The position numbers and the translations under genes were made by a program. From the NCBI RefSeq assembly GCF_004803465.1, contig NZ_SRSF01000003.1, positions 62,001 through 126,000 of the forward strand: 64,000 bases of DNA. Reading direction: 5' to 3'. Each line of letters starts with the position of its first letter. The first letter of the stretch is position 1. Below are positions 1-64,000 of this stretch, piece after piece. The DNA comes from Neolewinella litorea. Its GTDB lineage: Bacteria; Bacteroidota; Bacteroidia; Chitinophagales; Saprospiraceae. The notes below the pieces were generated by a model, which was not told where the DNA came from, made no database searches, and saw nothing but the letters and a program-made list of their open reading frames with translations.

Positions 1-1247
1 ATGTTGTTTTCGGCCCCCTTGCCGATGCCGACCATAATGGCGGTTGGGGTGGCCAGGCCCAGGGCGCAGGGGCAGGCGATGACCAGCACCGCTACCGAGG
101 CCAGCAGGGCGTGGGAAAAGGCCTCCTCGCCCCCCAGCAGCATCCATACGACGAAGGTGATTACGGCAATGACCAGGACGGCAGGCACGAACACCCCCGC
201 GATCCGGTCCACCAGTTGCTGCACCGGGGCCTTGCTGCCCTGGGCCTCCCGGACCAGCCGAATGATCGAGGCCAGTAGGGTAGTGCTGCCCACCTTTTCC
301 GCGATCAGGCGAAAGCTGCCGCGCTGGTTCACGGTGCCGGCGAACACCGCCGCCCCCTCCTTCTTGCGTACCGGCACCGGCTCTCCAGTAATCATACTTT
401 CGTCGACGAAGCTGTCGCCTTCGCTGACCTTACCATCCACCGGGATTTTCTCGCCGGGGCGGACGACGAGCGTCTGTCCGACCGTGACTTCGGAAATGGG
501 AAGCTCTACTTCTTTGCCGCCCACGAGGGCGTGAACGGTATTGGGCTGTAGCCCCATCAGTTTCTTGATGGCGGAGGAGGTATTGGATTTGGCTCGCTCC
601 TCCAGCAGTTTGCCCAGGGAGATGAATACGATGATCACCGTGGCGGTTTCGAAGTACACGTGGGGCTCCAGTCCGCGCGACAGCCAAAAAGCCGGGTAGA
701 CGGTATTGAACGCACTGAAGAGGTAGGCGATTCCGGTACTCAGGGCGACCAGGGTATCCATATTGGCTACCCCGTGCCACGCCTGCCGGTAGGCGCCCTC
801 GAAGAAGTGACGTCCGAACCAGAAAAGCACCACAGCGGAAAGCACCAGCGAGATCCAGCGGCCGGCCTCCCATTCCATGTAGAACATACCGATCACCACC
901 ACGGGTACGGTGAGCACGGCCGCCCATATGGTTCGCTGCCGGATGGTCTGGTAGGCTTCTTCCCGCAGTTCCTCCTGCGCCGCGTCCGGGTCTTCCACGT
1001 CGATGATGAGGTCGTAGCCCACCGCCTGCACGGCGTTTCTCAGCTCGGCGGCCGAGATCCGGGCGGGGTCAAAGTCCACCTGTGCGGTGGTGTTGGCGTA
1101 GTTGACACTCACGCTGCGTACGCCGTCCACCTTCGAAAGGATGGTTTCCACGCTGGCCGCACAACTCGCGCAACTCATTCCCGTAACGGGGAAAGCGGTG
1201 GGAGAAGCGGTCCGGTCGGTGGTCAGCGGTTCGGTGTGTGCACTCAT
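1..1247 (-). CDS. copA: Copper-translocating P1B-type ATPase, N-terminal part (runs off left edge)
   Basis: This frame stays open from the ATG at 1247 to the left edge (415 codons), so the C-terminal half lies outside the window. It encodes a membrane pump that exports Cu(I) from the cytosol with ATP. An HMA domain comes first, with GMSCASCAA at about residues 23-31 and the metal-binding CxxC at 26-29. Membrane segments follow, then the actuator-domain signature near [12 protein letters not shown]. The transmembrane metal site CPC is at residues 392-394 in [13 protein letters not shown], typical of P1B-1 copper pumps. The phosphorylation DKTGT and the ATP-binding domain are beyond the edge. 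It is the promoter-distal member seen here of a minus-strand copper cluster that also has a Csp-type protein and CusABC. The family call is secure; copper rather than silver as the substrate follows from CPC plus context. Confidence 0.93.
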
Positions 1248-1430
1248 CGGTTGGTATTTACCCGGTCATCAAGATTGTGGTGCACACCCTGGTTCCCGTC
1301 GCCACCGGGCCTGCCCGGCAGCCGGGGAATCTTGGCGGTGTGTCCACATACCAAACAGTTGGCCTTCCGCCAAGTTGGGGCGGCGCTGGTTGCGGCAGTC
1401 GTGGCCGGTTATGATCATGGCCAGCGGTTT

Positions 1431-2024
1431 TTATTCAGTGGCAGAAACGGGTAGGGCCACCTTCAGGGAGTCCCAGGCGACAGTGATGGCCCCGCCGGCC
1501 CCGTCGGCCGAAGGCTCTACGGCGTAAGTGAGGGATTCTACCGGCTCCGGCAGTTTTTCCGGTTGTACGGTTACCCGGATCAGGTCCAGGCTCTGATCGT
1601 AGTCGTCGGCCAGGTGCTGGTCGTAGTTCTCATTCAGGATGATGATCCACTCTTCCCGCCCGGGAATGGTGAAGAAGCCGTAGGTACCGGCGGCGATATC
1701 GGTGTCCCCGACGCGTACCGGTTCGCTGAAAGTGACGGCCGTAGCATTGTGGGCGCCCGTCGACCAGACCTGATCGTAGGCCACCAATCCGCCCCAGATG
1801 GTGCGGCCCCTTACGCTTGGTGAGGAGTATTCAATGTGGACGTGGGCGTTTCCGATGTTGCCCATGGCCGTGGTGTGGGGGCTTTTGGATTTCCCGGCGG
1901 TGGCATTGGCCGCGGGGGCAGCTTCATGGTGGTGGCTCCCGTCTTCGGAGGCCTCGTTTCCAGCGCATGTGCCCAGAAACAGCAGTAACACCAGGAAAGT
2001 CAGGGAGCGAAGTGTAATCAGCAT
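1431..2024 (-). CDS. DUF2911 domain lipoprotein
   Basis: 197 residues. The N-terminus is a signal peptide with a lipobox-like FLGTC, so Cys20 is the likely lipidated residue. A His-rich, low-complexity linker follows (residues about 30-50, including a run of three His). The rest matches DUF2911, a domain common in Bacteroidota lipoproteins; recognisable parts include SSPSVRGRTIWGGL and GTYGFFTIPG. The function of the domain is not established. The His-rich linker and its place between copA and a Cys-rich copper-binding gene suggest an envelope role linked to metals, which is inference. It starts at the ATG at 2024 and lies 44 nt downstream of the small membrane peptide gene. Confidence 0.85.
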   Translation of the reverse strand: MLITLRSLTFLVLLLFLGTCAGNEASEDGSHHHEAAPAANATAGKSKSPHTTAMGNIGNAHVHIEYSSPSVRGRTIWGGLVAYDQVWSTGAHNATAVTFSEPVRVGDTDIAAGTYGFFTIPGREEWIIILNENYDQHLADDYDQSLDLIRVTVQPEKLPEPVESLTYAVEPSADGAGGAITVAWDSLKVALPVSATE

Positions 2025-2068
2025 AGTAAAGGAGTAGGAGAGTGAGTGATTGAGATTATTCAGGTGAA

Positions 2069-2206
2069 TTATCCGGCCAGGGCTTTCAGCAGCGCGAGCA
2101 CTGCGCCACCAGCCAGGACGAGCACGACGACGATGGCCGTCAGTTTATTCAGCAGCCGTTTTACGGGGCCGGCGGAAGTGTTCTTGGGGTTGCAGCAGTC
2201 TTTCAT
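2069..2206 (-). CDS. 45-residue Cys-Cys single-pass membrane peptide
   Basis: A short ORF starting at the ATG at 2206 and ending in TAA at 2069-2071. It encodes a soluble N-terminus beginning MKDCCNPK, a basic stretch (VKRLLNK), and one hydrophobic segment of about 20 residues (roughly 24-43) ending near the C-terminus. The adjacent cysteines at positions 4 and 5, followed by one membrane span, suggest a small metal-binding or metal-delivering membrane peptide, but no family was recognised. Support for it being real is its position between two metal-related genes on the same strand, the charge and hydrophobicity pattern, and the lack of any competing frame. The upstream gene ends in a terminator at 2297-2330, so it may have its own promoter in 2207-2296. 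Confidence 0.6.
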   Translation of the reverse strand: MKDCCNPKNTSAGPVKRLLNKLTAIVVVLVLAGGAVLALLKALAG

Positions 2207-2296
2207 AGGATTATCAATGCCCGGTCGATATTGCCGGTATCGTATTTGCCCGGTCGTTTACCCCGCATAGCTGCACATAACGGAGGGGGAATTAGG

Positions 2297-2330
2297 AAAA
2301 AAAGGCGCTGCACCATCCGGTACAGCGCCT
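2297..2330 (-). terminator. Rho-independent terminator after the Csp-type gene
   Basis: On the minus strand an 8-bp perfect stem (AGGCGCTG with CAGCGCCT, at 2323-2330 and 2303-2310) with a 12-nt loop is followed directly by a run of T. It starts 6 nt after the stop codon of the Cys-rich gene and would separate it from the 45-residue peptide and DUF2911 genes. Confidence 0.85.
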
Positions 2331-2336
2331 CCGGCC

Positions 2337-2666
2337 TTAGGCGGCCATCTTGCGGCACTCCTCGGCGCACTTGCGGCAGCTCTCGGCGCAGCGCTGGCAG
2401 TGCTCGTGGTCGTGGGCCTCGCAGTGCTCGGCGCAGTATTCACATACCTTGGCGCAGAGCGCGCACATCTCCTTGCTGAATTTGCTGTCGGCGGCCATCA
2501 GACCGATGTTGGCCTCCAGCACCTCGATGCACTGGATACAGCAGTAGGGACAGTCGTTGTCGGACTCCATGCCGGCCATTTTGGTCAGACAGACCTTGCA
2601 GTCGATCAGACAGGCCTGGCAGGCTTCGAGGCAGTCCAGATACTTTACATTTAGGTTGGCACTCAT
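2337..2666 (-). CDS. Four-helix-bundle copper-binding protein (Csp / DUF326 type)
   Basis: 109 residues from the ATG at 2666; a longer upstream in-frame extension exists but reads as translated 3' sequence of the DUF305 gene and lacks family features. The protein has 19 cysteines (for example at 12, 16, 19, 23, 26, 68, 71, 75, 78, 82, 90, 93, 97, 100, 104), spaced so that they line the inside of antiparallel helices, plus a HDHEHC stretch. This matches the copper storage protein group, which holds many Cu(I) ions on cysteine thiols inside a four-helix bundle. There is no signal peptide, so it should be cytosolic (Csp3-like). It lies 17 nt after the DUF305 gene, so both are probably one transcript, ended by the hairpin just downstream. 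Confidence 0.88.
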   Translation of the reverse strand: MSANLNVKYLDCLEACQACLIDCKVCLTKMAGMESDNDCPYCCIQCIEVLEANIGLMAADSKFSKEMCALCAKVCEYCAEHCEAHDHEHCQRCAESCRKCAEECRKMAA

Positions 2667-2683
2667 AGGTAAAACGGGTTTGG

Positions 2684-3136
2684 TTATTCTTGCTGTTCGA
2701 GCCGGTAGATCATCCGTTTCATCTCGGCGATCTCCCGCTCCTGGGCTTCGATTATCTCTTCGGCCAGCTTGATGGCCTGCGGGTCGGTCAGGTGCGCTTT
2801 TTCGCTCACCATGATGGCGGAGGAGTGATGGGGTATCATGGCCTTCATCCACTGCACGTCACTCACGTACGACTGCTGCCGTAATCCGGCGTAACACAGG
2901 ATGAAGGTGACCACCGCAACTCCCAAAATGAGGTAGTTGACCAACTTGTTCTTATACATCCCCCACATGAAGCCCATCATGATCACCACCATCGGCGCGA
3001 TCATGAGGAAAGTCATGTACGTGCGAGTAGGACTGAGGTACACATGGTCGAACACGTCGACGTTCAGGAACATGATCGCGTACATCACCACGAAGGAACT
3101 GGCCATCATCAGACCAAACTTTACGTAGGGGTTCAT
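2684..3136 (-). CDS. DUF305 membrane protein
   Basis: 150 residues using the ATG at 3136, which gives a proper membrane-protein start (MNPYVKFGLMM). Three hydrophobic segments occupy about residues 5-90. The C-terminal part is a DUF305 segment with WMKAMIPHHSSAIMVSEKA, whose paired His and Met residues are typical of this family, and a charged helix to the end. DUF305 proteins are often found beside copper resistance genes and are thought to bind metal; the exact role is unknown. The 17-nt spacing to the Csp-type gene suggests co-transcription. Confidence 0.85.
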   Translation of the reverse strand: MNPYVKFGLMMASSFVVMYAIMFLNVDVFDHVYLSPTRTYMTFLMIAPMVVIMMGFMWGMYKNKLVNYLILGVAVVTFILCYAGLRQQSYVSDVQWMKAMIPHHSSAIMVSEKAHLTDPQAIKLAEEIIEAQEREIAEMKRMIYRLEQQE

Positions 3137-3222
3137 GAAAATCAGTTTTCCGGCCAGGGTTGCGGCGGAGCGCCGGTGCCAGGCCAAGTAAAAGGAAAGC
3201 GGCGTGCTGGGGATCCGGCAGG

Positions 3223-3774
3223 CTACATTTCTATGGTTTCCGTCACCTTACCGCAGGTGAGCATTTTCTCACCGTAGTAGGGATTACGTACCTGATCCAC
3301 CTCCGAGTACCAGTCGGCACCCGCGCCGTCGAAGGCCATGGGGCAATGCATCCGGTAGATGGTTCCGGCCGAGAGTTGCTGCTCCAGCAGTTCGCCAAGT
3401 TCGGCGGTCAGGGCACTGAAGTGCTCCCGCTGCACGTCCAGGTCACCGGCGTCTGCGATTTGCTGGGCGTGGTTCTTGAGTTCCGCCCGGTCGGTGGGGA
3501 AGGATTCCGCCATGTTGCCGGCGGCTGCAGCGGCTGCTGCCTGGTCGGAATCGACGAGGGCACTGCGCAAGTGGAGATAGTTCTGGAAGACCTTGTCGAC
3601 CATGGGGTCGCTGAACTCAGCGTCGGCCCGGGCCACTTCGTCGTGATCAGATTCCGTTTCGGCCGGGGCGTCCATGCCTACCTCGGTGGCGTTTTCGGTG
3701 CTGGAGCCGTCCTGACAGGCCGTGAAACCGGCGAGGAGGAAAAAGAACAGTATGGATAGGTTGAGAATACGCAT
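3223..3774 (-). CDS. DUF3347 lipoprotein
   Basis: 183 residues with a lipoprotein signal (AGFTAC, Cys20), an acidic linker rich in Glu and Asp, then a helical DUF3347 domain ending in a conserved block: YRMHCPMAFDGAGADW, RNPYYGEKMLTCG. The HCPMAF Cys and the later Cys form a conserved pair that may bind copper. The same block ends the CusB protein encoded 700 bp upstream (HCPMAFDNAGANW, EAMLTCG), so the free lipoprotein and the CusB tail are paralogous. It probably works in the periplasm with the efflux system; a chaperone role is inference. Confidence 0.85.
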   Translation of the reverse strand: MRILNLSILFFFLLAGFTACQDGSSTENATEVGMDAPAETESDHDEVARADAEFSDPMVDKVFQNYLHLRSALVDSDQAAAAAAAGNMAESFPTDRAELKNHAQQIADAGDLDVQREHFSALTAELGELLEQQLSAGTIYRMHCPMAFDGAGADWYSEVDQVRNPYYGEKMLTCGKVTETIEM

Positions 3775-3856
3775 AGAATAAAATTTGCTTTATGAAAACA
3801 CCCTTTATAGGTTCGGTGCTTTCTCATTGTTTGCGAATGCTTACTGAAATTTGCGG

Positions 3857-4426
3857 TCAGAGCTCGTCGAGCGGTCGGGGCTGGTACACGCCCCGCTCCC
3901 GGAACTCCCGGGGGCAGAGTCCGGTGGCTTCCTTGAATGCCGTGGTAAATCGACCACCCGTTCCATAGTGCAGCCGGTACGCGATGAGGGCGATCTGTTC
4001 GTCGGTGGTCACCAGCAGTTGCCGCGCCCGCTCCATGCGCTGCACCCGGTAGTAGTCGGCAATTGTGCGCCCCTCCTCCCGCCGGAAGACGCGGCTCAGG
4101 TGGGGGTAGCTCTGCCCGATGTCCTTGGTGATCAGGTCGGAAAGCGGCACCGTGGAGTCCGCCAGGTCATCGTACACGTAGGCGATGATGATGCCCTTGA
4201 TCCGGCTCACCACGCCCCCGGCGTCGCGGCGCAGGCTGAAGCCGAGCCCCGACAGCTGACGCGACAGAGGTTCCAGGGAGGGGCCCGGTTCCGGGGGGAC
4301 GGCGGTGAGCCGCCCCAGTTCCAGGGATTCAATACGCCAACCTAGGTTGGTGACTACCTGGCGGACGGCCATTTTGCAACGGTCGCACACCATGTTTTCT
4401 ATGTAGACGGTATGAGGTTTACACAT
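3857..4426 (-). CDS. AraC-type regulator with an N-terminal CxxC metal-binding-like domain
   Basis: 189 residues from the ATG at 4426. The first part (about residues 1-70) resembles a heavy-metal-associated fold, with YIENMVCDRCKMAVRQVV carrying a CxxC as in copper chaperones. The C-terminal half is an AraC helix-turn-helix pair: LSRVFRREEGRTIADYYRVQRMERARQLL, then IALIAYRLHYGTGGRFTTAFKEATGLCPREFR. It lies directly downstream of cusB (14 nt), so it is likely in the cusACB operon. The obvious reading is a copper-sensing transcription factor that binds the metal with CxxC and controls the cluster, but the sensing step is inference. An in-frame start further upstream at 4474 overlaps cusB and is less likely. 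Confidence 0.87.
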   Translation of the reverse strand: MCKPHTVYIENMVCDRCKMAVRQVVTNLGWRIESLELGRLTAVPPEPGPSLEPLSRQLSGLGFSLRRDAGGVVSRIKGIIIAYVYDDLADSTVPLSDLITKDIGQSYPHLSRVFRREEGRTIADYYRVQRMERARQLLVTTDEQIALIAYRLHYGTGGRFTTAFKEATGLCPREFRERGVYQPRPLDEL

Positions 4427-4440
4427 GAGAGTTGAAGGTA

Positions 4441-6222
4441 TTAGGGGGTAAGGGTATCGACGGTCGAGCCACACGTGAGCATGGCCTCACCGAAGTAGGG
4501 GTTGCGAATAGATAGGTCGGCACTCAGCCAGTTGGCCCCGGCATTATCGAAGGCCATGGGGCAATGTTGGACGTACAGGGTATCGTCGGCGGCGCCGAAG
4601 GCCGTCAGGGTGTTGATCAGGGCTTGCGACAGGAAACCGAACTGGGCCCGCTGTTCCTCCATTTCCCCGGCACCCGCGAGCGCGCCCAGATGGGAAGATA
4701 GGGCGTTAAACTGCTCCATCCAGTACTGGTGGGGCTGGTCTTCCAGGAGGGTCATATCCACCTGCGCCAGCGCGTTGCGCAGGGGTAGGAGCAGCTCCTC
4801 ATCGGCGGGTTGGGAAGCCACCATGCGGTCTTTCAGGGGGAGGTAGGCGTCGACCACTGCGGCCAGCTGCTCCTGGAAGGCAGCCGGTGTCTCTTCACTG
4901 AAGTCGGGCAGGGTCATAGCGGTTACGCCCCCGGCTTCGCGGCCGCGGATGACTACGTCGCGGTTCATCATGCTGGACTGGTTGTTGAGCTGGGCGGCGG
5001 CGTCGATCTGGAATACGCCGTTGGTGACCACGCGTTCGCCCGGCTCGAGGCCCGACAGTACCCGGTACCCACCCGCGGAGGCCGTGCCGAGCTCGACTTC
5101 CCGGAACTGGTAGGTGGGCACCGCGGCATCGGGCACTTCCACGTAGACTACCGAGCGGTTGCCGGTCCAGAGTACGGCGGTACGCGGCACGTAAAGCTCA
5201 GTGGTGCCTTGGGCAGCGGTGGCCGGGGAGCCAGTTTCAATCGTACCCGTGATGAACATCTCGGGCTTCAGCCGGCCGCGACGGTTGTTCACTTCCGCGC
5301 GGATGCTCGCGGTGCGGGTGGCGGGATTGATGAGGGGGTCGATGAAGGTCACCCGGGCGGTGAACTCCTCCCCGGGCAGGGAAGCCACGGTGAAGGTGAC
5401 CCGATCGCCCACGTCCACGGCCGACAGGTCCCGCTCGTAGGCATCGAACAGGGCCCAGAGCTGGCTGAGGTTGGTAAGGGTGTAGAGGGCCTGTCCGGCG
5501 CTCACGTAATCGCCGACCCGGGCGCGGACTTCCAGTACGGTGCCGCTCCGTTCAGCGAATACCGGAAAATCGGTGATGACCTCACCCGACTGTTCTATTT
5601 CGGCGATCTGTTCGTCGGTGATCTTGAGGTTGCGCAGCTTGTTGCGGGCGGCCACCAGCAGCTCGGGGGAAAGCTCTTGCAGGCGACGGGCCTCCAGCAG
5701 TTCCTGCTGGGCCACCACCAGTTCCGGGGAATAGATGGTCGCGATGCGTTGTCCGGCCGTGACCTGTTCGCCCGGATAAGTAATGCGCAGCCGCTCCAGC
5801 CGGCCGGGGTAGTTGATGGCCTGCACCTGGGTCGATTGCTCGTCCAGCGCCAGCCGGCCGGTGAGGCGGCGGGTGTCGGGGCCGGGGGCATCGGCACCTT
5901 CCGCACGGCCGCCCACGGTGGTGGTACGTACCCGGGCCAGGGCCACGGCGGCCTCCGTCATGGTCAGCACCGTGGGGTCGGACCCCACGCCGGTTTCCAG
6001 CGGGATGAGATCCATGCCGCAGATTGGGCAATCGCCCGGCTCATCGCGCTGAATCTGGGGGTGCATGGAGCAGGTCCAGGTGGTACCCGCCAGGGAGTGA
6101 TCGTGTGAACTTTCGCCGACGGTCGCCTCGGAGCCGCTTGCACGACCGCCGAAGAGCACGTATCCGCCGAACAGACCGATCAGGAGCGCCAGCAGGATGA
6201 AGAGGAGGACTTGAATTTTCAT
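4441..6222 (-). CDS. cusB: CusB-type RND periplasmic adaptor with HMBD and C-terminal DUF3347
   Basis: 593 residues, longer than a typical CusB (around 400). In order: an N-terminal membrane anchor (residues 1-25); a heavy-metal-binding domain with TCSMHPQIQRDEPGDCPICG (about 50-75); the adaptor body with lipoyl/barrel-sandwich and beta-barrel segments (about 110-420); then a helical DUF3347 domain ending in YVQHCPMAFDNAGANW and GEAMLTCG. The adaptor links the inner-membrane pump CusA to the outer-membrane channel CusC and hands over Cu(I)/Ag(I). The added DUF3347 repeats the domain of the nearby lipoprotein, so this is a natural fusion. It lies 12 nt after cusC in the order A-C-B. Confidence 0.93.
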   Translation of the reverse strand: MKIQVLLFILLALLIGLFGGYVLFGGRASGSEATVGESSHDHSLAGTTWTCSMHPQIQRDEPGDCPICGMDLIPLETGVGSDPTVLTMTEAAVALARVRTTTVGGRAEGADAPGPDTRRLTGRLALDEQSTQVQAINYPGRLERLRITYPGEQVTAGQRIATIYSPELVVAQQELLEARRLQELSPELLVAARNKLRNLKITDEQIAEIEQSGEVITDFPVFAERSGTVLEVRARVGDYVSAGQALYTLTNLSQLWALFDAYERDLSAVDVGDRVTFTVASLPGEEFTARVTFIDPLINPATRTASIRAEVNNRRGRLKPEMFITGTIETGSPATAAQGTTELYVPRTAVLWTGNRSVVYVEVPDAAVPTYQFREVELGTASAGGYRVLSGLEPGERVVTNGVFQIDAAAQLNNQSSMMNRDVVIRGREAGGVTAMTLPDFSEETPAAFQEQLAAVVDAYLPLKDRMVASQPADEELLLPLRNALAQVDMTLLEDQPHQYWMEQFNALSSHLGALAGAGEMEEQRAQFGFLSQALINTLTAFGAADDTLYVQHCPMAFDNAGANWLSADLSIRNPYFGEAMLTCGSTVDTLTP

Positions 6223-6234
6223 ATCGCTTAAGAT

Positions 6235-7482
6235 TTAGCGCCGGGGCAGGTAGCGGTCGACGGTGGCGGCCTGGATGAGAAGGGTGCGTTGGGCCTCGAT
6301 GGCTTCGAGGCGGTACTCGATGAGCTGGTCCTGCACCTCCAGCAATTCATCGAAGGGTCGCTGGGAGTTGGCGTACTCGCTGCGTGCGATCTGCAGGATG
6401 GCCCCAAGGGTAGCGATCTGGTCGGCCAGAAAGTCCAGGCGCGCCGTAGCATCCAGCCGGGCGATTTCGGCGCGTTCCAGGGCCGCGGTCAATTGCCGGG
6501 TCACGGCCTCCCGGCGGGAGGCGATAGACTGCAGGCGAAACTGTTCTTCGTCGCGCTTAGCCCGGTACTTTCCGCCGCTGAGGGGGACGCTGACCATCAC
6601 GCGGGGCATGATCGCGTCGCGTCCATTGCCGTTGGGCCGCATGTCCATACGCTTGCCCACGGCCACGTAATCCATCCCGATGCTGAAGTCGGGGCGGGCC
6701 TCCAGATCGTTCAGTTCGATGGCCCGGCGGGAGATTTCTTCCTGCAGTCGGAAAATCCGCAGGAGCGGATGCCCTTCCAGCTCCGCCGCGGCCGGCAGGG
6801 GCCGGACCAGGGGCGGATCGACGGGGTAGGGTTCGCGGGGCAATTCCCGGTTCACGAGTTCCTCGATCATCGTCCAGGCCAGGGCCTGTTCGGCCCGCAG
6901 TTCCTGGATGCGGCGCTCGGCCGCAGTGAGCTGCAGTTCGGCGCGGTAGACGTCTACCGAACTGCCCCTTGAGGATTCCACCCGACTCAGGGCCAGTCGC
7001 CGCAGGCTGCCGTAAAGCTGCAGGGTAGTGTCGAGCACCTCGATCTTGGCTTCGGCGGCCAGCACCTCGAAGTAGTTTGTCTCTAACTGGTAGAGCAGGT
7101 CGAGTTGTACGGCCGCTGCTTCTTCCAGTACGGGTTGTGCCTGGGCGTCGGCCAGGGCTGACATGGCGGCCAGGGTGCCGGGCCACGGCAACATCTGGGT
7201 GACGCCGAACCGTGCCTCCTGGGGCCCGAGGCGGGTCTCTACGGGCATGACGGACACCATGGTGCCGATTTCCAGATCGGGCAGCTGGGACATCTGGCGA
7301 CCGACGGAAAGGTTCGCCCGGTACTCGTAGGCCAGCGACTGCAGTTCCGGGTTGTTCTCCCGCAGCAGTTGCCGCAGGCTATCCAGCGGCTGGGCGGCCA
7401 CCGTACCGTTTAGGGCGAACAGCAGCAGGGGCAAGAGCCGTAAAAACATCTTCCTGAGATGTTGGGTTGGATTCATTTTCAT
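6235..7482 (-). CDS. cusC: TolC-family outer-membrane efflux protein (CusC-like)
   Basis: 415 residues starting at the ATG at 7482, which overlaps the stop of cusA in an ATGA arrangement, a sign of translational coupling. A signal peptide (LLPLLLFALNGTVAAQ) precedes two long helical repeats of the outer-membrane efflux family, with alternating coiled-coil stretches such as ELRAEQALAWTMIEEL. It should form the trimeric channel through which CusA/CusB expel copper. Much longer in-frame starts exist upstream, but they read through cusA in another frame and show no signal peptide. Confidence 0.92.
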   Translation of the reverse strand: MKMNPTQHLRKMFLRLLPLLLFALNGTVAAQPLDSLRQLLRENNPELQSLAYEYRANLSVGRQMSQLPDLEIGTMVSVMPVETRLGPQEARFGVTQMLPWPGTLAAMSALADAQAQPVLEEAAAVQLDLLYQLETNYFEVLAAEAKIEVLDTTLQLYGSLRRLALSRVESSRGSSVDVYRAELQLTAAERRIQELRAEQALAWTMIEELVNRELPREPYPVDPPLVRPLPAAAELEGHPLLRIFRLQEEISRRAIELNDLEARPDFSIGMDYVAVGKRMDMRPNGNGRDAIMPRVMVSVPLSGGKYRAKRDEEQFRLQSIASRREAVTRQLTAALERAEIARLDATARLDFLADQIATLGAILQIARSEYANSQRPFDELLEVQDQLIEYRLEAIEAQRTLLIQAATVDRYLPRR

Positions 7483-10400
7483 TGCTGTGCTCTTTTTAGC
7501 CGCCGTTTGATTTTCCATTCCGCCCGTATTGACCACAGTACCGGCACGGTAAACATGGTCACCACCTGCAGCAGCATGCCGCCGAAACTGGGGATAGCCA
7601 TCGGTACCATAATATCGGCCCCGCGCCCGGTAGCGGTGAGTACCGGGAGTAGGGCCAGGATCGTAGTGGCCGTGGTCATCATAGCAGGACGTACCCGGCG
7701 CAGCCCGCCCTCCACGACGGCGTCGCGGGCCTCCTGCACCGTGGCGGGTTCGTTGCGTTCGAAGCTGTCGCGCAGGAATGTGGCCACCAGCACCCCGTCG
7801 TCGGTAGCAATGCCGAACAGGGCCAGAAAGCCCACCCACACCGCCACGCTCAGGTTGATGGTCCGCATCTGGAAGAAGTCGCGCAGGTTGGTGCCGAAGA
7901 AATCGAAATTCATAAAGTCGGGATCCGCATAGCCGGCCAGCATCAGAAAGCCGCCGCTGAAGGCAACGAATACCCCGCTGAAGACCATCAGTGCCACGGT
8001 GATCGACCGGAACTGGAAGTATAGGATCAGGAAGATCAGTCCCAGGGCGACGGGCAGCACGATCTTCAAGCGCGCGTCGGCGCGCACCTGCTGCTCATAG
8101 TTGCCGGCAAAGCGGTAACTGATGCCGGCCGGTACGGCCAGTTCATCCCGGGCGGTGAGGCCGGTGAGGTAGGCCTGGGCGCTCTCCACGATTTCGACTT
8201 CCGAGTAGCCGTCTTCCTTGTCAAAGAGTACGTAGCCTACCAGGAAGCCGTCTTCGCTCTTGATCATCTGCGGCCCTTGCTCATACTTCACGTCGATGAG
8301 GTCGCCCAGCGGAATTTGCTGGCCGCCACCCACGGGTACCAGGATGCGACGGATCGACTGCGGGTCGTCACGCAATTCCCGCGGATAGCGCAGCCTGACC
8401 GCGTAGCGTTCCCGCCCCTCCACCGTGGTGGTCAGGGGCATGCCGCCCACCGTGGCCATGATCTGCGCCTGAACATCGGTAACGGAAAGCCCGTAACGGG
8501 CAATAGCGTCACGGTTCACGTCCAGCAGCAGGTAGGGCTTGCCCACGATGCGGTCGGCGAACACGGCGGCGTCCTTCACGCCCTCCACGTTTTTCAGCTC
8601 GCGTTCCAGTTCCAGGCCGAACTGTTCGATGGTTTCCAGGTCGTTACCGCGCACCTTGATGCCCATGGGGGCCCGCATGCCGGTCTGCAGCATGACGAGG
8701 CGGGTCTCGATGGGTTGGAGTTTGGGGGCCGAGGTGACGCCGGGCAGGTTTACCACGCTCACGATCTCGTCCCAGATGTCGTCCGGACTCCGGATGTGGT
8801 CGCGCCACTGCCGGAAATACTGCCCGTTGGGGTCGGGCAGGAGTTCTTCAACCGAGGGGACCGCGTTGCCATCCAGGGGCGTGCCCGCCCGGGTAATGAA
8901 GTTGCCCTCGTCGTCGACGGCGAACCGCAGGCGATGACCGTTCTCGTCGGTGGCGTATTCACTTTTGTACTGGATCAGGTTTTCGTACATCGACAGCGGG
9001 GCCGGATCAAGGGCGCTGTTCACGCGTCCGGCCTTTCCAACGATGATGTCCACTTCCGGAATGGTGGTGACGGCCATGTCCAGGGTGCGCAGGTTGTTCA
9101 GGTTCTCTGCTACGCCGGCATGGGGCATGGCGGTGGGCATGAGCAAGAAGGCACCTTCACCGAGCGACGGCATGAATTCCTGGCCGATACCGCGGTAGAC
9201 GCCGATTCCCGCGATTACAAGCAGCCCCACTAACAGCAGGAACAGGTACTTCACCCGCAGGAGAAAGCGAAGAATGGAACCGTAGTAGTAAATGATCAGC
9301 CAGAAAAAACCCAGCAGCGACCCCGCCACCACCACCACGAAGATGAAGTTGTAGGCCTGCGAAGCCTGGACGCCTAGCGGCAGCCAGTAGCCCGCCAGCA
9401 GCCAGGCGAGGGTGAGGGCGATCAGGACGTTCACTAAGGTGGGGAGCCACTGCAGGCTGCGGTTGCGGAAGTCTCCGGCACCCGCGCTCGCCGCCCCCTG
9501 CGTATCCGACGTGCCGAGGGCAACAGTCACGATCCCGAGCAATCCGGCAAGAATGGCGATGGCACCCAGCCACCAACTGACGTACACCCAGGCGGCGATA
9601 CCGGCCACGATCAGAATGGCATTGCTGATGATCTTGCGGCGCCTACCGTGGCGGTCCAGCCCGAAGAGGGAGTCGGCCAGGGCCGGGATGAAGGCGATGG
9701 CCACGATGATGGCCGCCACCAGCGCGAAGGTTTTGGTGAAGGCCAGGGGGCGGAACAACTTGCCCTCGGCGGCCTCCATCGTGAAGACGGGCAGGAAGCT
9801 GATGATGGTAGTCGCTACCGCCGTGATGACTGCCGAGGCTACCTCCACCGTAGCTTCGTATATGCTTTCCCGGCGGCTCTCGCCCGGTGGGGCGTTGTTG
9901 AGGCGGTACACCATGCTTTCCGTCAGTACGATGCCCATATCGGTCATGGTGCCGATGGCGATGGCGATGCCGGAAAGAGCCACTATGTTGGCGTCGACGC
10001 CGAAGTACCGCATGGCGATGAAGCACATCAACACGGCCACCGGCAGCGTACCGGCAACCAGAAGGCTCGACTTCAGGTTGAACAGCAACAGAATGACCAC
10101 GATAGCGGTGATTAGGATCTCCAGGCTAAGGGCCTCCTCCAGCGTCCCGATCGTTTCGTAGATCAGGTTGCTGCGGTCGTAAAAGGGAACAATGGTCACC
10201 TTGCTCACCGTACCATCCTCCAGTACCCGCTGAGGCAGGCCCGGGGCCAGCTCGGCCATTTTTTCCTTTACGTTATTGATGACCTCCAGCGGGTTGGCAC
10301 CGTAACGGGCCACCACGACCCCACCGACGGCCTCGGCGCCGGATTTGTCCAGCAGGCCCCGCCGCTCCTCCGGGCCTACGTTGATGCGCGCCACGTCACC

Positions 10401-11228
10401 CAGGCGGATCGGTACGTTGTTAACTTCCGCGACCATGCTGGCTTCCAGGTCCTCGAGATTTTCCAGGTACCCGAGTCCGCGCACGAAGTATTCGGCCAGG
10501 TTGATCTCCAGGGTGGCCGCGCCGATGTCCTGGTTGCTGCCCCGCACGGCGTCCATCACCTGGTTGAGGGTGATGCCGTAGACGCGCATCTTTTCCGGGT
10601 CTACGTCTACCTGGTATTCCTTCACGTGGCCGCCGATACTGGCCACTTCACTGACGCCGCCGGCCGCGCTTAGGCCGTAGCGTACGTAGAAATCCTGCAC
10701 GGACCGCAGTTCGTCCAGGTCCCAGCCACCCACGGGTTCGCCGTCGGGGGTGCGGCCTTCGAGGGTGTACCAGTAGACCTGGCCCAGGGCCGTTGCATCG
10801 GGCCCGAGGGCGGGCACGGCGTTTTCCGGCAGCAGGTTCGGGGGCAGGCTGTTGAGCTTCTCCAGGATGCGGCTGCGCGTCCAGTAAAATTCCAGGTCCT
10901 CCTCAAAAATCAGGTAGATGCTCGAAAAGCCGAACATGGAGGTCGACCGCACGCTCTTGACGCCCGGTATTCCGAGCAGGGTAGTGGTGAGGGGGTAGGT
11001 GACCTGGTTCTCGACGTCCTGTGGTGATTGGCCTGGCCAGTCGGTAAATACGATCTGCTGGTTCTCCCCGATATCGGGGATGGCATCCACGGCCACGGGG
11101 TCGCGCGGCAGGCCGGCGAGCTCGAAATTGAAGGGCGCCGTGGCCAGTCCCCAGCCGATCAGGATGAGTAACAATAGCCAGACGACCAGCTTGTTTTCCA
11201 GGAAGAAACGAATAATGGCAGCTAACAT
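7479..11228 (-). CDS. cusA: CusA/CzcA-family heavy-metal RND efflux pump
   Basis: 1249 residues; family members are often near 1040. It has the RND plan: an N-terminal membrane helix, a large periplasmic porter loop, a central membrane bundle with the proton-relay region, a second loop and a C-terminal bundle. GIAIAIGTMTDMGIVLTESMVY is the typical TM4 region with acidic residues. The extra length is mostly in the middle, where additional hydrophobic segments and a loop (about residues 530-660) separate the two halves. It drives proton-coupled export of Cu(I)/Ag(I) or other divalent metals; the copper-rich neighbourhood favours copper. First gene of the cusA-cusC-cusB-araC run. Confidence 0.95.
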   Translation of the reverse strand: MLAAIIRFFLENKLVVWLLLLILIGWGLATAPFNFELAGLPRDPVAVDAIPDIGENQQIVFTDWPGQSPQDVENQVTYPLTTTLLGIPGVKSVRSTSMFGFSSIYLIFEEDLEFYWTRSRILEKLNSLPPNLLPENAVPALGPDATALGQVYWYTLEGRTPDGEPVGGWDLDELRSVQDFYVRYGLSAAGGVSEVASIGGHVKEYQVDVDPEKMRVYGITLNQVMDAVRGSNQDIGAATLEINLAEYFVRGLGYLENLEDLEASMVAEVNNVPIRLGDVARINVGPEERRGLLDKSGAEAVGGVVVARYGANPLEVINNVKEKMAELAPGLPQRVLEDGTVSKVTIVPFYDRSNLIYETIGTLEEALSLEILITAIVVILLLFNLKSSLLVAGTLPVAVLMCFIAMRYFGVDANIVALSGIAIAIGTMTDMGIVLTESMVYRLNNAPPGESRRESIYEATVEVASAVITAVATTIISFLPVFTMEAAEGKLFRPLAFTKTFALVAAIIVAIAFIPALADSLFGLDRHGRRRKIISNAILIVAGIAAWVYVSWWLGAIAILAGLLGIVTVALGTSDTQGAASAGAGDFRNRSLQWLPTLVNVLIALTLAWLLAGYWLPLGVQASQAYNFIFVVVVAGSLLGFFWLIIYYYGSILRFLLRVKYLFLLLVGLLVIAGIGVYRGIGQEFMPSLGEGAFLLMPTAMPHAGVAENLNNLRTLDMAVTTIPEVDIIVGKAGRVNSALDPAPLSMYENLIQYKSEYATDENGHRLRFAVDDEGNFITRAGTPLDGNAVPSVEELLPDPNGQYFRQWRDHIRSPDDIWDEIVSVVNLPGVTSAPKLQPIETRLVMLQTGMRAPMGIKVRGNDLETIEQFGLELERELKNVEGVKDAAVFADRIVGKPYLLLDVNRDAIARYGLSVTDVQAQIMATVGGMPLTTTVEGRERYAVRLRYPRELRDDPQSIRRILVPVGGGQQIPLGDLIDVKYEQGPQMIKSEDGFLVGYVLFDKEDGYSEVEIVESAQAYLTGLTARDELAVPAGISYRFAGNYEQQVRADARLKIVLPVALGLIFLILYFQFRSITVALMVFSGVFVAFSGGFLMLAGYADPDFMNFDFFGTNLRDFFQMRTINLSVAVWVGFLALFGIATDDGVLVATFLRDSFERNEPATVQEARDAVVEGGLRRVRPAMMTTATTILALLPVLTATGRGADIMVPMAIPSFGGMLLQVVTMFTVPVLWSIRAEWKIKRRLKRAQQ

Positions 11229-11299
11229 ATATTTGCCTTTTCACAACGAGAGAAGCCCTCTACGCGGGCGGTAGAAGGCAATCGGGGGAAAGGCGTATG

Positions 11300-11719
11300 C
11301 TACAAACGGAAGACCTGCCAGCGGCTCGGCACGTCGATGACGAGCGGGGGCGGTCGGTAATTTTGAAAGCGGCGCAGGGCGGCGTCGCGCAGGTGCAGGG
11401 CAAATTCGGGAAACAGCGCGGGCGGGGTGGCAGGCAGTGCCCAGGCCAACGCGGGCAACGGGATCGTTTCGCTGAGTTGGCGATCGTCGTCCCACTGCAC
11501 GAATTCGTGCTCATCGTCGCAGCAGCCTTTTTTGGCCGGGGCGGCGTGCATGGGGCAAACCGGTGCCTTGACCTTTACCTGCGCCATATCGCAGGGCTGC
11601 TCGTCACCGAACAGACTGAGTGACTTGAGCTCCCCCATACAGAAATGGCGGTTCACCGTAACGCCGACGGAGCCGACGAGCATGGTAAAGGCCAGGAAAA
11701 GGGGAAGAATTTGGTTCAC
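11300..11719 (-). CDS. HYC_CC_PP-type small envelope protein
   Basis: 139 residues from a GTG start at 11719. A signal peptide (LFLAFTMLVGSVGVTVN) is followed by HFCMGE, a second Cys region with CPMHA, then GCCDDEHEF, and a C-terminal YRPPPLV. These blocks (an HxC, a CC and a proline pair) define a small protein family of Bacteroidota known only by those motifs. Here the first block is HFC. It sits 71 nt upstream of cusA on the same strand, so a metal-binding accessory role in the efflux operon is plausible. A perfect 10-bp palindrome (GTTAGCTAAC) lies just upstream at 11724-11733. Confidence 0.82.
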   Translation of the reverse strand: MNQILPLFLAFTMLVGSVGVTVNRHFCMGELKSLSLFGDEQPCDMAQVKVKAPVCPMHAAPAKKGCCDDEHEFVQWDDDRQLSETIPLPALAWALPATPPALFPEFALHLRDAALRRFQNYRPPPLVIDVPSRWQVFRL

Positions 11720-11860
11720 GTCAGTTAGCTAACGAATTAAGATACAGATAGCTTGTGCATCGGGTTGAAAAGGGGAAGGATAATTGGCGATCGCCGCGGT
11801 ATTGCGCGTTAATTCACGATTATATGGGTGTTACTGATCCGCGGCGGGTACCGGGCAACC

Positions 11861-12184
11861 TCAGCACGTGCCGTCCCGAAAACGGTTAAAAAGCCCATTG
11901 AGGGCCGCTTGTACTTCCCGCCAGCGTGCCGGATTGATGCAGTAGCTCCGACTGTTTCCGGCGGTGCTACCCACGATGAGGCCGGCATCGCGCAATTCTC
12001 CGAGGTGACGGGAAAGGCTGGGCTGGGACAAGTCGATCACCTCGGTCAGGTCCTGGCAAATGCAGCAATCCTGTTCCAGCAAGTGCTCCAGGATGGCGAT
12101 CCGCGCGGGGTGGCCGAGAGCTTTGTACCATCCGGCCATCTGGAGTTGCGCCTCGGTATAGGCTTCTGTTTTGGTGACGCCCAT
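11861..12184 (-). CDS. ArsR/SmtB-family metalloregulator
   Basis: 107 residues, a winged helix-turn-helix repressor. KALGHPARIAILEHLLEQ is the usual N-terminal helix, DCCICQDLTEVI the arsenic-type Cys box in the alpha-3 helix, and LSQPSLSRHLGELRDAGLI the recognition helix. Such repressors leave the DNA when As(III)/Sb(III) binds the cysteines. It starts 3 nt after the stop of the DUF6428 gene, so the two form an operon. A perfect palindrome at 12679-12696 upstream of that operon is the likely self-operator. No arsenite pump or arsenate reductase follows here. Confidence 0.93.
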   Translation of the reverse strand: MGVTKTEAYTEAQLQMAGWYKALGHPARIAILEHLLEQDCCICQDLTEVIDLSQPSLSRHLGELRDAGLIVGSTAGNSRSYCINPARWREVQAALNGLFNRFRDGTC

Positions 12185-12187
12185 GAC

Positions 12188-12661
12188 CTAGCAGCAGCCG
12201 CTTCCGGGCGTACAGCCGCCCGCGGTGGCGGCGGTGAACGCGGACAGCGAAGTGAATTTTTCAGTGGGTACGCCGCAGGCTTCCCGAGCCAGGCAGTCTG
12301 TGACCAGACTGGTCAGTTGAAGTTCGCCATCCCGCTCCTCCAAACCGAACTTTTCAACCGTTACGGCACCCTGGTATTCTACCTCCAGGGGGAGGTCGCC
12401 GAGGCCAAGTTTGGCTTCCGCCAGCTCCAGGATGTGAATCAGCTTGCCGGGCGCCAAGCGGTGATCGTAGTCGTCCGCGGCCCAGAGTTGCAGACTGACC
12501 GCCCGCTGCCGGCGCAGGGTGCCGCCGCAATCGATGAAGTTTTTGGTCACTTCCCCCACCTCGGTGACGTGGAAATGGCCGGGAACACGCGCGCCGTCCG
12601 GCAGCGCAATGGTGAATCGTTCGCGCGACCGCAGGAAATGCTTGAGCTCGGAGACTTTCAT
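12188..12661 (-). CDS. DUF6428 family protein
   Basis: 157 residues. It begins MKVSELKHFLRSRERF and has a beta-rich core (VPGHFHVTEVGEV, FIDCGGTLRR, VSLQLW) matching DUF6428, a family usually encoded beside arsR and arsenic genes in Bacteroidota. The C-terminus ends in GGCTPGSGCC, three cysteines that look suited to bind metal or metalloid. The function is unknown; co-regulation with arsR by the upstream palindrome suggests a role in metal or metalloid stress. Confidence 0.85.
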   Translation of the reverse strand: MKVSELKHFLRSRERFTIALPDGARVPGHFHVTEVGEVTKNFIDCGGTLRRQRAVSLQLWAADDYDHRLAPGKLIHILELAEAKLGLGDLPLEVEYQGAVTVEKFGLEERDGELQLTSLVTDCLAREACGVPTEKFTSLSAFTAATAGGCTPGSGCC

Positions 12662-12678
12662 GGCAGATATTTTTACAA

Positions 12679-12696
12679 TATAACAATATTGTTATA
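12679..12696. promoter_or_regulatory. Palindromic operator for the DUF6428-arsR operon
   Basis: TATAACAATATTGTTATA is a perfect 18-bp palindrome, 17 nt upstream of the DUF6428 start codon, in AT-rich DNA unlike the surrounding sequence. Dyads of this size and position are typical ArsR-family binding sites; the second gene of the operon encodes such a protein. Confidence 0.85.
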
Positions 12697-12755
12697 AATA
12701 ACCGGTGGTTGTCACTGGGGTTGAATGGTTGCTCAAATTTCTTTTGACTTGCTCT

Positions 12756-14768
12756 TTACCGGTCGTAGGCCAGTAGGCGCAGGGCATTCAGGACGACGAC
12801 CATGGTAGAACCTTCGTGGGCCACTACGGCCGGGCCGAGAGTGGCGATGCCGAGCAGGGTGAGGGGAACGAGGATCGCTACCACGCCCAGGCTGATCCAC
12901 AGGTTTTGCCGGATGATGTGCCTGGCGGCGCGGCTCAGTCCGATGGCAAAGGGCAGGTTGTCGAGGCGGTCGGCCATGAGGGCTACGTCGGCGGTTTCCA
13001 GTGCCACGTCGGAACCGGCGGCACCCATGGCTACGCCTACGGTGCTGCTGGCCATGGCGGGCGCATCGTTCACACCATCGCCGATCATGGCTACGCGGCC
13101 CTCTTCTTGCTTCAGACGCAGGATGGCGTCCACCTTATCTTCGGGGAGCAGGCTGCCGAGTGGATCGGTGATGCCGATCTCTGCGGCCACGGCGTTGGCC
13201 ACGCGCTGGTTGTCGCCGGTCAGCATGATCATGCGTTCGATGCCCAGGTCTCTGAGGGCTTCCAGCGTGGGCCGGGCGCTGGGCCGCGCTACATCCATTA
13301 CGGAAATGATGCCCAGGTATTCCTTCCCGCGGTGCACGATCATGGCCGTATGCCCGGCCGTTTCCAGTTCGGTCATCTGCCGGTCGATTTCGGTAGGCAC
13401 TTCCGATCCGGTAGTTTCCTGTAGCAGACGGCGATTGCCAATGTGTACCGTTTCGCCCCGGTAGCGGGCCCGGATGCCGCGGGCGGTCAGGGCTTCCAGC
13501 TCGCTGGCCTGGTCTTTCACACTGCCGTTCAGTTCGGCCTCGCCGCCCTCCACGATCGCGGCGGCCAGGGGGTGATCACTGAGTTCTTCCACGGCTACGG
13601 CGGTGGAGAGCAGGTCTCGCCGGGTAGTGCCGTTGGCGGGCAGGACGGCCGTCAGTTTGGGTTTGCCCTCGGTGAGGGTGCCGGTCTTGTCGAAGGCGAT
13701 GGCGGTAAGCCCACCCAGGTCTTCGAGCGGCCGTCCGCCCTTTATCAGCACTCCTTTTTGCGCCGCGCGGGCCACGCCGGCGAGTACGGCGCTCGGGGTG
13801 GAGATGGCCAGGGCGCAGGGGGAGGCGGCTACCAATACGGCCATGGCGCGATAGAAACTTTCGGCGAAGGTCTCATCCAGTACCAGGAAAGCCAGCAGCA
13901 GGACGCTGACGAGCAACAGGACGCTGGGCACGTAATAGCGCTCAAATTTATCGGTCAGGTGCTGGGTCGGTGATTTCTGGTTTTCGGCCTCCTGCACCAG
14001 CACTACGAGTTTGGCCAGGGTACTGTCGCGGGCGGGCTTCAGAACGCGGATTTCCAGCACCGAACTGCCGTTGACCGTGCCGGCGAAAGTGCGGTGTTCA
14101 GCCGGCAGGGTCGCTAGGTCGAAGGTCCGGTCGGGTTCCGCGACGGGTAGTTTTTCCACCGGTACGCTTTCCCCGGTGATGGCCGACTGATCGACCGCGC
14201 TGTTGCCGGTGATCACCACGCCGTCGGCGGGGATCTTACTGTTCGGTTTGACCACCACCACGTCGCCAACTGCCAGCTCTTCCACGTCTACCTCCCGGGT
14301 ATCGCCGTTCTCGTCGCGGAGCAGTGCGGTGGCCGGCGCCAAGTCCGCCAGGGCGGAAATGGATTTGCGCGCCCGGGCCATGGCGTAGTGTTCCAGTGCG
14401 TGACCCAGGCTGAAAAGGAACAAGAGCAATGCGGCTTCTCCCCATTTGCCGAGGGCGGCGGCACCCGCGGCGGCGACGATCATCAGGAAGTCGATCTGGA
14501 AGCGTCCGGCGCTCACGCCTTCGTATGCCTCTATAGTGGCGTAGTAGCCACCGAATAGGATAGCGGCCGCAAACAAGCCGATGCTCACGGTTTCGGGGAG
14601 GTCCGCGAACAGGACCAACAACAGACCCGCGGCCCAGAACACCCCGCTAGCAATGGCGAAGTAGAGTTCCGTACGCTCGCCCAGCAGACCATGTGCCCCG
14701 CCGTGGTCGTGCGCGTCGGATGCGGGGGCTGGAGTGCCGTCCGGACTGGGTGGGGGAGGGTGGGCCAT
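12756..14768 (-). CDS. P1B-4-type metal ATPase (Zn/Co/Cd/Fe exporter-like)
   Basis: 670 residues from the ATG at 14768 (an in-frame ATG at 14810 would add 14 Pro/His-rich residues). There is no HMA domain; the N-terminus has a short His-containing stretch (DAHDHGGAHG). The intramembrane metal site is SPC at residues 316-318, not CPC, the phosphorylation motif is DKTGTLTEGKP with Asp360, and the last membrane helix has HEGSTMVVVLNALRLL. SPC plus HEGxT defines the P1B-4 group, whose members export Co, Zn, Cd or Fe. GDGVNDAPAMA marks the hinge of the ATP domain. The metal cannot be fixed from sequence. It lies upstream of the arsR unit but is separated from it by the palindromic operator, so it is probably a separate transcript. 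Confidence 0.93.
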   Translation of the reverse strand: MAHPPPPSPDGTPAPASDAHDHGGAHGLLGERTELYFAIASGVFWAAGLLLVLFADLPETVSIGLFAAAILFGGYYATIEAYEGVSAGRFQIDFLMIVAAAGAAALGKWGEAALLLFLFSLGHALEHYAMARARKSISALADLAPATALLRDENGDTREVDVEELAVGDVVVVKPNSKIPADGVVITGNSAVDQSAITGESVPVEKLPVAEPDRTFDLATLPAEHRTFAGTVNGSSVLEIRVLKPARDSTLAKLVVLVQEAENQKSPTQHLTDKFERYYVPSVLLLVSVLLLAFLVLDETFAESFYRAMAVLVAASPCALAISTPSAVLAGVARAAQKGVLIKGGRPLEDLGGLTAIAFDKTGTLTEGKPKLTAVLPANGTTRRDLLSTAVAVEELSDHPLAAAIVEGGEAELNGSVKDQASELEALTARGIRARYRGETVHIGNRRLLQETTGSEVPTEIDRQMTELETAGHTAMIVHRGKEYLGIISVMDVARPSARPTLEALRDLGIERMIMLTGDNQRVANAVAAEIGITDPLGSLLPEDKVDAILRLKQEEGRVAMIGDGVNDAPAMASSTVGVAMGAAGSDVALETADVALMADRLDNLPFAIGLSRAARHIIRQNLWISLGVVAILVPLTLLGIATLGPAVVAHEGSTMVVVLNALRLLAYDR

Positions 14769-14825
14769 GCTGTTCCTTGGTGGGTGCGGGGTACAACGGT
14801 GACCCGGCACGTATTGATCGACGGC

Positions 14826-15395
14826 CTATACGGTTTTTCGGCTTTCCAGATTCTCCCGCCCGTATTCGGTGAAATAGTGGTGGCCGGTCAGGAAGGCAGC
14901 ATTCTGTTTGTTCCAGTCCTCGTCACTGACCTCGATGCCCAGTTCGCGTCGCCACTCCTCGCGCAGCATTTCCTGGTAGTGGTCGTAGGTGTTGAAGGAA
15001 AGGTGGTACAGGTCAGCGTCGCAGATCACGGCCTCCATTTTCGTTTCGGGGCGCTGGGGCATAGTGGTCACCTCGATACAGCGTAGTACCGATTCGATGC
15101 GGGGAGCGGGGTATTTCTCCCCTTCCAGCCAGTCGCGGGCGATTTGCATGCTGACCTGTTCGTGGCCCGTGTAGGTCTTGATGTGGCCGGTATCGTGAAA
15201 CCAGGCGGCCAGCATAACGATCTCCAGTTCCTCGTCGGTCAGTTGCTCCTCCTGTCCGATCTTCAGGGCACCCTGGGTGACGTTGATCGTATGGTGGAGA
15301 TTGTGGAACACGCGATCCTTGGGCAACTGGTGAATCAGCAGCTGGGTCACGTAGCGGCCGGCACGGTAGAGGATGGTCCTGCGGTGGTGATTCAT
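14826..15395 (-). CDS. HD-domain metal-dependent phosphohydrolase
   Basis: 189 residues. The HD metal site is visible as H (in HNLHHTINV, about residue 31), the HD pair (AAWFHDTGHI, about 64-73) and a distal D (ICDADLYHL, about 125). This matches the stand-alone predicted HD phosphohydrolases; the substrate is unknown. It is the first gene of the leftward block, 226 bp from atpD and divergent from it. Confidence 0.87.
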   Translation of the reverse strand: MNHHRRTILYRAGRYVTQLLIHQLPKDRVFHNLHHTINVTQGALKIGQEEQLTDEELEIVMLAAWFHDTGHIKTYTGHEQVSMQIARDWLEGEKYPAPRIESVLRCIEVTTMPQRPETKMEAVICDADLYHLSFNTYDHYQEMLREEWRRELGIEVSDEDWNKQNAAFLTGHHYFTEYGRENLESRKTV

Positions 15396-15570
15396 GGGTC
15401 GGAAGGTGGCGAAACGGAGGGGGTGAACGCGCGGAAAGCCGCTCGTGCGCCCGGACCACTAAAAGTAACACACAATATTAATAGCCTGCATTTTATAGCG
15501 TTAACCGGCCCAAACGGAGCGTCTGATCAGGGAATCTTGTCGCCGGCTCCCAAGTTTGGAAATCCTTTCT

Positions 15571-15578
15571 TACTTTTG
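15571..15578 (+). promoter_or_regulatory. Bacteroidota-type -7 box for atpD
   Basis: TACTTTTG matches TAnnTTTG, 43 nt upstream of the atpD start. No well-placed -33 TTG is seen at the usual distance, so this is supported mainly by the -7 box and position. Confidence 0.55.
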
Positions 15579-15621
15579 CGCCTCAATTGTAACCCCTTCC
15601 CTTACTAAGAAGCTCAGATAA

Positions 15622-17139
<1,518 letters not shown>

Positions 17140-17157
17140 TCAGTACGGCAGTGCCAA

Positions 17158-17200
17158 AGTACCGTAGTACGATTGTACATAAGTACCGTACTACGGTACT
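17158..17200 (+). promoter_or_regulatory. Nested palindrome in the atpD-atpC spacer
   Basis: AGTACCGTAGTAC (17158-17170) and GTACTACGGTACT (17188-17200) form a perfect 13-bp stem with a 17-nt loop. The right arm alone is part of a second palindrome, AGTACCGTA-C-TACGGTACT (17182-17200), so two mutually exclusive hairpins are possible. No T-run follows. It may reduce or balance transcription into atpC or stabilise the atpD mRNA end. Confidence 0.7.
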
Positions 17201-17258
17201 CTGATACCGCCGCAGTCACCGCCCCTCAGACCGTACCGACCCACCGAACGCGACTACT

Positions 17259-17570
17259 ATGAAGATTTCCATCCTCTCCCCCGACCGCACCATCTTCACC
17301 GGTAACGTAGCCAGGGTCACCCTGCCCGGAACCGACGGTAGCTTCCAGTTGCTGGACAACCACGCCCCCCTGGTTTCCAGCCTCACGGAAGGTCGCGTAA
17401 CCATGGTGACGGCCACCGGCGATTACAGTTACTACGATGAGGATAAGAAGGGCATGTCCAAGGACAGCACGCCCAACCGCAGCCTCACCTTCACCATTGA
17501 TCGCGGATTCGTGGAGGTGCTCAATAACGAGGTGAATCTTCTCGTACAGGGCGCGCGCAACATGCGCTAG
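17259..17570 (+). CDS. atpC: F1F0 ATP synthase subunit epsilon
   Basis: 103 residues. The N-terminal beta-sandwich of epsilon is clear (MKISILSPDRTIFTGNV, LPGTDGSFQLLDNHAPLVS). The protein is short: the C-terminal helical hairpin of the longer bacterial epsilon is missing, and an extra stretch (DYSYYDEDKKGMSKDSTPNRS) interrupts the usual beta-strand region. Short epsilons are usual in this phylum. It is in the same direction as atpD, behind the nested palindrome. Confidence 0.93.
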   Translation: MKISILSPDRTIFTGNVARVTLPGTDGSFQLLDNHAPLVSSLTEGRVTMVTATGDYSYYDEDKKGMSKDSTPNRSLTFTIDRGFVEVLNNEVNLLVQGARNMR

Positions 17571-17651
17571 GGCACTCGGCCCTCCATTATTCTATTACGG
17601 TTTTTCACAGGAGTTCCCTCGCCGGGTAGCCCTTATCTGCGTTGATCCCGG

Positions 17652-18485
17652 TCAGGGGGTGGCCGAATGTGTGGTCACCGTCACGGGCTTACCAAGGAAT
17701 TTCAGCACAGCCTCATTGAAGCGCTGCACTTCTTCCAGGTTGCATAGGTGGCCGCAACCCTCCAGCACTACGAGCTGGGCGTGGTGGGCCTGCTTCTTGG
17801 CGAAGCGCTCGGCGGCCTCCAGGAACACGTGATCCTGCCCGCCCATGACGATCAAACTTGAGGTGCGCAGCTTGCGCCGGTAGAACCTCTTCACGATGGA
17901 AAAGAAGTCGCGGTACAGGCCCAGCCACTTGAGAAACTCACCGGGCGTGAGTTTCTTCGACTGCAAGCGGTAAAGTCGGCGACTGGGCGCGTGGTTCTCC
18001 CGCGGCAGCACGATCAGGATGAAGGTGTCGTAAATCCAGCGGAAGGGAACGAAGTAGCTGAGGAACTTCCCGCTGTGTGCGAACAGCCTGATTTTCCAGT
18101 CGGCCTTGAACACCCCGCCGGCCATGATCATGGACTCGATGAGTTCGGGGCGGCGGTCGTAAAGCCGCTGCAGTACAATACTGCCCAGCGAAAGGGAGAG
18201 GAAGTGTGCGCGGGTCACGCCCACGTGGTCGATGGTGCGCAGCACGTCATCGGTCACGATGTCGAAATCGTAGCTGCTGTACTCGGGCTCCAGGTCCTTG
18301 CTGTACCCGTGGTCGCGCATGTCGATCAGCAGGAGATTGAAGAAGGGCTTAAAGGCCTTGACCTGGTGCTTCCAGGTGATGGAGCTGCCCCCGGCGCCGT
18401 GAATGAATACCATCCACTCGGCCGGCGCGTCCTGCCGGTAGATCGTGTGGTGTAGAATGCCGGCCGCGCGGACTTTTTGCTCCAT
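17652..18485 (-). CDS. Alpha/beta-fold hydrolase
   Basis: 277 residues. The oxyanion-hole motif FIHGAGGSSITW, the nucleophile elbow LSLSLGSIVLQ (Ser in place of the first Gly of GxSxG), the acid near MGGQDHVF and the catalytic His in GCGHLCNLE are all present, so it should be active. No signal peptide; substrate unknown. Between residues about 140 and 200 it has a basic, aromatic cap (FRWIYDTFILIVLP). Confidence 0.9.
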   Translation of the reverse strand: MEQKVRAAGILHHTIYRQDAPAEWMVFIHGAGGSSITWKHQVKAFKPFFNLLLIDMRDHGYSKDLEPEYSSYDFDIVTDDVLRTIDHVGVTRAHFLSLSLGSIVLQRLYDRRPELIESMIMAGGVFKADWKIRLFAHSGKFLSYFVPFRWIYDTFILIVLPRENHAPSRRLYRLQSKKLTPGEFLKWLGLYRDFFSIVKRFYRRKLRTSSLIVMGGQDHVFLEAAERFAKKQAHHAQLVVLEGCGHLCNLEEVQRFNEAVLKFLGKPVTVTTHSATP

Positions 18486-18692
18486 AGGGGTACTAACGTC
18501 GGACCATCGTTAAGGGTTTGTAAGGTAAAGCCCCGAAAAGCGCCGCTGGTATTAAGCCTACATTAAATCCGGGCCGCAAGCGGGCGCGGCCTAATTCTAT
18601 GCCTTAAATTCACGGTCGCAAACCGCTGCCAGCCACTGTTTTAGTGCAGCACAAAATTATTCTATCACCCCGTGACCTTTCACCCAAGCAGG

Positions 18693-19286
18693 ATGAGCGA
18701 TCGTCATCTCCAACTCGCCGTTTTCCGGCTCAACGACATGTGCGTTGGGGTGCAGGAGGGTATGGACCGCTTCCTGCCCACCGCTTCCCTGGAGAAGATG
18801 CCCGGCGTGGAAGCCACCTTCACCTGGTTGCGCAAGCGCGGCGTGCGCATTTGCCTGCTTAGCGATTACGACCGCGACGATACGCGGCTCCTGCTGCGCC
18901 GCCTGGGGTGGTCGGTCGACGAGACCGGAACGGTACAGGAGATCATCACCCGGCAGTCCGAAAAGGACAATCCGGTGCGTCTGGCCCAGGAGAACGCCGG
19001 CCTCGACAGCCCCGGCCTCTGCTTCGTGGCGGCCGATACGCCCCGCCTGCTCGAGCAGGCCTTCGCGGCCCGCGTACATTTCGCCCTGGCCATTTGCAAC
19101 GGGCGTCACACCTACAATGAACTGGCCGTGGCCCCCCACCACGCCATGCTGGACTCCCTAATCCAGTTGCCCAACTTCTTGCTGCAGCACCTGCCGGCCG
19201 CCGGAGAGTGTCCGCCGGCGAAGCCCCGCACTGGTGGTTTCTCCCTGCCCCGCTTGCGCTTGCCCCGTCCGCTATCCAGGCGGTAA
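18693..19286 (+). CDS. Phosphonatase-like HAD protein without the motif I nucleophile
   Basis: 197 residues from the ATG at 18693, preceded by AAGCAGG; an in-frame GTG lies 21 nt upstream. The C-terminal half matches phosphonatase-like HAD hydrolases (VAADTPRLLEQAF, then NGRHTYNELAVAPHHAMLDS), as does motif II (ICLLSDYDRDDT). Motif I, which should read like FDMAGTT with a nucleophilic Asp, is instead AVFRLNDMCVG, so the catalytic Asp is gone. The protein is probably not a phosphatase by the usual mechanism. It ends 32 nt before ftsY. Confidence 0.72.
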   Translation: MSDRHLQLAVFRLNDMCVGVQEGMDRFLPTASLEKMPGVEATFTWLRKRGVRICLLSDYDRDDTRLLLRRLGWSVDETGTVQEIITRQSEKDNPVRLAQENAGLDSPGLCFVAADTPRLLEQAFAARVHFALAICNGRHTYNELAVAPHHAMLDSLIQLPNFLLQHLPAAGECPPAKPRTGGFSLPRLRLPRPLSRR

Positions 19287-19318
19287 ACGTTACCTTCGCG
19301 GCTGCAAACAGCCGACGT

Positions 19319-20281
19319 ATGAGTTTCTTCAAGAAGTTTTTTACCCCCGAAAAGAAAGAGGACCTCGACAAGGGCCTGGAAAAGACCAAACAGGGATTTT
19401 TCAATAAGCTCGGTCGGGCCGTAGCCGGCAAGGACCAGGTGGATGAGGAAGTGCTCGACGAGCTCGAGAGCGTGCTCATCAGCAGCGACGTCGGGCTCGA
19501 CACCACCATCAAGATCATCGAGCGCATCGAGGCGCGCGTCGCCGAGGAACGTTACCTCAATACCAGTGAGCTGAACGAGATCCTGCGCGACGAAATCGTC
19601 AAACTGCTGGCCGAGCAGAACCAGGAAGACTACGACGACTACGAGCTGCCCACCACCGAGCGCCCCGCCATCATCCTGGTCGTCGGCGTCAACGGGGTAG
19701 GGAAGACCACCACCATCGGCAAACTTGCCCACCAGTTCCAGCAGCGCGGCCACAAGGTGGTACTCGGGGCGGCCGATACCTTCCGTGCCGCGGCCGTTGA
19801 CCAACTGGGCATCTGGGCCGAGCGCGTCGGGTGCGACTTCTACAGCAAGGGCATGAACACCGATCCGGCAGCCGTGGCCTACGAGACGGTGCAGTACGCC
19901 AAGAAGAACAACTGCGACGTGGCCATCATCGATACGGCCGGTCGCCTCCACACGAAGTTCAATCTGATGAAGGAGCTCTCCAAGATCAAGCGCTCCGTCA
20001 CCAAAGCCATGCCGGGTGCCCCCCATGAGGTGATGCTCGTACTGGACGCCACCACCGGCCAGAACGCCATTGAGCAGGCCAAGGCCTTCACGGAAGCCAC
20101 CGAGGTGAACGCCCTCACCCTCACCAAGCTAGACGGCACGGCGAAGGGCGGCGTCGCCATCGGAATCACCGACCAGTTCCGCGTCCCGATCCGCTATATC
20201 GGGGTCGGGGAGGGCATCGACCACCTGCAGGTCTTCAACAAACGGGCCTTCGTGGACAGCCTTTTCGGAGATACTTTCTAA
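19319..20281 (+). CDS. ftsY: Signal recognition particle receptor FtsY
   Basis: 320 residues from the ATG at 19319; a longer in-frame start overlaps the HAD gene. The NG GTPase domain is complete: GVNGVGKTTT at about 123-132, AADTFRAAAVDQL, DTAGRLHTKFN, TKLDGTAKGG. There is no acidic A domain, only a short basic N-terminus (SFFKKFFTPEKK), as in many bacteria. It docks the SRP-ribosome complex to the membrane for SecY. TACCTTCG at 19291-19298 resembles a -7 box. Confidence 0.97.
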   Translation: MSFFKKFFTPEKKEDLDKGLEKTKQGFFNKLGRAVAGKDQVDEEVLDELESVLISSDVGLDTTIKIIERIEARVAEERYLNTSELNEILRDEIVKLLAEQNQEDYDDYELPTTERPAIILVVGVNGVGKTTTIGKLAHQFQQRGHKVVLGAADTFRAAAVDQLGIWAERVGCDFYSKGMNTDPAAVAYETVQYAKKNNCDVAIIDTAGRLHTKFNLMKELSKIKRSVTKAMPGAPHEVMLVLDATTGQNAIEQAKAFTEATEVNALTLTKLDGTAKGGVAIGITDQFRVPIRYIGVGEGIDHLQVFNKRAFVDSLFGDTF

Positions 20282-20477
20282 ATTTTCCGCTTGGGATATC
20301 GGGCCGCCGGAGCGCGGGTTCCAGGGTCCGGCAAAGGCGCCAGGGGAGTGGGTACGGGCAATCCGGCTTTGCCACCCTGTGCGGCAGCGCCTGCGGCTGA
20401 CGCATGCGGCACCGGCGCTCCGCCGCAAAAAAATGATACGGAGCGTCAGTACGTTAGGTTTTACCAAAAGAAAATTA

Positions 20478-20485
20478 TACCTTTG
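20478..20485 (+). promoter_or_regulatory. Bacteroidota-type -7 box for the str operon
   Basis: TACCTTTG fits TAnnTTTG, 65 nt upstream of rpsL, in a 269-bp gap after ftsY. The upstream -33 region reads GTTAGG rather than a clear TTG. This is the likely main promoter of rpsL-rpsG-fusA and the genes that follow. Confidence 0.65.
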
Positions 20486-20550
20486 TGCTCGCTTTTTCAG
20501 GAGGTAGGCCTCTGGTAATATAAAAAGCGTTCGTAAAGCAAAGAAAACGT

Positions 20551-20925
20551 ATGCCTACAATCAATCAACTAGTGCGGAAGGGCCGCAAGCAGATCAAGGA
20601 GTCGAGCAAGTCGCGCGCCCTGGATGCCTGTCCGCAAAAACGCGGCGTCTGTACCCGTGTGTACACCACCACGCCCAAGAAGCCTAACTCCGCCCTGCGG
20701 AAGGTGGCTAAAGTGCGTCTTACCAACGGTATCGAGGTGATCGCCTATATCCCCGGTGAAGGACACAACCTCCAAGAACACAGCATCGTGCTGATCCGCG
20801 GCGGTCGTGTAAAAGACCTACCCGGTGTGCGCTACACCATCGTACGTGGAGCCCTGGATACGGCCGGCGTTGCCAACCGTAAGCAGGCCCGCTCGAAGTA
20901 CGGTGCCAAGCGTCCAAAAAAGTAA
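20551..20925 (+). CDS. rpsL: 30S ribosomal protein S12
   Basis: 124 residues. The decoding-centre loop [14 protein letters not shown] is intact, with lysines at 43 and 44 that give streptomycin sensitivity in other bacteria, and [11 protein letters not shown] carries Asp89, the usual RimO methylthiolation site. First gene of the ribosomal run. Confidence 0.98.
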
Positions 20926-20996
20926 TTAATAAGTAAGAGGTGCACCTCCCAATAGGTGGCCACCGGTCGGGAACGACCATCTGAAGCTAAGCAACA

Positions 20997-21473
20997 ATGC
21001 GTAAAAGAAAACCAAAACTCCGGATCGTTACTCCGGACCCCCGCTTCGGGGACACGCTGGTCACCCAGTTCGTTAACAACCTGATGTACTCCGGTAAGAA
21101 GAGCACGGCATTCGCCGTCTTCTATGATGCCATGGACATCATCAAGGAACGGATCGCCAACGAAGAGATCGACGAATACGAAGTGTGGAAGCGCGCCATC
21201 AACAATGCCATGCCGCAGGTTGAGGTCCGCAGTCGCCGCATCGGCGGTGCTACCTTCCAGATCCCGACCGAGATCCGCGGCAAGCGGAAAATGTCGATCG
21301 GCATGAAGTGGCTCGTTCGTTTCGCCCGCCAGCGCAGCGGCAAGGGTTTCGCCGAGAAGCTCGCCGCCGAACTGCTCGCCGCCAGCCGCAACGAAGGACT
21401 GGCCGTAAAGCGGAAGGAAGAGACCCACAAGATGGCCGAATCCAACCGTGCCTTTGCCCACTACGGGCGGTAA
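20997..21473 (+). CDS. rpsG: 30S ribosomal protein S7
   Basis: 158 residues, typical length. RRIGGATFQIPTEI and the RNA-binding helices are standard, ending EETHKMAESNRAFAHYGR. It nucleates assembly of the 30S head. 71 nt after rpsL, 46 nt before fusA, the normal str order. Confidence 0.98.
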   Translation: MRKRKPKLRIVTPDPRFGDTLVTQFVNNLMYSGKKSTAFAVFYDAMDIIKERIANEEIDEYEVWKRAINNAMPQVEVRSRRIGGATFQIPTEIRGKRKMSIGMKWLVRFARQRSGKGFAEKLAAELLAASRNEGLAVKRKEETHKMAESNRAFAHYGR

Positions 21474-21519
21474 AATTGACCCCTTTCAATTTTACAACTA
21501 AAATTTAAAACTCCCTGCC

Positions 21520-23652
21520 ATGGCAACGGATCTGAAATATACCCGAAACATCGGTATTGCTGCCCACATCGATGCGGGTAAGACCACCACTACCGAACGC
21601 ATTCTTTACTACACCGGCATCTCCCACAAGATCGGTGAGGTGCACGACGGTGCGGCCACCATGGACTGGATGGAGCAAGAGCAGGAGCGTGGTATCACCA
21701 TTACTTCGGCCGCTACCCACACCAAGTGGATCTGGAAAGATCAGAGCTATACCTTCAACATCATCGATACCCCCGGCCACGTGGACTTTACCGTAGAGGT
21801 GAACCGCTCGCTGCGCGTACTGGATGGTCTGGTATTTCTGTTCTGCGCCGTATCCGGTGTTGAGCCCCAGTCGGAAACCAACTGGCGCCTGGCCAACAAC
21901 TACAAGGTGCCCCGCATTGGATTCGTCAACAAGATGGACCGTTCGGGCGCTGACTTCTTCGCCGTCGTCAAAGACGTAGAGGAAAAGCTCGGTTCCAAGG
22001 CGATCCCCCTGCAGGTACCCATCGGTGCCGAGGAGCGCTTCAAGGGCGTAGTTGACCTGATCACCATGCAGGCCATCGTCTGGAACGAAGAGGACCAGGG
22101 CATGACCTTCGAAGTGATCGAAACCCCCGAGGATCTGGTCGAAACCGTTGGTGAGTGGCGCGAGAAGCTGCTCGAAGCCGTAGCCGAATACGACGAAAGC
22201 CTGCTGGAAAAGTACTTCGAGGATCCCGAAAGCATCAGCGTAGAGGAGGTCCGCAAGGCTGTCCGCGACGCCGTCACGGATGCCGCCTTCGTACCCATGA
22301 TGTGCGGTTCCGCCTTCAAGAACAAGGGTGTACAGGCCGTGCTTGACGCCGTCTGTGCTTACCTGCCCAGCCCGATCGACGTACCCCCGATCAAGGGTAC
22401 CCACCCCGACGATGAGGAGAAGATCCTCACCCGTAAGCCCTCCGTGGACGAGCCCTTCGCCGCGCTGGCCTTCAAGATCGCCACTGACCCCTTCGTGGGC
22501 CGCCTGGCCTTCATGCGGGTCTACTCGGGTAAGCTCGAAGCTGGATCCTACGTGAAGAATACCCGCAGCGACTCCAAAGAGCGGATCTCGCGCCTCTACC
22601 AGATGCACGCTAACAAGCAGGAAAGCATCGACAGGGTAGAAGCCGGTGACATCGCCGCCGCCGTAGGTTTCAAGGACATCCGCACCGGAGATACCCTGTG
22701 TGATGCCGACCACCCCATCGTGCTGGAAAGCATGGTGTTCCCCGACCCCGTGATCGGTGTAGCGGTGGAGCCCAAGACGCAGAAAGACATCGACAAGCTG
22801 GGCATGGCCCTGAGTAAACTGGCCGAGGAGGATCCCACCTTCCAGGTCAAGTACGACGAGGACACCAACCAGACCGTCATCAGCGGTATGGGTGAGCTAC
22901 ACCTGGAAATCATCGTGGACCGCCTCAAGCGCGAGTTCAAGGTGGAAGCCAACGTCGGTGCTCCCCAGGTTAACTACAAGGAGGCACTCTTCAATACCGT
23001 CACGCACCGTGAGCGCCTGAAGAAGCAGTCCGGTGGTTCGGGTCTGTTCGCCGACATGAGCTTCGACCTCGGCCCCGCCGACGAAGAGTTCCTGGAAAGC
23101 GAGGACTTCAAGAGCGGCAAGGAAAGTTTGCAGTTCGTTTGGGACATCGTAGGTGGCTCGATCGACAAGAACTACCAGAAGCCGATCCGCGACGGATTCA
23201 AGGCGATGATGAAGAACGGCGTCCTGGCCGGCTACACCATCGACAGCATGAAGGTTCGGGTATTCGACGGTGCCATGCACTCGGTCGACTCCAAGCCGAT
23301 CGCTTTCGAACTCTGTGCCAAGGAAGGCTTCAAGGCTGCCGCCAATCAGGCCCAGCCCAAGTTGCTCGAACCGATCATGGAAGTGGTCATCATCACCCCG
23401 GAGGAATACACCGGTAACGTGATCGGCGACCTCAACCGTCGCCGTGGCCTGCCGAAAGGACAGAACCCCGTGACCGGTGGTGCCGTGCGGATCACCGCCG
23501 ACGTGCCCCTGAGCGAAATGTTCGGCTACGTCACCGACCTGCGTACCATCACTTCCGGCCGTGCCAACTCCAGCATGACCTTCAGCCACTACGCCGAGGC
23601 CCCCCAAGGCGTAGCCAAGGAGATCATTGCCAAAGCTCGCGGCGAGGCTTAA
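21520..23652 (+). CDS. fusA: Elongation factor G
   Basis: 710 residues. The G1 loop [16 protein letters not shown]3 DTPGHVDFT and G4 [11 protein letters not shown] show the GTPase, followed by domains II to V. It moves tRNA and mRNA through the ribosome after peptide transfer. This is the canonical str-operon copy. The tuf gene that usually follows in other phyla is not present here. Confidence 0.98.
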
Positions 23653-23703
23653 ACACTAATCAACCCCGGAGAGAATGCTCTTCGGATCTCAAGGGCTAAA
23701 GGC

Positions 23704-23750
23704 GTAAGGGAGTTTTATCGGGCTAGGCCCGCACTCCTTTACTCCCTTAC
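23704..23750 (+). promoter_or_regulatory. Hairpin in the fusA-rpsJ spacer
   Basis: GTAAGGGAGT (23704-23713) pairs with ACTCCCTTAC (23741-23750), and CGGGC-TAG-GCCCG forms an inner hairpin at 23719-23731. No T-run follows, so it is more likely a processing or regulatory element than a terminator. It lies 30 nt before rpsJ. Confidence 0.55.
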
Positions 23751-23779
23751 TCCTTACCATCTTGAAATTTAAAACTGGC

Positions 23780-24088
23780 ATGAATCAGAAAATTCGCATT
23801 AAGCTGCGGTCCTACGATCATAACCTGGTAGACAAGTCCACCGAGAAGATCGTCAAGACCGTTAAGAACAGTGGGGCCATTGTAACCGGCCCGATTCCGC
23901 TGCCCACCGAGAAAGATATTTACACCGTTCTGCGCTCGCCGCACGTAAATAAGAAATCCCGGGAGCAGTTTCAATTGCGCACCCACAAGCGCCTCATCGA
24001 GATCTATACCCCCAACCAAAAGACGGTGGATGCCCTGGCGAAGCTGGAGCTTCCCAGTGGGGTAGACATTCAGGTGAAGCTGACGTAA
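23780..24088 (+). CDS. rpsJ: 30S ribosomal protein S10
   Basis: 102 residues from the ATG at 23780 ([20 protein letters not shown]). An in-frame TTG 18 nt upstream is not needed. In other bacteria S10 also takes part in NusB-dependent antitermination. First gene of the S10 set, after a hairpin-bearing 127-bp spacer. Confidence 0.97.
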
Positions 24089-24101
24089 GCGCTGCTCGCT
24101 T

Positions 24102-24115
24102 GCCGCTTCGGCGGC
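24102..24115 (+). promoter_or_regulatory. UUCG-capped hairpin after rpsJ
   Basis: GCCGC-TTCG-GCGGC is a 5-bp stem with a stable UUCG tetraloop, 13 nt after the rpsJ stop. A second GC-rich hairpin is possible at about 24168-24197. No T-run, so RNA stability or processing is more likely than termination. Confidence 0.5.
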
Positions 24116-24212
24116 GGTTGGACCATTATTTAGTTAACTGCTCCTTTCCTCAGTAGGCCGGGAGCATACCGCCCGCTCCCCATCAGCGGGGAAGGCGGAT
24201 AAATTTAGACCA

Positions 24213-24833
24213 ATGAACGGTATAATTGGTAAGAAAGTCGGGATGACATCCATCTTCGACGATGCGGGCCGCAACGTGGCCTGTACGGTCATTGAGGCCG
24301 GACCCTGCGTAGTTACGCAGGTTAAAACTGACGATACGGATCAGTACAACGCCCTGCAGCTGGCCTACGGCGAGCGCAAGGAAAAGAAGACCAGCAAGCA
24401 GCTGGCCGGCCACTTCAAGGCCGCAGACACCTCTCCGAAGACCGACGTCATCGAGTTCCGTGACATGAACCTCACCAAGGCGCTGGGCGACACCGTCACC
24501 GTCGATGAGGTATTCGTGGAAGGCGACCTCTGTGCTGCCGTCGGTACCAGCAAGGGTAAAGGTTTCCAGGGCGTAGTAAAGCGCCACAACTTCAAGGGCG
24601 TAAACGACGCCACCCACGGTCAGCACAACCGCCAACGGGCCCCCGGCTCGATTGGTGCCGCCAGCTACCCCGCCCGCGTTTTCAAGGGCATGCGGATGGC
24701 CGGCCGCGACGGTGGTGGAAGGGTCACGATCAAGAACCTTCGGGTACTGAAAGTATTCCCTGACCGCAACCTGATCCTGGTAAAGGGCGCCGTACCCGGA
24801 CCCAAGGGGGGAACCGTAATTCTTCACAAGTAA
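24213..24833 (+). CDS. rplC: 50S ribosomal protein L3
   Basis: 206 residues. [15 protein letters not shown] begins the barrel, and [20 protein letters not shown] is the loop that reaches towards the peptidyl transferase centre; the Gln in GQHNRQ is the residue methylated in other bacteria. Standard position before rplD. Confidence 0.98.
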
Positions 24834-24860
24834 GGCACCCGCCACAAAAAACAGATAAAC

Positions 24861-25514
24861 ATGAAACTGCAAGTTCATAGTGCAACGGGTGCCGAAACCG
24901 GCCGTGAGGTCGAGCTGCCCGAAAACATCTTTGGCATCGCTCCGAACGAGCACGCCGTATACCTGGCCGTCAAGGCCTACCTGGCCGCCCAGCGGCAGGG
25001 TACCCACAAGGCCAAGGAGCGCGGCGAAGTAGCCGGTTCCACCAAGAAGCTGCACAAGCAGAAGGGTACCGGTGGATCGCGGAAGGGCGACATCAAGAAC
25101 CCCCTCTTCCGCAGTGGTGGACGCATCTTCGGCCCCCGCCCCCGTACCTACGGCATCAAGCTCAACAAGCGCGTCAAACTGACCGCCCGGGCTTCCGCAC
25201 TTTCGGCCAAGGCCGCTGACGGAAAGATCAAACTGGTAGAAGATCTCCAGTTCGATGCCCCGAAGACCAAGGAATTCGTTAAATTCCTGGATGCCGTAAA
25301 GGCCACCGAAGGAAAGGTACTGCTGATCACCGCCGAGAACAACGCCAACGTCTTTCGCAGCGGCCGCAACCTGCCCAACAGCACCATCGTCAGTGCCGGT
25401 GCCCTAAACACCTACGAAGTAATGCGCGCCTCCACGATCCTCATCGCCGAGGGTGCAATTGATAAACTGAAGGAGCAATTCGCCCCCTTCGAAACCACAA
25501 CGACCAATGGCTAA
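24861..25514 (+). CDS. rplD: 50S ribosomal protein L4
   Basis: 217 residues. The tunnel loop HKQKGTGGSRKGDIKNPLFR is present. In other bacteria L4 represses its own operon; no E. coli-type leader was recognised here. Its end overlaps rplW by 8 nt, showing coupled translation. Confidence 0.97.
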   Translation: MKLQVHSATGAETGREVELPENIFGIAPNEHAVYLAVKAYLAAQRQGTHKAKERGEVAGSTKKLHKQKGTGGSRKGDIKNPLFRSGGRIFGPRPRTYGIKLNKRVKLTARASALSAKAADGKIKLVEDLQFDAPKTKEFVKFLDAVKATEGKVLLITAENNANVFRSGRNLPNSTIVSAGALNTYEVMRASTILIAEGAIDKLKEQFAPFETTTTNG

Positions 25515-25803
25515 GAATATCCTCATCAAGTCGGTAGTTTCGGAAAAGGCCGAGCTACTCAGCGAAAACCAGGAACAGTACACCTTCGTGGTGGACAAAT
25601 CCGCGAACAAGATTCAGGTCCGCAACGCCGTCGAGGCCCGCTACGGGGTAACCGTAGATTCGGTCAACACGATGAACATGCCGGGCAAGACTAAAAACAG
25701 ATCGACCAAGTCGGGCGTCATCCGCGGTCGGGTATCCGGTTACAAAAAAGCCGTTATCACCCTGATCGAAGGCGACACCATCGACTTGTACAACGAATAT
25801 TAA
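25507..25803 (+). CDS. rplW: 50S ribosomal protein L23
   Basis: 98 residues, beginning MAKNILIKSVVSEKAELLSE. L23 sits at the tunnel exit and binds SRP and trigger factor. Overlaps the end of rplD by 8 nt. Confidence 0.97.
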   Translation: MAKNILIKSVVSEKAELLSENQEQYTFVVDKSANKIQVRNAVEARYGVTVDSVNTMNMPGKTKNRSTKSGVIRGRVSGYKKAVITLIEGDTIDLYNEY

Positions 25804-25890
25804 AAACCCCGGTGGGTGGGGAGCAGCGGGCCAGGGTCGATCTGGGTACCGTCTTTTTGCTCCGAGATTCACCGGACAACCAGAGCAATA

Positions 25891-26727
<837 letters not shown>

Positions 26728-26730
26728 ATT

Positions 26731-27000
26731 ATGGCACGTTCCCTCAAGAAAGGCCCCTACGTATTTCACAAGCTTTACGATAAGATCGTAAAGTCGCAGG
26801 AAGGCGGCGGTCGCAAAGGCATGATCAAGACCTGGTCGCGGGCATCCATGATCGTTCCCGATATGGTTGGCCTGACCATCGCGGTCCACAACGGCAAAAC
26901 CCACGTTCCGGTGTACGTCACGGAGAACATGGTAGGACACAAGCTCGGTGAGTTTGCCCCTACGCGTTCCTTCCGCGGCCACGGCGGCAAGAAGAAATAG
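26731..27000 (+). CDS. rpsS: 30S ribosomal protein S19
   Basis: 89 residues, [18 protein letters not shown] and the C-terminal FRGHGGKKK. It forms part of the 30S head with S13. Starts 3 nt after rplB. Confidence 0.98.
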
Positions 27001-27007
27001 TCCTTGA

Positions 27008-27038
27008 TACACTAGTCCGGTGCTTCCGGGCTAGTGTA
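27008..27038 (+). promoter_or_regulatory. Strong hairpin in the rpsS-rplV spacer
   Basis: TACACTAGTCCGG and CCGGGCTAGTGTA form a 13-bp stem (one G-T pair) with a TGCTT loop, 7 nt after the rpsS stop. Not followed by a T-run. The 122-bp spacer is unusually long for this junction, and a stable hairpin in it suggests processing or regulation. Confidence 0.6.
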
Positions 27039-27122
27039 CTTAACAGAGTGAAGGAAGAGTAGGTCCTCGTCGGGATTCCGGCCCGGCTTACTAACCCGTT
27101 CCCTCGTAATTTATCCTATCTA

Positions 27123-27521
27123 ATGGAAGCAACAGCAAGTTTAAATAGCATTCCGATGTCGGTCCGCAAGATGCGGCTCGTCGTCGACCTGATCCGCGGC
27201 AAGCGGGTAGGTGAGGCTCTGGGTATTCTGGAGTACAGCAAGCAGGAAGCCGCCATCTGGCTGCGCAAGAACCTGCTTTCGGCCATTGCCAACTGGGAGT
27301 ACAAGACCGACGGCCTGGAAAGTGCCGATGAGTATGACCTGGTGATCAACGAGATCTTTGCCGACGCCGGTGCCCAGATCAAGCGGTTCCGTCCGGCCCC
27401 CCACGGTCGTGCGCACCGGATCCGGAAGCACAGCTGCCATATTACCATCAAAGTATCCAACAGCGTTCCCCTGCCCAGCGAGGGAGTGGAAGCGTCCGAA
27501 CCCGAAACCGTCCAAGAATAA
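27123..27521 (+). CDS. rplV: 50S ribosomal protein L22
   Basis: 132 residues. LNSIPMSVRKMRLVVDLIRG begins the globular part; FRPAPHGRAHRIRKHSCHI is the tip of the hairpin that lines the exit tunnel. A Glu-rich tail of about 15 residues follows. 6 nt before rpsC. Confidence 0.97.
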   Translation: MEATASLNSIPMSVRKMRLVVDLIRGKRVGEALGILEYSKQEAAIWLRKNLLSAIANWEYKTDGLESADEYDLVINEIFADAGAQIKRFRPAPHGRAHRIRKHSCHITIKVSNSVPLPSEGVEASEPETVQE

Positions 27522-27527
27522 CATACC

Positions 27528-28286
27528 ATGGGTCAGAAGACAAATCCAATTGGTAACCGACTCGGTTACATTCGCGGCTGGGACAGCAACTGGTTCGCCG
27601 ATAAAGACTACGCGGCCAACGTCATTGAAGACGAAAAACTGCGCACCTACCTCGAAACCCGTATCCACAAAGGCGGTATCGCCCGGATCATCATCGAGCG
27701 TACCCTTAAGCGGGTCACCCTCACCATCCACACTTCGCGCCCCGGTATCATTATCGGTAAGGGAGGTAAGGAGATCGACCAGATCCGTGAGGAGCTGCGC
27801 CGGCTTACGGACAAGGACATTCAGATCAACATCATTGAGATCCGCAAGCCGGAACTCGATGCCAATATCGTGGCCGAATCCATCGCCAATCAGATCGAAG
27901 CGCGTATCAACTACCGCCGGGCCATCAAGACGAGCATTGCCTCGACCATGCGTGCCGGTGCTGAAGGTATCAAGATCCGCATCTCCGGTCGTCTGAACGG
28001 TTCGGACATGAGCCGCACCGAAGAATACAAGGAAGGCCGTACGCCCCTGCACACCTTCCGTGCCGATATCGACTACGCCCACAAAGAAGCACACACCGTT
28101 TATGGCCGCATCGGCATCAAGGTATGGCTCTGTAAGGGTGAAGTTCTCGGCAAGCGCGACCTGAACCCCAATGCCGGACTGGCCACCAAAGGTGACCGCG
28201 ACGATCGCCGCAGTGGCGGTGGCGGAGGTGCCGGCGGAGGCGGACGCGGAGGCCGCCGCGGAGGCGGTGGTGGCGGACGTCGCTAG
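27528..28286 (+). CDS. rpsC: 30S ribosomal protein S3 with a Gly/Arg-rich tail
   Basis: 252 residues. The KH domain is clear ([17 protein letters not shown]) and so is the C-terminal S3 domain. After [10 protein letters not shown] the last 30 or so residues are nearly all Gly and Arg (blocks such as [10 protein letters not shown]). Tails on S3 vary between bacteria, but this one looks like an RGG-type RNA-binding tail. The gene is followed by a 290-bp gap with a terminator and a new promoter rather than by rplP. Confidence 0.97.
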
Positions 28287-28436
28287 CCATAGCAGAATAC
28301 TACTTTGCCGGTAGCCTTTCTTTCCAACCCATAGCGGGCGGAGAGTGAGCACGCCAGCCGACTTAACCGCCCTGGGCGAGAACAACTGAACCGGGGACCA
28401 TCAAAGTGAAGCTTTGCGCTGGTCCTCATCCCTGAC

Positions 28437-28485
28437 AAGCAGGGTAGCAGCCGGCAAGACGCCCGCTGCTACCTTGCTTTCTTTT
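28437..28485 (+). terminator. Terminator after rpsC
   Basis: AAGCAGGGTAGCAGC (28437-28451) pairs with GCTGCTACCTTGCTT (28465-28479) over 15 bp with one G-U pair and a 13-nt loop, followed by TCTTTT. It would end or reduce transcription between rpsC and rplP. A weaker inverted repeat precedes it (28395-28424, GGACCA/TGGTCC). Confidence 0.8.
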
Positions 28486-28533
28486 GCTCGGAAGAAAAGG
28501 GGCTGTGGATTTTCGATTGTCCCAGGATAATCG

Positions 28534-28541
28534 TACCTTTG
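28534..28541 (+). promoter_or_regulatory. Bacteroidota-type -7 box before rplP
   Basis: TACCTTTG fits TAnnTTTG, identical to the box before rpsL. A TTG lies at 28517-28519, closer than the usual spacing. It sits 36 nt upstream of rplP and 50 nt after the terminator stem, so it probably restarts transcription of the second half of the run. Confidence 0.6.
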
Positions 28542-28576
28542 CCCCGCTCTAAGAGAGCCCTCTTAAAAATAGTAAA

Positions 28577-28996
28577 ATGTTACAGCCGAAAAGAACGAAA
28601 TACCGCAAGCAGCAGAAGGGGCGCAACCGTGGCCTGGCTGGACGTGGTACCTTGGTATCCTTTGGAAGTTTTGGGCTCAAGAGCCTTGATTCCGGCCGGA
28701 TCACTAACCGGCAGATCGAAGCCGCGCGTATTGCCATGACCCGCCACATGAAACGGGAAGGCAAGGTGTGGATCCGCATCTTCCCCGATAAGCCCATCAC
28801 CAGCAAGCCGCTCGAGGTACGTATGGGTAAGGGTAAGGGTGCCCTTGATCACTGGGTTGCCCAGGTACAGCCCGGACGTATTCTCTTTGAACTCGACGGC
28901 GTGAGCCGCGAAGTTGCCGAGGAGGCCCTGCGTCTGGCCGCACAAAAGCTGCCCGTTCTGACCAAGACCATTACGCGAGTAGACTACCAGGGATAA
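28577..28996 (+). CDS. rplP: 50S ribosomal protein L16
   Basis: 139 residues. [19 protein letters not shown] and [14 protein letters not shown] are standard; the Arg hydroxylated in E. coli L16 falls in the conserved GRILFEL region. First gene after the break. Confidence 0.98.
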
Positions 28997-29058
28997 ACCC
29001 TGCATTCAATAATTCAAAGCTAAATCCGCCGGCCTGCCGCGCGGTAAATCACTTTCCG

Positions 29059-29319
29059 ATGGCGAGTAATAAAACCTTAGAGCTGCGGGACATTTCCGAC
29101 GCTGATCTTCAGGATCAGCTGAAGGAGTCCACCACCAGCCTCCAGAAGATGACCTTCGATCATACCGTGAACGGTATTGAAAATCCTCTGCAGTTGCGTA
29201 CCGTGCGTCGTGATATTGCACGGATCAACACCGAAATCCGCCGCCGTGAGCTTGAGGCTATGCCCAAGGAAGAGCTCGCCAAGCGTGACAACATCCGCCG
29301 CCGTCGTCGTAAAAAGTAA
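29059..29319 (+). CDS. rpmC: 50S ribosomal protein L29
   Basis: 86 residues, longer than the usual 63-70. The two-helix core is there ([32 protein letters not shown]), with a basic C-terminal extension ending in six Arg/Lys residues. Located at the tunnel exit in the 50S. 62 nt after rplP. Confidence 0.95.
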
Positions 29320-29327
29320 CTGATAAC

Positions 29328-29762
29328 ATGAGTAACGAGGAAAAGAACACTCCGGAGAACGAACAGGCCAAGGGCCAGACCCAAGAGGGTGGCGTTCTGG
29401 AAACGATTACCGGTGCCGCCGATTCGTTGGTGAAGACCGCTACCCACGCCGTGGAGCAGGTCGCCGAGACCTTCTCGGGCACCAAGGGTGAAGATGCAGA
29501 GGACACCTCCGGTCGCAACGAGCGGAAGACGCGCGACGGATACGTAGTGAGCAACAAGATGGACAAGACCATCGCCGTTGCCATCGAGCGTCGCCTGCAG
29601 CACCCCATTTACGGCAAGTACGTAAAGAAAACCAAGAAGCTGATCGCCCACGACGAAGCCAACGAATGCCAGATCGGTGACCTCGTTCGCATCATGGAGT
29701 GCCGGCCACTCAGCCGGCGCAAGCGCTGGCGCCTGATTTCCGTACTGGAAAAGGCCAAGTAA
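29328..29762 (+). CDS. rpsQ: 30S ribosomal protein S17 with a long acidic N-terminal extension
   Basis: 144 residues; the usual S17 is about 80-90. The S17 core begins near residue 63 ([18 protein letters not shown]) and ends [15 protein letters not shown]. The first 62 residues are acidic and Gln/Glu-rich, with a likely amphipathic helix at about 23-50 ([20 protein letters not shown]). The start at 29328 follows rpmC by 8 nt and no later ATG is as well placed before the core. The extension may be species-group specific. Confidence 0.93.
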
Positions 29763-29795
29763 CCCATTCGTAAACGGCAGTAAAAGAAATTTGAA

Positions 29796-30164
29796 ATGAT
29801 CCAACAGGAATCACGTTTGCGCGTAGCCGACAATAGCGGGGCCAAGGAAGTACTCTGTATTCGGGTACTGGGAGGTTCTAAGCGTCGCTATGCCACCATC
29901 GGCGATCAGATCGTTGTCAGCGTCAAGGAGGCATCTCCCGGCGGCAACGTTAAGAAAGGCTCGGTCTCCAAGGCCGTTGTCGTACGCACCAAAAAGGAGA
30001 TCCGCCGCAAGGACGGATCCTACATTCGCTTCGACGACAACGCAGTGGTACTGCTCAACGCCGCCGAAGAGCCCCGCGGAACCCGCATCTTCGGCCCCGT
30101 GGCCCGAGAACTTCGCGACCGCGACTACATGAAGATCGTATCACTCGCCCCCGAGGTACTCTAA
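29796..30164 (+). CDS. rplN: 50S ribosomal protein L14
   Basis: 122 residues, the usual length: [28 protein letters not shown]. It contacts the 30S subunit and is the RsfS binding site. 33 nt after rpsQ. Confidence 0.98.
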
Positions 30165-30176
30165 AGAAAAGCAGCC

Positions 30177-30545
30177 ATGGCTAACAAAACCTATAAAGAC
30201 AAGCAGAAGCGGCACACGCCCAAGCTGAAGATCAAGAAGGGCGATCGGGTGGTCGTAATCAGCGGTGCCTATAAGGACCGCACCACCGCCCGCGAGGTGC
30301 TGGAAGTATTTCCGGCCGAGAACCGGGCCCTGGTCGACGGCGTCAATATCCGCAAGAAGCACCAGAAACCCACGGAGGATTCCGCCGGCGGCATCGTCGA
30401 TAAGGCTTCTCCCATTCACCTCAGCAACCTGATGCTGGTCGACCCCTCCACCGAAGAGGTGACGCCCACCCGCGTGGGCCGGAAGCGGGACGAAAACGGT
30501 AAACTCCAGCGCTACGGTAAGCGTAACGACAACATCATCGCATAA
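30177..30545 (+). CDS. rplX: 50S ribosomal protein L24
   Basis: 122 residues. The KOW motif is [19 protein letters not shown]. It starts 50S assembly. The stop overlaps the rplE start (TAATG), so translation is coupled. Confidence 0.97.
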
Positions 30546-31108
30546 TGAGCTACACGCCAAGACTAAAGAAAAAGTACGACGAGGAAGTACGCAGCAAGCT
30601 GCAGGAGCAGTTCGGCTACAAGTCTCCCATGGAGGTACCTCGTCTGCTCAAGATCGCCATCAACCAGGGCGTTGGTAAGGGTACCCAGGACCGCAAACTC
30701 GTAGAGAATGCCGTCAAGGAAATGAGTCTCGTAGCCGGTCAGCAGGCCGTTACCACCAAGGCCAAGAAATCGGTCTCGAACTTCAAACTGCGCGACGGTA
30801 TGGCCATCGGTGCCAAGGTTACCCTGCGCCGGGAGAAGATGTACGATTTCCTGGATCGCCTCATCTCTACCGCCCTGCCCCGCGTCCGCGACTTCCGCGG
30901 TATCAACGACAAGAGCTTCGACGGCCGTGGCAATTATACCATGGGCGTTTCCGAGCAGATCATCTTCCCCGAGATCAGCCTGGACGACGTGGCCAACATC
31001 ACCGGATACGATATCACCTTCGTGACCAGTGCCAACACCGATGCCGAGGCCCTCGCCCTGCTCCGTGAGCTGGGCCTTCCTTTCAAGAATCAGAATAACA
31101 ACCAATAA
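30545..31108 (+). CDS. rplE: 50S ribosomal protein L5
   Basis: 187 residues, [21 protein letters not shown] and [19 protein letters not shown]. It binds 5S rRNA in the central protuberance. Both ends overlap neighbours as TAATG. Confidence 0.98.
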
Positions 31109-31377
31109 TGGCCCGTAAATCCCTCATCGCCCGCGAACGCAAGCGGGAGCGCATGGTCGCCAAGTACGCCGAAAAGCGTGCCGCGCTGAAGGCCGCCGGA
31201 GAATGGGAAGAGCTGGACAAGCTCCCCCGTAACTCCAATCCCATCCGTCTGCACAACCGCTGCGGACTTACCGGTCGCCCCAAAGGCTACATGCGTAAGT
31301 TCGGCCTGTGCCGCGTCAAGTTCCGTGAAATGGCACTCGACGGCAAGATCCCCGGTGTCCGCAAGGCCTCCTGGTAA
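31108..31377 (+). CDS. rpsN: 30S ribosomal protein S14 (long, zinc-free type)
   Basis: 89 residues. The long form, without the CxxC pairs of the short zinc form; [20 protein letters not shown] is the conserved end. Overlaps rplE by one base. Confidence 0.97.
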
Positions 31378-31440
31378 TTACCCAAATTTTAACAGCCCCG
31401 GAAGTTCCATACGGAAAACCACAGGGCGCAATCTCCTATA

Positions 31441-31851
31441 ATGGCAGTCACTGATCCTATCGCCGACTATTTGACCCGCATCCGCAACGCTCAGATCGCC
31501 GGTCACCGTGTAGTTACGGTCCCCGCTTCGCGCACCAAAAAGCGCATCACCGAAATTCTCTACGATCAGGGCTTCATCCTGAAGTACAAGTTCGATGACG
31601 AAGCCGGGAAAGGTCAGCAGGGCACGATCTCCATCGCCCTCAAGTACGAGCGGGAAACCAAGCGTCCCGTTATCCGTAAACTCGTTCGCGTATCCAAGCC
31701 CGGTCTGCGGCAGTACGCCAAATCCGACGCCATGCCCCGCGTGATCAACGGCCTGGGTATCGCCATCGTCTCCACCAGCAAGGGTGTGATGACCGGTCGG
31801 CAGGCAACGGAGCAAAACGTCGGCGGCGAAGTTCTGGCCTACGTATATTAA
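31441..31851 (+). CDS. rpsH: 30S ribosomal protein S8
   Basis: 136 residues: MAVTDPIADYLTRIRNAQIAG and the C-terminal STSKGVMTGRQATEQNVGGE. Binds 16S helix 21; in other bacteria it represses the spc operon at the rplE site. 63 nt after rpsN. Confidence 0.98.
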   Translation: MAVTDPIADYLTRIRNAQIAGHRVVTVPASRTKKRITEILYDQGFILKYKFDDEAGKGQQGTISIALKYERETKRPVIRKLVRVSKPGLRQYAKSDAMPRVINGLGIAIVSTSKGVMTGRQATEQNVGGEVLAYVY

Positions 31852-31872
31852 TCAGTATAGTCCACCTCTGCA

Positions 31873-31891
31873 GGCAAGCCGCGCGCTTGCC
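31873..31891 (+). promoter_or_regulatory. Hairpin between rpsH and rplF
   Basis: GGCAAGC and GCTTGCC form a 7-bp stem with the loop CGCGC, 22 nt after the rpsH stop. No T-run. Same kind of spacer hairpin as in the other larger gaps of this run. Confidence 0.45.
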
Positions 31892-31911
31892 GTAAGACCA
31901 ACCTCAATATT

Positions 31912-32469
31912 ATGTCTAGAATTGGCAAAAACCCGGTAGCGATCCCTTCGGGCGTTACCGTGTCCGTCTCCAAAGGAAACGTGGTGACGGTTAAGGGCCC
32001 CAAAGGTGAGTTGACCCAGCAGGTCGACCCCGACATGGGCATCGAAATCAAGGACGACGAAGTCCAGGTTACCCGCCCCAGTGACAGCAAGCGGCACCGC
32101 AGTTTTCACGGCCTTTACCGCTCCCTGATCGCCAACATGGTGGAAGGTGTGACCAACGGTTACACCCTGAGCCTCGAGGTCATCGGTGTAGGTTACCGCG
32201 CTGAAAACAAGGGCAACCTGCTCATCCTTACCCTCGGCTTCTCCCACCCGATCTACTTCCTCGTCCCGCAGGAGGTAACCGTGGAAACCGTCAACGCCAA
32301 GGGTAAAAACCCCATCATCAAGCTCAGCAGCAACGACAAGCAACTGGTCGGACAAGTAGCCGCCAAAATTCGCGCCCTGCGTAAGCCCGAACCCTACAAA
32401 GGAAAAGGTATCCGCTTCGAAGGCGAGGAAATCCGTCGCAAAGCCGGTAAGACCGCCGCTAAGAAGTAA
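31912..32469 (+). CDS. rplF: 50S ribosomal protein L6
   Basis: 185 residues, [20 protein letters not shown] and the C-terminal [20 protein letters not shown]. Lies near the GTPase centre of the 50S. The start follows the spacer hairpin by 20 nt. Confidence 0.98.
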
Positions 32470-32482
32470 AAAGATAATAGCC

Positions 32483-32836
32483 ATGCAACTAACGAAACTG
32501 AAGCGGCGCAAGCGGATCCACAGCCGCGTCCGGAAAAAGATCCAGGGTACGGCCGAGAAGCCCCGCCTGAACGTATTCCGTTCCAACCGCTATATCTACG
32601 CCCAACTCATCAACGACGAGAACGGTACCACGTTGGCCAGCGCTTCGAGCTACGAAGCCGCCGTTGCCAACGAAGGCAATAAGTCTGACCAGGCCAAGGA
32701 AGTCGGTAAGCTCCTCGCGGAGCGCGCCAAGGCAGCCGGCATCGAGAAGGCCCTCTTCGATCGGGGCGGTTATTTGTATCACGGTCGGGTGAAGTCACTC
32801 GCTGAAGGCGCCCGTGAGGGTGGCCTCAACCTTTAA
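32483..32836 (+). CDS. rplR: 50S ribosomal protein L18
   Basis: 117 residues. [20 protein letters not shown] (here with KPRLNV) and the C-terminal [20 protein letters not shown]. Binds 5S rRNA. 13 nt after rplF. Confidence 0.97.
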
Positions 32837-32847
32837 ACTAAGCTCCA

Positions 32848-33423
32848 ATGGCTGATAATAGAAACAACAGCGGCGGCGGACGCAGCAACCGGCGCGACAA
32901 CCGTGACAACCGCGGACGTAACAACCGCGGCGACCAGCACGAATCCGATCTGAAGGAAAAAATGGTAGCCCTCAACCGGGTTTCCAAAGTGACCAAGGGT
33001 GGACGTACCTTCACCTTCGCCGCCATCGTGGTGGTCGGTGACGGTAAAGGAAAGGTAGGACACGGCATGGGCAAGGCCCGTGACATCTCCGAAGCCATCC
33101 AGAAGGCAACCGACGTGGCCCGCAAGAGCATGATCAAGATCCCGCTCTACAAGGGTACCATCCCCCACGAGCAATTGGGTAAGTACGGCGCCGGTAAGGT
33201 GCTCCTGAAGCCCGCCAGTGAGGGTACCGGTGTAATCGCCGGTGGTGCCATGCGCGCTGTCCTCGACATTGCCGGTGTACACAACGTACTGGCCAAGTCG
33301 CAGGGATCGTCCAACCCCCACAACGTGATCAAGGCTACCATCGATGCCCTGCAGAAGCTGCGCAGCCCCCAGCTGATCGCCAAGCAGCGCGGCATCTCCA
33401 TGGAGAAACTTTTCGAAGGCTAG
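32848..33423 (+). CDS. rpsE: 30S ribosomal protein S5 with an Asn/Arg/Gly-rich N-terminus
   Basis: 191 residues. S5 core from about residue 33 ([37 protein letters not shown]). The first 31 residues are a low-complexity stretch of Asn, Arg, Gly and Asp (for example [16 protein letters not shown]). The Gly-rich loop of the core, involved in decoding accuracy, is intact. Confidence 0.97.
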
Positions 33424-33469
33424 CCCTTATCCCCAACCTCCCGGCCCCCGCCGGAACAAACCATGTACC

Positions 33470-33646
33470 ATGGCAACCCTTAGAATCACCCAGGTCAAAA
33501 GTGTAATCGACCGGCCCAAAAGCCAGAAGGACACGATGAAGGCCCTCGGTATCAAAAAAATGCACCAGACCGTCGAGCGTGAGGATACTCCGGTAATCCG
33601 CGGAATGGTTAATAAAGTGTCCCACCTGGTCGTAGTAGAAGGCTAA
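33470..33646 (+). CDS. rpmD: 50S ribosomal protein L30
   Basis: 58 residues from the ATG at 33470: MATLRITQVKSVIDRPKSQK, then LGIKKMHQTVERED and MVNKVSHLVVVEG. Typical L30 length. It sits between rpsE and rplO as expected. Confidence 0.97.
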   Translation: MATLRITQVKSVIDRPKSQKDTMKALGIKKMHQTVEREDTPVIRGMVNKVSHLVVVEG

Positions 33647-33753
33647 GGAGCCCGGAAGCAGGGACGGGACGGGCCCCGGGCTTAGCCCGACAACCGCCCC
33701 GCCTTTAGCAGATACCGTGGCCAACCTCCTTCAGCGACCTAAATCAAGAAGTA

Positions 33754-34200
33754 ATGGAACTTAATAATCTCAAACCCGCAGCCGGCTCTACCAAGTCTGG
33801 AAAGCGGATCGCCCGTGGGCAAGGCTCCGGCCGTGGTGGTACTTCCACCCGCGGTCACAAAGGTGCCAAGTCGCGCAGCGGTTACAAGAGCAAGCGGAAC
33901 TTTGAAGGTGGCCAGATGCCCCTCCAAATGCGTCTTCCCAAGCGTGGATTCAACAGCCCGAATCGCGTAGAATACGTAGCTTTGAACCTTGGAAACCTCC
34001 AGGCCATCAGCGAAAAGCATGGCCTGACGGAGATCACTCCCGTATCCCTCTACGATGCCGGTATCCTCAAGCGGGATGTACGGTACAAAGTACTGGGCAA
34101 CGGTGAACTGACCACCGCGCTGACCATCACGGCCCACGCCGCCAGCGCCACCGCCAAAGAGGCTATCGAGAAAGCAGGTGGTACCATTACCATCGCCTAA
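33754..34200 (+). CDS. rplO: 50S ribosomal protein L15
   Basis: 148 residues. ARGQGSGRGGTSTRGHKGAK is the Gly/Arg-rich N-terminus and FEGGQMPLQMRLPKRGF follows, both standard. The 107-bp gap upstream contains CGGGC-TTA-GCCCG (33677-33689). Confidence 0.98.
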   Translation: MELNNLKPAAGSTKSGKRIARGQGSGRGGTSTRGHKGAKSRSGYKSKRNFEGGQMPLQMRLPKRGFNSPNRVEYVALNLGNLQAISEKHGLTEITPVSLYDAGILKRDVRYKVLGNGELTTALTITAHAASATAKEAIEKAGGTITIA

Positions 34201-34211
34201 ATTACCCTGCC

Positions 34212-35582
34212 ATGAGGTTCATCGAGACTATTAAAAATATCTGGTCGATTGAGGAGTTGCGTAACCGCATCCTCTTCACCCTCGCCCTTATGGCCGTATA
34301 CCGCCTCGGTTCCTTCATCGTTCTTCCCGGTGCAGACATTGCTGCCCTCCAGGCCAGCCTGGCCAATCGGGGAGACGCCAATGACCTGCTCGGACTGATC
34401 AACCTGTTCACCGGCGGTGCATTCAACAACGCCTCGATTATGGCCCTGGGCATCATGCCCTACATCACGGCCAGTATCATCGTGCAGTTGCTGGGTTTTG
34501 CCGTTCCCTACTTCCAGAAACTACAGAAGACGGAAGGAGAATCGGGCCGCAAGAAACTGACCCAGATCACCCGTGCCCTCACGGTAGCCATCACCCTGGT
34601 ACAGGGTGCCGGATACCTTACCTACATCCGGTCACAGGGTGGCGTCAGCCCCGCGGTTTCCGAATCGGTGTTTTGGATCTCCGGAATCATTATCCTGTCG
34701 ACCGGCACCATTTTCGCGATGTGGCTGGGCGAGCGGATCACGGATCGCGGTATCGGTAACGGTGTTTCCCTGCTTATTACGGTAGGCATCATCGTCGGAC
34801 TCCCCGCCGCACTCGGCTTTGAGCTGCAATCCCGCCTCCAGGCCGGTGCCCTGCTCATTTTCGTGCTCGAAATGCTGGGCTTCTTCCTGGTCACCATGGC
34901 TACGGTAATGATCGTCACCGGCGTACGCAAAATCCCCATCCAGTTCGCCAAGCGTATGGTTGGAAGGGGCAAGGGTGCCGCGCCCTCCACTACTGCCCGC
35001 GACTACATTCCGCTCAAGGTGAACGCCTCGGGTGTTATGCCGATCATCTTTGCCCAGGCACTGATGTTTGTTCCCGCCAGTCTCGCCGGCTTTGCCGGTG
35101 GCGATGCGGAGACCAGCTGGCTGGCCCTGCAGTTTAACGACTTTACCTCTCCGATCTACAACATTGTGTACTTCGTTTTGGTGGTTGCCTTCACCTACGT
35201 CTATACGGCCCTGGTGGTCAATCCCAGCCAGTACACCGAGTACCTCAAGCGCCAGAATGCCTTCATCCCCGGCGTGCGCGGTGGAACGGAAACGGAAGAA
35301 TACATCGACTCCATCACCAGCCGGATCACGCTTCCGGGTTCTATCCTGCTCGGCCTCATCGCTATCTTGCCCGCTTTCGTAGCCGGTATGGGCGTCAACC
35401 AGCAGTTCGCCATTTTCTTTGGCGGTACCTCCCTGATCATCATGGTGGGTGTAGTCCTCGATACCCTACAGCAAATTGATACATATCTGCTCATGCGCAA
35501 GTACGACGGCCTCTCTAAAGAGGGTCGCCTGCAAGGCCGGGGAACCGGTAGCCGGATGCAGCAGATCGGTGCCGATTTCTAG
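34212..35582 (+). CDS. secY: Preprotein translocase channel SecY
   Basis: 456 residues, ten hydrophobic segments. LGIMPYITASIIVQLLGFAVP, the cytosolic loop GARKIPIQFAKRM-like segment (GVRKIPIQFAKRMVGRG), and AFIPGVRGGTETEEYI are conserved. It forms the Sec protein-conducting channel. It ends the run: a strong terminator follows at once, so adk, map, infA, rpsM and the alpha operon genes are not adjacent. Confidence 0.98.
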   Translation: MRFIETIKNIWSIEELRNRILFTLALMAVYRLGSFIVLPGADIAALQASLANRGDANDLLGLINLFTGGAFNNASIMALGIMPYITASIIVQLLGFAVPYFQKLQKTEGESGRKKLTQITRALTVAITLVQGAGYLTYIRSQGGVSPAVSESVFWISGIIILSTGTIFAMWLGERITDRGIGNGVSLLITVGIIVGLPAALGFELQSRLQAGALLIFVLEMLGFFLVTMATVMIVTGVRKIPIQFAKRMVGRGKGAAPSTTARDYIPLKVNASGVMPIIFAQALMFVPASLAGFAGGDAETSWLALQFNDFTSPIYNIVYFVLVVAFTYVYTALVVNPSQYTEYLKRQNAFIPGVRGGTETEEYIDSITSRITLPGSILLGLIAILPAFVAGMGVNQQFAIFFGGTSLIIMVGVVLDTLQQIDTYLLMRKYDGLSKEGRLQGRGTGSRMQQIGADF

Positions 35583-35606
35583 CCTTCAAAATCTTAAGTG
35601 TAACGG

Positions 35607-35639
35607 AACGGATGCCCCTAGGGCATCCGTTCTTTTTTT
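35607..35639 (+). terminator. Rho-independent terminator after secY
   Basis: AACGGATGCCC and GGGCATCCGTT form an 11-bp perfect stem with loop CTA, followed by CTTTTTTT. Very strong. It ends the ribosomal transcript 25 nt after secY. Confidence 0.93.
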
Positions 35640-35687
35640 GGACCATACCCCGGTCCCGTCCTACTTCCTCCGGTAATCGATCCTCCC

Positions 35688-37079
35688 GTGCGCACCAATC
35701 GCTTCCTGCAACTCGTCCTATCCGCCGTCCGGGGAGAGGCGTACGACTACACTTCGGGGAGTATCCGCAAGTCCATCATCCTGCTCTCCATTCCGATGAT
35801 GCTCGAGATGGCCATGGAAAGCGTTTTCGCCCTCGTGGACACCTTCTTCGTGGGCCGCATCGGGGTGGAGGCCCTGACAACTATTGGCCTCACGGAAGTG
35901 ATGATGACCCTTATCTACAGCGTAGGGGTCGGACTGAGCCTCGCCCCCATGGCACTGATTGCCCGCTTCGTAGGCGAGAAAAATCCGGCCCAGGCCAGCC
36001 GGGCTGCCGGACAATCCATCGTCCTGACGCTGCTGATCAGCTTGCTCATCGCGGTCCCCGGCTTCTGGTACGCTGAGGAGTTACTACGCCTGATGGGTGC
36101 GGATGCAGCCGTAGTGGCCGCCGGCGTCGGCTACACCCGCATCATGTTTGTCGGCAACGGCATTATCATGTTGCTGTTCCTGCTCAACGGCGTATTCCGG
36201 GGCGCGGGGGAGCCGGCCACGGCCATGCGGGTGCTCTGGTTGGCCAACGGCATCAACGTTCTCCTCGACCCGCTTTTCATCTTTGGTCTCGGGCCCATTC
36301 CCGGATTTGGCGTGGAGGGGGCTGCCATCGCTACTACGATCGGCCGCAGCGTTGGGGTGGCGTACCAGCTCTACATTCTTTTTTCGGGTCGGTCCGTGGT
36401 GCGCATCCGCCTTCAGGGGTGGAAGATCGACTTCGCCATGCAATTGCGCATTTTCCGGATTGCGGCTACGGGGGCATTTCAGTACCTGATCGGTTCCGCC
36501 AGTTGGATCTTTTTGGCCCGCATCGTCGCCGGTTTCGGTGCCGCGGCCGTGGCCGGGTACACCGTGTCCATCCGGCTCATCCTTTTCACCCTGCTCCCCG
36601 CCTGGGGGATTTCCAACGCCGCCGCCACCTTCGTGGGGCAGAACCTGGGCGCCGGCCGTCCGGCCCGGGCAGAACGCGGGGTATGGTGGGCGCTGGGCAT
36701 CACGAGTTTATACCTGGGCGTGCTTTCCGTTGGCTACTATTTTTTTGCGGGACCGCTGGTGCGGGGGTTCACCCAGGATCCGGTAGCCGTAGGTTACGGA
36801 ATCGATGCTTTGCAGATCTTCGCGATCGGCTACGTGATCTTCGGTGTCGGTCTCATTCCGATTCAGGCCTTCAACGGGGCCGGGGATACCGCCACCCCCT
36901 CGCTGCTCAATTTCGTCTGCTTTTGGCTGCTTGAGATCCCCTTGGGTTACTACTTGGCCGTGGAGCGTGGCTACGAAGTGGGTGGGGTCGTATGGGCGGT
37001 GGTGCTGGCGGAATGCGTACTGGCGGCGATCGCCATCATCCTGTTCCGACGTGGCCGGTGGAAAACAAAGGTGATCTGA
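35688..37079 (+). CDS. MATE-family multidrug/solute exporter
   Basis: 463 residues from a GTG at 35688, which gives the complete first part (MRTNRFLQLVLSAVRG). Twelve hydrophobic segments in two repeats; SIPMMLEMAMESVFALVDTFF is the typical first helix of MATE proteins. It exports cationic compounds with sodium or proton antiport; the substrate is unknown. 49 nt after the secY terminator, so independently transcribed. Confidence 0.93.
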   Translation: MRTNRFLQLVLSAVRGEAYDYTSGSIRKSIILLSIPMMLEMAMESVFALVDTFFVGRIGVEALTTIGLTEVMMTLIYSVGVGLSLAPMALIARFVGEKNPAQASRAAGQSIVLTLLISLLIAVPGFWYAEELLRLMGADAAVVAAGVGYTRIMFVGNGIIMLLFLLNGVFRGAGEPATAMRVLWLANGINVLLDPLFIFGLGPIPGFGVEGAAIATTIGRSVGVAYQLYILFSGRSVVRIRLQGWKIDFAMQLRIFRIAATGAFQYLIGSASWIFLARIVAGFGAAAVAGYTVSIRLILFTLLPAWGISNAAATFVGQNLGAGRPARAERGVWWALGITSLYLGVLSVGYYFFAGPLVRGFTQDPVAVGYGIDALQIFAIGYVIFGVGLIPIQAFNGAGDTATPSLLNFVCFWLLEIPLGYYLAVERGYEVGGVVWAVVLAECVLAAIAIILFRRGRWKTKVI

Positions 37080-37182
37080 GCGTCTTTTACGGGCGAAGCT
37101 GCCCCGCCACTCTTCGTTTCTCGACGGGCATTCGATTTTTTACATTAATGATTTCTTTTACCGGTTTCAGTTTCCTTTACCT

Positions 37183-38433
37183 ATGACCACGGATACCCTC
37201 ATCATCGGCGGCGGCGCGGCCGGCTTTTTTGCGGCTATCCACCGTGCCCTGCACCGGCCCCAGGAGCGGGTTGTCATCCTGGAGCGGGGCCGCTCGATAC
37301 TTGAAAAAGTACGTATCAGCGGCGGGGGGCGTTGCAACGTGACCCACGGCTGCTGGGATCCCCGGGAATTGGTGAAGTTCTATCCCCGCGGCGGCAGGGA
37401 ATTGCTGGGCCCCTTCCACAAGTTTGCCTGCGGGGACACCATGGCCTGGTTCGCGGATCGCGGCGTAGATCTCAAGATCGAAGACGACGGTCGCGTCTTT
37501 CCGGTATCGGACGACTCCCAGACCATCATTGATTGCCTATGGGGGGAAGCGAGGAGATTGGGTATTGGTGTAATCACCGGTGCCCGGGCGGAAGCCATTA
37601 CGGCACCCGCGCCCCGCCGCCCCGAAACGGATGCAGCCGATGACCGTTGGACGGTCGTGGCTGGTGGCCAGCGGTACTTCGCCCGCGAACTGGTGATCAC
37701 CAGCGGGAGTAATCCGGCCGTCTGGAAATTGCTGACCGAGCTCGGCCATACGGTGGTGGACCCCGTACCCTCACTCTTCGCCTTCAATATTCGGGATCCG
37801 CGACTGGAGGGGTTGGCTGGTATCAGCCTGCCCTGGGCCCAGCTTCATATCTCAGGCGATAACCTGAAGGCCGAAGGGCCTCTGCTCATCACCCACAAGG
37901 GTCTCAGCGGACCCGCCGTCCTGCGCCTCAGCGCGTGGGGCGCGCGTCACCTGCACCCCCGTCGATACGATTTCCCCCTCTCCGTCAACTGGGTAAATCA
38001 GCGCGCCGGGGACGCCCGGGCGATGCTCGCGGAACTTCGCAACGACCGCAGTCGACAACAGGTAGGAAAGCGGGCCCAGTTTGACCTGCCGCTGCGCCTC
38101 TGGCAATCCTTGGTGGATGCCGCCCGGATTCCACAGGACCTGCAGTGGGCGCAGGTGTCCAATGCCCAATTGGAAGCGCTCACGCGCGAACTAACGGCCG
38201 GAAAGTACCGGGTAAGCGGGAAGGCAACCAACAAGGACGAGTTTACAACGGCGGGTGGGGTGGACCTGCGGGAGATTGATTTCCGGTCTTTTCGCTCAAA
38301 GAAGTATCCAACGCTCTACCTGGCGGGTGAGGTGCTTGATATAGACGCCATTACCGGCGGTTTCAATTTTCAGGCCGCCTGGACGGGGGGCTGGCTTATC
38401 GGCCAGCAGGACCCCGTTACTGACGCAGGCTAA
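37183..38433 (+). CDS. HI0933-like (YhiN family) FAD-binding oxidoreductase
   Basis: 416 residues. DTLIIGGGAAGFFAAIHRAL is the N-terminal FAD-binding Rossmann motif, SGGGRCNVTHG the family signature, and YLAGEVLDIDAITGGFNFQAAW the C-terminal FAD motif. Members bind FAD; aminoacetone oxidase activity has been proposed but the physiological substrate is unclear. Its stop overlaps by 4 nt the end of the convergent gene. Confidence 0.93.
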   Translation: MTTDTLIIGGGAAGFFAAIHRALHRPQERVVILERGRSILEKVRISGGGRCNVTHGCWDPRELVKFYPRGGRELLGPFHKFACGDTMAWFADRGVDLKIEDDGRVFPVSDDSQTIIDCLWGEARRLGIGVITGARAEAITAPAPRRPETDAADDRWTVVAGGQRYFARELVITSGSNPAVWKLLTELGHTVVDPVPSLFAFNIRDPRLEGLAGISLPWAQLHISGDNLKAEGPLLITHKGLSGPAVLRLSAWGARHLHPRRYDFPLSVNWVNQRAGDARAMLAELRNDRSRQQVGKRAQFDLPLRLWQSLVDAARIPQDLQWAQVSNAQLEALTRELTAGKYRVSGKATNKDEFTTAGGVDLREIDFRSFRSKKYPTLYLAGEVLDIDAITGGFNFQAAWTGGWLIGQQDPVTDAG

Positions 38434-38825
38434 ATTCCCTCTACAAATAATCCTTTTCCGGTTGATTCGTGCCGTTTGGGGGATGTTGGTGTGGACTGTA
38501 CGGCGTAGGAAACGGAATCTTTCTGGGGGGAGGGTGGGGTCCCGGCCAGAATGGCTATCGGCTCAGCGGGCACCGTCGCACAGTTCTGCGGCGTGGTCAG
38601 CGAAGAGATTGCTTCCCGCGCGGGAGCTGTAAGAGAGTAACCCGAGGCGTAGCCGTCAAAGGTGAATGTGGAAGCGGCTTCGGTAGGGGAGGGCGCGGCA
38701 ACGATAGGCTGGGTTGATGCTGCTGTTGCATCAGTCGGGGGGAAATAAGCTTCCCTGACAGTTCCAACTACCATATAGATGATAGTTGCCACCGCCATCA
38801 TATACGGCGAGGTTAAAAACTTCAT
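38430..38825 (-). CDS. Hypothetical membrane-anchored protein
   Basis: 131 residues. One hydrophobic segment near the N-terminus (VATIIYMVVGTVREAYF), then a disordered Ala/Thr/Pro/Ser-rich stretch. Cys82 is the only cysteine. No family recognised. Support: a clean ATG, convergent ends overlapping by 4 nt, and a start inside AT-rich DNA that looks like a leader; its low complexity leaves doubt. Confidence 0.45.
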   Translation of the reverse strand: MKFLTSPYMMAVATIIYMVVGTVREAYFPPTDATAASTQPIVAAPSPTEAASTFTFDGYASGYSLTAPAREAISSLTTPQNCATVPAEPIAILAGTPPSPQKDSVSYAVQSTPTSPKRHESTGKGLFVEGI

Positions 38826-39032
38826 GTTGTGTTGTTCATGCGAACCAAAAGGCTCAGTGTAGCTAAGTCAAGACCAAAAGTTAACAGCTCGGCAATAGGC
38901 CGGTACTGTCTTTAAGTAATATAGGGGATAATATGTTCTCTACGCAAGTCTGCACAGAGATTAAGAATAGAGAAATTGTCTGGGCAATCGTTTATTTTGT
39001 CACGTCATGGACATTTGCAGAATTTTTAGCCC

Positions 39033-40595
39033 CTAATCGGTGGTGTTTGGTGGTGCCATCCGGTCCGCAACCCGGGATAACACAAAGCTCGCCAGCAGGC
39101 CACTCAGCATGGCCGCCGTACGAAACGGGAAGTCGGCGGGGTAAGGGAGGTAGGCGGGAAGTCCCAAGGTGTCATCTCCCCCGCCAAAACGCAGCAGTGC
39201 GGCCAGGGTAAAGCCCGCCATAGCCCCGTAGCGGTTGGTCCGCGGATCGAACAGCGCGCACACCAGGGCGGGAAACAGGAGGCAGTACACGAAGTCGGAG
39301 CACAGGAACCACAGAGCATATACGCTCTGCACCTGAAAGGCGATCAGCGTGGCGGCCACTCCCACGATCCAGATGCATCGCTGGATGAGGACGGCCAGTC
39401 GGCTGTCCGGAAGGTCCGGTTTGACCAGCGGCTTATAGACGTTCCAAACGCCCATGCTGCTGGCGCTGAGTACACTGCTGTCCACGCTTGACATGACGGC
39501 AGCGGCCACCGCTCCCAGCCCGACGACGGCCACCACCGGGTTTGTCAGGTAACGCACCACCCAGGGCAGGGTAGCGCTGGCGTCCGGCGGCGGACCGGCG
39601 GGCAGCAGCGACCAGTCTACGGTAGCCGACACCATCCCGATCAGTACCGGCGCGACTGCGGCCAGTAGGCATACCACTCCGGCGATCAGACTGAGCTTCA
39701 CGGCCGTGCCCTCGTCGCGGGCCGCCAGGACGCGCTGGAAATACACCTGCCAGGGAATGCCCCCGAAGACGAGCAGCAGGGCGTAGTCCCACCAGGTCCA
39801 GTAGGCATCCCCCAGGGCTTCCCGGGAAGGAAAGGGGCTGGCCGCTGCCCCGAACTTATCGGTGTACGCGGCGTAGGTGGCGCCGAGGCCGCCGGTATAA
39901 GAGAGCGCGAAGGGAACAATCAGGGCAAGCCCCAGGAAGAGGATAAGGAGTTGCACGACATCCGTCATGGCCACCGCCCACAGTCCACCGAGCGCCGTAT
40001 AGGCCACCGCGATGGCGGCGGACAGGAGTATGGCGGTGGTAAGGTCGATACCGAGTACCGTGCCGAAGGTGGCACCGAGGGCCGTGAGGATGGCGGCCGT
40101 CCAGAAGAGTTCGCCGGTCAGTGCGGGAAGGAAGAGTACGGCCGTCATGCGTTCTCCGTAGCGTTCGGTCAGCGGATCTAGCATAGTGCGGTACCGGCGC
40201 CGGCGCATGATCCGGGCGAAGAAAAGTCCGCCGATCACCAATGAGAGCGCGTACCCCCACGGGGCCTGCACCCATACGAGCCCCTGGGTAGCCGTATACT
40301 CGGCGGTGCCGTTGATGAAACCGCCGCCCACCCAGGTGGCGCTCATGGTGAAGATGGCGATGTAAAGGGGCAGGCTGCGCCCGGCCAGCATCATTCCGTC
40401 GGCGTCGTTGTCTTCCCCCCGTCGGCGAGCGGCCGCCCGGGCCCCGATCACGTACACTACCGCGTAGAAGACGGCCATGCTTAAGAAGGCCGGCCAGTGG
40501 ACATCCTCATTCGTGAACCAGTAGAGATAGGCCGCCGCTCCCCCCAGCAGCACGCCAAGAAAGAGAAGGGGCAGGCCTTGGCGGCGGAGGGACAT
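39033..40595 (-). CDS. Sodium:solute symporter of the CHT1 choline-transporter type
   Basis: 520 residues from the ATG at 40595 (longer in-frame starts overlap the upstream region). About 13 hydrophobic segments. Several blocks match animal high-affinity choline transporters: MLDPLTERYGERM, LFLPALTGELFWTAAILTAL, FGGIPWQVYFQRVLAA. It should use the sodium gradient to take up choline or a similar solute; substrate is inference. Divergent from the VanX-type gene. It belongs to a neighbourhood with a BCCT carrier, which suggests osmolyte import. Confidence 0.88.
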   Translation of the reverse strand: MSLRRQGLPLLFLGVLLGGAAAYLYWFTNEDVHWPAFLSMAVFYAVVYVIGARAAARRRGEDNDADGMMLAGRSLPLYIAIFTMSATWVGGGFINGTAEYTATQGLVWVQAPWGYALSLVIGGLFFARIMRRRRYRTMLDPLTERYGERMTAVLFLPALTGELFWTAAILTALGATFGTVLGIDLTTAILLSAAIAVAYTALGGLWAVAMTDVVQLLILFLGLALIVPFALSYTGGLGATYAAYTDKFGAAASPFPSREALGDAYWTWWDYALLLVFGGIPWQVYFQRVLAARDEGTAVKLSLIAGVVCLLAAVAPVLIGMVSATVDWSLLPAGPPPDASATLPWVVRYLTNPVVAVVGLGAVAAAVMSSVDSSVLSASSMGVWNVYKPLVKPDLPDSRLAVLIQRCIWIVGVAATLIAFQVQSVYALWFLCSDFVYCLLFPALVCALFDPRTNRYGAMAGFTLAALLRFGGGDDTLGLPAYLPYPADFPFRTAAMLSGLLASFVLSRVADRMAPPNTTD

Positions 40596-40690
40596 GTACG
40601 GGGGTTGGCGGTAGCTTAAGGGTGCACAAAGTACTCTTCCGTTCCCTTTCCCCGCCTGGAGCGGCGGCAAATTCCCTACTTTACCCTGCC

Positions 40691-41383
40691 ATGTTGCGTT
40701 ACCACCTTTCCTGGCTCCTGGCCGCCCTGCTCTGCACCTGCGACCGCGCCCCCGAACTGCCGCAGGCGGAGATCGCCTTTCCCGTGGCCCTACCCGCAGT
40801 GATGCCGCCCCCGCCCCAGCCGGCCATCGACTACGATACTACGGAGTGGACGGAACTGATCCGCCTGGACTCCTCCATCGTCCTGGAGATACGCTACGCT
40901 ACCGACAGTAATTTCATGGAGCGCCGCATTTACGACTGCGGCCGCTGCTTCTACCGACCGGCGGTGGCCCGTGCCCTGCTGGCCGTCCACCACGATCTGC
41001 GGCCGCTTGGGCTGGGCCTAAAGATGTACGACTGCTACCGACCGGGCCCCTACCAACAGCGGCTTTGGGACGTGATGCCCGACGCCCGCTACGTGGCCCA
41101 CCCCGCCCGCGGCAGCGTACACAGTCGCGGGGCGGCGGCGGACCTGACCGTGGTGGAACTGGCCACCGGACGCGAGCTGGATATGGGTACTCCCTACGAC
41201 TTCTTCGGCGAGGAAGCCTATACCACAACCACCGACCTGCCGGAGCCCGTCCTCAAAAACCGCCGTACGTTACAGGAAGCCATGCGCCGCCGCGGCTTCT
41301 CCACCATCCGCACCGAATGGTGGCATTTCAACTACGGCGGCCCCCGCTTCCCGCTCAGCGAGTGGACGTGGGCCTGCCCCTAG
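40691..41383 (+). CDS. M15D (VanX/DdpX type) D-alanyl-D-alanine dipeptidase
   Basis: 230 residues from the ATG at 40691. A signal-like N-terminus (LSWLLAALLCTC) suggests export or lipidation. The zinc site of family M15 is present: SVHSRGAAADLT (His and Asp ligands) and EWWHFNYGG (catalytic Glu and a His ligand). Members cleave D-Ala-D-Ala and serve in peptidoglycan recycling in bacteria without vancomycin resistance. No van genes are here, so a cell-wall turnover role is the better reading. Confidence 0.9.
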   Translation: MLRYHLSWLLAALLCTCDRAPELPQAEIAFPVALPAVMPPPPQPAIDYDTTEWTELIRLDSSIVLEIRYATDSNFMERRIYDCGRCFYRPAVARALLAVHHDLRPLGLGLKMYDCYRPGPYQQRLWDVMPDARYVAHPARGSVHSRGAAADLTVVELATGRELDMGTPYDFFGEEAYTTTTDLPEPVLKNRRTLQEAMRRRGFSTIRTEWWHFNYGGPRFPLSEWTWACP

Positions 41384-41393
41384 CTCCGCACCC

Positions 41394-42929
41394 TTGCTCA
41401 AGAACTTCCAACGAATCCGCTATACCGTCCTGCTACCACCTCTGGTGCCGCTGGTGATCTGCGCGGTGGTTGCCCTGCGCAATCCGGTCGGACTTATCGC
41501 CTACGCGCAGGGGGCGAGCGACTGGATACTGGTGCACTTCGACTGGCTCTTTTCCTGGTCCTGTACCGCCTATCTCCTTTTGCTGGCGGTGGTGTACGTT
41601 TCGCCCCTGGGGCGGACCGTCATTGGCGGGGCGGGGGCGGAACGACTCCTTACCCCGTGGCGGTGGTTCGCCATTACTGCGTGTACGACCATCGCTACCG
41701 GTATCCTGTTCTGGGGGATCGCCGAGCCAATATATCACCTGAGTGCGCCGCCACCGGCGGGGGAAGCGGAGCCGGCGGAGTTCGCCCTGTCGACCCTGTT
41801 CCTGCACTGGACGCTCACGCCCTACGCCATCTATACCGTGGGTGGACTGCTGTTTGCCCTGGGCTTCTACAGCCACGGACAGCCGTTCTCTCTGAGTACC
41901 CTGCTGCGGCCGGTCTTCGGCCCGCGGGTGCACGTTCGGGCGGGGGCCATCGTGGATGCCCTTTGCCTGTTTGCCCTGGTAGCGGGTATGGCGGCCGCTT
42001 TGGGTGCGGGAAGCCTGGCGCTGAGCGGGGGGCTGTCGGGTTATCTGGGCGGCGCAGCGACGGGTGCCACGCCTTTCCGACTGGCCGTCATCATCGGTTG
42101 CATCGTTGCGGCCTTCAGCGTATCGGCCGCGACCGGCCTGCAGCGGGGCATCCGGCTATTGTCAAACTACAACATCATCGGGTTCATCTTACTGGCGGCC
42201 TTCGTGCTGCTGGCCGGCCCCCTGTGGGAGACGGTACAGCTGGCGGGGCGGGGGCTGCTGGATTTTGCGGACAACTTCCTGGCGCGCAACCTGGGCATTG
42301 ACCCCGGTATTCCCGCGGCGTGGAGCCACGCCTGGACGAGCTTTTACTGGGCCAACTGGTACGCGTGGGCGCCGATCACGGCGCTGTTCCTCGGTCGGCT
42401 GGCGCGTGGCTATTCGGTGCGGCGCTTCATTGAGGTCAACCTGCTCTTCACCTCCCTGTTCGGCGCCGGCTGGATGGTGGCCTTCGGCGGCACGGCACTC
42501 GTGCTCGACGGGCAGTCGGGCGGTGCCCTCACCGGCGCCCTGAATGCCGGCGGTCCGGAAGCGGTGGCCTACGCCTTGCTTGCCCAACTGCCGGGACTGT
42601 GGTTTACCGCCCTGGTGTTCCTGGTACTGATCTTTCTTTCCTACGTGACGGCGGCCGATTCCAACGTATCGGCGATGAGTGCCCTGTGCATGCGCGATGT
42701 GGGGCCACACTCCGCCGAAGCTCCGGTGGGGATGAAACTGTTGTGGGGCATCACCATCGGGGTAACTTCCTGGGTGCTGGTGAGCTTTGCGGGGCTGGAC
42801 GGCATACGGCTCATCTCCACGCTGGGCGGATTTCCGGCGATGCTGCTCTTCCTTCTCGGGGCGGTGGGACTGGCGCGTCTGGTCTGGAAAAGCTACCGCG
42901 GGGGCAACAATCGGGCGCACCAACCGTAA
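41394..42929 (+). CDS. BCCT-family betaine/choline/carnitine transporter with a changed Trp box
   Basis: 511 residues, starting at TTG 41394. WGIAEPIYHLSAPP and the twelve-helix pattern fit BCCT carriers. The Trp box, usually ending WxWW, reads WTSFYWANWYAWAPI here: the second Trp position is Asn. That box takes part in binding quaternary ammonium groups, so the substrate may differ from glycine betaine. The short C-terminal tail has few charged residues, unlike the osmosensing tail of BetP. It follows the dipeptidase by 10 nt. Confidence 0.88.
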   Translation: MLKNFQRIRYTVLLPPLVPLVICAVVALRNPVGLIAYAQGASDWILVHFDWLFSWSCTAYLLLLAVVYVSPLGRTVIGGAGAERLLTPWRWFAITACTTIATGILFWGIAEPIYHLSAPPPAGEAEPAEFALSTLFLHWTLTPYAIYTVGGLLFALGFYSHGQPFSLSTLLRPVFGPRVHVRAGAIVDALCLFALVAGMAAALGAGSLALSGGLSGYLGGAATGATPFRLAVIIGCIVAAFSVSAATGLQRGIRLLSNYNIIGFILLAAFVLLAGPLWETVQLAGRGLLDFADNFLARNLGIDPGIPAAWSHAWTSFYWANWYAWAPITALFLGRLARGYSVRRFIEVNLLFTSLFGAGWMVAFGGTALVLDGQSGGALTGALNAGGPEAVAYALLAQLPGLWFTALVFLVLIFLSYVTAADSNVSAMSALCMRDVGPHSAEAPVGMKLLWGITIGVTSWVLVSFAGLDGIRLISTLGGFPAMLLFLLGAVGLARLVWKSYRGGNNRAHQP

Positions 42930-43004
42930 CTATGACATACCTTGATACCGGATTGCCGCCGCGCCTGAGCGTCGGGGTTTCCTGCCGCTTTTTCTACGAA
43001 GGGG

Positions 43005-43012
43005 TAGGTTTG
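43005..43012 (+). promoter_or_regulatory. Bacteroidota-type -7 box before the MoxR gene
   Basis: TAGGTTTG matches TAnnTTTG, 41 nt upstream of the MoxR start. The -33 region has no clear TTG. Confidence 0.5.
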
Positions 43013-43053
43013 CCTTCCCGTTTTACCCCATACCCATTGCTACCGAACTGAAC

Positions 43054-44025
43054 ATGGCCACCCCAAGATATTCTTCCGACGTAGAAGCCGTCGATGCCCT
43101 AGCCCAAGCTTACCAGGACCTGCGTACGGAGATCGCCAAAGTGATCGTCGGGCAGCAGGAAGTCGTGAAAACCGTCCTGATCTCGCTGTTCAGTAACGGC
43201 CACTCGCTGCTGGTCGGAGTACCGGGCCTGGCCAAGACCCTGCTCGTCTCCACCATCTCGGAGGTGCTGGAGCTTGATTTCAAGCGTATACAGTTCACGC
43301 CGGACCTGATGCCGACCGACATTACCGGGTCGGAGATCCTGAATGATGAGCGACATTTCGAATTCAACCGAGGTCCGCTCTTCGCCAACATCGTCCTGGC
43401 CGACGAGATCAACCGCACGCCCCCCAAGACGCAGGCTGCGCTGCTGGAAGCGATGCAGGAACGTTCGGTCACGGTAAGCGGTGTGCGGCACGCCCTGCCT
43501 GCCCCCTTCTTCGTGTTGGCTACCCAGAACCCCATCGAACAGGAAGGAACTTATCCGCTACCCGAGGCGCAACTTGACCGCTTCATGTTTAACATCCCGC
43601 TCGACTACCCCTCCTACGAGGAAGAACTTGCCGTGGTGCGGGGCACGACGGGGGTAACGCGTAATAGTGTACAGCACGTATTGAGTGGGGAGGACATCCT
43701 GTATTTCCAGCAGCTGGTCCGCAAGATCCCCATCAGCGACAACGTCCTCGAATACGCGGTGAAGCTGACCGGCAAAACGCGTCCGAACACCACACGGGCC
43801 GGCAAGGACGTCAACGAGTACATCAGTTGGGGCGCCGGGCCGCGCGCCAGCCAGTACTTGGTACTCGGTGCCAAGTGCCACGCCGCCATCAACGGCAAGT
43901 ACAGTCCCGACATCGAGGACGTGCAGGCCATAGCCAGCTACGTGCTGCGCCACCGGATCGTGCGGAACTACAAAGCCGAGGCCGAAGGCATTACCGAAGA
44001 GCACGTCATCCAGGGACTGTTTTAG
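43054..44025 (+). CDS. MoxR-family AAA+ ATPase
   Basis: 323 residues. Walker A is LVGVPGLAKTLLV, with Ala before Lys as in MoxR proteins; Walker B VLADEINRTPPKTQAALLEAM; sensor 1 VLATQNPIEQEGTYPLPEAQLDRF. MoxR ATPases act as chaperones or regulators beside VWA-domain and DUF58 proteins. Those usual partners do not follow here; the next gene encodes a SET protein. Confidence 0.95.
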   Translation: MATPRYSSDVEAVDALAQAYQDLRTEIAKVIVGQQEVVKTVLISLFSNGHSLLVGVPGLAKTLLVSTISEVLELDFKRIQFTPDLMPTDITGSEILNDERHFEFNRGPLFANIVLADEINRTPPKTQAALLEAMQERSVTVSGVRHALPAPFFVLATQNPIEQEGTYPLPEAQLDRFMFNIPLDYPSYEEELAVVRGTTGVTRNSVQHVLSGEDILYFQQLVRKIPISDNVLEYAVKLTGKTRPNTTRAGKDVNEYISWGAGPRASQYLVLGAKCHAAINGKYSPDIEDVQAIASYVLRHRIVRNYKAEAEGITEEHVIQGLF

Positions 44026-44094
44026 GCTGCCGCTGCCCCGGCGTAAGCGTACCGCACTGGCTGGCCGGGTATTCATTCCCTATCCACGATCGAC

Positions 44095-44457
44095 ATGCTT
44101 CACTTGCCGTTCCTCTACATCCGTCAGAGTCCCCTGGGGGGGCGCGGCGTCTTCACGTCCGAAGCCATAACGGGAGGGACGGTCGTTGAACTGGCTCCAG
44201 TGGTGGTGGTCAGTCCGGAGGATCGCAAAATCATTCACGGGACGGGCCTTCACGATTACTACTTCGTCTGGGACGGCGACGGGGCGGCCATCGCCCTGGG
44301 GTACGGTTCGTTGTACAACCACTCCACGACTCCGAATCTCGACTTCGAAATGGACTACGACTTCGAGCAGGTGCGCTTTACGGCCCGGCGGGACATTGCG
44401 CCTGGGGAGGAACTGCTTATCGATTATGTCATCGGGGGTGGGGAATTGTGGTTCTGA
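44095..44457 (+). CDS. Small SET-domain protein
   Basis: 120 residues, a bare SET domain. SPLGGRGVFTSEAI opens the fold, YNHSTTPNLDFEMDYD contains the NHxxxPN signature and APGEELLIDY the last SET motif (ELxxDY). SET enzymes transfer methyl groups from SAM to lysine. No pre-SET or post-SET parts are present. The substrate is unknown; ribosomal proteins are possible targets. Confidence 0.88.
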   Translation: MLHLPFLYIRQSPLGGRGVFTSEAITGGTVVELAPVVVVSPEDRKIIHGTGLHDYYFVWDGDGAAIALGYGSLYNHSTTPNLDFEMDYDFEQVRFTARRDIAPGEELLIDYVIGGGELWF

Positions 44458-44645
44458 GAACCCCACTCGCTTAATTTTTCTTCCGTGCAACGAAAGATCA
44501 GGCGATGCCCTCTTCGAGCCAGCAAAACCCACTTGCCATTTTCACAAGATGAGGCAGCAAACTGAGTCCAGTATTGCGTTATGTTCAATGCAATGAATGT
44601 ATTGATGAATATAGCGTAATTATTATCCAAAATCGTTGCGAATGC

Positions 44646-44677
44646 TTGTATAGTAAGCCCAATTGATTGCATCTTTG
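44646..44677 (+). promoter_or_regulatory. Promoter-like pair upstream of the tRNA-like genes
   Basis: TTG (44646-44648) is separated by 21 nt from CATCTTTG (44670-44677), one base from TAnnTTTG. Transcription would start close to 44684, about 30 nt before the first tRNA-like RNA. Confidence 0.5.
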
Positions 44678-44714
44678 CTAATGCAAGGACGAAGCAACGG
44701 CGACGTTCACAATT

Positions 44715-44868
44715 TGTAAGGTGATGAAATTGGCAGCCATGCCCGCTTGTCTCGCGGGTGGGGAGGTCGGGATAAACCCTTTTTCAGTGCTCCGTAAGAG
44801 CGTGGCTCCCCGGAGCACTGAATCGGGCTAACCGCCCCGTGCAGGTTCGACTCCTGCCCTTACAGCCA
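44715..44868 (+). ncRNA. tRNA-like RNA 1 with an 82-nt variable arm, GUC triplet
   Basis: A cloverleaf can be drawn with every standard arm: acceptor TGTAAGG/CCTTACA (7 bp), a 3-bp D stem with an AATTGGCAG loop like Leu tRNAs, anticodon stem CCCGC/GCGGG with loop TTGTCTC (triplet GTC at 44749-44751), and a T arm GCAGG-TTCGACT-CCTGC. Then comes G at the discriminator and an encoded CCA (44866-44868). Between the anticodon and T arms lies an 82-nt variable region instead of the usual 4-24 nt. It folds as GGGG/CCCC plus GGT/ACC, then CCC/GGG, a perfect 12-bp helix (44783-44794 with 44811-44822) and a GAGC/GCTC tip. U at position 37 is unusual. Discriminator G plus a long arm is a serine-type feature. 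No known family was recognised. Confidence 0.75.
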
Positions 44869-44915
44869 CCGGGCGCAGCAGATCAGGTCAAGTAGCTTTT
44901 CTACTGCGTCAATTT

Positions 44916-45067
44916 TGTAGGGTGATGAAATTGGCAGCCATGCCCGCTTGTCTCGCGGGTGGGGAGGCCGGGATAAACCACCGTTCAGTGCTCCGCGTGA
45001 GCGCCGCTCTCCGGAGCGTTGAATCGTGGCTAACCGCCCCGTGCAGGTTCGACTCCTGCCCCTACAG
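44916..45067 (+). ncRNA. tRNA-like RNA 2 with an 83-nt variable arm, GUC triplet
   Basis: A second copy 47 nt after the first. D arm, anticodon arm (GTC at 44950-44952), basal variable helix and T arm are identical, while variable positions change in pairs. The acceptor is TGTAGGG/CCCTACA (fifth pair A-T becomes G-C), the inner helix CCAC/GTGG replaces CCC/GGG, and the 12-bp helix (44984-44995 with 45012-45023) keeps pairing through two G-U pairs. Unlike copy 1, the three bases after the discriminator G are CTA, not CCA. The covariation shows that the fold is under selection. Confidence 0.75.
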
Positions 45068-45142
45068 CTACTTTACCGCGTGCCGGATATGCGATTTGCG
45101 CTTGGCGTTGTTTAATCGGAAATCCGACCGCTACCCACTGCC

Positions 45143-45796
45143 TTGTTACTCCTTGACCGCCTGTTCTCCCTTGCCCGGCTCCGCTGGCGCCGGCTCGTGG
45201 GGCCGCTGCCCCCGACGGTGGTCAATACCGGTGGGGCCGATCGCGTCTTTCAGGTACTGGATCTGCTTTTTGTCTTTGACCTCTACGAGGCGTTGACCAA
45301 CTGGCTTACCCCGGGCTTGCGCCGTCTGTCCACCCGGGAAATAAGGCTGCTGAGGCCCATCTTCGGGGAATCCGTGCCTTACCAGCGGATCCGGATTGAC
45401 GAGCGGGCGCACCTCGGCCCGCGCCGCTACCGCTTTCTGTACGTAAGCTTTCATACGATCAACGGTTGGGGCCCCTGTTCCGATCCCACCCTGGTACACG
45501 AGGTGGTGCACGTCTGGCAGTACGTTCATTTCGGTGCCATCTACATTCCCCGGGCACTGGCCGCGCAACGTACCGCCGCGGGCTACGACTACGGTGGACC
45601 TAGCGGATTGCAGGCTGCCCGCTCCCTGGAAGACTTCAACTACGAGCAGATGGCGGATGTCATCGAAGACGCCTTCCGACTGGCGAATGGCTACCCCGCG
45701 CAGTGGATCGGAGGCCGAACCGCGGAGGCTTTACCGAACTATTATCGCTTTATGTACGATCTTAGGGCACGGGTACTACCCGCCGCCTATCGTTAG
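45143..45796 (+). CDS. HExxH putative metallopeptidase-like protein
   Basis: 217 residues from a TTG at 45143. PTLVHEVVHVWQYVHFGA carries HEVVH, the zinc-binding HExxH motif, followed by Trp-Gln as in DUF4157-like proteins. There is no signal peptide. The C-terminal half (EQMADVIEDAFRLANGYP) contains a Glu that could be the third ligand. Substrate unknown. It begins 73 nt after the second tRNA-like RNA, on the same strand. Confidence 0.7.
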   Translation: MLLLDRLFSLARLRWRRLVGPLPPTVVNTGGADRVFQVLDLLFVFDLYEALTNWLTPGLRRLSTREIRLLRPIFGESVPYQRIRIDERAHLGPRRYRFLYVSFHTINGWGPCSDPTLVHEVVHVWQYVHFGAIYIPRALAAQRTAAGYDYGGPSGLQAARSLEDFNYEQMADVIEDAFRLANGYPAQWIGGRTAEALPNYYRFMYDLRARVLPAAYR

Positions 45797-45830
45797 TCGC
45801 ACGGTGAATAAAGCGACGCCGTCCGCGTTT

Positions 45831-45838
45831 TAGATTTG
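45831..45838 (+). promoter_or_regulatory. Bacteroidota-type -7 box before the glycosyltransferase
   Basis: TAGATTTG matches TAnnTTTG, 38 nt upstream of the start codon, just after the HExxH gene ends. No clear -33 TTG. Confidence 0.5.
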
Positions 45839-45876
45839 AAGGACGTTGTATTACTATACCCCACTATACCAGGTGT

Positions 45877-46749
45877 ATGCTTTCCATTTGTATTCCCGTA
45901 TATGGGTACGATGCCCGGCCATTGGTGCGGGAGTTGATCCGACAGGCTGGCGCCGTTGAGGAGCCGGTCGAGGTACTCGTGTACGACGATTGCAGTGCGG
46001 ACCAGTTCCGGACGCTCAACCGGGAGTTGCGTCAACTACCAAGCGTACGATACCACGAACTGCCGAAAAACGTCGGACGTTCCGAGATCCGGAACCGTAT
46101 GGTGAGTGCCGCGGCGGGGAACCGCCTGTTGCTTCTCGACGTTGACAGCTGGCCGAACCCCCATCTGCTGGAGCGCTACCTCAACGCCCCGCCGGCGGCC
46201 GTGCTGGTGGGCGGCAGGACCTACGCGGAAGACGAACCCGAGGACCCCGATTACTTTCTACACTGGCAGTACGGCCGCCGCCGCGAAACCGTTGCACCCG
46301 CGCGCCGCCGCCAGGGGGAATACCTGCAGTTTCAGAGCAATAACTTCATGGCTGAGCGCGCCGTGCTCCTTACCCACCCCTTCCCGACCGTGGCGGGTTA
46401 CGGACACGAGGATACGCTGTGGGGACAATTGCTGGCACCCGACGGCATCCGGATTGAATACATGGACAATCCCGTGGTGCATCTCGGGCTGGAGCCAACG
46501 GAGGTGTTTCTCAAAAAGCAGCGGGAGGCCGTCCGGAACCTGAAGGTGCTGCGGCAGTCTTACCCGACGCTGACTACGCGACTTACGCGCTTCGCGGATC
46601 GGTACCCGGCGCTTTCGCAGCTGCTGGAATACATTCCCGAGCGCGTGCTGCTGAAGTACCTGCTCCGTACGCGGAACCTGAATGCCCTGGACCTGCTCAA
46701 ACTGAAGTGGTGGATCAGCGGCTGGGCACCCGCCATAAACTATCGCTGA
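45877..46749 (+). CDS. Family 2 glycosyltransferase
   Basis: 290 residues. LSICIPVYGYDARPLVRELI opens the GT-A fold, EVLVYDDCSAD is the first nucleotide-sugar motif, LLLLDVDSWPNP holds the DxD-like metal site, and AGYGHEDTLWG the acceptor region. It transfers a sugar from a nucleotide donor; acceptor unknown. No membrane helix. Its last 35 nt overlap the convergent egtD gene. Confidence 0.9.
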   Translation: MLSICIPVYGYDARPLVRELIRQAGAVEEPVEVLVYDDCSADQFRTLNRELRQLPSVRYHELPKNVGRSEIRNRMVSAAAGNRLLLLDVDSWPNPHLLERYLNAPPAAVLVGGRTYAEDEPEDPDYFLHWQYGRRRETVAPARRRQGEYLQFQSNNFMAERAVLLTHPFPTVAGYGHEDTLWGQLLAPDGIRIEYMDNPVVHLGLEPTEVFLKKQREAVRNLKVLRQSYPTLTTRLTRFADRYPALSQLLEYIPERVLLKYLLRTRNLNALDLLKLKWWISGWAPAINYR

Positions 46750-47692
46750 AGTAGCCACGGCGGTCCTGCAGGTGGCGGACGCACTCGTAGCCCGACGCGT
46801 CGGCCATGCCTTCGATCTCGCGCAAGCTGTATTTCTGACTGATTTCGACGGAGATGGCCTGCCAGGCCCGGAAGGTGAAGGTCTGCTCCAGGGCCGTTAT
46901 CGTCACTTCCTGCTTTTTGGTGGGCAGCAAGTAGCTGCGGGCCGCGCCGGAAGCGGGGTCGTAGGTTTCCCAGTGCCGCCAGTTGTCCGGCTGGAAGTTC
47001 CCGCCGAGTTCGCGGTTGATCCGGTGCAAAAGGTTGAGGTTGAAGGCGGCGGTGTGCCCGGCGGGATCGTTGTAGGCGGCCAGGATAACGGCCGGATCCT
47101 TTTTGAGGTCAAAGCCGGTCAGCAACAGGTCGCCCGGAGCCAGGAATCCGCGGATACGTTGCAGGATGGCTGTCGCCTCGCCGGGGGAGAAATTACCGAT
47201 GTTGGCGCCGGGAAAGAGCACCAGGCGCCGCCGCGAGCCGGAGGAACGGCCGAGCCGGTCGAGGGCTTCGAAATAGTCACCCTGAATGGCCTGGAATTCC
47301 AGGGCCGGCCACCGGAGGCCGATGATTTCACGGACCTCCGAAAGGGCCGCGGCATTGAGGTCGATGGGCCGGTAGGCGAAGCGGGCGCCGGCCGCCAGGA
47401 ATCGCTCGATTAGTAGTTGGGTCTTGCTGCCGTCTCCCGCCCCAAGTTCGATCATGTCGAAGGTAGCTCCCTGGATTTCCTCCAGGAGTTCGGAAGCGGA
47501 GTTGCGGTAGATTTCCGCCTCAGCGTCGGTCAGGTAGTACTCCGGGCACTGCATAATCTGCTGAAAGAGTACGTTGCCGCGCTCGTCGTAGAACCATTTG
47601 CTGTTCAGCTGGGGGTTTGACTGGGATAGCCCGCTGAGGACGTCCCGGGCAAAAGGCGATAGGGTAGTGGAAGTAGTAGCGGAACCCGTCAT
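46715..47692 (-). CDS. egtD: L-histidine N-alpha-methyltransferase EgtD
   Basis: 325 residues. MIELGAGDGSKTQLLIERFL is the SAM motif, and FPGANIGNFSPGEA and DLKKDPAVILAAYND match the EgtD family. It makes hercynine from histidine by three methylations, the first step of ergothioneine synthesis. It starts 3 nt after egtB on the same strand. Confidence 0.95.
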   Translation of the reverse strand: MTGSATTSTTLSPFARDVLSGLSQSNPQLNSKWFYDERGNVLFQQIMQCPEYYLTDAEAEIYRNSASELLEEIQGATFDMIELGAGDGSKTQLLIERFLAAGARFAYRPIDLNAAALSEVREIIGLRWPALEFQAIQGDYFEALDRLGRSSGSRRRLVLFPGANIGNFSPGEATAILQRIRGFLAPGDLLLTGFDLKKDPAVILAAYNDPAGHTAAFNLNLLHRINRELGGNFQPDNWRHWETYDPASGAARSYLLPTKKQEVTITALEQTFTFRAWQAISVEISQKYSLREIEGMADASGYECVRHLQDRRGYFSDSLWRVPSR

Positions 47693-47695
47693 GGT

Positions 47696-48955
47696 TTAGC
47701 GGTCTGTGGCAAGCCGGATGCCCGTGAATTGCCAGCGTTTGTCGGTTTGGAAAAAGTTGCGGTAGGTAGGGCGGATGTGGCTCACGGGTGTGGCACAGCT
47801 ACCGCCCCGCAGGACCATCTGATTGACCATGAACTTGCCGTTGTATTCCCCCAGCGCGCCTTCGGGGCGCGGATAGCGGGGGTAGGGCAGGTAAGCGGAG
47901 TTGGTCCATTCCCAGCAATGGCCTAGCAGCTGATGGTCATCCGCGTTGCGGGCGGGGGTGGGGTGAAAATCCTTCCGCTCGACCCAATTGCCTCGTCGCG
48001 GCACCTCCGGCTCGAGTTGGCGGCAGGCAATCTCCCATTCGAACTCGGTGGCCAGGCGCGCACCGGCCCACCGGGCGTAGGCATCGGCTTCGTACCAGCT
48101 GATGTGGGTTACGGGCAGGTGAGGATCGATATCGGCAAGGCCGCCATTCAGGGTATAGTGTTTCCAGTCGCCACCTTGCGGGTACCAGTACAGTGGGGCC
48201 TTGATCTCCAGTTCGCGTGCCCAGGCGATGCCTTCCATCTGCCAGAGTTCGAACCGTTCGTAGCCGCCATCTTCCATGAAGGCCCGGTATTCACCATTGG
48301 TCACCAGGCGGGAGCCAATCCCGAAATCCTCCACGAGTACGTCGTGGCGGCTGAGCTCATTGTCCCAGCAGAAGCCCGGTCCGGAATGCCCTATGGTGTA
48401 CTGCCCACCCGCAATCGATAAGAAAGTGTGGGCGACGGAGGTAGCCTTTTCCATTTCTCCTTGCCGATACACGGGGTAAAGGGGGTTACTCCCCAGAATG
48501 TACTTTATGTCCGTGAGCAATAGTTCTTGGTGCTGCTGCTCGTGGTGCAGGCCTAGGGTGGTAAGGATGCGGACGGTTTCGTCGTCCTTTTCCAGCAACT
48601 CCTGCATGGCGGCATCGACGTGGCGGCGGTAATCGAGGATCACTTGCAGGGTGGGGCGGGTCATGTTGCCGCGCCGGCTGCGCAGGATGCGGGGCCCCTG
48701 ACTTTCGTAGTAGCTGTTGAAAAACCAGTTGAGGCGTTCGTCGAAGTGCCGGTAGCCGGGGGCGTGTTCGGCGAGGATGAAGTTTTCGAAGAACCAGGTA
48801 GAATGCCCGAGGTGCCACTTGGGAGGGCTGACGTCCTCGGTGGGCTGCACGGTATAATCCTCGGTTTCGAGGGGCGTGCAGAGGTACACCGATTGCTGCC
48901 GTACGCGATCGTAATGCTGGCTGATGCGGAGGGAAGTGGCTGGGGTAGTGGTCAC
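47696..48955 (-). CDS. egtB: Hercynine oxygenase EgtB
   Basis: 419 residues. The N-terminal DinB-like iron domain has KWHLGHSTWFFENFIL and LHHEQQHQELL with the likely His ligands; the C-terminal formylglycine-type sulfatase-modifying domain has GNWVERKDFHP and ends MVLRGGSCATPVSHIRPTYRNF. It forms the C-S bond between hercynine and a thiol donor. No egtA or egtC is seen, so the thiol may be free cysteine rather than gamma-glutamylcysteine. Operon egtB-egtD. Confidence 0.95.
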   Translation of the reverse strand: MTTTPATSLRISQHYDRVRQQSVYLCTPLETEDYTVQPTEDVSPPKWHLGHSTWFFENFILAEHAPGYRHFDERLNWFFNSYYESQGPRILRSRRGNMTRPTLQVILDYRRHVDAAMQELLEKDDETVRILTTLGLHHEQQHQELLLTDIKYILGSNPLYPVYRQGEMEKATSVAHTFLSIAGGQYTIGHSGPGFCWDNELSRHDVLVEDFGIGSRLVTNGEYRAFMEDGGYERFELWQMEGIAWARELEIKAPLYWYPQGGDWKHYTLNGGLADIDPHLPVTHISWYEADAYARWAGARLATEFEWEIACRQLEPEVPRRGNWVERKDFHPTPARNADDHQLLGHCWEWTNSAYLPYPRYPRPEGALGEYNGKFMVNQMVLRGGSCATPVSHIRPTYRNFFQTDKRWQFTGIRLATDR

Positions 48956-48971
48956 GGGTGTTCGTTAGGGC

Positions 48972-49253
48972 TTATTGGATCTGTACCCCTTTCCAGAAGG
49001 CGACGTGGCCTTTGATTTGGGCGGCCTTGGGGTAGGGGTCGGGGTAGTACCAGGCGGCGTCGGGGTTGGTGTTCCCGTCGACTACCACATGGTAGTAGCG
49101 GCAATCGCCCTTCCAGCCGCAGAAGGTCGTGGTGTCGCTGTCTTTAAAGTATTCCAGACGGACGCTGTCGGGGGGAAAGTAGTGATTGCCTTCCACCACT
49201 TGGGTGCGGTCGCTTTCGGCCAGGACTTGGCCCTTCCAGGTCGCTTTAATCAT
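48972..49253 (-). CDS. DUF427 domain protein
   Basis: 93 residues. KATWKGQVLAESDRTQVVEGNHYFP and DSVRLEYF, then GWKGDCRYYHV, match DUF427, a small beta-rich family often found near redox genes. No motif suggests a catalytic role. 16 nt upstream of egtB on the same strand, so probably the first gene of this operon. Confidence 0.88.
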   Translation of the reverse strand: MIKATWKGQVLAESDRTQVVEGNHYFPPDSVRLEYFKDSDTTTFCGWKGDCRYYHVVVDGNTNPDAAWYYPDPYPKAAQIKGHVAFWKGVQIQ

Positions 49254-49329
49254 AATCGGGTCGCTCGGAGGTCATGTAACCCGGTCCGGGCCCCGGGGGT
49301 TTGGCGGCCAGGTGGCTTATCTTGCCGCC

Positions 49330-49956
49330 ATGCAGCAGCCCGCCCTTATCCTCATGGTCAAGAATCTAATCGCCGGTAAAACGAAAACGCGCCTGGCGCA
49401 GGACGTTGGTGATGCTATGGCCCTGCAGATGTACGGTATCCTTTCGCGGCACACCCGCGACCAGGCGCTGGCCCTGGAGGGCGTGACACGTTACCTGCAC
49501 TACTCCGAGCACGTAGAGGTGGACGATCTCTGGCCCAACCATCCCTTCATAAAGATGGTGCAGGTAGGTGCCGGGTTGGGTGAGCGGATGACGGCCGCCT
49601 TCGACCACGCTTTTGCGCGCGGGCACCAGCGGGCAATTATCATTGGTAGCGATTGCCCGGGGCTGACCACCGGTCTGCTCAACCGGGCCTTCGGCGAGTT
49701 GGAGGAACACGACGCGGTAATCGGTCCGGCTAATGACGGTGGGTACTACCTTCTGGGGCTGCGGCAGCCCCACCCGGAGCTTTTTTCGGATATGGAGTGG
49801 AGCACCTCGTCGGTACTGGAGGATACTTTGGCGCGGGCGCGGGTGCAGGGACTCTCGGTAGCCACCCTGCCCGTGCTTTCCGATGTCGACCACCTGGAGG
49901 ACTGGCTGGGTTATGGCTGGTCGATCCCGGAAGTCGAGCCGGGTGCGTCGGAGTGA
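49330..49956 (+). CDS. TIGR04282/DUF2064 family glycosyltransferase-like protein
   Basis: 208 residues from the ATG at 49330. LILMVKNLIAGKTKTRLAQDVG, IIIGSDCPGLT and AVIGPANDGGYYLLGL define the family, which is nucleotidyl/glycosyl transferase-like and named from arsenosugar loci. No radical SAM partner is present here, so that product is unproven. Divergent from the DUF427 gene, convergent with aroC. Confidence 0.87.
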   Translation: MQQPALILMVKNLIAGKTKTRLAQDVGDAMALQMYGILSRHTRDQALALEGVTRYLHYSEHVEVDDLWPNHPFIKMVQVGAGLGERMTAAFDHAFARGHQRAIIIGSDCPGLTTGLLNRAFGELEEHDAVIGPANDGGYYLLGLRQPHPELFSDMEWSTSSVLEDTLARARVQGLSVATLPVLSDVDHLEDWLGYGWSIPEVEPGASE

Positions 49957-50011
49957 GGCGCGGTGCGTTGACTACCTTTCTTACTTTCGTGGTTTGGGGA
50001 TGCCGCGGTGG

Positions 50012-51094
50012 CTATAATTTGTTGTTGCGTGCGCGCAGGCAGTGATCGGCCAGGACCAGAGCTGCCATGGCGTCGACAATGGGCACGGCGCGGGGCAGTA
50101 CGCAGGGGTCGTGACGACCTTTTCCGACGACCGTAACTGATTCACCAGCTTCGTTGACGCTTTCCTGGTCGGAGATAATCGTGGCCACCGGTTTGAAGGC
50201 CGCCCGAAAGTAAATGTCCTCCCCGTTGGAAATACCCCCCTGAATACCGCCGCTGCGGTTGGTACGGGTGCGGACCTTCCCGTCGGCGTCGGTATAGAAC
50301 GCGTCGTTGTGGGCGCTGCCCCGTAAGGTCACTCCGGAGAATCCGCTGCCGTACTCGAATCCCTTACAGGCGTTGATGCTCAGAATGGCCTTGCCGAGGT
50401 CGGCGTGCAGTTTATCGAAGACGGGCTCCCCCCAGCCCGCAGGGACACCACTGATGACGCACTTCACCACACCACCGATGGTGTCGCCGGCCTTGCGGAC
50501 GGCCAGGATTTCCTCTTCCATTCGCGCGGCCGCTTCCGGGTCGGGACAGCGCACGTCGTTGGAGTCGATGAGGGAAAGGTCGAGTTCGCCGTGCGTCTTG
50601 CCAGTGGTGATGTCGCCCACTTGGTCTACGTAGCTGCTGATGGTGATGCCGTAGCGGGCCAGCAATTGACGGGCGACGGCCCCGGCCGCGACGCGGGCGG
50701 CGGTTTCGCGGGCGGATGAACGCCCTCCGCCGCGGTAGTCGCGGTGCCCGTATTTAGCCGCGAAGGTATAGTCGGCGTGGCTCGGGCGGAACTTGTCGTA
50801 GATGTGGCTGTAGTCCTTGCTGCGCTGGTCCTGGTTGTAGATCACCATCCCAATCGGCGTGCCGGTGGTTTTGCCCTCGAAGGTGCCGGAAAGCAGTTGT
50901 ACGCCGTCTTCTTCCTTTCGTTGAGTGACAATGCGGCTCTGGCCGGGCCGCCGCCGGGCCATCTCCCGTTGGATGGCTTCCAGATCAAGTTCCAGGCCGG
51001 CCGGGCATCCGTCGATCGTTACGCCCAGGCCGACGCCGTGGCTTTCTCCGAAAGTGGTGACGCGAAAGAGGGTACCGTGGGTGTTGCCGGACAT
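50012..51094 (-). CDS. aroC: Chorismate synthase
   Basis: 360 residues. [36 protein letters not shown] and [22 protein letters not shown] are the three family signatures. It converts 5-enolpyruvylshikimate 3-phosphate to chorismate using reduced FMN, the last step of the shikimate pathway. Complete. Confidence 0.98.
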
Positions 51095-51151
51095 AGGAGG
51101 TTGGATCAGGGAGACGAAAAGCGGGAGGTGCCCGGCCGCTAAGGTAAATAC

Positions 51152-52126
51152 TTAGGCCTTGAGCCGCCGCTTCAGTGCTTCCGGTAATACGGTGGCCAGT
51201 GCCAGCCGCAGGCGCTCCAGGTTGCGAAAACCGAGGTAGGGATACAGACGGGTGTAGCGGCCTACCAGTTCGTAGGACTGGTCGATGGCCCATTCGTTGG
51301 GATGTCCGAAATACGCCCGGTACGCATCGGAGGCGGACTCGAGGTCAAAGGTTGCCAGCATACGGATGGCACGTAGCAGGGCCCCCAAGAAATAAGGTGC
51401 GTGCTCCCGCCAGTACTCAGGTCGGTGAGCTATCAAATAACTGTTTGCGGCCGCGAGCATCTGAACGCGTCTCTGGCAGCCGCCGGCGGGGTCGCGGTGG
51501 GTAATGCGGTCCGCGCTGTCGTGATGGTGATAGAAACTGCCTACCACCGGGTCGATGACGTGCGGGGTTTCGGCCTTCAGCAACCGGAAGACCAATTCGG
51601 GATCCTGATTGCTGGCCAATCGTTCATCCCACCCACCTGCCCGGTCGAGGGCCGTCCGCCGCAGCAAATGCGAGTGGGTGCAGCCCGTCCGGAAATCATG
51701 GAACAGACCCAGCCAAAGGTCGGCGTGCGGTATGGAGTCTTCGGTACTGCCGTCGGGGTACAGGTGCCGGTAGGCACCCACCACCCAATCGGCGGAATGC
51801 GCCAATTCAAGTTGGCGGGTAATTTTATCGGGGGCAAGGGTATCGTCGGCGTCGAGGAACTGCAACCACTCGCCGGAACTGAGGGAGGCACCGAGGTTGC
51901 GGGCAGCCGCGGCCCCGGGTGTGGAGCAGGTCGCCAGGCGGATACGTCCGGAGTGGTCCTTTACCGCTCGCTTCAGCAAGTCAAGGGTTCGGTCGCTTGA
52001 ACCATTGTCCACCGCTATGATCTCCCAGGGGCCCGGCACCTGCGCGCCGGCGGCCAGTGCGCTCTTCAGGGTGCGTGGTAGAAAGCGCTCCGCGTTCAGG
52101 GTGGGGATGATGATGGATAGTTTCAT
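51152..52126 (-). CDS. Family 2 glycosyltransferase
   Basis: 324 residues. MKLSIIIPTLNAERFLPRTL, IIAVDNGSSDRTLDLL and LQFLDADDTLAPDKI give the GT2 fold and the DxD metal site (DADD). The start overlaps the stop of the upstream transferase as ATGA, so the two are translated together and probably build the same glycan. Confidence 0.92.
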   Translation of the reverse strand: MKLSIIIPTLNAERFLPRTLKSALAAGAQVPGPWEIIAVDNGSSDRTLDLLKRAVKDHSGRIRLATCSTPGAAAARNLGASLSSGEWLQFLDADDTLAPDKITRQLELAHSADWVVGAYRHLYPDGSTEDSIPHADLWLGLFHDFRTGCTHSHLLRRTALDRAGGWDERLASNQDPELVFRLLKAETPHVIDPVVGSFYHHHDSADRITHRDPAGGCQRRVQMLAAANSYLIAHRPEYWREHAPYFLGALLRAIRMLATFDLESASDAYRAYFGHPNEWAIDQSYELVGRYTRLYPYLGFRNLERLRLALATVLPEALKRRLKA

Positions 52127-53133
52127 CGGAAGCTGGCTTTTTCCAGCCGCCGGCGAACCATTCGCCGCAGACCCCGGGGCTCACCTGCCAGGTAGGCCAA
52201 CAAAAAAGGGATGCGGTGGAGGCGGCCGGAACGGATAGCTGAAAACAGAACCTCCTTGGCCAGGCGGGCGGCGAAAGCACTGTACGAATCTGTCAGTCGC
52301 GTGGCCGGAAACCGCGTTCGGTACAGCCGCATGTCCTGGAGATGGCGGAGTTTGCGCTCTTCCGATAGGTAGTGATCGCTGTTCGTAAGGCTGCAAGGCT
52401 GTCGCTCGTTTACGGAAGCTACACGATCTTCGTAGTAGGCCGGTCCGCGCTGACTAATTAAAAGGAAGAAATAGTGGTCGGCGGCGACCACCTCTTCCAT
52501 GTCCGGTGGCCAGTTGCCAAATATCCGGGTACGAAAAAAGAAGGAACTGGTATGGACGCGGATATTGCGATCGGCGCAGAAATGTTCGTGGGGGTAGAAT
52601 CCGGTGGCTCTTCTCGGGGTTCGGGAGGAATGACTTCGCAAGAGGGGTGGTTCAAGGAGTTCGCCCCGTTCGTTGACTTCTTCGCAACGGGTATCGTGCA
52701 GACTGATGCTGAGTTCCGGATAGCGTTCCATGGTGTCGTATTGACGCTGCAGTTTGTTCGGATCGACCCAGTAATCATCACCGTCCAGCAGGGCGGTGTA
52801 ACGGCCACGACAGGCCATAGGGTTCAGCATATTGTTACGCCGTCCCGGGGTGCCGGGCAGCCGATGGTCATATAAGAGTAGACGGATGATGTCCGGGTAG
52901 CGAGACTGGTAATCGAGGAGGATTTCGCGCGTGCCGTCGGTACTGCAGTCGTCGCCTACGACGATTTCCCAGGAAAAATTCACTTGCTGCGCGAGGATAC
53001 TATCCAACGCCCTACCAATAAGGTTGTGCTGATTATAGGTTACCACCGAAACGCTTACCTCGGGCCAATCGGATTGGCGCCAGTTCTGCGGCTCCGGGGG
53101 GAGGTGATAGGGCGACTTGGGCGGCGTACGCAT
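52123..53133 (-). CDS. Family 2 glycosyltransferase
   Basis: 336 residues from the ATG at 53133 (MRTPPKSPYHLPPEPQN); a TTG 9 nt upstream is also in frame. SVSVVTYNQHNLIGRALDSIL, IVVGDDCSTDGTREILLDY and ALLDGDDYWVDPNKL are standard GT2 motifs. Its stop overlaps the start of the next transferase. A TAGCTTTG box ends 6 nt before the ATG, so the mRNA may be nearly leaderless. Confidence 0.92.
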   Translation of the reverse strand: MRTPPKSPYHLPPEPQNWRQSDWPEVSVSVVTYNQHNLIGRALDSILAQQVNFSWEIVVGDDCSTDGTREILLDYQSRYPDIIRLLLYDHRLPGTPGRRNNMLNPMACRGRYTALLDGDDYWVDPNKLQRQYDTMERYPELSISLHDTRCEEVNERGELLEPPLLRSHSSRTPRRATGFYPHEHFCADRNIRVHTSSFFFRTRIFGNWPPDMEEVVAADHYFFLLISQRGPAYYEDRVASVNERQPCSLTNSDHYLSEERKLRHLQDMRLYRTRFPATRLTDSYSAFAARLAKEVLFSAIRSGRLHRIPFLLAYLAGEPRGLRRMVRRRLEKASFR

Positions 53134-53139
53134 CTCTGG

Positions 53140-53147
53140 CAAAGCTA
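53140..53147 (-). promoter_or_regulatory. Bacteroidota-type -7 box for the glycosyltransferase pair
   Basis: On the minus strand TAGCTTTG fits TAnnTTTG; its last base is 6 nt from the ATG at 53133, so transcription would start close to or at the start codon. The start of coaD lies 52 nt away in the other direction. Confidence 0.5.
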
Positions 53148-53198
53148 ACTATAGTGAACTTAGCTATTTTGCGCTTTAGCTGCACTAACCAAATGACC

Positions 53199-53678
53199 AT
53201 GAAAACCGCCGTCTTCCCCGGATCCTTCGATCCCATCACCCGTGGTCATGTCGAGCTCGTGAAGCGGGCAGCGCCACTCTTCGACCGGATCGTTGTAGCC
53301 GTAGGGATCAACAGCCAGAAGCAGACCCTTTTTGATCTGGAGCAGCGGATGCAGTGGCTGCGCGAAGTTTTTGCGGAAGAGCCTAAGGTAAGTGTTGACA
53401 GCTTCGAGGGGCTTACCGCCCATTTCTGTCAACGCATTGGTGCGCGTTACCTGCTGCGCGGCCTGCGCAACGCCAGTGACTTCGACTACGAGAAAACGAT
53501 ATCCCAGCTTAACGAAATCGTAGGCGAGGGGCTGGAAACCATCTTTCTCATCAGCCAGCCGGCATACAGCCACATCAGTTCCACCATCGTGCGGGAGATC
53601 ATCAAAGGAGGAGGGAACGCCCGGCCTTTCTTACCCGACCAACTACAGCTTCCGGCGCGCTACAATACTACGCCCTAG
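53199..53678 (+). CDS. coaD: Pantetheine-phosphate adenylyltransferase
   Basis: 159 residues from the ATG at 53199 (another ATG lies two codons upstream). MKTAVFPGSFDPITRGHVEL with the TxGH-type motif (here TRGH), RGLRNASDFDYE and SHISSTIVREI are conserved. It makes dephospho-CoA from 4'-phosphopantetheine and ATP. Its last 36 nt overlap the convergent recR gene. Confidence 0.97.
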   Translation: MKTAVFPGSFDPITRGHVELVKRAAPLFDRIVVAVGINSQKQTLFDLEQRMQWLREVFAEEPKVSVDSFEGLTAHFCQRIGARYLLRGLRNASDFDYEKTISQLNEIVGEGLETIFLISQPAYSHISSTIVREIIKGGGNARPFLPDQLQLPARYNTTP

Positions 53679-54242
53679 CGTAACCTCATCAGCGTACTCC
53701 AGCTCACCCCCGAAACTGACGCCCCGGGCGATGCTGCTGATCTGTACCTGGGCATCCGCCAATTGCTTGTTCAGGTAGAAAATGGTGGTGTCGCCTTCGA
53801 TGGTCGGACTGATGGCCATGATCACCTCCTCCACTTCGGATTCCCGTGCCCGCGTGATCAGGGTGTCGATGTTCAGGTCGGCCGGGCCCACGCCTTCGAT
53901 GGGGGAGATCACGCCGCCGAGCACGTGGTAGACTCCCCGGTACTGCTGGGTTTCTTCGATGGCCATCACGTCGCGGATGCTTTCCACCACGCAGATGGTG
54001 GAACGGTCGCGCCGTTTGTCGCGACAGATGCCGCAGGTGTTCTGATCGCTCAGGTTGCCACAGACGATGCAGTGCTGAATGTTCTCCCGCATGCGGGCAA
54101 CCGAGCGGGCCAATTGCACACTGTCTTCGGTAGGGCGCTGTACCAGGTCGAGGACGAGCCGCAGGGCCGTTTTCTTGCCGATCCCGGGAAGGGAAGCGAA
54201 GGCATTCACGGCGTCTTCGATGAGGCGGGAAGAAAATTGCAT
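53643..54242 (-). CDS. recR: Recombination protein RecR
   Basis: 199 residues. Helix-hairpin-helix near the start (FASLPGIGKKTALRLVLD), the zinc site CIVCGNLSDQNTCGIC, and a Toprim domain (ICVVESIRDVMAIEE, later HVLGGVISPIEGVGP). Acts with RecFO to load RecA at gaps. Ends inside the last codons of coaD. Confidence 0.97.
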   Translation of the reverse strand: MQFSSRLIEDAVNAFASLPGIGKKTALRLVLDLVQRPTEDSVQLARSVARMRENIQHCIVCGNLSDQNTCGICRDKRRDRSTICVVESIRDVMAIEETQQYRGVYHVLGGVISPIEGVGPADLNIDTLITRARESEVEEVIMAISPTIEGDTTIFYLNKQLADAQVQISSIARGVSFGGELEYADEVTLGRSIVARRKL

Positions 54243-54396
54243 GCAGTAGAGGGTCTATGAACGGAAAGGGTAAGGTCGAACCTGGGAAGAACACCACGGC
54301 CGGAGAAAAAACAATCGGCGTGCCATTGAGTTTGTTTATCCCGGGAATAGGCCGCAAATTTGCCGGTCCCCGACAACGACCTAAAATAAAGAGATT

Positions 54397-55734
54397 ATGG
54401 CTGAGGTGATACGCATGCCCCGGATGAGTGATACCATGGAAGAAGGCAACATCGTTGCCTGGCTCGTGGAAGAAGGTGACGCGGTAGAACCCGGCCAGAC
54501 GCTTGCGGAAGTGGAAACCGACAAGGCCACCATGGAGCTGGATTCTTTCTTCGAAGGCACGCTGCTCCACATCGCCGTCAAGGAAGGCGCCGTGCCCATT
54601 GACGGCGTGATCGCCGTGATCGGTGAGGAAGGTGAAGACTGGAAGGCTGCCATCGAAGGGGCCGGGGGCAATGGTTCTGCCGGTGAAGCCACTTCCGACC
54701 AGGACGAACCGACCGCCAGCGACAACACCGCTCCCGCCGAAGCGGCTCCCGCTACCCCCGGTCGTACCACCACCACCGAGACGACCGAATCCACCGGCGG
54801 AGACGACCGACTGAAGGCTAGTCCCCTCGCCCGCGCCATGGCCCGGGAGGCCGGGATCGATCTCAAGGGCATCAGCGGTACCGGTGAAGGAGGTCGCATC
54901 GTAAAACGCGATATCGAGGAAGCCCAATCAGCCCCCGCAGCCGCCCCCCAGCCCCAGACGCCGCAACCCGCTCCGGCCCAGCAGCCAAGCCCCAACGTTG
55001 CCGTTGAAGCACCCGCACAGAAAGTACCCGCCTTTTCCTTCGGCGGCGGCGAGGCCAACTTCGAGCAGACCAACGTCAGCCAGATGCGCAAGGTGATCGC
55101 CCGGCGCCTCGGGGAGTCCAAGTTCACCGCCCCCCACTTCTACGTTACGGTGGAGATCGAGATGAGCAAGGTATGGGAGTTGCGCAAGCGCATCAACGAG
55201 GTATCCCCCGTCAAGATCAGCTTCAACGACCTGGTAGTTAAGGCCTGCGCCGTGAACCTGCCCAAGCACCCCGCTATCAACTCCAGCTGGCAGGGCGACC
55301 ACATCCGCGTGAACAAGGACGTCAACATCGGCGTCGCCGTTGCCATCCCCGACGGACTGCTGGTGCCCGTGATCCGCTACGCGAACATGAAGTCGCTCAG
55401 TCAAATCAACACGGAGGTGAAAGAGCTTGCCGGCCGCGCCAAGAACAAGAAACTGTCGCAGGATGAAATGACCGGCAACACTTTCACCATCTCCAACCTG
55501 GGGATGTTCGGCATCGAGGAGTTCACGGCCATCATCAATCCGCCCGACGCCTGTATCCTGGCCGTCGGCGGCATCAACGACAAACCCGTCGTTCGCGATG
55601 GAGAAGTCGTCCCCGGTAAGATCATGAAGGTTACCCTGAGCAGCGACCACCGCGTAGTCGATGGCGCTTCCGCCGCCGGGTTCCTCAACGATGTCAAGGC
55701 GACCCTCGAGGACCCCATCCGTCTGATGGTATAA
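54397..55734 (+). CDS. pdhC: Pyruvate dehydrogenase E2 (dihydrolipoamide acetyltransferase)
   Basis: 445 residues. One lipoyl domain (VETDKATMELDSF, Lys43 is lipoylated), a Thr/Pro/Ala-rich linker, the E3-binding domain (LKASPLARAMAREAGIDL, about 132-170), a second Pro/Gln-rich linker and the catalytic core with SSDHRVVDGASAAGF, the His of the active site. The other subunits are not in the window. The specificity for pyruvate rather than another 2-oxoacid is the usual call for this length and layout. Confidence 0.92.
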   Translation: MAEVIRMPRMSDTMEEGNIVAWLVEEGDAVEPGQTLAEVETDKATMELDSFFEGTLLHIAVKEGAVPIDGVIAVIGEEGEDWKAAIEGAGGNGSAGEATSDQDEPTASDNTAPAEAAPATPGRTTTTETTESTGGDDRLKASPLARAMAREAGIDLKGISGTGEGGRIVKRDIEEAQSAPAAAPQPQTPQPAPAQQPSPNVAVEAPAQKVPAFSFGGGEANFEQTNVSQMRKVIARRLGESKFTAPHFYVTVEIEMSKVWELRKRINEVSPVKISFNDLVVKACAVNLPKHPAINSSWQGDHIRVNKDVNIGVAVAIPDGLLVPVIRYANMKSLSQINTEVKELAGRAKNKKLSQDEMTGNTFTISNLGMFGIEEFTAIINPPDACILAVGGINDKPVVRDGEVVPGKIMKVTLSSDHRVVDGASAAGFLNDVKATLEDPIRLMV

Positions 55735-55752
55735 GCAAACGCTTACACCACC

Positions 55753-57930
55753 TCAGAATACCTGAATCTTTACCGCAGCCTGCCGGCCGCCCCGCAAGCG
55801 CAGGAGGTACACGCCCGGTGCCAGACTTTCCGTGCTTACGCTCCCGCGGGATGCGGTCAGAGTAGTGGAGGATATGCGCTGTCCCAAACTATTGTACAGG
55901 TCGAGTACTCCGTCCGAAGGATTATCTGTCCCCGAGACTTCCACGGTGAACCTGCTTCCGCCCGGGGCGGGATTGGGGTAGACGACCATTAGATCGCGGT
56001 AACCATCAGGGTAATCGGTGGTGGGCGTTGCGTCTCCCCGGAACAGTTTGTCCGCCCGCTCGTAGGCGTCGCGACCCACTACGCGGCCGATCCGCCGACC
56101 AGGAATGTCATCGGCTGGGGGGTGGATGCCTCCCCAGATGCGGCTCAGACTGGTTTCCGCCGCCGCGTCCTGGTAGGTCGCCCACTGCAGTACCACATCT
56201 TCCGTGGGGCCTTCCTCGAAGACCAGAAATTCATTCTTGCGGGCCACGAACTCGCCCACGCCCCCCGGGAAGTAAGGGGAACCGGTTAGTGCCGTTAGCA
56301 CCGTGGCCGCCGTACTGCTGAAGGTGGAATGCCCGGATACGTAGCCCGCGAAGTTGGGCGTCACGAAATTGGGGCGCTGGTAGGGCTCCCAGACCGAGGG
56401 ATTGATCCAGTCGACGCCCGCCGATTCCACATCGGCGTTATCGATGAAGGAGTTGCCGATCCAGGCCCGCGCCTTTACGGTCATGAGGGCGGTATTGTTG
56501 ACCACCTCCTGCGCACTTTCCACCAGCTCGATATAGCCGGGGTCCAGTCGTATCCCGCCGGGGTCGTAGAAGCGGTGGCCCTTTACGCTGGCTTGTCCCT
56601 GGCTCGCCAGAAAGCGGATAGCGCTGATCGGGCGGATGTAATCGTATTTACCCTTGATGCTCCAGGCCGTAATGGCCGCATCGTGCATGGCACCGCCAAG
56701 GGTGAGGTAGGCCTTGATGTCGTACTCCAGGGCGGGCAGTACCTCCCCTTCACCCCAGAGGCGACGGATGAACCGGGGGTGGTCCATCACGTAATTGAAG
56801 ATGGCGAACCAGTGCCCGGGCGGAGTTTCTGAACTGGGCCCGTCCGCCCAAAATTCCGCCAGTACGCGGGTGTAGTCACCCCGCAGGACAAAGTTATCCG
56901 CATAGGGCATTCCGGTGGCCGGGTTCACCGGGTGGCCACTGCCCGGTTGCCCGCCTTCGTGTTCGTTGTAGAAGGCCCGGTACTCCTCGGGGGTTTTCGG
57001 CAGATCCGCGGGGCCGTTACCGCGGGCACCGGGAGAAATGTTCCAAACTACGCCGTCCGCGGGATCGAGGTGGCTGGACCACTTCAGCACCATTTCAAAA
57101 TTCCAGCGGTAAAGATTCAACTGGGCGGTATCCGTCAGGTCATACTGCGGCGGCGGGCCGGGGTCGTGGTAGACCGGGCTGTCGCCGTAGATGGGGTTGG
57201 TGCGCGTGGGCATGGTCAGGGCCGAGGGGGGCAAGGCAAAAGGCTTTACCCGGCCCCAGCTGGCCCCAAGGAAACCGGGTATGTTGCCGATGGGGTTGCC
57301 GGATTGATCAACGACCACACCCGGGAAGGCCAGCGGCTGCCAGTGGTTAGGGTCCTCAAGCCTTAAAATACTGAATGGCCGGTCGAGAAAGAGGGGCGGA
57401 TTGACCGGGTCGGGGTAACCAGCGTTGGCGTAATCCCCCAGCTCATTGGCACCATCCTCTTGCCCGTACGCAATGATGGCGGCGGCAATGTAATTGCCAA
57501 AGGCGGCCGGGTTACCGTTGGTGTAGTCGGTGGAAACGTAGGCTCTGTCCAAACCCAGCTGGGTCATCAGTTGGTCGGCGGCCGTGCGGATCTTCCCTAG
57601 TCCGGGGGCCTTATCGTAGCGGTAGAGGAGTAACCGGTAGGCGGCGTAGCTAACGGCGGTTTCGGAGGCCAGGCTCGCGTCGGGATAGGTGGGCAGACCG
57701 GTGGTGTCCCGGATCAGGACCGGGATGCCCCGGCGGTTGACGAGGGCCCAGGCATCGTACATGGCGGCCGAACTGTGATACAGGTTGCGGGCGTGCACTA
57801 CCGGACGGGCGAAGTCGTTGCGAATGGCCAGCAGGTACAACTCATTCCATTGCCGGGCCACGGAATGCCCGGTTTGCGCGCACAGGCCGGCACTTAAAAA
57901 CAGAAACAGAAACAGACAGCAACGGCGCAT
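55753..57930 (-). CDS. Vanadium-haloperoxidase-like secreted protein with a type IX sorting tail
   Basis: 725 residues from the ATG at 57930. A signal peptide (CCLFLFLFLSAGLCAQ) leads to a PAP2/haloperoxidase domain: IRPISAIRFL, then GYVSGHSTFSSTAATVL, and SRIWGGIHPPADDIPG, which carry the vanadate-binding residues. The last 75 or so residues are a beta-rich type A sorting domain (YPNPAPGGSRFTVEVSG, LYNSLGQRI, APGVYLLRLRGG) for the type IX system. Whether it binds vanadate and halogenates, or acts as a phosphatase, is open. Confidence 0.93.
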   Translation of the reverse strand: MRRCCLFLFLFLSAGLCAQTGHSVARQWNELYLLAIRNDFARPVVHARNLYHSSAAMYDAWALVNRRGIPVLIRDTTGLPTYPDASLASETAVSYAAYRLLLYRYDKAPGLGKIRTAADQLMTQLGLDRAYVSTDYTNGNPAAFGNYIAAAIIAYGQEDGANELGDYANAGYPDPVNPPLFLDRPFSILRLEDPNHWQPLAFPGVVVDQSGNPIGNIPGFLGASWGRVKPFALPPSALTMPTRTNPIYGDSPVYHDPGPPPQYDLTDTAQLNLYRWNFEMVLKWSSHLDPADGVVWNISPGARGNGPADLPKTPEEYRAFYNEHEGGQPGSGHPVNPATGMPYADNFVLRGDYTRVLAEFWADGPSSETPPGHWFAIFNYVMDHPRFIRRLWGEGEVLPALEYDIKAYLTLGGAMHDAAITAWSIKGKYDYIRPISAIRFLASQGQASVKGHRFYDPGGIRLDPGYIELVESAQEVVNNTALMTVKARAWIGNSFIDNADVESAGVDWINPSVWEPYQRPNFVTPNFAGYVSGHSTFSSTAATVLTALTGSPYFPGGVGEFVARKNEFLVFEEGPTEDVVLQWATYQDAAAETSLSRIWGGIHPPADDIPGRRIGRVVGRDAYERADKLFRGDATPTTDYPDGYRDLMVVYPNPAPGGSRFTVEVSGTDNPSDGVLDLYNSLGQRISSTTLTASRGSVSTESLAPGVYLLRLRGGRQAAVKIQVF

Positions 57931-58076
57931 CAACGGAGGATTAATTCAGACTCCTAAAGGTAAACCGAACCGGCGGGCGGCGGCGCGCTGGTGCCGTGAA
58001 TAAAGGTCGGGCAGCAGGCACCGGCTACGGGGAACATACGTTTCGGCTATCCGTTATAGGCCTACAATAATCGTCA

Positions 58077-59063
58077 ATGCCTTATATCTGGATCGGCTTC
58101 GCCATTTTCGTGGCGTTGCTACTCTTCCTCGATCTTTTCGTTCTGAACGCCAAGGACCACGTGCCCCGGACCCGGGAGGCCCTGGGCCAGACGGCGATCT
58201 GGATGTCGATCGGACTGTCATTCAGCGGATTCGTCTATCTCGCCTACGACCAGGGGTGGGTGGTTTCGAACGATCTGCCCCGGACCGCGATGATCAACTA
58301 CCTTACCGGTTACCTGGTGGAGTTGTCCCTCAGCATGGACAATGTGTTCGTTATCGCCGTCATCTTCGGCTATTTCCGTGTGCCGGCCAAATACCAGCAC
58401 CGGGTGCTGTTCTGGGGTATCCTCGGAGCGGTATTCTTCCGCTTGGCGATGATTCTGGCCGGTGTGTACCTGTTGGATCAGTTCGACTGGATGTTCTACG
58501 TTTTTGGCGTACTCCTGCTCTACAGTGCCTACAAGATGGTGGGTAAGGGAGACGAGGTCCACCCGGCCGATAACCCCGTCATCAAGGTCGTCAAGCGCGT
58601 GGTACCGGTAACTCACGAGTACCACGGACATGACTTCTGGATTCGGGTGAATAACAAACTCCACGCCACCCCCCTCTTCGTCGCTCTGGTAATGGTGGAG
58701 ACCACCGATATCATTTTCGCGGTGGATTCTATCCCCGCGATCCTGGGTATTACTACGGATTCCTTCCTGGTCTTTTCTTCCAATATCTTGGCGGTACTGG
58801 GTCTGCGGGCGCTCTATTTCGTCCTGTCTTCGATGATCGACAAGTTTGGGCTCCTCAAGTACAGTCTGGCCTTGATACTAACCTTCGTTGGTGTAAAGCT
58901 GATGCTGCACGAAATCTGGCACCCGGCGGAGTGGGTCAGTCTGACCGTGATCTTTGTTACGCTTACGGGGGGCATCGTCCTGTCCCTGCTGCGCAAGGCT
59001 CCTACCCCGCACCCCATCGATCCAACCGAGATCCACGAGCCCACGGAAGTGCCGGATATTTAG
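58077..59063 (+). CDS. TerC-family membrane protein
   Basis: 328 residues, eight or nine hydrophobic segments. YLVELSLSMDNVFVIAVIFGYF is the family signature with acidic residues in the membrane, and VETTDIIFAVDSIPAI the second. TerC/Alx proteins are linked to manganese export during protein translocation and to tellurite resistance. Stands alone. Confidence 0.93.
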   Translation: MPYIWIGFAIFVALLLFLDLFVLNAKDHVPRTREALGQTAIWMSIGLSFSGFVYLAYDQGWVVSNDLPRTAMINYLTGYLVELSLSMDNVFVIAVIFGYFRVPAKYQHRVLFWGILGAVFFRLAMILAGVYLLDQFDWMFYVFGVLLLYSAYKMVGKGDEVHPADNPVIKVVKRVVPVTHEYHGHDFWIRVNNKLHATPLFVALVMVETTDIIFAVDSIPAILGITTDSFLVFSSNILAVLGLRALYFVLSSMIDKFGLLKYSLALILTFVGVKLMLHEIWHPAEWVSLTVIFVTLTGGIVLSLLRKAPTPHPIDPTEIHEPTEVPDI

Positions 59064-59081
59064 AACATTTCAGGTTTTCCT

Positions 59082-60188
59082 TCAGGTCAGGCTGTCATAG
59101 AACCACTGTTCGGTGATCTCGTTCCACGGTTTAGCCAGTCGCCTGAAACGCTGGATCGACTCGTATACCTTGCCAGTCGTGGCATCGGATTCGGCGTACT
59201 CCTGCATGACTTCCGTGGCTGCCTGCCGGGCCCGGTCCAGCAACTCCGCGGGGTAGGGCCGGATGGAGAGCGTCGGCACCTCCCTTAATTTGGCGAGGTA
59301 CTCCGCATTCTTGGCTTCGAAGGCCGATAGGGTGTACATATTGATGTAGTGAGTAGCCACTTCGAATATGCGCTGAAGGTCCGACGGAAGTGCCTGGTAC
59401 TTTTCCGCATTGACAAAGAATTCAAAGCTTGTCCCAGGTTCATGCCAGCCGGGATAGTAATAATAGCGAGCAATTTCGTGAAAGCCCATGATGTAGTCGT
59501 GGTACGGACCTACCCACTCGGTGGCGTCCAGGATGCCGCGTTCCAGACCGGTATAGATTTCTCCGCCCGGCAGGAGTACCGGCGTGCCACCAAGTCGCTC
59601 CAGCACCCGCCCCCCGAGGCCCGGCATCCGCATTTTTAGTCCGCGGAAATCTTCAATCCCCCGAATCTCACGGTTAAACCAGCCCCCCATCTGCACACCC
59701 GTATTGCCACCCGCGAAGGGTATGAGCCCGACACCGGCGTACAGTTCACGCCACAATTCCATGCCACCACCCGCGATCAGCCAGGCGTTCATCTGCTGGG
59801 CATTCAGCCCGAAAGGGTAACCCGCAAAGAACTGGGCCGCGGGGAGTTTTCCCGCCCAATAGTAGGCCGCGCCACTGCCTACTTCGGCCGCACCCTGGCG
59901 GACGGCGTCAAAGGCTTCGAGGGCCGGTACCAGCTCGCCACCTCCGTATACGGTGATATTGAGCCGGCCGCCGGACATCTCACGGCACAGGTCGGCCAAT
60001 TTCTGACATCCCTCCCCCAGAATAGGAAAGCCCGGTGGCCAGGTGGTCACCATCTTCCAGTTGAAGCTTTCTCCACTTACCGTGGATTGGGCAGATTGGG
60101 CCTGTCCGTGGCCGCCCAACAGGCGCAGGGCGACCGGGAGCCCGATGGTCGCGGCCGCTACGCCCTTGATGATCTTCCTGCGGTTCAT
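59082..60188 (-). CDS. TRAP transporter substrate-binding protein (DctP family)
   Basis: 368 residues from the ATG at 60188. The N-terminus RRKIIKGVAAATIG looks like a Tat signal. YGGGELVPALEAFDAVRQGAAEVG and PGGEIYTGLERGILDATEWVGP are typical of periplasmic binding proteins of this class. The membrane subunits (DctQ/DctM) are not nearby, so the partners lie elsewhere. The ligand is likely a carboxylate. Confidence 0.9.
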   Translation of the reverse strand: MNRRKIIKGVAAATIGLPVALRLLGGHGQAQSAQSTVSGESFNWKMVTTWPPGFPILGEGCQKLADLCREMSGGRLNITVYGGGELVPALEAFDAVRQGAAEVGSGAAYYWAGKLPAAQFFAGYPFGLNAQQMNAWLIAGGGMELWRELYAGVGLIPFAGGNTGVQMGGWFNREIRGIEDFRGLKMRMPGLGGRVLERLGGTPVLLPGGEIYTGLERGILDATEWVGPYHDYIMGFHEIARYYYYPGWHEPGTSFEFFVNAEKYQALPSDLQRIFEVATHYINMYTLSAFEAKNAEYLAKLREVPTLSIRPYPAELLDRARQAATEVMQEYAESDATTGKVYESIQRFRRLAKPWNEITEQWFYDSLT

Positions 60189-60352
60189 GGGATTAAGGTA
60201 CGGTGACCGGGCGCGTAACAGCGGTGACTTTGCCATTGGAAGTGGAATACCGCTGACACGACTGTCCTGCTGACGCGCTGTACGAGAGTAAGCGATTAGC
60301 TACCAACTGGGTTGTGACCAGAATCTACGGTCGGGTAACGTCGCAAATGGGA

Positions 60353-61024
60353 TTAACGAGGATTTGTCGGGTTGACGGATACCTTTAGTCCCTCAACTTC
60401 AAATTCATCATCCACCGTCTCCAGATACATGCCCGCTACGGAAGCTTTCAGCGCGCGAAGGGTGGACTGGGTTTCGGATTCCGGCAACTCCAGCGTCACC
60501 CGCGCCCGTTCGGAAAAGTCCTGGTCGGCCATCTCCAGGTTAAGTTGGCTCAGGGCACTCATCACGGGCGTCATCAAGGCGTATCCGAATTCGAGGGTCA
60601 CAGTAGTGGTTACCGTTCGCAGACCCCGGGGTGCTGCTTCCAGGGCCAATCGGGCAGCCTCCCGGTAGGCATTGATGAGACCAGAGGTACCCAGTTTCGT
60701 GCCACCGAAATAGCGGGACACCACGATCACTACGTCGCTGATTCCAAACTTATCGATCTGACCCAGGATGGGTTTGCCGGCCGTACCGCTGGGTTCACCG
60801 TCGTCGTTTGCCCGCCACCGATCGGTGCCCCGACCTAGGCGGTAGGCATAACAGTGGTGGTTACATTTGGGGTGGGCGCGCTGCTGCTCCTGCTGCACCT
60901 CTAGGGCTTCGGCTTCGGTGCTTACCGGGCGAAGTGCCGCTACGAATTTGCTTCCCCGATCGCGAAACTCACTTTCGGCGGGCCCGGCGGGAACGGAATA
61001 TTGATCAGGCAGAAAATTTTCCAT
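60353..61024 (-). CDS. YigZ/IMPACT family protein
   Basis: 223 residues from the ATG at 61024; upstream in-frame starts are less likely. ESEFRDRGSKFVAALRPV and the core HHCYAYRLGRG, DDGEPSGTAGKPIL, VSRYFGGTKLGTSGLINAYR are conserved. A ferredoxin-like C-terminal domain follows. The family may be linked to translation regulation; the bacterial role is unclear. Confidence 0.93.
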   Translation of the reverse strand: MENFLPDQYSVPAGPAESEFRDRGSKFVAALRPVSTEAEALEVQQEQQRAHPKCNHHCYAYRLGRGTDRWRANDDGEPSGTAGKPILGQIDKFGISDVVIVVSRYFGGTKLGTSGLINAYREAARLALEAAPRGLRTVTTTVTLEFGYALMTPVMSALSQLNLEMADQDFSERARVTLELPESETQSTLRALKASVAGMYLETVDDEFEVEGLKVSVNPTNPR

Positions 61025-61847
61025 GGGCGCAACTGCGGCAATATACGGTGGGGTAGGGCGCAGCGCACGAGACCTGTCCAAAACAGAGCGGGTACTTTAA
61101 TCCGTCCCGCAGTTACCCTGCAACCATGCTAAATCCTGTAACGATGCGGCGGAACTGGACAATTCCACGGTTTGAGTCCGTATTCGCCGAGTACCCACCC
61201 TCATGTGGCAAGTGGAAATCACTGAGCTTCCGCGGACGGATGTACACCTCCCAACAGCAGGAACTCGGGCATACGACCCCCGCGTGTACATGGCCAGGCC
61301 TTCGGTTCCCACGTTTGGATTGAGCAAGCACACGGCTGGCTCTCCATAAGCGACGGCTGAGTGGCAAATGATTGCGGTGGGCGCGTGAGCGGGCGGGCGG
61401 TTCCGTGGACGGATCGGTGATGAATGAATGCTGCAGGTTATGGATCTCCCATGACTCCTGACGGAGATGGATGGACAGACGGCTCCCCTGAGTGGGTGGG
61501 AGAACCCACCCGACCGCCGCCGCGCCGACTCCCCCCATCCGCCCTAACCACCGCCCACGCCGGTGGCCCTTCCGCTACCTGGCCTGAAGGTGCGCGGATC
61601 GAGGGTTAACCGACAGTCCGCCAATTCACCGTCCGGTACCGGGGCACGGGGTGGCGGGCTGTCTATGAAATGTGGATGCCCGATGGGGTTGGTGAGGTCA
61701 GGAACTAATTCATACGGTCGAATCACCATCGGCAGAGATCAATAGTAGGACAATTTCCCGAATTGTGCAAACAATTTGTGTTTTTATTGGGCGACACCAT
61801 CCCGATTTGTCATCAACCGCGACCCTGGCTCAGTTGTCTTGATTCCC
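61025..61847. other. Unexplained 0.8-kb intergenic region
   Basis: No gene with a family-like product was found in this stretch. Short open frames exist on both strands (for example on the minus strand, 61544-61729, reading VPDLTNPIGHPHFIDSPPP) but none shows convincing protein character. One GC-rich hairpin lies near 61492-61514 (TGGGTGGG/CCCACCC). It may be a decayed gene, a non-coding RNA or a regulatory region for queE; no RNase P, tmRNA or tRNA signature was seen. Confidence 0.4.
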
Positions 61848-62483
61848 ATGCCGCACACCTACAAAATCAAAGAATGCTTCTACACCCTCCAGGGCGAGGG
61901 TGCTCAGGCTGGCCGGGCGGCCGTTTTCCTGCGGTTCACGGGTTGCAACCTGTGGAGCGGGCGCGAGGAAGATCGCCACTCCGCCGTATGCAAGTTCTGC
62001 GATACGGATTTCGTCGGCACCGACGGCACCAATGGGGGCCGGTACACGCTGGTGCAATGTGTTGAACTGGCTACCGCGCTGTGGCCAGGTGGCGGGCGAC
62101 CCTATATCGTCTGCACGGGGGGTGAGCCCCTCCTGCAACTCGATGTTCCCCTGATCGAGGCCCTGCAGGCGGCCGGATTCGAGGTGGCGGTCGAGACAAA
62201 CGGCACGTTGCCGGTTCCTGCGCAGATCGATTGGGTATGCGTGAGCCCGAAAGCCGATGCCCAACTCGCCGTATCCGGCGGCGACGAACTCAAGCTAGTC
62301 TACCCCCAATCCGAGCCCACGGCCCGTCCCGAACGCTTCGAATCGCTCGCATTCACTCACTTTTTTCTGCAGCCCAAAGACGAGGTCGGCCAAAACCACC
62401 TACCGGCCACCGTCGCCTACTGTCTTCAGCACCCCCGGTGGAGGGTTAGCCTGCAAACGCATAAGATCATGGGAATTGAATAG
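61848..62483 (+). CDS. queE: 7-carboxy-7-deazaguanine synthase
   Basis: 211 residues from the ATG at 61848. A radical SAM enzyme with cluster cysteines at 33, 48 and 51 (CX14CX2C), an insertion between the first and second Cys as in other QueE proteins. TGGEPLLQLD is the SAM-binding GGE motif. It makes 7-carboxy-7-deazaguanine for queuosine. QueC, QueD and QueF are not in the window. Confidence 0.95.
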   Translation: MPHTYKIKECFYTLQGEGAQAGRAAVFLRFTGCNLWSGREEDRHSAVCKFCDTDFVGTDGTNGGRYTLVQCVELATALWPGGGRPYIVCTGGEPLLQLDVPLIEALQAAGFEVAVETNGTLPVPAQIDWVCVSPKADAQLAVSGGDELKLVYPQSEPTARPERFESLAFTHFFLQPKDEVGQNHLPATVAYCLQHPRWRVSLQTHKIMGIE

Positions 62484-62607
62484 CGAGCTGAAAACAGGCT
62501 TATTTAGTCTGTTTATAAACAGCGGTGTTTCAGTGGTTTAGCCGAACAATAAATGGCCGAAAGGCTTTTTATCAGTGTATCTTTCAACCAGCTAAACTAA
62601 TAATGAC

Positions 62608-62817
62608 ATGGAACCTACCTGCAAAAACTGTAATCACTGGGAACACGAAGCTCCCGCTGTGCAAAACCGCGAAAATTTCGGCGAGTGTGAAGTACTCAGC
62701 GAAAGCGGTATGAAGTACGTACTTCCTGTACTGCAAAATCAATCCGCCCCCACCGGCGCTGAATTCCTGACCGAAGCCAACTTCGGCTGCAACCACTTCT
62801 CTCCCGGCCGCGGCTAG
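62608..62817 (+). CDS. Small four-Cys protein
   Basis: 69 residues: CKNCNHWEHEAP at the start (Cys5 and Cys8), Cys27 in FGECEVL and Cys61 in FGCNHFSP. Four cysteines suit one zinc or iron site. No family was recognised. TATCTTTC at 62578-62585 resembles a -7 box and a strong terminator follows, so it looks like an independently expressed gene. Confidence 0.75.
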   Translation: MEPTCKNCNHWEHEAPAVQNRENFGECEVLSESGMKYVLPVLQNQSAPTGAEFLTEANFGCNHFSPGRG

Positions 62818-62838
62818 GCGAGCATTTTTATCCAAATC

Positions 62839-62871
62839 AAAGCCACGCAACCCAAGGGGTTGCGTGGCTTT
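62839..62871. terminator. Bidirectional terminator between the small Cys gene and the aldehyde dehydrogenase
   Basis: AAAGCCACGCAACCC and GGGTTGCGTGGCTTT form a perfect 15-bp stem with a 3-nt loop (AAG). Each end reads as A-rich or T-rich, so it can stop both convergent transcripts. Confidence 0.85.
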
Positions 62872-62891
62872 GTCGTTGTTGGCAGTTGGGG

Positions 62892-64000
62892 TCAGAGCGC
62901 CTCACCGATCCCACCCCAGCACAGATACTTGACCGTCAGATAATCCTCCAGGCCGTACTTGGATCCTTCCCGACCAAAGCCGCTTTCCTTCACCCCACCG
63001 AAGGGTGCCACCGTCGTGGATATCAACCCCGTATTGATGCCCACCATCCCGTACTCCAGGGCTTCCGCTACCCGCCAGATGCGGGCGTGGTCGCGACCAT
63101 AAAAATAGGCGGCCAGGCCATAGGGGGTATCGTTGGCCTGGGCCACCACTTCCGCCTCCGTGTCAAAGCGGAATACCGGAGCCACAGGGCCAAAAATCTC
63201 TTCCCGCGCCAGCTCCATTTCGCCGTTCGCGTGAAGCAACAAGGTGGGCGCGTAGCACAACTCACCCGCGGCCGACCGCCGGCCACCGCAGGCTACTTCG
63301 GCACCCTTGTCGATGGCGTCAGCGACCATACGCTCTACCTTTTCTAAAGCAGCGCGGTTGATCAGGGGGCCGATGTCGGTGCCCGCTACGGTTCCCGACC
63401 CTACTTGCAAGTTTTCTACTGCGGTTTTCAACGCCGCCACGAAGTCTGAGTAGATGCCCGACTGTACAAAGATCCGGTTGGCACAGACGCAGGTCTGCCC
63501 CCCATTGCGGTATTTGGAAACCATGGCACCCGCGACCGCGCCCTCCAGATCCGCATCGTTAAAGACGATGAAGGGGGCATTCCCACCCAGTTCCATAGAT
63601 AGGCGTTTCAGGGTGCCGGCGGACTGCTCCATCAGCTTTTTTCCCGTGGCGGTACTCCCCGTAAAGCTCAGTTTCCGGATGCGGGGGTCGCTCGTCAGTA
63701 TCCGGCCGACCTCGGTGGGGCGACTACTGGTCACAACGTTCAATACACCAGGGGGAAGGCCCGCTTCGGCCGCCAGATAGGCCAGCGCCAGTGCACAGAG
63801 GGGCGTGTCTTCCGCGGGCTTTACCACTACCGTACAGCCCGCCGCCAGTGCCGGGGCCACCTTGCGGGTGATCATGGCCACGGGAAAGTTCCAGGGCGTA
63901 ATGGCGGCCACCACCCCCACCGGCTGCTTGATGGTCAGGATGCGCGTGTCGGTGCGGTGACTCGGCACCACGTCGCCGTAAGCGCGGCGCCCCTCCTCGG
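62892..64000 (-). CDS. NAD(P)-dependent aldehyde dehydrogenase, succinate-semialdehyde type (runs off right edge)
   Basis: The frame is open to the right edge, so the N-terminus is missing. The seen part includes PVGVVAAITPWNFPVAMITRK, LSMELGGNAPFIVFNDADLE with the catalytic Glu, and NGGQTCVCANRIFVQ with the catalytic Cys, and ends VAPFGGVKESGFGREGSKYG. This set fits succinate-semialdehyde dehydrogenases. Which aldehyde it uses cannot be fixed from this part alone. Confidence 0.92.
   Translation of the reverse strand, partial: EEGRRAYGDVVPSHRTDTRILTIKQPVGVVAAITPWNFPVAMITRKVAPALAAGCTVVVKPAEDTPLCALALAYLAAEAGLPPGVLNVVTSSRPTEVGRILTSDPRIRKLSFTGSTATGKKLMEQSAGTLKRLSMELGGNAPFIVFNDADLEGAVAGAMVSKYRNGGQTCVCANRIFVQSGIYSDFVAALKTAVENLQVGSGTVAGTDIGPLINRAALEKVERMVADAIDKGAEVACGGRRSAAGELCYAPTLLLHANGEMELAREEIFGPVAPVFRFDTEAEVVAQANDTPYGLAAYFYGRDHARIWRVAEALEYGMVGINTGLISTTVAPFGGVKESGFGREGSKYGLEDYLTVKYLCWGGIGEAL

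Follow-up and report, generated by a model that had tools for sequence, protein, structure and literature searches.

We detected two tandem tRNA-like RNAs, each with a large structured variable region, in the window, that is, the whole stretch of 64,000 nucleotides from Neolewinella litorea that was analysed. They belong to a large, covarying RNA family that is unmatched in Rfam and missed by ARAGORN. Based on the conserved positions of this family, its linkage to an AsnC-type regulator and its co-occurrence with AsnC and GatB, we propose that these tRNA-Leu-like RNAs are probably non-decoding carriers, dedicated to RNA-dependent asparagine synthesis under the control of AsnC. The features of the RNAs in the window are as follows:

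44670..44677, forward strand: weak and tentative promoter-element match CATCTTTG upstream of copy 1 (7/8 match to TANNTTTG)
44715..44868, forward strand: tRNA-like RNA copy 1, with G73 at 44865 and an encoded CCA at 44866-44868; 143.9 bits with covariance model R1
44715..44721, forward strand: 5' strand of the acceptor of copy 1 (TGTAAGG), with U1 and G2 opposite A72 and C71 (44864, 44863)
44747..44753, forward strand: anticodon loop of copy 1 (UUGUCUC), with GUC at 44749-44751
44759..44840, forward strand: variable region of copy 1 (82 nt), consisting of a GGGG/CCCC stem, a CGG/CCG stem, a GATAAA/CTAA internal loop and a distal helix; helices 4, 5 and 6 covary
44916..45067, forward strand: tRNA-like RNA copy 2, with G73 at 45067 followed by CTA, without an encoded CCA; 139.6 bits with covariance model R1
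44948..44954, forward strand: anticodon loop of copy 2 (UUGUCUC)

Up to G73, copy 1 measures 151 nt and copy 2 measures 152 nt, and the two are separated by 47 nt. Both have a 7-bp acceptor, a 3-bp D stem and a 5-bp anticodon stem, followed by a variable region (82-83 nt) and by a T arm of 5 bp (TTCGACT). The first-pass annotation of this DNA had described two such tandem RNAs, with their long variable arm and their spacing, and had assigned an encoded CCA to copy 1 only; re-reading of the coordinates confirmed both statements. The sequences bear out the paired changes that it listed between the copies (acceptor pair 5; CCC/GGG to CCAC/GTGG), and the GUC loop and U37 hold in both copies. ARAGORN called zero tRNAs over the window, and no Rfam family reached its gathering score in the window or in locus L001, the best sub-threshold match being tRNA-Sec with 18.2 bits against a cut-off of 47. 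A sigma-70 promoter and a terminator were both looked for in the window, and neither was found. An origin as T-box, group I intron or tmRNA was dropped, as it had no Rfam support, and a pairing between GUCUC of the loop and GGGAU in the internal loop was, by eye, not conserved. The window also encodes, at 45143-45796, a 217-aa protein with a HEVVHVWQ motif and without a Pfam match.

A blast search with copy 1 gave matches in 96 of the 199 genomes of the family and, in the genome of the window, matched these two copies only. We aligned 39 copies and wrote a structure of 37 pairs for them. Over these 37 pairs, 94.5% of the cells in the 39 aligned relatives are paired (shuffled mean 84.7), and 139 cells are changed on both sides (shuffled mean 39.7), a number reached by none of 500 shuffles, with slid versions of the structure giving 19-36. 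Each of the seven helices contains at least one pair changed on both sides. The selection on the fold that the first-pass annotation had argued from two copies is thus seen across the 39 relatives. That annotation had named a lack of homologues in related genomes, and arm pairing confined to the two copies, as findings that would speak against it; genomes of the family, the order and the phylum all give matches, and helices 4, 5 and 6 covary in the aligned relatives. Across the family, the long insert takes no single fixed form: its elements are a variable stem, a 3-bp stem that covaries, an internal loop of the conserved RAYAAA/CTAA type and a variable helix. Both sides of this internal loop are present in 205 of the 269 distinct bacterial copies. 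Of the same 269 copies, 127 carry a GGGTTGACCAC-type motif, as do 22 of the 23 distinct viral copies; both copies of the window lack it.

In the phylum listing, covariance-model scores fall into two well separated classes, with true members at 84 bits or more and ordinary tRNA-Leu-sized matches at 60.6 bits or less; viral copies score as low as 73.1 bits. Taking a best E < 1e-20 (our own threshold) as presence, the RNA occurs in at least 171 of 298 order genomes and in at least 40 of 395 phylum genomes, 17 of the latter 40 being also in the order sample. These counts are lower bounds, since 7-9 candidates were scored per genome and contig ends truncate some arrays; the raw tallies of 264/298 and 364/395 also count ordinary tRNA-Leu. 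Carriers among the matches listed are Saprospiraceae, Chitinophagaceae, Cyclobacteriaceae and Dyadobacter. Complete copies are about 108 to 218 nt long and have a canonical cloverleaf, with a 7-bp acceptor, a D arm, a 5-bp anticodon arm, a 5-bp T arm with a TTCGANT loop and a 3' CCA, which is encoded in some copies only. Tandem arrays of four copies each occur, for example, in loci L066, L070 and L071. Besides, eleven blast matches on contigs C50 and C58 of genome G055 include several that are 5' or 3' halves of one copy, so that about six copies are present there. Our literature search covered open PubMed Central and found no report of such an RNA.

Positions 33-38 and 73 were counted over the 80 distinct copies in alignments A3 and A7, which came from model searches or from stretches around their matches; the set fetched by loop pattern was kept out of these counts because it is biased. 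U35, C36, C38 and G73 are each present in 80 of the 80 copies and G34 in 77. On the other hand, position 33 is U in 65 copies, C in 7, A in 7 and G in 1, and position 37 is U in 70, C in 6 and G in 4. Among 292 distinct copies, those with both letters have U1-A72 in 283 of 284 cases and G2-C71 in 284 of 284. The D loop after GG reads CAG[AC] in 268 of the 287 copies read, which places A, not U, at position 20a in our own numbering. As excerpted, PMC9976931 gives G73, G34, U35, C36 and C38 as strong aspartate determinants and G2-C71 as a minor one. The same excerpt states that U1-A72 confers amidation of Asp-tRNA-Asn, that G1-C72 and U20a of tRNA-Asp prevent amidation, and that G1-C72 is strictly conserved in bacterial tRNA-Asp and, in E. 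coli AspRS, helps to place the 3' end. Recognition of U1-A72 by bacterial GatCAB is also stated in the excerpt of PMC4206432.

The RNA thus carries the AspRS determinants, including G2-C71, with the exception of the G1-C72 element, and it carries the GatCAB determinant U1-A72 without either G1-C72 or, by our numbering, U20a. In the table of PMC9976931, as excerpted, U1-A72, G2-C71 and G73 are bacterial Gln determinants too; the loop of the RNA is not Gln-like. The canonical decoding combination of U33 with a purine at 37 is not maintained, position 33 being other than U in 15 of the 80 copies and position 37 a pyrimidine in 76. Considering the conserved determinants against the drift at positions 33 and 37, selection appears to keep the positions read by AspRS and GatCAB and to release those read by the ribosome. 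In its sequence, the RNA looks like a candidate substrate of AspRS and GatCAB and not like a decoder. Two findings point against the reading by AspRS, namely U1-A72 in place of G1-C72 and the loss of G34 in 3 of 80 copies.

The body of the RNA resembles tRNA-Leu of its own genome, and not tRNA-Asp or tRNA-Ser, and the junction of the variable arm is Leu-like. In the four own-genome tRNA-Leu that were read, G1 stands opposite C72 or U72 and position 73 is A; U1-A72 and G73 of the RNA therefore look derived. The genome has 38 tRNA matches, all typed directly or within neighbouring loci, and includes a normal tRNA-Asp(GUC). Its sole tRNA-Asn and its tRNA-Asp have G1-C72 and its tRNA-Gln has A1-U72; judging from these 1-72 pairs, U1-A72 would be offered to GatCAB by the tRNA-like RNA and not by the genome's own tRNA-Asn, tRNA-Asp or tRNA-Gln. 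A tRNA-Asn was sought in the other bacterial RNA loci, and none was found there. The first-pass annotation had likened the long arm and the discriminator to serine tRNAs and had suggested that Asp codons might be mischarged. The serine identity is not supported, as body and arm junction are Leu-like and the AspRS set is found in the loop and at the discriminator; the drift at positions 33 and 37 argues against decoding. A serine or allo-tRNA identity with recoding of Asp codons was accordingly rejected on geometry, identity set and drift: the RNA has 7/5 acceptor/T arms and a Leu-like junction instead of the 8/4 or 9/3 arms and Ser identity of allo-tRNAs. Among the several roles guessed at that stage, a non-ribosomal use of an amino acid agrees with our proposal; U1-A72, the AsnC linkage and the GatB co-occurrence had been missed.

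Gene neighbourhoods were read at 180 arrays, taking as many as four genes to either side (20 arrays from the window's family, 120 named loci and 40 from other families), a set that leaves out loci L003-L031, L082-L137 and the viral loci. At 104 of the 180 loci, a divergent upstream gene encodes an Lrp/AsnC protein of about 155 aa, which is the first gene in 103. This divergent AsnC is found at 0 of the 20 loci of the window's family, 70 of the 120 named loci and 34 of the 40 loci of other families. Over 103 loci, AsnC and RNA lie a median of 150 nt apart (112-263 nt, except for one value of -25). One representative regulator was compared within the Lrp/AsnC family and is closest to AsnC: it scores 156.9 bits with the AsnC model (below the cut-off of 227) and 65 with the next model, and its best match among solved structures is E. 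coli AsnC (E 9.7e-33). In the E. coli K-12 genome, 151 nt separate the divergently oriented asnC and asnA. AsnC activates asnA, and asparagine abolishes this activation, as stated in an excerpt of PMC4482635.

AsnC is present in 170 of 171 RNA-bearing order genomes versus 33 of 127 others (E < 1e-40, our own threshold), and in 40 of 40 RNA-bearing phylum genomes, 17 of them shared with the order sample, versus 7 of 355 others (E up to 1e-38). P values in this study ignore shared ancestry, which inflates all of them. AsnC without a detected RNA was found in 33 genomes. In 20 AsnC-only loci that were read, the RNA is cut by a contig end in 4 (in one within its first bases), 2 are too short, and the RNA is absent from the stretch read in 14. 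In the genome of the window, the AsnC gene lies elsewhere and not beside the RNA, and the AsnC regions of this genome and of G006 contain no RNA copy. The AsnC gene of the window's genome (L379 3146-3673) is co-directional with a leuS-like gene, which from its sequence we take to be leuS, with a small gene between them; the body of the RNA is tRNA-Leu-like.

The next most recurrent neighbour clusters occur at no more than 23 of the 180 loci and include no obvious tRNA-dependent transferase by reading. A TrmB-type tRNA methyltransferase (by reading) lies downstream at 15 of the 180 loci (cluster CL5, L213 and 14 others), and SufB- and SufC-like genes lie upstream of the RNA at 23 and 19 of them; both were taken as synteny. 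The protein neighbours in the window's family (C1, C2 and C4 in 5, 4 and 3 of 21 stretches, respectively) differ by genus and were judged syntenic only. Of 218 bacterial arrays, 156 have an exact TANNTTTG, which we take to be the Bacteroidota promoter element, in the 130 nt upstream, versus about 22 in base shuffles; of 29 viral copies, 3 have it upstream, versus 1.8 in shuffles. A T6 run lies in the 80 nt downstream for 121 of 217 bacterial arrays, versus about 23.

The genome of the window has AsnRS and GatB, and the one AspRS found is of the bacterial type. AsnA gave no match in it, and none of its proteins reaches the E. coli-type AsnB cut-off of 499 bits, with proteins of up to 217 bits existing. 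Enzymes were compared between 28 RNA-bearing and 28 RNA-less genomes, hand-picked across families. GatB, by which alone GatCAB was scored, is present in 28 of 28 RNA-bearing versus 11 of 28 RNA-less genomes (p 4e-7, shared ancestry ignored). E. coli-type AsnB above the cut-off is present in 0 of 28 versus 6 of 28, all six without GatB, and many RNA-bearing genomes have AsnB-like proteins below the cut-off. The RNA, AsnC and GatB are jointly absent from four genomes of the window's family (G041, G044, G040 and G007) and from two of family f20 (G230 and G273), and this co-absence in two families suggests that they were lost together more than once. GatCAB may serve tRNA-Gln as well.

AsnA exceeds the cut-off in 19 of the 298 order genomes, 6 of which have the RNA, that is, in 6 of 171 RNA-bearing versus 13 of 127 other genomes (p 0.03, shared ancestry ignored). 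The idea that AsnA and the RNA strictly replace each other was rejected, as the trend is weak and the RNA-less genomes G200, G240, G301 and G415 have AsnA not beside AsnC. Three RNA-bearing genomes (G285, G295 and G031) have no AsnA match and very weak AsnB-like matches. According to an excerpt of PMC4206432, tRNA-Asn has U1-A72 in the 18 genera that lack an Asn synthetase while having AsnRS, GlnRS and GatCAB, some Bacteroidetes being among these genera; as tRNA-Asn of the window's genome has G1-C72, the situation may be mixed across lineages.

Considering these results, we infer the following route. AspRS would read G34, U35, C36, C38 and G73 together with G2-C71 and aspartylate the RNA, and GatCAB would read U1-A72 and amidate Asp-RNA to Asn-RNA, from which asparagine would be released in free form for AsnRS and metabolism. 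The lost U33, the lost purine at position 37 and the large structured arm would keep Asp-RNA and Asn-RNA off the ribosome, and the variable arm may dock enzymes. An asparagine-sensing AsnC, divergent in many lineages and acting in trans in the genome of the window, would control the RNA, activating it under asparagine shortage in the manner of asnA. We lean towards the fuller reading that in Bacteroidota and phages a stand-alone, non-decoding Asp-to-Asn carrier replaces asparagine synthetase as the target of AsnC, with the arm acting both as an antideterminant for the ribosome and as a scaffold for AspRS and GatCAB.

The proposed route resembles the tRNA-Asn route of Deinococcus, Thermus and Bdellovibrio, which, as excerpted in PMC4206432, also loads Asp with AspRS, amidates at U1-A72 with GatCAB and exists beside AsnRS. 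The platform in that route is a decoding tRNA-Asn with a non-discriminating AspRS, whereas here it would be a separate, large-armed RNA whose C36 is of the Asp type and whose decoding positions are degenerate, the genome's own tRNA-Asn having G1-C72. The arrangement of E. coli asnC-asnA shares the divergent AsnC-type regulator about 150 nt away, and differs in that an RNA gene here takes the place of asnA. With allo-tRNAs and selC-type tRNAs the RNA shares a long variable arm and an unusual anticodon, but it has a 7/5 geometry, a Leu-type body and Asp/GatCAB determinants, and the insert is far longer in many copies. The cell-wall tRNA-Gly of Staphylococcus is a tRNA used outside translation, with reduced or no decoding and a dedicated metabolic reaction; its amino acid, enzymes and fold differ, and the carrier proposed here would serve amino-acid biosynthesis itself.

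The same determinants and the same AsnC evidence would also fit an aspartylated and amidated RNA that, as Asn-RNA or Asp-RNA, donates its amino acid to a specific product (a lipid, a peptide or the cell wall), or whose charging state is a regulatory read-out. The six RNA-bearing order genomes that also have AsnA show that supply is not the only conceivable need. We nevertheless give this explanation a small chance, as AsnC is the only widely recurrent neighbour (104/180), the others, at 23 loci or fewer, include no obvious tRNA-dependent transferase, and the divergence from AsnC mirrors asnC-asnA. That the RNA is a decoy or regulator, titrating AspRS, GatCAB or AsnC without turnover as an amino-acid carrier, we consider quite unlikely: arrays of four copies and the presence of the RNA on phage contigs would suit such a role, but the acceptor end is kept in copies with greatly differing arms, and a pure AspRS decoy would not need the GatB found in 28 of 28 genomes.

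That the RNA is a tRNA-Asp, ordinary or special, that decodes GAC, or an allo-tRNA that accepts serine and recodes Asp codons, appears very unlikely. The GUC triplet agrees with it, allo-tRNAs with GUC exist according to an excerpt of PMC7609411, and 14 of 29 viral stretches contain at least six ARAGORN tRNA genes. U33 is lost in 15 of 80 copies, however, and 37 is a pyrimidine in 76 of 80, and a normal tRNA-Asp(GUC) is present in the genome of the window, as is tRNA-Asp in three viral loci; the 7/5 geometry and the Leu-like arm junction do not fit either. Degenerate tRNA-Leu pseudogenes or a mobile tRNA-like repeat, which the Leu-like body and the tandem copies might suggest, are scarcely credible and already disfavoured in view of the paired changes in all seven helices, TANNTTTG upstream of 156 of 218 bacterial arrays, the conserved divergent AsnC and the co-occurrence with AsnC and GatB.

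If the asparagine-carrier reading is true, the RNA would have amino-acid biosynthesis as its only known job, being a tRNA that has left decoding and persists as a cofactor, in which natural selection has separated the determinants of charging from those of decoding. It would bear on the Bacteroidetes that, in the excerpt of PMC4206432, have AsnRS, GlnRS and GatCAB yet no asparagine synthetase, and it is directly testable.

The RNA is also carried by 29 viral contigs, as found by covariance-model matches, which suggests that phages may come with an asparagine-making RNA of their own. At least six ARAGORN tRNA genes accompany it in 14 of the 29 viral stretches, it adjoins tmRNA in two (L266 and L271), and tRNA-Asp is also present in the arrays of L264, L268 and L283. 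Phages with the RNA inside tRNA arrays might, speculatively, secure their asparagine supply or replace a destroyed host RNA. A search of phage and plasmid record collections with one viral copy gave no match. The viral stretches L266, L268, L283 and L284 contain at least 20 tRNA genes, and the copies in L261, L265, L268, L271, L272, L280 and L285 have, by eye, an extra hairpin-like insert in the D loop. Besides, the viral contigs contain a second kind of RNA, tRNA-Leu-ended and 120-148 nt long, with acceptor AGTCAGG/CCTGACT, A73 and a Leu-type D arm. It carries unrelated inserts at the place of the anticodon arm, occurs up to twice per stretch and is never called by ARAGORN. Its copies are as follows:

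L262 6143-6262 and 7683-7830: second viral RNA kind
L263 9980-10112: second viral RNA kind
L264 4907-5049: second viral RNA kind
L278 3170-3298: second viral RNA kind
L279 5065-5185 and 5270-5412: second viral RNA kind
L282 9201-9320: second viral RNA kind
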